Shown in pieces: positions 1 through 20,474 of a stretch of DNA of 20,474 nucleotides. The translations under genes were made by a program, and so were the position numbers. Within the stretch, counting starts at the first letter, position 1; each line of letters opens with the position of its first letter. The notes under the pieces were generated by a model. It had not been told where the DNA came from. It ran no database searches and worked only from the letters and a program-made list of their open reading frames with translations. Origin of the DNA: a virus; IMG/VR virus record IMGVR_UViG_3300027792_000065, positions 1 through 20,474 of that record, one strand, 5' to 3'.

Positions 1-280
1 TAATTTTCTTTAACTTCATCAATGGATCGAGAGAGGGTGTTAAAGCCACCGGGACAAGAAACAGCTTCGGGCGAACCCCGGTTGTAAAGAATTTTTCCCA
101 TTCCTTTGCCCAGTCTTCCCGATAGTCTTCTGCTGCAATTACAGGAAGGTATTTTTTGTCCTCTTCAGTTACCGGAGGCGAACAAAGCAGTACCGGACAC
201 CGTTCACACAAACCAGAGCCTCGTAAACTACACTGTTCCGGGCATTTACTTGGTACTAAATATCTTTCTGCTATAAGCAT
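1..280 (-). CDS. Cysteine-rich small protein, 3' end beyond window (partial)
   Basis: Function not recognised. Reading the minus strand from ATG at 280 gives 93 codons with no stop before the window edge, so the C-terminus is missing. The start is well supported: GAGGAGGG lies just upstream at a normal distance from the ATG. The N-terminal third holds five cysteines (C13, C17, C25, C28, C33; CPEQC then CERCP), suggesting a zinc or Fe-S site. The visible remainder is acidic and tryptophan-rich, then hydrophobic. It follows the zinc-finger-like gene at 300-608 by about 20 bp, so the two are probably co-transcribed at the downstream end of the modification cluster. The coding call is fairly sure; the metal-binding idea is inference. 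Confidence 0.7.
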   Translation of the reverse strand, partial: MLIAERYLVPSKCPEQCSLRGSGLCERCPVLLCSPPVTEEDKKYLPVIAAEDYREDWAKEWEKFFTTGVRPKLFLVPVALTPSLDPLMKLKKI

Positions 281-299
281 TTTATCCCTCCTCAGGCTT

Positions 300-608
300 T
301 TATTTCTTCCATTGATGAACATTACACTGAATAACGTTGTCCCCTCCGATACCTGTACCATAAACAATCCGCCCCTTGCGTCCTTTACATTCAGGTATCG
401 GGTAGATACAATTATCGCAGAGGTTTAAAGTACGCTCCCTTTCCAATCGCCGTACCTTCTTTTGTATTCGACGATAACTCTTCTTACTCGGAATACCCAG
501 AACTTCCATTTCTTTCTTTTCTTCTTGACGCCGACGGCTTATATTATAGGGTATACGTATGACCATACGCTTCCCAGTGACTGGATTCGTTATTACCCGC
601 GTTGCCAT
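300..608 (-). CDS. Basic protein with C-terminal four-cysteine motif
   Basis: Hypothetical phage protein of 102 aa. The N-terminal two thirds is strongly basic (an Arg/Lys-rich helix around residues 20-60). The C-terminus holds C64-x2-C67-x6-C74 and C95 with a glycine-rich stretch between, the layout of a small zinc-binding domain. I prefer the ATG at 608: GAAGGA sits 7 bp upstream and the frame then starts just after the stop of the upstream DUF4326 gene (620). A longer 119-aa version starting at ATG 659, with its own GGAG, would overlap that gene by 40 bp and cannot be excluded. A nucleic-acid-binding role is inferred from charge and cysteines only. Confidence 0.7.
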   Translation of the reverse strand: MATRVITNPVTGKRMVIRIPYNISRRRQEEKKEMEVLGIPSKKSYRRIQKKVRRLERERTLNLCDNCIYPIPECKGRKGRIVYGTGIGGDNVIQCNVHQWKK

Positions 609-619
609 ACGTGTATCCT

Positions 620-1102
620 TCAGTCTTTCCATAAGATTTGTTTTAACTGGTGACTCCATATAACTCCTACTCCTTTTTTGTTTTGTAAATAGTTTTTATA
701 CATATACCGTATTAATACTTCTCCGTGACAAGTCCTTGGAGCACAAAAACAGATAAAGTAAACACAGGTATTTTTTATGGTCGTTAAGTAAAGGAAAAGG
801 TTTTCAAACTCCGTTCGAAGTGGATGCAAGCGATCCTTCATAATTTCTAATAAGTATGATTCATACTCCTTAACCGCTTCGGTTGCCGTCATACCTCCAG
901 GCCGGATTAAATATGGATTCCCGAATATAGAAAAATCCTTTACATCTACAAAGCCCCATTTATTTTTTTTCGAAGTAACATTAGAATAACTACTTTTACG
1001 ACCAATGTAAATAAATAGGTTCTCCGCTCCAGTAACACGATCATTCCTTCTAATAGCATCAACCGGGAAGGTATGCAGATTAATAACTTGCAGTTTTACC
1101 AT
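620..1102 (-). CDS. DUF4326 domain-containing protein
   Basis: 160 aa. The sequence carries the features I associate with DUF4326: a YIGR motif near residues 32-35, a FGNPYLI motif near residue 60, a following helix with EAVKEYESYL, and a C-terminal CFCAPRTCHGEVL. This last motif resembles the CxCxPxxCHG signature of that family. The biochemical function of the family is not established to my knowledge; the conserved Cys/His end suggests a metal or nucleotide site. Start is ATG 1102, preceded by GGAAGGAG at good spacing. The gap upstream (1103-1173) holds a palindromic operator-like element, so this gene may have its own control. It ends inside the longer possible start of the next gene. Confidence 0.8.
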   Translation of the reverse strand: MVKLQVINLHTFPVDAIRRNDRVTGAENLFIYIGRKSSYSNVTSKKNKWGFVDVKDFSIFGNPYLIRPGGMTATEAVKEYESYLLEIMKDRLHPLRTEFENLFLYLTTIKNTCVYFICFCAPRTCHGEVLIRYMYKNYLQNKKGVGVIWSHQLKQILWKD

Positions 1103-1130
1103 TAATGACTCCTTCCAAATAAATTAACTT

Positions 1131-1158
1131 GATCACATCGTAAATTTACAAGATGATC
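1131..1158 (-). promoter_or_regulatory. Palindromic operator-like element upstream of DUF4326 gene
   Basis: In the 71-bp gap between ThyX and the DUF4326 gene. The core GTAAATTTAC (1140-1149) is a perfect 10-bp palindrome. At this site the dyad extends outward to GATCA (minus-strand 5' end) and TGATC (3' end), so 20 of 28 bases obey twofold symmetry. The same core, preceded by AACTGAT on the minus strand, recurs upstream of the ThyX and radical SAM genes and in the array at 20356-20474. It is likely a dimeric protein binding site or part of a phage promoter. Which of these it is cannot be told from sequence alone. Confidence 0.65.
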
Positions 1159-1173
1159 AGTTTAAGTTTATAC

Positions 1174-1854
1174 TTATAACTTCGCAAACAATAACGGGTA
1201 TTTGTCATTTACTTCCAATAAAACCATTCCCATCAGTTCTCGCATTCCAGGGGAGCAGGTCAAGGATATTCTTTGTTTAATTACGTGGCGCCACTGGCGA
1301 ATGTTCATGGTCGCCGCAATTGTAGTCTTTAGATCCAGAGGTAGAACCCCACGAGCAGTTTCTTGGTTTGTCAAAGCGCATAAGTTATTATATCCAGTTT
1401 CTATTTCCAGCATTGTTTCTACCCATGCACTTGATGCAGAAAACAAGTCATCTACCTGATTAGATTCATGTTTTTGTTTCTTGTATTCTTTCATAGATGT
1501 AAACCGACCGCAGATTACTTCAGGCAATGTAACCGGTTTAATTAAAACAAGGTCAGTTCCTGATTTACCAAGTAAATAATTATACCTTGTACTTTCCTGG
1601 GTATATGCCGCGATACGGTGTCTTACAAGTTGATTTGCAGTACCTCTTGAACAGGTTAAAATTAAAGTCAAATTCACATGTTCCAACACCGTTAAAAGTT
1701 CACCACCGGAAACAAGACGGTTTACAAACGAAGCTGCTCTTTCTTCTTCCGGTGCAGACTGGTTTGCGATTCGACCACAGAATTGGATTTGTTTAATCAA
1801 TTCTTCTTGCGTTTTTGGTTCATAAATCTGAACCGACGGCGATACAATAATCAT
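1174..1854 (-). CDS. thyX: Flavin-dependent thymidylate synthase ThyX
   Basis: 226 aa, close to the usual ThyX length. ThyX methylates dUMP to dTMP using methylene-tetrahydrofolate, NADPH and FAD. The signature RHRx7S is present at residues 78-88 (RHR, then S88 within QESTRYN), preceded by a LEH motif near residue 57 and QLVRHR. The C-terminal NIRQWRHVIKQR matches the conserved dUMP-binding region. The segment after it is diverged: CSPGMREL stands where AQWEIR-like sequence is usual. I chose ATG 1854 because AAAGGAG lies just upstream; an in-frame ATG at 1902 would overlap the operator-like repeat and lacks such a site. In this cluster it could supply dTMP, or conceivably a modified pyrimidine; the second idea is speculation. 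Confidence 0.92.
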   Translation of the reverse strand: MIIVSPSVQIYEPKTQEELIKQIQFCGRIANQSAPEEERAASFVNRLVSGGELLTVLEHVNLTLILTCSRGTANQLVRHRIAAYTQESTRYNYLLGKSGTDLVLIKPVTLPEVICGRFTSMKEYKKQKHESNQVDDLFSASSAWVETMLEIETGYNNLCALTNQETARGVLPLDLKTTIAATMNIRQWRHVIKQRISLTCSPGMRELMGMVLLEVNDKYPLLFAKL

Positions 1855-1873
1855 ATAAACTCCTTTTGTAATT

Positions 1874-1912
1874 AAAAAACCATTCGTAAATTTACAAATC
1901 AATCAGTTAAAT
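1874..1912 (-). promoter_or_regulatory. Palindromic operator-like element upstream of thyX
   Basis: Lies between the radical SAM stop codon (1918) and the ThyX ribosome binding site. Core GTAAATTTAC is at 1886-1895. On the minus strand it reads TTTAACTGATTGATTTG, then the core, then GAATGGTTTTTTAA. This is nearly identical over about 35 bp to the tandem repeat unit at 20356-20474, 18 kb away, and close to the element at 3241-3280. Such conservation outside coding sequence argues for a bound protein or a phage-specific promoter. Confidence 0.7.
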
Positions 1913-1917
1913 AACTA

Positions 1918-3222
1918 TTATAATTTAGTATAGGGTGTATACTTATAAACGATATCTCCGGCTTTATCAACCTTTACAGGCTTTAAAAGCCCATAGAAGT
2001 ATTTATATGGATTCTTTTTACTTTGTACATTATTCCAGATAGATCGAATATAGGCATACATAGTTAGTTCATAAGCTTGAGCTCTTTGGTAAGTTCCGGA
2101 GGTGTTATATCCTTCTGACAACCTCCACAAAAACGATTTATAGATCTGTAGGTGCTTGGATATATCACTAAAAGATACAAGTCCACCCTCCCCAGATTCA
2201 AACCGTTTACGGGCAATATAAAGAGCTTCTGTAAACTGACCACGGCTGTAATTCCATTTTTCATCAAGCCCGCAACAGCTTCCATTATGACAACGATCTT
2301 TATGGTGAGCGTCTGATACATAAAACCGGAGGCCAAGCTTTGTACAAAGTCGATGCATTTTGTCGATATACTTTTCTTTTATTTTATAGTTAAGCCGTAA
2401 ATACCCGCTTGCCGACTGAGTATTCTTTTTGTAAAAATCCAATACGTCAAAGCCTAAAATTTCGCTCATTTTATTATACCGCTTTTTGAGTCCAGGGTGG
2501 ACACGACCCTCCAGACAAAAGAACTCGGTACTGACGGCCGTGGCGCCTGCATTTTTGGCCGATGATATTAAGTAAAGGTATTCATCCTTTACATCGCTTA
2601 AGCCTATTATAAACGGGCGCAGACGTAATGTAACCCCACCTGTACTGTACCGGGTCAGCTCCGCCATAGCTTTAATTCTATCTTCCGGTGAGGGAACACC
2701 TTGTTCCATTTTTTTAGCCTTATCCGCATTGTAATTAATAATGGAAAACTTTACATTCCACAGTCCTTTTGACTTTTCAAAAAGGTTCATATATCTATCG
2801 TCTTGAACCCACCACGTACTCTTTGTAGAAAAACAAATAGGGTATTTAATCCGTAAAAATACCTTCAGTAAATCAAGGCCGACACCATACTGTTTTTCGA
2901 ACATATCGAATGGATCACTTAATCCACCCCACTGGAGAACACGTTTTTCCTGCACGTATCCAGAAAATTGTGTCTTAAGTTTACAGGTAAAAATATCATC
3001 TACCTTTTGGACACTTACAGATTCTGGAGCGATGGTTTGGTAACTTTCGTTTACATTTACAAAGCTCTTGTTCATGTGTTTTAACTCTCGCTGGAAATAA
3101 GAAAAACAGTACAGGCAATCGAACGAGCATCTACTGTACTGATCGAACGTCACCGGCATAGAACAGTCCAGTATTTCCCCACTCCACCGAGGCGATGAAT
3201 ATCCATGCTTTAACTTTTCCAT
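1918..3222 (-). CDS. Radical SAM enzyme, spore-photoproduct-lyase-like
   Basis: 434 aa. Radical SAM enzymes use a [4Fe-4S] cluster to cleave S-adenosylmethionine and start radical chemistry. The cluster-binding CxxxCxxC is clear at C32, C36 and C39 (CSFDCLYC), followed by an aromatic-rich loop. QWGGLSDPFD (97-106) and STKSTWW (132-138) recall the SPL-like subgroup, which acts on thymine-derived lesions, but I cannot assign the substrate. A second cysteine group (C311, C316, C317) might hold an additional metal site. Start ATG 3222 has AAGGAA upstream. It sits between a P-loop kinase and ThyX, behind an operator-like element. That context fits DNA base hypermodification, where phage radical SAM enzymes are known, though repair or tRNA modification are alternatives. 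Confidence 0.88.
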   Translation of the reverse strand: MEKLKHGYSSPRWSGEILDCSMPVTFDQYSRCSFDCLYCFSYFQRELKHMNKSFVNVNESYQTIAPESVSVQKVDDIFTCKLKTQFSGYVQEKRVLQWGGLSDPFDMFEKQYGVGLDLLKVFLRIKYPICFSTKSTWWVQDDRYMNLFEKSKGLWNVKFSIINYNADKAKKMEQGVPSPEDRIKAMAELTRYSTGGVTLRLRPFIIGLSDVKDEYLYLISSAKNAGATAVSTEFFCLEGRVHPGLKKRYNKMSEILGFDVLDFYKKNTQSASGYLRLNYKIKEKYIDKMHRLCTKLGLRFYVSDAHHKDRCHNGSCCGLDEKWNYSRGQFTEALYIARKRFESGEGGLVSFSDISKHLQIYKSFLWRLSEGYNTSGTYQRAQAYELTMYAYIRSIWNNVQSKKNPYKYFYGLLKPVKVDKAGDIVYKYTPYTKL

Positions 3223-3240
3223 ATTTTAATTTCCTTAAGT

Positions 3241-3280
3241 TAAAAACCATTCGTAAATTTACAAGGTAATCAATTAAATA
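3241..3280 (-). promoter_or_regulatory. Palindromic operator-like element upstream of radical SAM gene
   Basis: Core GTAAATTTAC is at 3253-3262, followed on the minus strand by GAATGGTTTTTAAC, identical to the other copies. The upstream flank reads TTTAATTGATTACCTT, a variant of TTTAACTGATTGATTT. The element overlaps the last codons and TGA stop (3270-3272) of the kinase gene. The element has therefore been kept while serving as coding sequence on one side. Confidence 0.65.
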
Positions 3281-3824
3281 ATTCCTTTTGTATTTTAACA
3301 ATATTATTTGAGAACTGCACACTGGTTCCATTATGTAGAATAGTAATCCCGGGAACTTCTTTTAATATTCTACTGATCTTTGTAACCCGACCACGATAAA
3401 AAACAAGATTAAACGGCTTCCCTTTTAACTGTCTTTCGTGAATCCGCTTTACTGTTAAGTCCGGCGGAGTAACCAATACAAAGATCTTTACTTCTGCAAT
3501 CGTACTGCAAAAAACAAGAAAGTCTCTTGTAAATAAACGGTCACCTTCAAATAATACATGAGCTTTTGGGTTACTCGAATGAACCCACTCTAAGAATTCT
3601 TTTACTAATGGCATTACGCTCATTGACAAACCATCAGTTCCAGGAAACATATTTCCAGGTTCATACGTTCCAAGAACATATCCGGTTGGAATTTTAGTAT
3701 ATACCATGCCTTTAAAATCTGTAATAGCTGGTTGACCTTTTCCTTCTGATTGTTCTTTTATAATTGTTTCCACGATGGTTGATTTGCCAGTGGCTGGCGC
3801 TCCGCCGATTGCAATAATTTTCAT
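3270..3824 (-). CDS. P-loop kinase, resembling phage 5-hydroxymethyluracil DNA kinases
   Basis: 184 aa. Walker A is GAPATGKST (G8-T16), at the very N-terminus as in small nucleotide or nucleic-acid kinases. Two further blocks, GTYEPGNMFPGTDGLSM in the first half and VLFEGDRLF near residues 110-118, are reminiscent of the kinase that in many phages is linked to a ParB-like domain and in thymidine-hypermodifying phages phosphorylates 5-hydroxymethyl-dU in DNA. That specific link is from memory of the family and needs a profile search. The start overlaps the stop of the ParB-like gene as ATGA (3821-3824), so the two are translationally coupled. A deoxynucleotide kinase is the main alternative. 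Confidence 0.75.
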   Translation of the reverse strand: MKIIAIGGAPATGKSTIVETIIKEQSEGKGQPAITDFKGMVYTKIPTGYVLGTYEPGNMFPGTDGLSMSVMPLVKEFLEWVHSSNPKAHVLFEGDRLFTRDFLVFCSTIAEVKIFVLVTPPDLTVKRIHERQLKGKPFNLVFYRGRVTKISRILKEVPGITILHNGTSVQFSNNIVKIQKELFN

Positions 3825-4492
3825 AACTCCTCCACTTCATCTTTTATATCTGTTCCGGAGGTATACCTTTTTAACTGTTTCCAATTAATGGTTTTTTGAT
3901 TATGACGTAAATCCAGATTCTTAAACAGATCATCCATCTGGTTTTCGTCTTCCTTGTCAAACACAACTATAATAAATTTCGTTTTCCCGGAGATAGTACC
4001 TTCAAGATCTATTTCGGGCAAGGCACCTGGAAGCTGTTCACTTAGATTAAACATTAAAACTTCCTTTTCGGTAAAGCCTGTTTCAAAGTTGTTCTCTTTG
4101 TAAACATCACTATTGAAATATTTTATCAACGCTTCATTATCCCATTCACTCCACTCTGGGGATTTGTTATCTGCCAACCCGTATGCATCTGCCGCCGCTT
4201 TGCTTCCAAAGTCAACACGCCGGATTAATACCATTCTTTCATTATTGTGCTGAAGAGCAAGGCACGTTCCATTCCCTTTACGTACGACACCATCTTCAGT
4301 ATAAACAATGACAGGAGAAACCTGACCGAACTGTTTCAATACCGCTGCAAGACGTAAAATATTTTCCTTGTCATGCTTCCTTTGATTTTCCGGCCATAAT
4401 TTTATAGATGACATAGGAACCCACTCTTCCTTGGCTTTTTTGACCCGTTCTGCTATTGAATTTAATACGACCGGTGCTTTTTTAATAGCCAT
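3821..4492 (-). CDS. ParB/Srx-fold N-terminal domain protein
   Basis: 223 aa. Residues about 25-115 look like a ParB N-terminal domain: an SSIKLWPENQRKHD strand-loop, a helix ending LKQFGQVSPVIVY, then VVRKGNGTCLALQ in place of the usual GxxR/H box. Next is a GLADNKSPEWSEWD segment seen in phage ParB-like proteins associated with DNA modification. No helix-turn-helix typical of partition ParB is obvious, so a plasmid-partition role is unlikely. The C-terminal 60 residues have a VVFDKED segment and a charged tail. AAAGGAG precedes the ATG at 4492. Coupling by ATGA overlap to the kinase suggests one functional unit, perhaps targeting the kinase to DNA (inference). Confidence 0.8.
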   Translation of the reverse strand: MAIKKAPVVLNSIAERVKKAKEEWVPMSSIKLWPENQRKHDKENILRLAAVLKQFGQVSPVIVYTEDGVVRKGNGTCLALQHNNERMVLIRRVDFGSKAAADAYGLADNKSPEWSEWDNEALIKYFNSDVYKENNFETGFTEKEVLMFNLSEQLPGALPEIDLEGTISGKTKFIIVVFDKEDENQMDDLFKNLDLRHNQKTINWKQLKRYTSGTDIKDEVEEL

Positions 4493-4502
4493 ACAATCTC
4501 CT

Positions 4503-6623
4503 TTAAATTATTGTTGATTTGTAAATTAAATTTTTTATTCTATTAGATGGTGTATACGTAACCGTACTCCCAAACCCATCTATTTTTTCAAGTTTTGTTT
4601 TTGTCAGTACTCTTAATATGGTAAGATTTTCAACATGCCGTTTTACAGTCGGCGTCGGTAGTCCAATAGCTTCTGAAACTTTCTGTATATCTACTCCAGC
4701 CTTTGCTTCATAAATAAACCGAAGTATATTATAATTATTTTTGTGGACTGTACTCACCGCCACTTCTTTTAAAAGATCGTAAATACTTTCGTTATCTTCT
4801 GTAAATGAATTTATTATATGCAAAGCAATATATAATTTATAGTACTGTTCGGTAAGTCTGGTAGAATATTCTACCATTGGTTTTAATAGAATTTCACCGG
4901 TTCTGTTGTCCCTGATAACAGATCCACGTATTAATCCAGTCCATTGAGCCAGTGCAATAATTTGTTCTTTCTTTTCAATACTCGGTTGGAAAGTAAATTC
5001 AAATTTATAGTTTAAGAATTTAGCCATTACTTCTTGGAGTTCTTCCTGCATAGAACTTTTACTTCCTGACGATATACTGCTCATTATTTTAAACAAAACA
5101 TTTCGTTCCCCTACAATGGAAGTATCTAACTGGACATCAAATCGAATAAACCGTTCTCCGAGTGCTGTTAAGTTTTCAGAAAAGAAATCAATAATACCGG
5201 TTACTCCAGCGATAATACCGAACTTTGATTTATATTTTTTGTCTTCACCATTACCGAACGGTTTTGAACAGTTACCATCAAAGCAATCACGGAGTGTTGA
5301 AATTATTTCTTGTTGACTCGTTATATTCATTCCGGTAAGTGTCGTAAAGTCTTTAATGCATACATCTCTATTGTTTACTCGTGCAACAAGGGAAGGGTCT
5401 TTACCATCGTCTCTTGCGAACCCGCTTATTAATACATGAGGCGTCAATGAAGAAATTGATTCTACTTCTGGAGTACTTCCTAACGACATTAAAATTTCAC
5501 TTTTACCTGACCCGGAAGGACCAACAAGGAATAACCAGACCGAAGCACCTGGAAGCCTATTCGCAACGATTGTTGCCAAAACAATATCAACACTGTTTGT
5601 ATTTTGCAATAGTAAATGTTTATTAAAAACGTCATGCACTTCTTTAATTGAACATCCGGGTCCATCCAGCTTTACTTCTGGTATCGGTGTAGGGGTGCCT
5701 GATTTTGTTTCTACTTCTATTTCATTTATTCCCTTTGGTAAATCCTGTATATTGTCATTTATATAGGTTATCGTTTTTTTACTGTTTTTATTTAGATCAG
5801 TATATAAATCACGAACGTCGTATCCATTTTTAAGCTCATCATCCCAGTGAATAAACTTAAGGCTTTTACACTTTCCTTTTAATAGTTTGTAAATTTTAAT
5901 TGACCCTTTTTTACCCGACCCCAATATTACTTTATCATTTTCAATTCTGTCATAATCATTATCTAATAAAACAGTTACTTCCTTATTTACAAATACGTCA
6001 ACAAAGTCTCGATTAAAACTAAGAGCTCCAGGAAGTCCTATAGAACAACCAATTAACCGGTCTCTTCTTAAAATTTCATCCATTACCATTGTATCCCACT
6101 GTCCTTCACATAAGTAAACAACCGGTGAGTCTATAAGATTTTTTCGAAAGTAAAGTCCTTTATTTGTTCCAGCACTTGAAATAAATTTATACCTTTTGTC
6201 AAAGGCTTTATAATCGTACAAAGCTATATCCATTACTGACCCGTCTTTTTTCAAAGATGGAACATAGTATTTATCTATAATAGGATTATAGCCTACATCA
6301 AAAATGGCAAGCGTTTTAATACCTATACCCCGGTCTGAAGATAGTAACTCATATCTATCATAATTAATATTTTCCAACCCGAAGGTATATAGTTCATTTA
6401 GAAAGGTTTGATATCCGCCTTCTTTTCCACATATTTTGCAGTCCCATTTTTTTGTTTTAACATTTACAAAAAAAGTCTTTTTTGGCTTTGGTGATTTTGA
6501 ACTTTTTGAACCACAAAAAATACATGTTCCAGAAACATTTTCCATGTCAGAGGCGAATCCCGCTGGAGTAAAACCATGTTGTTTAAAAATAGTGAGGTTC
6601 GGGTTTTTAAATAAGTTATCCAT
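4503..6623 (-). CDS. DNA primase-helicase (zinc ribbon, TOPRIM, P-loop ATPase, winged helix)
   Basis: 706 aa; unites the activities that make RNA primers and probably unwind DNA at the phage fork. An N-terminal zinc ribbon has C34-x2-C37 and C62-x2-C65. A TOPRIM domain follows with its catalytic Glu at E173 (LCEGQWD) and acidic pair D221/D223 (LLDNDYD), then DVRDLY near 269. A Walker A motif is at 368-375 (GPSGSGKS); the downstream CIKDF may be a Walker B variant, and GERFIRFD looks like a sensor/arginine region of AAA+ type rather than a DnaB RecA-type helicase. A winged-helix-like segment (VSEAIGLPTPTVKRHVENL) ends the protein. Start has GGAAGGA upstream. The order resembles VapE- or P4-like primase-ATPases more than T7 gp4. 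Confidence 0.85.
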   Translation of the reverse strand: MDNLFKNPNLTIFKQHGFTPAGFASDMENVSGTCIFCGSKSSKSPKPKKTFFVNVKTKKWDCKICGKEGGYQTFLNELYTFGLENINYDRYELLSSDRGIGIKTLAIFDVGYNPIIDKYYVPSLKKDGSVMDIALYDYKAFDKRYKFISSAGTNKGLYFRKNLIDSPVVYLCEGQWDTMVMDEILRRDRLIGCSIGLPGALSFNRDFVDVFVNKEVTVLLDNDYDRIENDKVILGSGKKGSIKIYKLLKGKCKSLKFIHWDDELKNGYDVRDLYTDLNKNSKKTITYINDNIQDLPKGINEIEVETKSGTPTPIPEVKLDGPGCSIKEVHDVFNKHLLLQNTNSVDIVLATIVANRLPGASVWLFLVGPSGSGKSEILMSLGSTPEVESISSLTPHVLISGFARDDGKDPSLVARVNNRDVCIKDFTTLTGMNITSQQEIISTLRDCFDGNCSKPFGNGEDKKYKSKFGIIAGVTGIIDFFSENLTALGERFIRFDVQLDTSIVGERNVLFKIMSSISSGSKSSMQEELQEVMAKFLNYKFEFTFQPSIEKKEQIIALAQWTGLIRGSVIRDNRTGEILLKPMVEYSTRLTEQYYKLYIALHIINSFTEDNESIYDLLKEVAVSTVHKNNYNILRFIYEAKAGVDIQKVSEAIGLPTPTVKRHVENLTILRVLTKTKLEKIDGFGSTVTYTPSNRIKNLIYKSTII

Positions 6624-6649
6624 GTAGTTCCTTCCATCTCGAGTGTATC

Positions 6650-6832
6650 CTATCTTGTATGCTGTTGATCGGCTTTACATATAAGCGCCGAAACCTTAAT
6701 TTTTAATTCTACCAATTGACTTCTTGTAAAGTAACCGAGAGTCTTATTGCCTTCTGGAAGGGACAATAGATCTACCATTTCTTTAATTAACATTACCCGA
6801 CCAACATGTTTCATCTTCCTTTTTGTTTTCAT
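6650..6832 (-). CDS. Small basic hypothetical protein
   Basis: 60 aa, unknown function. It opens with a very basic stretch (KTKRKMKHVGR) followed by a helical region and a conserved-looking LGYFTRSQLVELKIKVSALI segment. The chosen ATG (6832) overlaps the stop of the membrane-protein gene as ATGA and lies 9 bp from AAAGG. An ATG three codons earlier (6841) is immediately next to that AAAGG and so is less likely. It is 26 bp from the primase-helicase gene and evidently in the same operon. Confidence 0.6.
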   Translation of the reverse strand: MKTKRKMKHVGRVMLIKEMVDLLSLPEGNKTLGYFTRSQLVELKIKVSALICKADQQHTR

Positions 6833-7011
6833 TTTAACCATCCTTTCTTATAACAATATTTATAAATATTTTTCTTTATCCAAAGTAAAGGTATATAAAT
6901 CAAAACCTCTATTATAAAAAAAATTCCCCATAGTAAATACAAGGTAATATAAAAACTCAACCATAGTAAATAAAGCGGAATCCAAAGTAATGCGACACCG
7001 AATCCACCCAT
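6829..7011 (-). CDS. Small membrane protein
   Basis: 60 aa and almost entirely hydrophobic: two probable membrane helices (about residues 5-25 and 27-45), rich in Leu, Ile, Trp and Tyr, then a basic tail (KKNIYKYCYKKGWLK) that should stay in the cytoplasm. AAGGAG precedes the ATG, and the gene begins 15 bp after the DNA polymerase stop, so it belongs to the replication operon. Size and topology would suit a holin, but the position among replication genes gives no support for lysis. It may instead tether something to the membrane. Function unknown. Confidence 0.65.
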   Translation of the reverse strand: MGGFGVALLWIPLYLLWLSFYITLYLLWGIFFIIEVLIYIPLLWIKKNIYKYCYKKGWLK

Positions 7012-7026
7012 AAATTTCTCCTTATG

Positions 7027-8892
7027 TTATATTTCTATTTCCTCAGCATCACTCCAAGTTTTTTCTGTCATCTTACAACTGACTTCCATGGGTATTTTAA
7101 TTATATTTTTATCAATGTCTGTCATGCACTTTGAAACACCGTAAATTATTTCTTGGATATGTTTCTTTTCTGTTTTTTTAATAGATATAATTAATTCATC
7201 ATGAACTGTTAAAACCATTTTAATTAACTTCTTCCAATCGGTTTTTATATACTTGTAAACATTCCGTTCACCATCTTTAAGTATATCCGCAGCGGTTGAT
7301 TGAATAACTGCGTTTGACAAGACATACGGTTTATATGGATTTGCATATAACTTTCTACCATACGGAGTTCTAATAAACCCGTCTTTCATTACCTGTTTAA
7401 TTGTTTCTTTCGTGTAGTTAAATATCTTTGGTAGTTTTATACCATAGTTTATATACCCCGGTTCTAGAACCGGTCTTGGTAAATTTAATGTTTTACATAG
7501 TTTAATAAGTTTTGCTCCATACGCAATTGCGAACTGTCCATTCTTTGCCGCATCCCTTAATAACTTTTTAGTTCGTTTAAAAGCCTCTTGTCTACTTATC
7601 TTTCCACTTACAAAATCATTATAAATATTTTCACTTATTTTATAAAGGTTATCTATGCAGGTGCCCTCGTTCGTAAACAGGTCTCCAAAAAATACTTCCG
7701 CTGCATACGTATGAGGGTCACCGGTATTGTTTACAATAAAGTCATAATATATTTCTTCTTTTGTAACCTCGGTTATTAAACGTATTTCTATACCTTTATA
7801 ATCAAATAGTAACCATAGCTCTCCAGTGTCTGGAATAAAGCATAAGCGATTATTTACAGGGTATAGGTTTTTTAAAGCTTCTTTTTTCTGTACATTATGA
7901 AGGTTTGGTTTACTTGAACTCTGCCTTCCTGTAACTGCTTCATTCTGTTTAATAGTAGTATGGATTTTACCGTATCGTAAATAGTCCTGAAGATAGGAGT
8001 TTAATATTGCAATACTATTTTGATACGTTCTCCATTTAATAATCAAGTCAAGTATTTTTAGATTTGGATATCGTGCCTTGTATTCTAATAAAGCATCCTT
8101 GTCTTGTACGGGCATCCCTGTCTTAGTTTTTCCAAGTATAGGTAAATTATACTTATTAAATAAAATTTCGTGTACTTGTATTTCAGAATGTAAATTAACA
8201 AAGCCTCCGAGATATTTATATGTATCTAATTGAGTCTGCTTAAATTTATTTGAGGTCTCTTGTAATAACCTTTCTGTATTAGGAACCGAAAGATTAATTC
8301 CATTTCGTTCCATATCAACTGTAACTTTAATTAAATTAATTTCCCTGTTATATACAGAAAGTAATTGTTTGTCTTTACAGATTTCTGGGTAAAATAAATT
8401 ATTCACGACACAGCTTCGAACGGCATCATTATATTGATATGTATCAAAAAGATCTACCGGAACTTTATCGTACCCATATTTTGATCCAATTCTAGAAACT
8501 TGTTTATCCGTCTCATCAAATTGATGGGTGTTACAATATTTATTAACAAGGTAGTCCAGCCCATGCCGAACCTCTATATTAAAAAGTATCTGCGACATTA
8601 ACATAGTACAACCGAGCGGCATATTAACAGATCCATAAAAATTTTCGCAGAAAAAAGTATAATCGAATTTAATATTATGACCAACCTTTACAAGTGAATC
8701 ATCCCTAAGAACCTGATCGATTGTCGAATAGTAATCTTGGTCTCTATCAATCCTGTTAATTATTAACTCCCTTTTATAAGCTATACAATAAGCAAAGACT
8801 GTATCACCATAGAAGGGACGTAGACCCGTAGTCTCGACGTCAATGATACAAGTATTAGATGGTAAACAAAGCGGTTTAATAGGCTTATACAT
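7027..8892 (-). CDS. Family A DNA polymerase with 3'-5' exonuclease domain
   Basis: 621 aa replicative polymerase of PolA type without the 5' nuclease domain. Proofreading motifs: Exo I D18/E20 (DVETTG), Exo II around N73-D77 (GHNIKFD), Exo III Y152-D156 (YQYND). Polymerase motifs: TGRQSSS at 321-327; motif A D364 in DYKGIEIR, where DYSQIELR is usual, so the S-Q pair is replaced by K-G; motif B R446-x3-K450-x3-F454-x3-YG; motif C HDE at 564-566. Phe at the O-helix position matches E. coli Pol I. All catalytic residues are present, so it should be active in both functions. Unusually for this genome, no Shine-Dalgarno precedes the ATG at 8892; instead there are short repeats and a hairpin. Confidence 0.95.
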   Translation of the reverse strand: MYKPIKPLCLPSNTCIIDVETTGLRPFYGDTVFAYCIAYKRELIINRIDRDQDYYSTIDQVLRDDSLVKVGHNIKFDYTFFCENFYGSVNMPLGCTMLMSQILFNIEVRHGLDYLVNKYCNTHQFDETDKQVSRIGSKYGYDKVPVDLFDTYQYNDAVRSCVVNNLFYPEICKDKQLLSVYNREINLIKVTVDMERNGINLSVPNTERLLQETSNKFKQTQLDTYKYLGGFVNLHSEIQVHEILFNKYNLPILGKTKTGMPVQDKDALLEYKARYPNLKILDLIIKWRTYQNSIAILNSYLQDYLRYGKIHTTIKQNEAVTGRQSSSKPNLHNVQKKEALKNLYPVNNRLCFIPDTGELWLLFDYKGIEIRLITEVTKEEIYYDFIVNNTGDPHTYAAEVFFGDLFTNEGTCIDNLYKISENIYNDFVSGKISRQEAFKRTKKLLRDAAKNGQFAIAYGAKLIKLCKTLNLPRPVLEPGYINYGIKLPKIFNYTKETIKQVMKDGFIRTPYGRKLYANPYKPYVLSNAVIQSTAADILKDGERNVYKYIKTDWKKLIKMVLTVHDELIISIKKTEKKHIQEIIYGVSKCMTDIDKNIIKIPMEVSCKMTEKTWSDAEEIEI

Positions 8893-9037
8893 AAGTTTAA
8901 ACAGGGTTTTTAATGGGTTTTTAAATAGGTTTATACGCCATTACAGGCTGTTACAGGGAAGGAGGGAAATACAGCCAACCTTGTCCGGGTTTTTGCTGTA
9001 TATCCCTTAAACCTTCCCTATTAAAGCGGCATCCCGA
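8893..9037 (-). promoter_or_regulatory. 145-bp structured gap upstream of DNA polymerase
   Basis: On the plus strand, arm 8956-8975 pairs with arm 8995-9018. GGGAAGG pairs with CCTTCCC, and 12 of 13 bases of the inner stem pair, with a 4-nt bulge. The loop contains its own AACC/GGTT stem (8977-8980 with 8988-8991). No U-tract follows on either strand, so it is not a simple terminator. Closer to the gene are two TTACAGG repeats 10 bp apart (8941, 8951), two perfect GGGTTTTTAA repeats 11 bp apart (8904, 8915; plus-strand reading) with a weaker third, and a GTTTAAAC palindrome (8895-8902). Candidate roles are a translational operator, an RNA processing site or a replication origin; none is proven. 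Confidence 0.6.
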
Positions 9038-10360
9038 CTACTGTTTATCTATAATCAGGTGTCCAAGACCAAGTCTGGTTAAGAACTGTTTCTGCTTTGC
9101 ATCCAGGGTAGACTTCAAAAATTCGTACTGGGAAAGGTATTTTGCAATTACCTTTTCATTACGATAGTTTTTGACGATGTCCTTTACTTCTGAAATCTCC
9201 TGAGTCTTGCAGAACTTTTCCAGTTCCTTGTCAGACAGTATTCCAGGATTCTTAAGGTTTTCTTCTGATCCTTCACTCTCTGCCTTTGCTTCACTTTTGG
9301 AAAGGAGTGTTTTTAATGCCTTTACGAGCGGGACTCTGGCAAGTAAATCAAAACCTTTTATCCGTTTGTGATACCCGTTCTTTTTGCAAAATGCCTTTAA
9401 TTCCGGGAATGGCATTTCTTCAATATCCGGGTCGGCCACTGCCTCCGCTTCATCGTCTTCAGGTGCATCTTCAACCGTATCCTCAGCCGTATCTTCAGTT
9501 GCATCCACCGACTCGACATCACTGGAAGGTAATGCTTCAAGGATTGCTTCCCGAATCTTTTCATCATCCCAGGACTTCATTACCTGAATGGAAAGCTGAT
9601 TATCCTTTATAAAGGTTTTCAGTTCTGTCCTGTCCATGCCTTGCAAAGAATCCGATAGAGACGGCTCTTCTACTTCGGGGGTTTCTGCTTCCGGTTCATC
9701 CACTTGTCCTGGTTCTGCAGCGGGTTCATTCTCGCGTATTTTATTACGGATGTCGTCGTCACTCCAGTTTTTCATTACGACAACCTCTAACCCGTTTTCT
9801 TTAATGTAGTTTTTCAATTCGGTTCTATCCATGCCGTCAAACGCGTCGGTTCCATCTTCTGCTTCCCCGGTATCTTTCGAACCAGTATCAACCCCGTCTT
9901 CATCAGGACTCCACGGTTTATATGCCTTTACTTCTGGGTAACTACTGTCTTCTTTTTCTTTTACTGAAACGATGCAAAACATATCGGTCTTGTTTATAAC
10001 CGAGAGCATCTCGGATAGAAGATCTGCCGATAAACCGTTGTCCGGTATTTCTGCACCTATTGTAGACAGGAATGAAAAAAAGTATGACTGACCTCCGGCA
10101 TTATGGAGCCACATAGTATCGCCGAAAAGAACACGGTCACGATACTCTTCATCGAGAATAATCCATTTTGGTTTGACGACCGGTTTACCAGCGACGACTC
10201 CAGGTTCAAGTGACTTGAGCTTGGCATGATACTTTCCGTCCGGCATTGTTTCCCGGTTCTTGAAATTTTCTTCGAACAGTTTTTTTGCTTCGACATACGT
10301 CGCCTTCGCATCTTTGTTGAGAAGCTTAATCATCTCAACAGGTAACTTCACTTTACTCAT
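9038..10360 (-). CDS. ssDNA-binding-like protein (DUF669-like) with repeated HeH/SAP-like segments
   Basis: 440 aa. Residues about 35-150 (DGKYHAKLKSLEPG, then VVKPKWIILDEEYRDRVLF) resemble DUF669-type phage proteins, which accompany Sak4-like ATPases and are thought to bind ssDNA. The rest is modular: a near-repeat at 176-212 and 241-277, each starting GMDRTELK and containing VMK(N/S)W, then looser related segments near 312-352 and 376-412. They are separated by very acidic linkers rich in E, D, A and P. The repeats look like small helix-extension-helix or SAP/LEM-type DNA-binding units. Start ATG 10360 shares a base with the stop of the ATPase gene (TAATG), showing coupling. The acidic linkers could act as an SSB-like tail for recruiting partners. 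Confidence 0.7.
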   Translation of the reverse strand: MSKVKLPVEMIKLLNKDAKATYVEAKKLFEENFKNRETMPDGKYHAKLKSLEPGVVAGKPVVKPKWIILDEEYRDRVLFGDTMWLHNAGGQSYFFSFLSTIGAEIPDNGLSADLLSEMLSVINKTDMFCIVSVKEKEDSSYPEVKAYKPWSPDEDGVDTGSKDTGEAEDGTDAFDGMDRTELKNYIKENGLEVVVMKNWSDDDIRNKIRENEPAAEPGQVDEPEAETPEVEEPSLSDSLQGMDRTELKTFIKDNQLSIQVMKSWDDEKIREAILEALPSSDVESVDATEDTAEDTVEDAPEDDEAEAVADPDIEEMPFPELKAFCKKNGYHKRIKGFDLLARVPLVKALKTLLSKSEAKAESEGSEENLKNPGILSDKELEKFCKTQEISEVKDIVKNYRNEKVIAKYLSQYEFLKSTLDAKQKQFLTRLGLGHLIIDKQ

Positions 10361-11142
10361 TACTTCTTCTCCTTTGAAATTGAATAGGTTGTTTTGGAAA
10401 CTTTTGGCTTTAATAACTTATTGTTAAAAGCCGACTCGAAATTACGATACCCTTCTTTTTGATTTTTGCCCATTGGAATATCAATAATAGGTGTTCCATC
10501 AGGATATTTAAATTTACCTACGACTTGACTTCCAGCGTCTAATCCATCGTCACCGGCGATTGTTAAAATTCTGGATCCGTCTATGTCATAGTGAAAGTAA
10601 CCTATAACATTTACGGCTCCTGGATAATAGCTGTTTGCCTGTTTGCTTAAGTCTACCCTGATTTTAGTTTCTTCTATCCCATGCCGTTTCGTAGTTACTT
10701 CTTGAGAATGAGCAAGAACAATAATTCCCTTTCCTAATGCAAAGAGCTCATTGTTTACTTTCTCGAACTCGTTCCTTATAACTGCCCACGTAACACCACG
10801 ATCTTCCGGCATTTCTTCGACTCCAAGCTCTGAAAGAATCCAGTTATAACAATACTGATAAGCACCACCACCAGTATCGATAACGATAGTATCATACGGG
10901 CAATTTGATTTTAGAGAACTGACTGCCGTTTTGAAAGTATTCCAACTTTCCATATAAGCATAATTAATTGGGAGTGCTTTGTAATTATGTTCAAACATTA
11001 AAAACACGGGATTTTTGAACTCCGATGCAAAGCAAGTCTTCCCTATCTTTCGTGCTCCATGGATAAGATAAGTATACTTATTCAAATCGGTTTCCGGTAT
11101 GTTCTTTTTGAAAAGAATACTGGTTACTAATTTAGTCGCCAT
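10360..11142 (-). CDS. Sak4-like / AAA_24 phage recombination ATPase
   Basis: 260 aa RecA-core ATPase. Walker A is GARKIGKT (29-36) and the likely Walker B is TIVIDTGGG (85-93), followed by a VLAHSQEV strand suited to a sensor. This matches the phage nucleotide-binding AAA_24 family that includes Sak4, a single-strand annealing or RecA-like recombination factor working with an SSB. The start at 11142 is chosen because GGAAGGAGGTG stands 6-8 bp upstream; an in-frame start at 11196 would extend deeper into the exonuclease gene. The neighbours (Cas4-like nuclease before, DUF669-like protein after) form the expected recombination set. Confidence 0.85.
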   Translation of the reverse strand: MATKLVTSILFKKNIPETDLNKYTYLIHGARKIGKTCFASEFKNPVFLMFEHNYKALPINYAYMESWNTFKTAVSSLKSNCPYDTIVIDTGGGAYQYCYNWILSELGVEEMPEDRGVTWAVIRNEFEKVNNELFALGKGIIVLAHSQEVTTKRHGIEETKIRVDLSKQANSYYPGAVNVIGYFHYDIDGSRILTIAGDDGLDAGSQVVGKFKYPDGTPIIDIPMGKNQKEGYRNFESAFNNKLLKPKVSKTTYSISKEKK

Positions 11143-12109
11143 ATTTATCACCTCCTTCCAGTTCGGTATAAAATTTATTTGATTGTTTGTACCCATTTAA
11201 AATATTAGTTACACAACTATTTATATGATCACAATAATAACCGGTATGACAACTCGTTTCGTTTCTAAATATAGATAACTTACCGGTCATCAATGCCTTC
11301 ATTTCTTTTACCTTTGCATCGACCTGTAAATCGAAATTTATCTGTTCTTTCTTTGTAAATAGGTGGGGGATTCGAACATAGTAATGTTCTGGATCATGTT
11401 TTATTTTACTTGTAAGATCATCAATTATTATTTTTGATTTGACGGGCTTTTTGTTTTTCTTACCTGGAGATGGATTTCGAATAATATCATAAATAATTTT
11501 AAAACAAGGTAAGTCATAATCTTTAGAAATAGACGTAGTATAGAATAAGCACTGTAAATCAAGCGGGAGCGCTTCCTCAATACCCTCATCTACCCTTCCT
11601 TTTAATTTGTGTTCCATCAAATCCAGTTCGTTTTTATTTGAAGATTGAAAAATAAGATCTATCTTGCCGACCCGATTATAACCATTGTATGGAACTGTAA
11701 ATTCATGTTCGGGCTTGATTATCTTTTTTTTCAGATCCACTTTACCCCATTTATTAATATACCCCAAAGCAATTACTTCCAGGATCTGTATACTTAACTC
11801 CAATTCATCATCACTAATATACATTTCATCCAGTTCTTTTTTATGTGTCTGTAAAGACTTTATATAAGCCCGTTTAATATCTGATAATCCAGGCAAGGTA
11901 TTTTTTTTAATAAATTGAAAATAACTTAATAGAAAGTCATGGAACAATGTTCCTCTATAAGCAGTTTTTTTACCGACCCGTTTGAATCGGTTCATCCGAA
12001 TCAAAAATGCAATCCTACATTTTGTATATGTACTCAATAAACCTTGACTCACTCCTGGGTCAGTAAAAGAAAATTCTGGAAAACGTAAATCGGATAATTT
12101 AATAATCAT
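11132..12109 (-). CDS. PD-(D/E)XK exonuclease, Cas4/AddB-like with probable Fe-S cluster
   Basis: 325 aa. The nuclease core shows GTLFHDF with H57, GKIDLIF with D151, then the E167-x-K169 pair (MEHKLK) and Q186 in the LDLQCLFY helix, the order found in RecB-family nucleases. C31 lies ahead of the core and C287, C293, C299 follow it, a split four-cysteine arrangement like the [4Fe-4S] cluster of Cas4 and AddB, although the C-terminal spacing (x5, x5) is not the standard one. It probably resects DNA ends for the adjacent Sak4-like ATPase. ATG 12109 overlaps the glycosylase stop as ATGA. No CRISPR array is present, so a Cas role is not indicated. Confidence 0.85.
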   Translation of the reverse strand: MIIKLSDLRFPEFSFTDPGVSQGLLSTYTKCRIAFLIRMNRFKRVGKKTAYRGTLFHDFLLSYFQFIKKNTLPGLSDIKRAYIKSLQTHKKELDEMYISDDELELSIQILEVIALGYINKWGKVDLKKKIIKPEHEFTVPYNGYNRVGKIDLIFQSSNKNELDLMEHKLKGRVDEGIEEALPLDLQCLFYTTSISKDYDLPCFKIIYDIIRNPSPGKKNKKPVKSKIIIDDLTSKIKHDPEHYYVRIPHLFTKKEQINFDLQVDAKVKEMKALMTGKLSIFRNETSCHTGYYCDHINSCVTNILNGYKQSNKFYTELEGGDKYGD

Positions 12110-12615
12110 TCAAAACCTCTAAATATTCTATTTAGTTTATATTGGTTTGTAATATATTCCGGAGAACAAAAACCACCTCTTCGTAAAATATAAGCTGGGT
12201 GCTGAATCCTATATTTCGATGGAAATAGTAAATGGTAAAAATTATAAGAAACTTCACCAACATAAATAATATTTCGCGGGTTTACCCGCTGTATTATTTT
12301 TTTAACCTTTGGTTGACAATAGTAAACTTCGGTTGATGTCGGTGCCCGATTCTCACCATAATAGTCATCTGTCGGGCGACAAAGAACTGCGTTAATAAAA
12401 AATACTTTTATATGTAAATCCTTAGAAGCCGTTTCTATCATTGTCCGTAAAAGCTTTCCACTGCTTCCAATAAAAGGAATACCATCTTCATCTTCATCTT
12501 TGCCTGGAGCTTCACCAAAAAATAAAAAATCAGGATTAAGATCACCCGACCCCTGTACTATACTCTTTCGATACTGACATAGTTTACAATCAGTACAATT
12601 ATTTTTTGTTGCCAT
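12106..12615 (-). CDS. Uracil-DNA glycosylase, family 4-like
   Basis: 169 aa; removes uracil from DNA at the start of base excision repair. FFGEAPGKDEDEDGIPFIG (33-50 region) is the family 4/5 catalytic and uracil-binding loop, INAVLCRPTD (74-83) and the HP at 139-140 are the other conserved blocks. Cysteines C7, C10, C13 at the N-terminus with C79 and C100 fit the four-cysteine [4Fe-4S] cluster of family 4 enzymes. The C-terminus is slightly short compared with cellular enzymes. A phage uracil glycosylase argues against a genome with uracil in place of thymine. It overlaps the upstream zinc-ribbon gene by 17 bp. Confidence 0.88.
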   Translation of the reverse strand: MATKNNCTDCKLCQYRKSIVQGSGDLNPDFLFFGEAPGKDEDEDGIPFIGSSGKLLRTMIETASKDLHIKVFFINAVLCRPTDDYYGENRAPTSTEVYYCQPKVKKIIQRVNPRNIIYVGEVSYNFYHLLFPSKYRIQHPAYILRRGGFCSPEYITNQYKLNRIFRGFE

Positions 12616-12889
12616 AAACCCGTTCCCCTATTACAATGTAACTATTACTATCACCGACCTGATGGATTGTACCTGACAACATAACTGTATATTTATGTTT
12701 TGTACTATACGAATGAGCTTTACTTTCTACTTCTTCCCACTGGGTAATAAAATTACAATCACGGCTTCTACACCATGCATGATCACCATTACCCCAGAGT
12801 CTATTATGACACACTGGACAGGCAAGGCTTATCGCTAAAATCCAGTATTTACTTCTTTCCGCTTGTCGTATTAAATAGATTGAGTCCAT
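12599..12889 (-). CDS. Zinc-ribbon hypothetical protein
   Basis: 96 aa. C24-x2-C27 (CPVCHN) and C40-x4-C45 (CRSRDC) form a small zinc ribbon like those in phage and tRNA/DNA-binding proteins; the second half is a beta-rich segment (YTVMLSGTIHQVG). Specific function unknown. The ATG at 12889 has AGGA at a rather long distance (about 10 bp) and overlaps the resolvase gene by 41 bp, so the true start could differ, but no better initiator with a ribosome binding site is visible before the first CxxC. It belongs to the same overlapping gene string. Confidence 0.65.
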   Translation of the reverse strand: MDSIYLIRQAERSKYWILAISLACPVCHNRLWGNGDHAWCRSRDCNFITQWEEVESKAHSYSTKHKYTVMLSGTIHQVGDSNSYIVIGERVYGNKK

Positions 12890-13328
12890 TTAAGGCTATT
12901 CCTATTGCATCATATTCATGACTTGTTAAATTTTTACCGGGAAGGTAGAATTTTTTATTTTCGACAATACTGTCCACCCTCGCTTTGACAAGACTATCAT
13001 CCATAGTGCCTTTCCATATTGGATTGACTAAAAAACTATGACGAACGAATTTTTTAATTCTTTCATTTATTAATATACTTTCCGTAATAATTATATCCAG
13101 TTTATGGGTCGTTGCGGCCATGATAGAAATCGGCGAATTATAAATCCTATACCCTTCGATAAATACTATACTCTTTTTTAGATCAGCTATTTTTGAACAG
13201 GTTGAAATTACTGTATCAACAAATAAATCCATGGAGCCAGAATATTTGACAACCTCGGTAATGATTTTGTTTGGCTGGATAATTATTGCAATGCCTGTAT
13301 TTTTACCTGGATCAATTCCAATAACCAT
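12849..13328 (-). CDS. RuvC-like Holliday junction resolvase
   Basis: 159 aa, the normal size for RuvC-fold resolvases, which cut four-way junctions made during recombination and replication. The RNase H-fold motifs are in place: GIDPGKNTG with D6, FIEGY with E58, and HEYDAIGIAL with H137 and D140. SPISIM after the second motif and the basic segment around residues 90-110 fit DNA binding. Start ATG 13328 lies 1 bp beyond the helicase stop with AGAGGG upstream, inside the end of the helicase gene. Phage resolvases of this type trim branched DNA before packaging. Confidence 0.85.
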   Translation of the reverse strand: MVIGIDPGKNTGIAIIIQPNKIITEVVKYSGSMDLFVDTVISTCSKIADLKKSIVFIEGYRIYNSPISIMAATTHKLDIIITESILINERIKKFVRHSFLVNPIWKGTMDDSLVKARVDSIVENKKFYLPGKNLTSHEYDAIGIALNGLNLFNTTSGKK

Positions 13329-13329
13329 C

Positions 13330-14598
13330 TTATCCCTCTTTAATTAAAGTATACTTCTTAATAAGACTTTGCATTGTTTTACTTTCAGATAAATTTTTTT
13401 TATGCGCTTTGTAAATATCTTCATCTATTGTATCTTTGCGAAGTAAATAAATGCAATGAGTATCTTTCCCATACATTACCAAACGATCAACCGCTTGTTT
13501 AAAAAGCCGTAAAGAATACGGAAGGCTATAGAATACAACAGTATTGTAGTGAGAAAGATTTCCACCCATAGAAAAGGAATGAGGATTAATTACAATACTT
13601 CCTCTATGGTTTTCAACGAGGTGGCGTCGAGTCTTTACGTTTACACTTCCATCTATAAATGGTATATTTAAATACTTTGCTATTGTACGTACTTCAATTT
13701 TAAAACATGCAAAAATGACAATTGGTTTACAGGCAAGCTCTTTTAGTTTGTTAAGTTTCAATTTATCTATATTAATATCAAATATAAAACCACCACAGAG
13801 TAACCGATACCATTGCATCATTACGGTTACCCAGATTGTTTGTTTGTATATTTCTTTAAAGATCAATTCGTATTTATAAAGAAGGTTGTTTTCCAGAGTT
13901 ATAAATATTTGAGATTTATCTACAATGACTGTTTCATAGGTAGTCTTTTTAAAGCCTGGAATATCCGCTCGTTTTAATGTATATGTATACTTTGACAATA
14001 TACGAGCGAAGGCTTCTTTTTTGTTTTTTCGTAGTATCCATTTAAATGCAGGTTTATAGAAATACCTTTTTAAAAACCCATAGTAATTACTTCCGAAGAT
14101 TTCACTGGATAAAAATCGTAGAGGCGAAAAGTAATTAGTAGGGTGGAGTATATCGAACGTTCCGGACAAAATATATTTGTGCTGCACTGCATCTCCAAGT
14201 GAGATATAATACTTTGTAACCTTTGCTTTTGGGTTTTTAATGGTATCAGATTCATCCAAAATAATGCAGCTCCATTCTACATTATATAATTCTTCTGGTA
14301 TTGTTCTATAGGCTTCATAGTTCGTTATAAACCACCGATGATACTGTAACAAGGCTTTTACCCGCTTCTCTGTATTGCCTTCTAATATCTGTATATCGCT
14401 TTGTTTAAAATCCGTCAAAGCCGTCTTCCAGGACAATACAGCACTGTAAGGTGTTACTATAAGTACGGGGAACGTTCCCTTCCGTAAAACGGCTCTAATA
14501 GCTACATAAGACTTTCCTACCCTTTGCTCCATAAAGAGAGCAGGTATGCATGTACTGTTACAATACAGGTCGGCTTCCGTTTGATAGTTATATTGCAT
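13330..14598 (-). CDS. SNF2/SF2-like helicase
   Basis: 422 aa from ATG 14598 (425 aa if TTG 14607 is used). SF2 motifs in order: Q-like NYQTEAD at the start; motif I MEQRVGKS, a degenerate form of EMGLGKT; motif Ia LIVTPYSAVLSW; motif II LDESD in place of DEAH; motif III SGTF; then in the C-terminal half VIFACFK, a motif V-like SMGGNLSHYNTVVFY and a motif VI-like FKQAVDRLVMYGK. This is the compact SNF2-like helicase found in many phage replication modules. No Shine-Dalgarno is visible, and the ATG falls only 8 bp past a strong hairpin with a U-tract. This suggests unusual initiation or regulated read-through. Confidence 0.85.
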   Translation of the reverse strand: MQYNYQTEADLYCNSTCIPALFMEQRVGKSYVAIRAVLRKGTFPVLIVTPYSAVLSWKTALTDFKQSDIQILEGNTEKRVKALLQYHRWFITNYEAYRTIPEELYNVEWSCIILDESDTIKNPKAKVTKYYISLGDAVQHKYILSGTFDILHPTNYFSPLRFLSSEIFGSNYYGFLKRYFYKPAFKWILRKNKKEAFARILSKYTYTLKRADIPGFKKTTYETVIVDKSQIFITLENNLLYKYELIFKEIYKQTIWVTVMMQWYRLLCGGFIFDINIDKLKLNKLKELACKPIVIFACFKIEVRTIAKYLNIPFIDGSVNVKTRRHLVENHRGSIVINPHSFSMGGNLSHYNTVVFYSLPYSLRLFKQAVDRLVMYGKDTHCIYLLRKDTIDEDIYKAHKKNLSESKTMQSLIKKYTLIKEG

Positions 14599-14605
14599 AA
14601 AACGC

Positions 14606-14642
14606 AAAAAGGGAGAAGGCTGTTTTGCCTTCTACCCTTTTT
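14606..14642 (-). terminator. Strong hairpin terminator before helicase gene
   Basis: Minus-strand arms AAAAAGGGTAGAAGGC and GCCTTCTCCCTTTTT pair over 15 bp with one bulged T and loop AAAACA. The 3' arm ends in five T, followed by GCGTTTT. The A-rich 5' side makes it potentially bidirectional. It follows the 102-aa gene (stop at 14673) and ends 8 bp before the helicase ATG. Confidence 0.85.
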
Positions 14643-14672
14643 CCATAAAAGGTAATTGCGAAAGGTAGTTTG

Positions 14673-14981
14673 CTATTCCTGTACGAAAGTTTTGAACCGA
14701 CGAGCCCACCTGATACCGCTATTAACAAACCGCTCACTCACTTCGATATTTTTTGCAGCGACCATCTCACGAATGTTTGCAGGGTCTTTCTCGATATTGT
14801 TCCAGATCGTCTTGAGCGCCCGTAACCGCTCCTGAACCTTTTCTTCATGCTCTTCCATCCCCTCCGGCTCTTCCTGCTCAATAATTTTACCCTTTTTTAC
14901 TGTACCCTTTCCTTGCACTGCCGGGAGCACTTTACCCTTCTTAACTTCTTTTGCTGTCTCGATTGCCTTCCTGATTGCCAT
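14673..14981 (-). CDS. Hypothetical helical protein
   Basis: 102 aa, not recognised. The first third is basic (KEVKKGKV, KGTVKKGK), followed by an acidic helix (EQEEPEGMEEHEEKVQERL) and a conserved-looking C-terminal helical part with IREMVAAKNIEVSERFVNSG and IRWARRFKTF. This could be a small DNA- or protein-binding module. AAAAGGAG precedes the ATG at 14981. It is the first gene after the promoter at about 15.05 kb and is followed at once by a strong terminator, so it probably has its own abundant short transcript. Confidence 0.7.
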   Translation of the reverse strand: MAIRKAIETAKEVKKGKVLPAVQGKGTVKKGKIIEQEEPEGMEEHEEKVQERLRALKTIWNNIEKDPANIREMVAAKNIEVSERFVNSGIRWARRFKTFVQE

Positions 14982-15013
14982 ACCGAACTCCTTTTGTTTT
15001 GTTTATTGGTTTT

Positions 15014-15030
15014 GCCCGTAACGGGCTTTT
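15014..15030. other. GC-rich hairpin in leader of 102-aa gene
   Basis: GCCCG and CGGGC arms with a TAA loop on the plus strand, followed by TTTT. As RNA on the minus strand it sits near the 5' end of the transcript from the promoter at 15045-15073, about 15-20 nt from the predicted start, and could protect the mRNA. On the plus strand it has a weak terminator look. Confidence 0.5.
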
Positions 15031-15044
15031 AATGGTATGATATA

Positions 15045-15073
15045 AATATACTATAATTTAATAATAAATGCAA
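15045..15073 (-). promoter_or_regulatory. Sigma70-like promoter for 102-aa gene
   Basis: On the minus strand, -35 TTGCAT (15068-15073), a 17-bp spacer and -10 TATATT (15045-15050). The spacer end and -10 read ATTAAATTATAGTATATT, identical to the promoter at 17392-17420. An AGAA-TAT-TTCT dyad (15084-15094) lies just upstream of the -35 and might be an operator. Confidence 0.65.
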
Positions 15074-15185
15074 ACAATTTCTTAGAATATTTCTACCGAA
15101 CAGTTTAACCATAATAAAATCAGTAACTTACAATATTATTTTTTTTTATTCAAACCACAATTAAATTAAAAAAAAGTCAATACAA
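15074..15185. other. AT-rich intergenic stretch
   Basis: Part of the 263-bp gene-free interval 14982-15244. Apart from the promoter, leader hairpin and terminator listed separately, it holds A/T runs and no ORF with a ribosome binding site on either strand. A weak second promoter cannot be excluded. Confidence 0.5.
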
Positions 15186-15220
15186 ATAAAAAAAAAGAAA
15201 ACCAATAAACGGTTTTCTTT
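15186..15220 (-). terminator. Rho-independent terminator after 94-aa gene
   Basis: Minus-strand AAAGAAAACC and GGTTTTCTTT form a 10-bp stem with loop GTTTATT, followed by a run of T (plus 15188-15196). It lies 25 bp past the stop at 15245. Two TTTTGTAAATTA direct repeats stand between the stop and the hairpin. Confidence 0.88.
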
Positions 15221-15244
15221 TTGTAAATTATCTTTTGTAAATTA

Positions 15245-15529
15245 CTAAGAACAAGACAACAAGACATCGCATAGCTCAACAGTATTATAAGGTTTATATA
15301 CCGATTTCTGCAATGCCTTGTTTCGTACTCGTATGAGGTGCAGCATTGCCGGAGTGTTCAGCTTCTTGAAATTATGATCTTTCCATACCTCCAGCAATCT
15401 ATAATTTTCATCGATCCATTCTTGTACTGTTTTGACAACATGGTTAATAGTAACATGGTCTGTTAACGAAAGAACATTTTTCTGATTTTCCTTTGCCGAC
15501 ACTGGAATAAATGCTTTGTTCGTTTTCAT
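15245..15529 (-). CDS. Hypothetical protein
   Basis: 94 aa, not recognised. Mixed helical composition with VKTVQEWIDENYRLLEVW and a C-terminal IRVRNKALQKSVYKPYNTV; no membrane segment or cysteine motif. I place the start at ATG 15529, because GAGAGGG lies at normal distance and the upstream gene stops 1 bp before. The open frame continues to 15586, but that part overlaps the upstream gene and has no comparable site. Last gene before a strong terminator. Confidence 0.65.
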   Translation of the reverse strand: MKTNKAFIPVSAKENQKNVLSLTDHVTINHVVKTVQEWIDENYRLLEVWKDHNFKKLNTPAMLHLIRVRNKALQKSVYKPYNTVELCDVLLSCS

Positions 15530-15530
15530 T

Positions 15531-15767
15531 TTACTTTCCCTCTCTTGATAGTACGAGGTTAAATAGTTTTGTTTCTGCGACTGCAAGGATCTGTAGATTT
15601 GTCTCTTCTTCTGACGTACCTTGCCTTATGATAAACCCATCCTTTACTTCTTTGAGTACTTCATGAATCCGCTGGAGAGATACCAATGCACTATACAATC
15701 CAATTAAAGCGGACTCCGAAGTAATTAGATACACGTTATTCCTTCTATCTTTCTCCAGCGTATTCAT
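15531..15767 (-). CDS. Hypothetical protein
   Basis: 78 aa, not recognised; largely alpha-helical (ALIGLYSALVSLQRIHEVL and TNLQILAVAETKLFNLVL) with a short KDGFIIRQGT turn between, suggesting a helical hairpin or coiled coil. AAAGGAAG precedes the ATG at 15767. It is coupled to the following gene by a TAA-A-ATG junction, and begins 26 bp after the 150-aa gene. Confidence 0.65.
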   Translation of the reverse strand: MNTLEKDRRNNVYLITSESALIGLYSALVSLQRIHEVLKEVKDGFIIRQGTSEEETNLQILAVAETKLFNLVLSREGK

Positions 15768-15793
15768 GAAAACTTCCTTTCGGTTAATTACAG

Positions 15794-16246
15794 TTATTTC
15801 TTTTTCGATTCGGTTGGAAGAACCTTTACAATGTACATAGCTGCATCATTCAATTTCTTCTGCACTATATCAGCGTCTTCTTTTGCCATAGCGACACAAA
15901 CAACCGATGCATCCGCTGTTGAGCTTTTTGACAAAACGACACCGAGCCGTTTCATCGACCCGATAACAAAGCCGAATACATCTTTTGATCCTTTCACGGT
16001 GATCTCCAAACGAACAGGGTATTTTACTTGGTCGTATTCTCCAGGAGCTTCGACAACCGTAATTCCTTTGGTTGTCGGAAACGCTTTTTCAAGATACTGC
16101 TTAATTACTTCGGCAGCTTTGAAATTCATTGTTTTAACCGCTCTTCTCATTGCTCCACGATAAAAAGTGTAACTGATTTCCTGTGAAGCTTCTTCCAGTA
16201 ATTTGACACTTGTAGCCTTTGACAAGACAAGACCGAGTGCTGACAT
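15794..16246 (-). CDS. Hypothetical protein
   Basis: 150 aa, family not recognised. An N-terminal helical half (ATSVKLLEEASQEI, then AMRRAVKTMNFKAAEVIKQYLEKAF) is followed by an alternating beta/alpha half (YPVRLEITVKGSKDVFGFVIGSMKRLGVVL, quoted in parts) and a basic ESKKK tail. GC content looks somewhat higher than in neighbours. AAAGGAG precedes the ATG. It lies about 20 bp after a hairpin terminator with no promoter visible between them, so its expression probably depends on read-through. Could be a small nucleic-acid-associated protein; this is guesswork. Confidence 0.65.
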   Translation of the reverse strand: MSALGLVLSKATSVKLLEEASQEISYTFYRGAMRRAVKTMNFKAAEVIKQYLEKAFPTTKGITVVEAPGEYDQVKYPVRLEITVKGSKDVFGFVIGSMKRLGVVLSKSSTADASVVCVAMAKEDADIVQKKLNDAAMYIVKVLPTESKKK

Positions 16247-16269
16247 AAAGACTCCTTTAGAAAGATGAA

Positions 16270-16296
16270 TAAAAAACTCTGTACATTTATACAGAG
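16270..16296 (-). terminator. Short hairpin terminator after 85-aa secreted protein gene
   Basis: Minus-strand CTCTGTA and TACAGAG form a 7-bp stem with loop TAAATG, followed by TTTTTT. It starts 13 bp past the stop at 16309. The short stem and the lack of a following promoter suggest partial termination. Confidence 0.75.
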
Positions 16297-16308
16297 CGTT
16301 ATATACGT

Positions 16309-16566
16309 TTATTTTTTACCCTTTAAAATTATTATAGTGTAAACACTATTATTATATGGAACTTCTGTTTTGTCTGGGTATATAATCCAAGTGACATTCG
16401 GATTAAATCTATTTACGAAACAACAGGTATCTATCCACTCTTCATTAAATAGATTATCAAAACGGCTGTTAATTATTTTTATTACAATTGAGCATGTTGA
16501 ATCTGGCGGATCAAAAGAAAATAACCTTATAGTAAATAACAATAAAATAAAAAGTACTCTGTACAT
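16309..16566 (-). CDS. Small exported protein with signal peptide
   Basis: 85 aa. Begins MYRVLFILLLFTIRLFSFD, a short positive start plus a hydrophobic core typical of a signal peptide or membrane anchor; the likely cut lies near residue 18-22. The mature part has three cysteines (in STCSIV and DTCCFV) that could form a disulfide outside the cytoplasm, and a beta-rich C-terminus. GAGGG precedes the ATG. Phage-coded exported proteins of this size often act in superinfection exclusion or lysis, but nothing here shows which. Followed by a hairpin terminator. Confidence 0.65.
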   Translation of the reverse strand: MYRVLFILLLFTIRLFSFDPPDSTCSIVIKIINSRFDNLFNEEWIDTCCFVNRFNPNVTWIIYPDKTEVPYNNSVYTIIILKGKK

Positions 16567-16604
16567 AGTTACCCTCTTAATTTTTAAATTCGTAGAAACT
16601 CCAT

Positions 16605-16745
16605 TTATATATTACAAAGCCTGATACACTTACCATCCTTTAACAGGCAAACCGTTACCTTCTTACGGTACAATACTATTATATAATCATCGGCTTCATG
16701 TATATCCATTAAGGTTCGGAAAAAGGTATCGTTCTTTATAAACAT
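16605..16745 (-). CDS. Possible 46-aa small protein
   Basis: An ATG-started frame of 46 codons fills the gap between the 99-aa and 85-aa genes: it begins MFIKNDTFFRTLMDIHEADD and continues IIVLYRKKVTV, C, KDGKCIRLCNI. It starts 19 bp after the previous stop and ends 38 bp before the next start, the spacing expected of an operon gene. Only a weak AAGAAAA ribosome binding site is seen, so the call is tentative. Composition (acidic turn, beta strands, three cysteines) is protein-like rather than random. Confidence 0.45.
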   Translation of the reverse strand: MFIKNDTFFRTLMDIHEADDYIIVLYRKKVTVCLLKDGKCIRLCNI

Positions 16746-16764
16746 TGTTTATTAAAACATTTTC

Positions 16765-17064
16765 TTAATTACAACCAGCGGCTGTTTCATTATTTACTTT
16801 TTGTTCTGCGTATTCTTTGCAGTATCTACAATTACAATTATCAGGATGATTTTTCAACTCTTCAATCAAAGTATACCCAGAAGAATTTTTTAGAGATATA
16901 CGGCATGGAAGAATAGGTGCAACTCCATTATTATTTTTTGTAACAAGTCTCAAAAAATCATAAGCTTTTTGACCGCTTAATACATAAAAAGAGGTTACAT
17001 CCACAATAGAACCGCTCGGTTTTAAATGGTTTAAGTTCTTTACTGTAACTTTAATTTGATACAT
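16765..17064 (-). CDS. Hypothetical protein with C-terminal cysteine cluster
   Basis: 99 aa, not recognised. N-terminal half is beta-rich (MYQIKVTVKNL, SIVDVTSFYVLSG), then a helix and a C-terminal CNCRYCKEYAEQ with a final cysteine two residues from the end. Start at ATG 17064 is chosen because AAAGGAG lies 6 bp upstream; the frame extends to an ATG at 17088 without such a signal. It follows the 85-aa gene at 17091 in the same transcript from the promoter at 17.40 kb. Confidence 0.65.
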   Translation of the reverse strand: MYQIKVTVKNLNHLKPSGSIVDVTSFYVLSGQKAYDFLRLVTKNNNGVAPILPCRISLKNSSGYTLIEELKNHPDNCNCRYCKEYAEQKVNNETAAGCN

Positions 17065-17090
17065 AGAGCACTCCTTTATTTTGTTCATAG

Positions 17091-17348
17091 TTAAAACAGT
17101 TTTTTAATTAAGGTTTTTAAAGCCGTCTTTGCAGTGTCATACATTTCAGAAGTATAGGGGAAAAACTCTTTTGTTATCCTTCCATCCCATTCTCTTTTTA
17201 ATAACCACAAACCCAGTCCAGTGAGCCATGCCTTTTTGATTGACATTCCAGAAATTATTCCATTTTCTTTTAGACAAGTGTTTCCACTATTTAGTTTTAA
17301 CTGTACTATTTCCAGATACCCTTCTTCTACTTCTAACCTGTTATTCAT
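17091..17348 (-). CDS. Hypothetical protein
   Basis: 85 aa, not recognised. Contains VEEGYLEIVQLKLNSG, a GMSIKKAWLTGLGLWLLKREWDG segment with amphipathic helix character, and a basic C-terminal helix (KTALKTLIKKLF). AAAAGGAG precedes the ATG at 17348. It is the first gene after the promoter at 17392-17420, in a transcript that leads through four small genes to the terminator at 16270-16296. Confidence 0.65.
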   Translation of the reverse strand: MNNRLEVEEGYLEIVQLKLNSGNTCLKENGIISGMSIKKAWLTGLGLWLLKREWDGRITKEFFPYTSEMYDTAKTALKTLIKKLF

Positions 17349-17391
17349 ATCAGGCTCCTTTTGTTTATATAGTTGTTTTTCTTCTACTATT

Positions 17392-17420
17392 AATATACTA
17401 TAATTTAATTATTTTCACAA
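17392..17420 (-). promoter_or_regulatory. Sigma70-like promoter for the small-gene operon
   Basis: On the minus strand, -35 TTGTGA (17415-17420), a 17-bp spacer and -10 TATATT (17392-17397). The last 12 bp of the spacer and the -10 are identical to the promoter at 15045-15073. It lies about 45 bp ahead of the first gene of the operon. Confidence 0.65.
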
Positions 17421-17513
17421 TATTATTTTCCGGCAATTCTTTAACTCCTATATAAATCAATTACTTATCAATAATAAAAGCTATTGATTATTTTTAAAAA
17501 TAGTCTAAAAGGA
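17421..17513. other. AT-rich interval between tail operon and small-gene operon
   Basis: Part of the 223-bp gene-free gap 17349-17571. It holds a short inverted repeat (ATCAATA...TATTGAT, 17467-17488) and no convincing ORF. Confidence 0.45.
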
Positions 17514-17546
17514 ATAAAAAAAGAACCTTGTCAAAAAGGTTCTTTT
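17514..17546 (-). terminator. Rho-independent terminator of the tail gene operon
   Basis: Minus-strand AAAAGAACCTT and AAGGTTCTTTT form an 11-bp stem with loop TTTGAC, followed by a T run (plus 17516-17522). It stands 26 bp past the stop at 17572. A TTTGTAAATTTC half-match to the dispersed palindrome lies between the stop and the hairpin. Confidence 0.9.
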
Positions 17547-17571
17547 ATAAATAGAAATTTACAAATAGAGG

Positions 17572-18171
17572 TTATTCATCGTAAATAGGAATAGAAATTA
17601 TCTGCCGAGGGAATCCAGAATTACTTCCAGAATAGCTTCCTGTTGTGTAAATATATCCTTGATTTGCAAGTAAACATTCAAGAATATCTGTTTGTATAGT
17701 TGATTTCAAATTTAACGATTGACAGTAAACATCTTTCTTCCATAAAAAATGCTCCAAAGCTTCATCCATAATTTGTATAGATAATACTCCACTGCCGTTT
17801 GGTAAACCGCTGATAAATGGAATCTTTAAAAATAACATATTGCTCATAACAAACCATTCAAGATCAAAATAAATAAAACCAGATTCTAATGAACCTTCTG
17901 ATCCTGATTCTAAAGATAAGAATCCAGTGCCGCAAAATAAACGGGCTTCAACAGTACCCGCTTCAAGGTTTACAAAAGTATCATCGAAATATTTTATCCA
18001 TTGGTAAGTCAACCTGTGAATCCAATTCATGAATCCCCTTGCCGGAAATTCTCCAAAACTCCATCCACCGGTTTTATGGTTTGCATCAGGTTCGACAACA
18101 TTCGGTTTTCCACTGATTGGACTGACGACATCACTAATAGCGAACTCCGGTAATTTAGAAGGCTTTGCCAT
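17572..18171 (-). CDS. Tail-associated protein (probable fibre or collar component)
   Basis: 199 aa. The N-terminal 65 residues (KPSKLPEFA..., then GWSFGEFPARGFMNWIHRL followed by YQWIKYFDD) have the look of the attachment region found at the start of many phage tail fibre and minor tail proteins: proline-rich, then W and Y repeats. The remainder is beta-rich, with a Ser/Gly/Glu tract near residues 85-97 and a cysteine-containing middle. No adhesin or enzymatic domain is recognised. AAAGGAG precedes the ATG, and the gene starts 11 bp after the baseplate fusion gene, supporting a tail role. It is last before the terminator. Confidence is good for a structural role, low for the exact part. Confidence 0.6.
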   Translation of the reverse strand: MAKPSKLPEFAISDVVSPISGKPNVVEPDANHKTGGWSFGEFPARGFMNWIHRLTYQWIKYFDDTFVNLEAGTVEARLFCGTGFLSLESGSEGSLESGFIYFDLEWFVMSNMLFLKIPFISGLPNGSGVLSIQIMDEALEHFLWKKDVYCQSLNLKSTIQTDILECLLANQGYIYTTGSYSGSNSGFPRQIISIPIYDE

Positions 18172-18182
18172 AGAATACTCCT

Positions 18183-19943
18183 TTAAATAAGTTCTACGAA
18201 TTTTCCTTTTGTTAAGACTTCTTCTTCATAATCATATTCATCAAAACCACCTGCTTCTTGTGGAACACGATGACTCCCTTCATCTCCAAACGAAAATATT
18301 TTGTCTTCGGTTCCAAAAGAATATGTCAATTGTACAAAAACAGCGGCGGGAGAAATCAATTCCAACATACTTTGAATATTTCCAGGAGGATGAATATCCG
18401 TCGTACATTGCAATTGATATCCCGCCGGATAGAATTCTAAATAGTGAACCATATTTGACTGACATATAATCTTCATTGCTATAATTAATACTTCCGGTTC
18501 ACCGTGTGATTTATTTGTAAAGATTTTTAATTGGATATCTTTTTTAAACTCGGCATCACTCTGACCCGCTTTTCGTATAGCGCCAACGAGTAGACCATTT
18601 AGATCTAAGATACTCCCAGTCTTGTTTAAATTTCTTATATGTTTCATTTCGTATATAAGAAATTCAAGTTCTTGTAGTGGAGTCGTACAGATAGATAACA
18701 ATTTAATTAGGTTTGTAGCTTGTTTAAATTGTTCTTTCAGTAAATTTACAGCACGATCAGTTACATTCGGTATATAGTCTGGAACCGAAACGGGTATAAT
18801 ACTACCTATTATTTCATTGGAAGTATAAATTATACCATCTATATTGTTTGCCACTGGGAGAATAGACCCGGACAGACTATGTGTCGTCCAGATAATTCCA
18901 TTTATATATACTTCTGGAAGTTCTATAACTTCTCCAACGTCAACCGTACTGTTCGCATCAAACCCCGCTTGATTATTGTATTGGTCCGCTATTTGTGCCG
19001 CTGATAAAGCACCAGCAACGATTCTAAATTCATCAATCTTACCATCAAGTGCATAAGACGAAAAACCTAAATAAAAAACATTTCCTATATCAGGGATTGT
19101 TGCGGGTATTGTTCCGACAAAAGATAATGTTTTTGAAGAAGCATCAGCGTATAATTTTAGCCTATTACTGTTACCCGATAATGTTCCGTCATACACCCAT
19201 ACTAAATGTGATAACACTCCGGCAGTTAAAAAACTATCTGATATATATGCAGAATCATTAGTTGTTTGTGATAAATATAAACGGAGGTTACTTGACTCTG
19301 TACTCAGTTGTAGAAGGCTGGTGCCGTTATATTTCCTAAAAATTACGTCAGTTTGACCGAGAGCATCTTGACTGAAAAAACCCATAAACGTCATTTTTTC
19401 AGCGTTGTTAATTTGAGTAATATCCCCAAAGTTACTATTAGAATTACTACCATTAAACTCTGGAGCCTTCTTTACTTTTCCGGTTTGTGCATAAGTAATA
19501 TTCGCATCTGTCGCGGTATAATTACCTGTTGCATCAGTTAAGTTCGCACTTCCATTTTCTCCATGGACAACCAAGGCGTGGTCAATTGCACCATCATAAT
19601 TATCCTTCCAGGTGTCAACGCTTGAAGCGACGTTGACGGTTGACCCGCCACACCATGCATAAAGCTTTGTTCCTTTACCGGTGGATGCACTCTGGGAAGG
19701 GTCTCGATATACGATACCGATTGTTTTAGCCGTTCGGTCAAATTGGAACCTGTCGAACGGGATTAAGTCTCCGTCCTCATCACAGATAACAAAATCCCCA
19801 CCGTCGGATCGATAACATAGTTCGACAAGGTCTTCGATTGCTTTACCTTCTGACATCATCCATGGTACATTCGTCCCATCAACCGTAACACCGGTCGCTT
19901 GGATTTCACAATAGTATTTACTATCAAGATATGGAGTCGGCAT
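18183..19943 (-). CDS. Tail/baseplate protein: DUF2341-like + LamG + DUF2612-like fusion
   Basis: 586 aa. Residues about 1-105 resemble DUF2341 (SDGGDFVICDEDGDLIPFD, then a LYAWCGG strand), usually found ahead of LamG domains. Residues about 115-325 form a LamG/concanavalin-like jelly roll (LSHLVWVYDG, LDGKIDEFRI, ALSAAQIADQYN), a probable glycan-binding unit. A 21-residue tandem repeat follows: INGIIWTTHSLSGSILPV (347-364) and IDGIIYTSNEIIGSIIPV (368-385). Residues about 392-545 look like a phage baseplate domain of DUF2612 type (LLKEQF, LDLNGLLVGAIRKAGQSDAEF, SHGEPEVL). The acidic tail ends in VLTKGKFVELI. Joining a glycan-binding module to a baseplate domain would place host recognition on the baseplate itself. 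AGGA precedes the ATG. Confidence 0.72.
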   Translation of the reverse strand: MPTPYLDSKYYCEIQATGVTVDGTNVPWMMSEGKAIEDLVELCYRSDGGDFVICDEDGDLIPFDRFQFDRTAKTIGIVYRDPSQSASTGKGTKLYAWCGGSTVNVASSVDTWKDNYDGAIDHALVVHGENGSANLTDATGNYTATDANITYAQTGKVKKAPEFNGSNSNSNFGDITQINNAEKMTFMGFFSQDALGQTDVIFRKYNGTSLLQLSTESSNLRLYLSQTTNDSAYISDSFLTAGVLSHLVWVYDGTLSGNSNRLKLYADASSKTLSFVGTIPATIPDIGNVFYLGFSSYALDGKIDEFRIVAGALSAAQIADQYNNQAGFDANSTVDVGEVIELPEVYINGIIWTTHSLSGSILPVANNIDGIIYTSNEIIGSIIPVSVPDYIPNVTDRAVNLLKEQFKQATNLIKLLSICTTPLQELEFLIYEMKHIRNLNKTGSILDLNGLLVGAIRKAGQSDAEFKKDIQLKIFTNKSHGEPEVLIIAMKIICQSNMVHYLEFYPAGYQLQCTTDIHPPGNIQSMLELISPAAVFVQLTYSFGTEDKIFSFGDEGSHRVPQEAGGFDEYDYEEEVLTKGKFVELI

Positions 19944-19963
19944 AAACCATCCTATCTTTTAAA

Positions 19964-20326
19964 TTATACGGCCGAATAAATAAGTCTGTCTACCTGAACC
20001 ACCGTTCCACTAACGATTGTTAATGGAGTAACGAGGCCTGTTGCTGGAACCTCCACAACCATATCACCGTTTCCATCGCATAGTTGTATTTTGGAAGGTG
20101 TTCCAGAAAGGATTGCAGTTTCTGAAATTGGAGTTTCATCGACTTCAAATTGCCAGTCCTCTAAAGTTCCAGCTCCAAGAACAGTCAGTTCAATTGGATC
20201 AACCTCCAACAAGGTCTGTCCGGCTGAATTTAGCACTTTTAAAATAGGATCGCCTTCGGCAAGTAGAGCCGTTCTTGTGTCTGTCGCGTGACTTATTTTT
20301 ACGGCATTACTATGTACTGTTGACAT
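19964..20326 (-). CDS. Small beta-rich structural-region protein
   Basis: 120 aa, family not recognised. Composition is acidic, rich in Thr, Val and Leu with alternating strands (ILKVLNSAGQTLLEVDPIEL, IQLCDGNGDMVVEVPA, LTIVSGTVVQVDRLIYSAV in parts), like small virion, tail-completion or neck proteins, and with no membrane segment. AAAGGAG lies just upstream of ATG 20326. It is the first gene after the tandem repeat array and is followed 20 bp later by the baseplate fusion gene. A structural role is inferred from position only. Confidence 0.6.
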   Translation of the reverse strand: MSTVHSNAVKISHATDTRTALLAEGDPILKVLNSAGQTLLEVDPIELTVLGAGTLEDWQFEVDETPISETAILSGTPSKIQLCDGNGDMVVEVPATGLVTPLTIVSGTVVQVDRLIYSAV

Positions 20327-20355
20327 ACAAGCTCCTTTATTTTTTTAAATGAATA

Positions 20356-20474
20356 ACTATTTGTAAATTTACAAATCAATCAGTTAAATATCAGTTAAAA
20401 ACCATTCGTAAATTTACAAATCAATCAGTTAAATATCAGTTAAAAACCATTCGTAAATTTACAAATCAATCAGT
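20356..20474 (-). repeat. Tandem 45-bp palindrome-bearing repeat array (at least 2.6 copies)
   Basis: Cores GTAAATTTAC at 20363-20372, 20408-20417 and 20453-20462 are spaced exactly 45 bp. The last two units are identical as far as visible; the gene-proximal one differs on its 3' flank (minus strand ACAAATAG instead of ACGAATGG) and there forms a 14-bp perfect palindrome TTGTAAATTTACAA. The linker itself duplicates TTTAACTGAT 11 bp apart. The array runs off the window. Single copies of the unit occur at 1131-1158, 1874-1912 and 3241-3280. Likely multi-site operator, promoter array or iteron-type origin. Confidence 0.85.

Follow-up and report, generated by a model that had tools for sequence, protein, structure and literature searches.

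A long hairpin that follows the gene for a putative DUF669-type single-stranded DNA-binding protein (SSB) and precedes the gene for a family-A DNA polymerase in a virus contig is probably a 3'-end element of the ssb mRNA, which would raise SSB over the downstream polymerase, rather than a leader element acting on the polymerase. All evidence presented here is sequence, and the starts and genes in the relatives were called by simple rules. The window, i.e. the whole stretch of DNA analysed, is an IMG/VR virus contig of 20,474 bases with a GC content of 35.7% and with its genes on the minus strand. The 145-nt gap at 9037..8893 (minus strand) lies between the DUF669 gene, with its stop at 9038, and the polymerase ATG at 8892. 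The features are as follows, in the direction of transcription:

10360..11196, minus strand: gene for a Sak4-like annealing protein (phrog_124, E 1.4e-29; Pfam AAA_24), upstream of ssb
9038..10360, minus strand: DUF669-type ssb gene, 440 aa (Pfam PF05037, predicted fold, sak4 neighbour), putative owner of the hairpin
8953..9021, minus strand: hairpin of 26 bp (from folding; most stable 74-nt segment, offset in agreement with relatives)
8893..8952, minus strand: AU-rich spacer from the hairpin to the polymerase ATG, with AAAAACCC repeats (from the sequence)
7027..8892, minus strand: gene for a family-A DNA polymerase with a 3'-5' exonuclease domain (Pfam DNA_pol_A, E 2.1e-54)
4503..6623, minus strand: primase/helicase-like gene (phrog_239, E 5.6e-6), used as a query for finding relatives

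The hairpin (9021..8953, minus strand) consists of 10 bp, a 4-nt bulge, 5 bp, a U.U mismatch, 7 bp and an inner stem of 4 bp. Its distance is 16 nt from the stop of ssb and 60 nt from the polymerase ATG downstream. With -36.4 kcal/mol its 74-nt segment is the most stable among 4080 segments scanned on the coding strand of the window; the best value in 20 dinucleotide-shuffled whole windows was -29.5 kcal/mol. The fold z-score is -3.46 for the whole gap and -5.6 for the hairpin, which places the latter among the strongest of the loci compared. No U-tract adjoins the hairpin on either strand, and it thus differs from a canonical terminator (GC-rich stem plus U-tract). The original prediction of a long imperfect hairpin without U-tract in this gap was borne out by folding and shuffles.

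The direct repeats reported together with the hairpin are present as well, with modest statistical support: the 8-mer AAAAACCC occurs three times in the gap on the minus strand (8994, 8922 and 8911, spanning 8904-8994), one copy being within the hairpin loop, and an imperfect 28-nt repeat is also found. Of 4066 windows 145 nt long, 20 contain some 8-mer of equal complexity three times, as do 2 of 2000 mononucleotide shuffles. These repeats, and the fact that the region folds about equally well on both strands, would suit a replication origin or another cruciform element acting at the DNA level with binding sites. Such a role, which had also been proposed, is very improbable: no skew switch was observed, the AAAAACCC repeats are absent from the gap of the nearest relative, and the hairpins of the relatives are mostly shorter, unrelated in sequence and often followed by a U-tract on the mRNA strand.

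The product of 9038..10360 matches Pfam PF05037 with E 8e-6, above the cut-off. The AlphaFold model of the first 166 residues of the protein (pLDDT 85) has as its best Foldseek match PrgE of pCF10 (E 1.3e-5), one of the PrgE entries being DNA-bound. PrgE binds single-stranded DNA. For phage HK620, published work established that the DUF669 protein is an SSB and acts with Sak4 (PMC5928155, partial text). As in HK620, the ssb gene of the window adjoins sak4. On the basis of Pfam, the predicted fold and the published relative, the gene upstream of the gap is classified as a putative DUF669-type SSB gene. SSB is needed in bulk, the polymerase in few copies.

Relatives were obtained with alignment queries: that of the polymerase delivered one clear relative (L013), and those of primase and polymerase together a large group. 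Scans of viral contigs with single proteins (polymerase, primase and a protein resembling radical-SAM enzymes) and blastn against phages delivered no relatives. A scan of genome contigs gave three matches with query A5 and none with query A6. One of the three, L253, is a relative whose contig was placed in a MAG of Candidatus Falkowbacteria, which hints at the host group or at a misbinned virus. The order Sak4, DUF669 SSB, family-A polymerase and primase is common to many relatives. The nearest relative (L173/L251, IMGVR_UViG_3300032069_000013) shares 46% identity in the polymerase alignment and 50% in the primase. No leader sequence is common to the window and this relative, so that the stem of the window is without an alignable counterpart.

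Near-duplicates (24 of 94 loci) were removed. An HMM built from the DUF669 N-domain found ssb in 73 of 84 de-duplicated loci, and the 11 loci without a match were left out. The ssb gene lies within 300 nt of the polymerase in 41 of the 73 loci and farther away in 32, mostly with other reading frames in between. A hairpin was counted when a compact stem of -10 kcal/mol or better occurred within 110 nt of the stop codon. This threshold was first used in an initial count, ahead of the counts on the second set and on the separated loci. The initial count considered the ORF before the polymerase and gave a hairpin at -10 in 18 of 28 near loci and in 12 of the 28 far ones; as its far controls contained ssb, it was replaced by the counts on the separated loci and on all loci. 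In an earlier step, 14 of 70 loci were dropped for lack of a usable upstream region. The second set comprises 14 contigs that were collected once the hairpin pattern was known; L274 was left out of its hairpin count.

The 32 loci in which ssb and polymerase are separated indicate which gene owns the hairpin. At -10 kcal/mol a hairpin follows ssb in 26 of them and precedes the polymerase in 3; at -15 kcal/mol the numbers are 22 and 0. Over all loci the hairpin follows ssb in 55 of 73 cases. Among other genes it occurs after 93 of 706 (Fisher p 7e-29 for the difference), and among those with a gap of 40-400 nt behind them after 42 of 234 (p 4e-19). Other families have it less often: sak4 in 5 of 56 cases, polymerase in 7 of 71 and primase in 13 of 64. 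The ssb hairpin is the strongest of its own locus in 45 of 73 loci, with 7.9 expected. Median fold z-scores, which need no definition of a stem, agree: they are -2.72 after DUF669 genes, -0.29 after other genes (219 sampled) and 0.11 before separated polymerases. In the second set the hairpin count was 9 of 13 versus 5 of 79. The distance from stop codon to hairpin in the relatives has a median of 18 nt (middle half 12-30 nt; 16 nt in the window). Eighteen of the 73 loci fall below the threshold, the window among them: the strict stem finder scores its hairpin 0 owing to the bulge and the large inner loop, and it does not contribute to the 55 positive loci.

Loops and stems are unrelated in sequence between relatives (by eye), and a conserved loop as expected for an operator is not seen among them. 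Between L122 and L125 one stem pair is changed on both sides, a compensatory change (by eye). Judged from these comparisons, it is the structure and position of the post-ssb hairpin that are conserved, and not its sequence, and the hairpin stays with ssb when the polymerase is elsewhere.

The polymerase ATG has no Shine-Dalgarno (SD) sequence (duplex energy +1.5 kcal/mol), while 22 of the 28 listed ORFs reach -4.2 kcal/mol or better. Five further ORFs fall short of -4.2: three have apparently misplaced TTG starts; in a fourth, 16765-17088, the start at 17064 with its AAAGGAG is preferable; and the fifth (10360-11196, the Sak4-like ORF) overlaps its neighbour, its true start probably being further in than listed. 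The start of the SNF2 helicase is probably ATG 14598 and SD-less as well. The statement that nearly all genes carry such a site and the polymerase does not therefore holds for the polymerase and is a slight overstatement for the others. The polymerase leader resembles the stretch ahead of 16765-17088, a similarity that was discarded: this stretch belongs to the coding region of the preceding gene, at its 3' end, and 16765-17088 has the better start just named.

In the near relatives (window included) 6 of 26 polymerase starts are SD-less; among control genes the figure is 18 of 321, a difference with p 0.005. The second set gave 2 of 13 versus 4 of 77 (p 0.21), which is not significant, and SD-lessness is not claimed as a conserved trait. 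All eight SD-less polymerase starts adjoin ssb (8 of 34 adjacent versus 0 of 5 separated loci), and the nearest relative, L173/L251, has one too. The missing SD is thus real and common to the nearest relative, but a minority trait; it fits low expression of the polymerase. Most relatives have an ordinary ribosome-binding site here (20 of 26; 11 of 13), part of what the original prediction had named as speaking against it.

These SD-less starts, and the joint occurrence of hairpin and SD-less start in one gap in both the window and its closest relative, are what a polymerase leader would lead one to expect. Under that proposal, translation from the SD-less start would be repressed through binding of the hairpin by the polymerase itself or by a different phage protein, in the manner of T4 gp43. 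The operator of T4 gene 43 is likewise a hairpin upstream of the start of a phage DNA polymerase; it measures 18 nt, lies some 40 nt ahead of that start, makes contacts that extend over the ribosome site, and shares its loop with RB69 (PMC3014915, partial text). The hairpin of the window is different: it measures 69 nt, is tied to ssb, has no conserved loop, and precedes a polymerase of family A, to which gp43 does not belong. The distance from hairpin to ATG also varies, with 60 nt in the window versus 3-13 nt in L103, L106, L251 and L095. Together with the separated loci, where the hairpin is kept with ssb and not with the polymerase, and with the lack of a significant SD-less excess in the second set, this renders gp43-like autoregulated translation improbable.

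The hairpins of the relatives are diverse. The gap of L173 contains an A-tract, a 7-bp stem, a U-tract and then the SD-less polymerase ATG. Terminator-like hairpins of unrelated sequence occur in L095, L106, L271, L273, L276 and L277, and strong stems without U-tract in L100, L103, L104 and L174; L105 and L108 have a gap of 13 nt and no hairpin. A U-tract was detected in 27 of the 55 ssb hairpins versus 13 of 93 other hairpins, by a test that misses L251, where the stem runs into the U-tract. The loci of the 28 U-less ssb hairpins are richer in GC (median 0.54 versus 0.42). Most low-GC relatives with a hairpin have a U-tract, and the window is atypical in this respect.

In two relatives the gap holds a tRNA: a tRNA-Gln in L021/L147 (L021 3788-3861) and a tRNA in L098 (4184-4284; Rfam E 2.8e-7, no call by ARAGORN). 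A separate structured or small RNA might accordingly be sought in the gap of the window too, an explanation of very low probability. In the window, no Rfam family reached its gathering score and the tRNA search found none; the best sub-threshold Rfam matches in the gap are hairpin look-alikes with 20.4 of the 90 bits needed. L147, moreover, has the ssb hairpin besides its tRNA.

The 27 canonical hairpins with U-tract and the AU-rich 60-nt spacer would also agree with a plain terminator that ends the sak4-ssb unit, with a separate promoter in the spacer behind the hairpin driving the polymerase. This is unlikely, if somewhat less so than a polymerase leader: the hairpin of the window has no U-tract, no promoter of the sigma-70-like types covered was found in the gap, and in L106, L103 and L251 only 3-11 nt separate hairpin and ATG, too short for a promoter.

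The favoured reading of the hairpin as a 3'-end element of the ssb mRNA includes several possible modes of action. Transcripts of sak4 and ssb would be terminated, processed or protected at the hairpin, and ssb mRNA would then outnumber the downstream polymerase mRNA. In many relatives hairpin and U-tract may cause partial intrinsic termination. In the window the hairpin more likely serves for processing, or as a block against 3'-5' exonucleases, than as an efficient terminator, because the hairpin lacks a U-tract and a U-less stem of an ABC-importer operon of R. cellulolyticum did not terminate (PMC9045158, partial text). The RNA processing suggested in the original prediction is retained as part of this explanation, with its place moved to the 3' end of the SSB message. 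The weak, SD-less polymerase start would reduce the polymerase further, in the same direction. Since 28 of the 55 ssb hairpins have no U-tract, the element may have a lineage-wide role beyond that of a terminator, namely mRNA protection, nuclease-directed processing or binding of SSB to its own message, which it would control from the 3' end; this is considered a tentative, less likely option.

In ABC-importer operons, internal intrinsic terminators follow the high-copy gene, which encodes the substrate-binding protein, and these stem-loops reduce the downstream transcripts (PMC9045158, partial text). The likeness extends to the layout in R. cellulolyticum, with the stem-loop just behind the high-copy gene and lower-copy genes after it, and to the long stems with unpaired middle regions and variable U-tracts (PMC9045158, partial text). 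Here, in contrast, the operon is a phage replication operon with ssb followed by polymerase and a U-less stem, and is known from its sequence. In the cip-cel operon stem-loops set processing and stability; intergenic stem-loops there determine mRNA ratios by cleavage and end protection, which suits a U-less hairpin (PMC10311766, partial text). The phage hairpin differs in being a putative processing element. In rpsU-dnaG-rpoD of E. coli an intercistronic terminator is combined with a weak primase start. This operon is named among processed operons (PMC10311766, partial text). Both arrangements lead from a high-copy gene through a hairpin to a replication gene of low copy number whose ribosome site is poor; the genes are unrelated, and the comparison is an analogy only. 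The mRNA of T4 gene 32 is cut by RNase E and has a 5' pseudoknot, and the SSB it encodes is of a protein family different from DUF669. This transcript is characterised as the most stable mRNA of T4; the likeness is to an SSB message from a phage, unusually stable and subject to processing (PMC3014915, partial text).

Elsewhere in the window, 14602-14646 is a canonical terminator immediately before the SNF2 helicase start, a layout of terminator and start that matches the polymerase in L251, L095 and L106. Intergenic terminator-like hairpins with U-tracts are found on the minus strand at 15192-15222, 16276-16297 and 17519-17546, which indicates that canonical terminators are used elsewhere by the same phage. 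Tandem repeats of 45 bp (2.7 copies, 97% matches) extend over 20355-20474 up to the contig end, upstream of the first gene (20326..19964, minus strand). Each repeat contains the palindrome TTTGTAAATTTACAAA or a near copy, and they are possible operator or origin iterons. The protein encoded at 1918-3222 has a CxxxCxxC cluster and presumably resembles a radical-SAM enzyme; it had no match in Pfam or in the phages collection, and shares stretches of 48-58% identity with relatives L093, L095, L103 and L114.

Among ten cultured phages with an SSB of the HK620 type (HK620 included), a hairpin directly follows ssb in five (L289, L291, L292, L293 and L295) and not in the other five, with L291 and L293 sharing the same hairpin; the best stem of HK620 itself falls within the next gene. 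No description of a post-ssb hairpin was found in titles and abstract openings within the literature collection searched for phage SSB with terminators or stem-loops. The finding leads to a testable rule, that the SSB gene of a phage replication operon ends in a hairpin, across very distant phages. If this is true, one operon would yield much SSB and little polymerase by simple means. Structures found ahead of a gene can in fact be part of the adjacent one, a reason for caution when leaders are read from a single genome.

Follow-up and report, generated by a model that had tools for sequence, protein, structure and literature searches.

Copies of a short, palindrome-containing element are dispersed between the genes of a phage and form a tandem array at a boundary of its tail genes. 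The window (the whole stretch of 20,474 nucleotides analysed, IMG/VR record IMGVR_UViG_3300027792_000065) had been reported in a preliminary description to carry a 45-bp array at its right edge; the tandem is real, but it is not a one-off feature, with single copies at three further places in the window and two in an adjoining contig. Tentatively, the element may be a lineage-specific DNA-binding site of the operator or stoperator type, to which a protein would bind and which would have been amplified at a hypervariable boundary of the tail module.

Array and dispersed copies of the element

The right-edge array (20355-20474; Table 1) is AT-rich and has a period of 45, 2.7 copies and 97% matches with no indels according to TRF. 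Its palindrome cores, GTAAATTTAC, start at 20363, 20408 and 20453, and the two spacings of 45 bear out the earlier claim of at least three palindromic copies at exactly 45 bp. The extra half-element previously reported in the linker is also present, with TTTAACTGAT (complementary strand) having a second copy 11 bp away in each linker (20379-20388 and 20390-20399; 20424-20433 and 20435-20444). Allowing up to three mismatches, the 17-bp palindrome TTTGTAAATTTACAAAT has 10 strand-matches versus 0.76 ± 1.19 in shuffles. A CRISPR array was rejected based on the contiguous, near-identical 45-bp units and the lack of unique spacers, and a further GTAAATTTAC at 18740 was rejected as an element because it lies inside coding sequence.

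Table 1. Element copies, array components and neighbouring genes in the window.
Feature	Position	Strand	Remarks
Single element copy, more divergent	1123..1166	-	thyX / DUF4326 gap; 34.6 bits
Single element copy	1869..1912	-	434-aa gene / thyX gap; 44.2 bits
Single element copy	3236..3279	-	P-loop kinase gene / 434-aa gene gap; 43.7 bits
45-bp tandem array	20355..20474	-	3 palindromes visible, cut by window end; gene-strand unit ACTGATTGATTTGTAAATTTACGAATGGTTTTTAACTGATATTTA
Palindrome 1, perfect	20359..20376		ATTTGTAAATTTACAAAT
Palindrome 2	20404..20421		ATTCGTAAATTTACAAAT
Palindrome 3	20449..20466		ATTCGTAAATTTACAAAT
Two TTTAACTGAT direct repeats, 11 bp apart	20379..20399	-	First linker; recur at 20424-20444
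DUF4326 gene	620..1102	-	Downstream of 1123-1166 element
thyX (PF02511)	1174..1854	-	Downstream of 1869-1912 element
434-aa gene	1918..3222	-	Downstream of 3236-3279 element; radical-SAM-like by eye, CLYCF motif
Baseplate protein with LamG-like domain	18183..19943	-	C-terminal part matches the Alteromonas phage PT11-V22 gene directly after a 1446-bp baseplate gene
120-aa ORF, no known family	19964..20326	-	Directly downstream of array

The first matches to the array inside the window (39 bp at 100% and 43 bp at 91%) are the copies at 1869-1912 and 3236-3279, upstream of thyX and the 434-aa gene, respectively, while the copy at 1123-1166, upstream of the DUF4326 gene, has arms that form a longer palindrome with TGATCA on both sides; the palindromes of the three lie at 1886, 3253 and 1140. 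In the adjoining contig (IMG/VR contig IMGVR_UViG_3300027792_000059, 22,253 bases; hereafter G001), a reversed single copy is located between the terminase and a small membrane gene (2865-2908) and a truncated copy at 6181-6202 (22.4 bits, E 2.4e-5, sequence-only model). All six element loci in the window and G001 are intergenic, in sequence of which intergenic DNA makes up 5.9% (p ~7e-7 for the five loci first found). The element is wedged into the short gaps from a stop codon to the following start, which otherwise consist mostly of the ribosome-binding region, and at 3253 and the terminase locus it takes in the stop codon of the preceding gene. Five of the six loci are oriented with transcription, the exception being 2865-2908 in G001; the window genes (from a hand-made gene list) are all on the minus strand and the window copies point likewise.

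Across seven aligned copies, 18 of 44 columns are invariant despite unrelated flanks. An asymmetric 22-bp core, A[CT]TGATN3[CT]TTGTAAATTTA[CT] (in alternative notation, A[CT]TGAT-N3-YTTGTAAATTTA[CT]), is present at 6/6 loci and has six matches in the window versus none in 300 simulated windows. Conservation extends to the right half in several copies, and in several GGTTTTT follows the palindrome. The unit had been described as centred on a palindrome, which is indeed present, but the conserved unit is asymmetric and not merely that palindrome. The palindrome centre is ~42, 36, 35 and 41 bp from the ATG at the window loci, while for the two single G001 copies (6181 and 2882) the start codon is ~24 bp away.

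Array size and the tail-gene boundary

G001 has exactly 112 bases in common with the window end, and its array begins two bases past the stop codon of a baseplate-J gene (PF04865). The joined gene order would be J, the array, the 120-aa ORF, the LamG/baseplate protein, a 199-aa tail-fibre-like protein and a predicted terminator (17546-17519). In Alteromonas phage PT11-V22, the match to the C-terminal part of the window baseplate protein overlaps the end of the preceding 1446-bp baseplate gene, which matches J in size and place and so supports the join; tetranucleotide usage (window versus G001, r = 0.97) supports it weakly, as the nearest relative, G003, is about as similar. The window and G001 almost certainly adjoin.

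Both contigs end where the repeat graph forks. In a simulated de Bruijn graph, which assumes an assembler of this type and one genome, three units were assembled through at k ≥69 and gave 67 shared bases at k ≤67, while 112 shared bases at both ends arose, amongst the k values tried, only for k 69 to 111 and at least four units. Extension to the right, put forward in the preliminary description as the means of counting units, finds that the array continues in G001; as both contigs end in the identical 112 array bases, the simulation indicates at least four units, and the head-to-tail array before the tail-tip genes probably comprises four or more.

The gene adjoining the array had been called structural, though the 120-aa ORF has no recognised family and it is the next gene that encodes the baseplate/LamG protein. 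The LamG-like domain of this protein spans residues 165-319 and matches to known phage baseplate proteins are confined to the C-terminal part, which suggests that an adhesin domain was inserted at a variable site of the tail. For the 434-aa protein encoded downstream of a single copy, Pfam gave no match and 50,697 phage records contained no relative. Elsewhere in the window, T-tailed terminator-like hairpins were noted at 14614-14633, 16276-16297 and 17519-17546 (window total, 22; expected, 10.6), along with an intergenic gap of 263 bp that contains an A-rich low-complexity stretch (15157-15209). Another repeated intergenic motif (15041-15065 and 17388-17412; minus strand ~TTAAATTATAGTATATT, 92% over 25 bp) sits upstream of two early-region genes and is probably a separate promoter class.

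Distribution amongst relatives and the possibility of mobility

One contig, G002, possibly from the same sample as G001, is 99.98% identical to it over 15 kb and carries both of its single copies (2865-2908 and 6181). The nearest relative, G003 (MCP 87% identical; ~77% nucleotide identity), lacks the element at three comparable junctions: the terminase junction is a plain TAGGAG-type site, the counterpart of the 6181 junction is shorter by ~25 bp in the alignment, and J is followed directly by a different tail gene. The first two are empty sites with homologous flanking genes on both sides, and the junction after J is hypervariable, given the other tail gene in G003 and the overlapping baseplate genes in the Alteromonas phage. 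As judged from these sequences, gain of the element in the studied lineage would be a simpler reading than loss in G003.

Dispersed copies are absent from ~80 more distant loci, and a gap-against-gap comparison found no equivalent intergenic family in G003 and a few weak pairs in other relatives. Exact and degenerate IMG/VR searches recovered the element only in contigs of the studied phage, with other IMG/VR stretches matching at the core only (≤28/40 positions), and the sequence-only model found no full copies in selected relatives. The genome contigs covered by a host and prophage search had neither a 26-mer match nor a capsid relative, and no relatives of the replication-side contig were found in viral contigs via the DNA polymerase, the baseplate protein or the 434-aa gene. 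A comparison with phage records (blastn) gave weak matches only, the best (E 2e-4) being to Tenacibaculum phage PTm1 (L124 3001-3060), where an intergenic stretch that shares 80% identity with part of the array over ~60 bp scores only 9 bits with the element model; this match is probably due to chance in AT-rich DNA. The array, for which a check in related phages had been proposed, is found neither in G003 nor, by the degenerate IMG/VR searches, in any other phage. Its absence from G003 excludes a function conserved across the wider group and is still compatible with a lineage-specific function.

The empty sites in G003, the reversed copy and the tandem amplification make a serious rival of a small mobile intergenic repeat (REP- or MITE-like, mobilised through recombination or a transposase acting in trans) that would occupy intergenic sites only, expand in tandem and have no regulatory role, though on balance we regard this as unlikely. 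Presence in G001 and G002 and absence from G003 at two junctions with homologous flanks, ~40 bp of near-identity at unlinked sites with unrelated flanks, and the occurrence of both orientations and of tandem copies are all consistent with mobility, and palindromic intergenic repeats have colonised other viruses (PMC10664404). The MITE-like repeats of pithoviruses are likewise palindromic, intergenic, often clustered and present in one lineage but not in its sister (PMC10664404), paralleling the palindromic, intergenic, clustered and lineage-limited element here; the pithovirus repeats span ~140 bp, carry long terminal inverted repeats and have a putative TA duplication (PMC10664404), whereas the present element is ~40 bp and no target-site duplication was recognised by eye at the two empty-site comparisons. 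Further, no transposase occurs amongst the proteins examined, five of the six loci are co-oriented with placement always from stop codon to next start, and the most divergent copies retain the 22-bp core, as a binding site would.

Candidate functions and known systems

On the sense strand, predicted RNA folds range from z +0.07 to -1.25 across copies, with the exception of the 1140 copy (-14.3 kcal/mol, z -2.95). No conserved RNA structure was found, as all copies but that one fold no better than shuffles, and the element has no match in Rfam. An intrinsic terminator or processing hairpin acting at the RNA level could draw on the fold of the 1140 copy and on the GGTTTTT 3' of the palindrome in several copies, but it is very improbable given the shuffle-like folding of the others, the lack of an Rfam match and the ordinary GC-rich, T-tailed terminators predicted elsewhere in the window. 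A DNA-level binding site is favoured, since the DNA sequence is conserved and the RNA fold is not.

A regulator array and an iteron-like origin had both been suggested for the right-edge repeats. Iteron arrays of plasmid and phage origins are regular tandem direct repeats of a protein-binding unit, and the regular, AT-rich 45-bp tandem is of similar form; the window also encodes a primase/helicase with a weak winged-helix match at the primase C-terminus. A replication origin bound by a phage initiator is nevertheless highly doubtful: GC skew, positive over the whole of the joined 42 kb, does not reverse at the array, single copies are scattered before unrelated genes, the array lies within a baseplate/tail operon and not beside replication genes, and the element is absent from G003. 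The regulator part of the suggestion fared better and is favoured because copies occur only between genes, mostly in one orientation, with the DNA conserved without an RNA fold.

A promoter cassette for a phage-specific or alternative sigma factor, placed before accessory and tail genes in the manner of ESAS or of T4-type phages, seems rather improbable. At four of the six loci, the element is properly oriented towards a gene whose ATG lies 35-43 bp from the palindrome centre, and ESAS, as intergenic motifs with an inverted repeat, hold putative SigA promoters (PMC11373665). Sigma-70-like hexamers, however, are not in excess (77 found versus 75.6 expected) and no -35/-10 is conserved, the ~24 bp at G001 6181 and 2882 leaves little room for a promoter plus leader, and one locus is reversed. 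A cassette of the ESAS or PeSL type is possible and would require some unknown sigma factor.

The closest counterpart in the literature is the ESAS of cluster K mycobacteriophages, a 46-47-bp intergenic motif with an imperfect inverted repeat, found seven times in Adephagia upstream of gene starts (PMC11373665; Pope et al. 2011, PMC3203893), of unclear role (PMC11373665) and tied to SAS sites that are mostly in one orientation, rarely reversed and lacking at one homologous gene in a relative (PMC3203893; PMC11373665). The present element, at ~40-45 bp, is likewise intergenic, with an inverted repeat and several copies per genome. The present element differs in having no SigA-like -35/-10 hexamers at a spacing of 17-18 bp (columns 12-15 of the alignment vary), no 13-bp SAS (GGGATAGGAGCCC-like) at the start codon, where the upstream regions hold by eye only AAAGGAG-type sites, a continuous palindrome where ESAS have 17-bp arms separated by 12-14 bp, a tandem array and an unrelated sequence; based on the promoter hexamers and SAS, it is not classed as ESAS.

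The stoperators of cluster A (L5-type) mycobacteriophages are asymmetric repressor sites spread genome-wide, mostly in one orientation relative to transcription (PMC6550527, PMC9283540). They resemble the present element in being dispersed, asymmetric and largely co-oriented (here 5/6 loci), but a stoperator is bound by a monomer while the core here is a palindrome with tandem amplification, and neither a repressor nor an integrase was found amongst the window proteins tested, which may represent an incomplete genome. In T4-type phages, PeSL (promoter(early) stem-loop) cassettes, attributed to Arbiol et al. in 2010, reportedly recur in the gaps between genes, both in variable regions and where modules meet. 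The short units repeated between genes in a variable region are alike, though the present element has neither a sigma-70 early promoter nor a conserved stem-loop. Two further candidates were rejected: a ParB/parS partition site, prompted by a ParB-like protein (3821-4492) that has no Pfam ParB match, with no ParA amongst the genes seen, and an integron attC-like site, prompted by RYYYAAC-like ends that do not form the required inverted pair, with no integrase seen.

Under the favoured reading as a binding site, a putative protein, probably a dimer, would occupy TTGTAAATTTAC at six or more intergenic places, make a further contact with the ACTGAT arm and most likely control transcription, either at an operator or as a stoperator-like roadblock inside long co-directional operons. 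Amplification to at least four 45-bp units at the baseplate-J/tail boundary, presumably by slippage or unequal exchange, would have placed several adjacent binding sites before the tail-tip genes. Counting against a binding site are the lack of an HTH regulator or repressor amongst the window proteins tested (bar the weak primase winged-helix match), the lack of an equivalent in G003 and other relatives, the one reversed locus and a contig join that we infer; the conserved right half also exceeds what a simple dimer site would need.

Dispersed intergenic elements already known from phages (ESAS, stoperators and PeSL) are only partly explained. The empty sites at homologous junctions in a close relative, together with an array where tail modules swap, raise the question of whether elements of this kind are regulators that were acquired or passengers that assist recombination between modules. 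It is decidedly improbable, but conceivable, that the element represents a new family of phage regulatory elements, short and restricted to one lineage, whose members disperse into intergenic gaps and multiply in tandem at the tail boundary; if so, array copy number could tune the expression of the tail-tip and adhesin genes.
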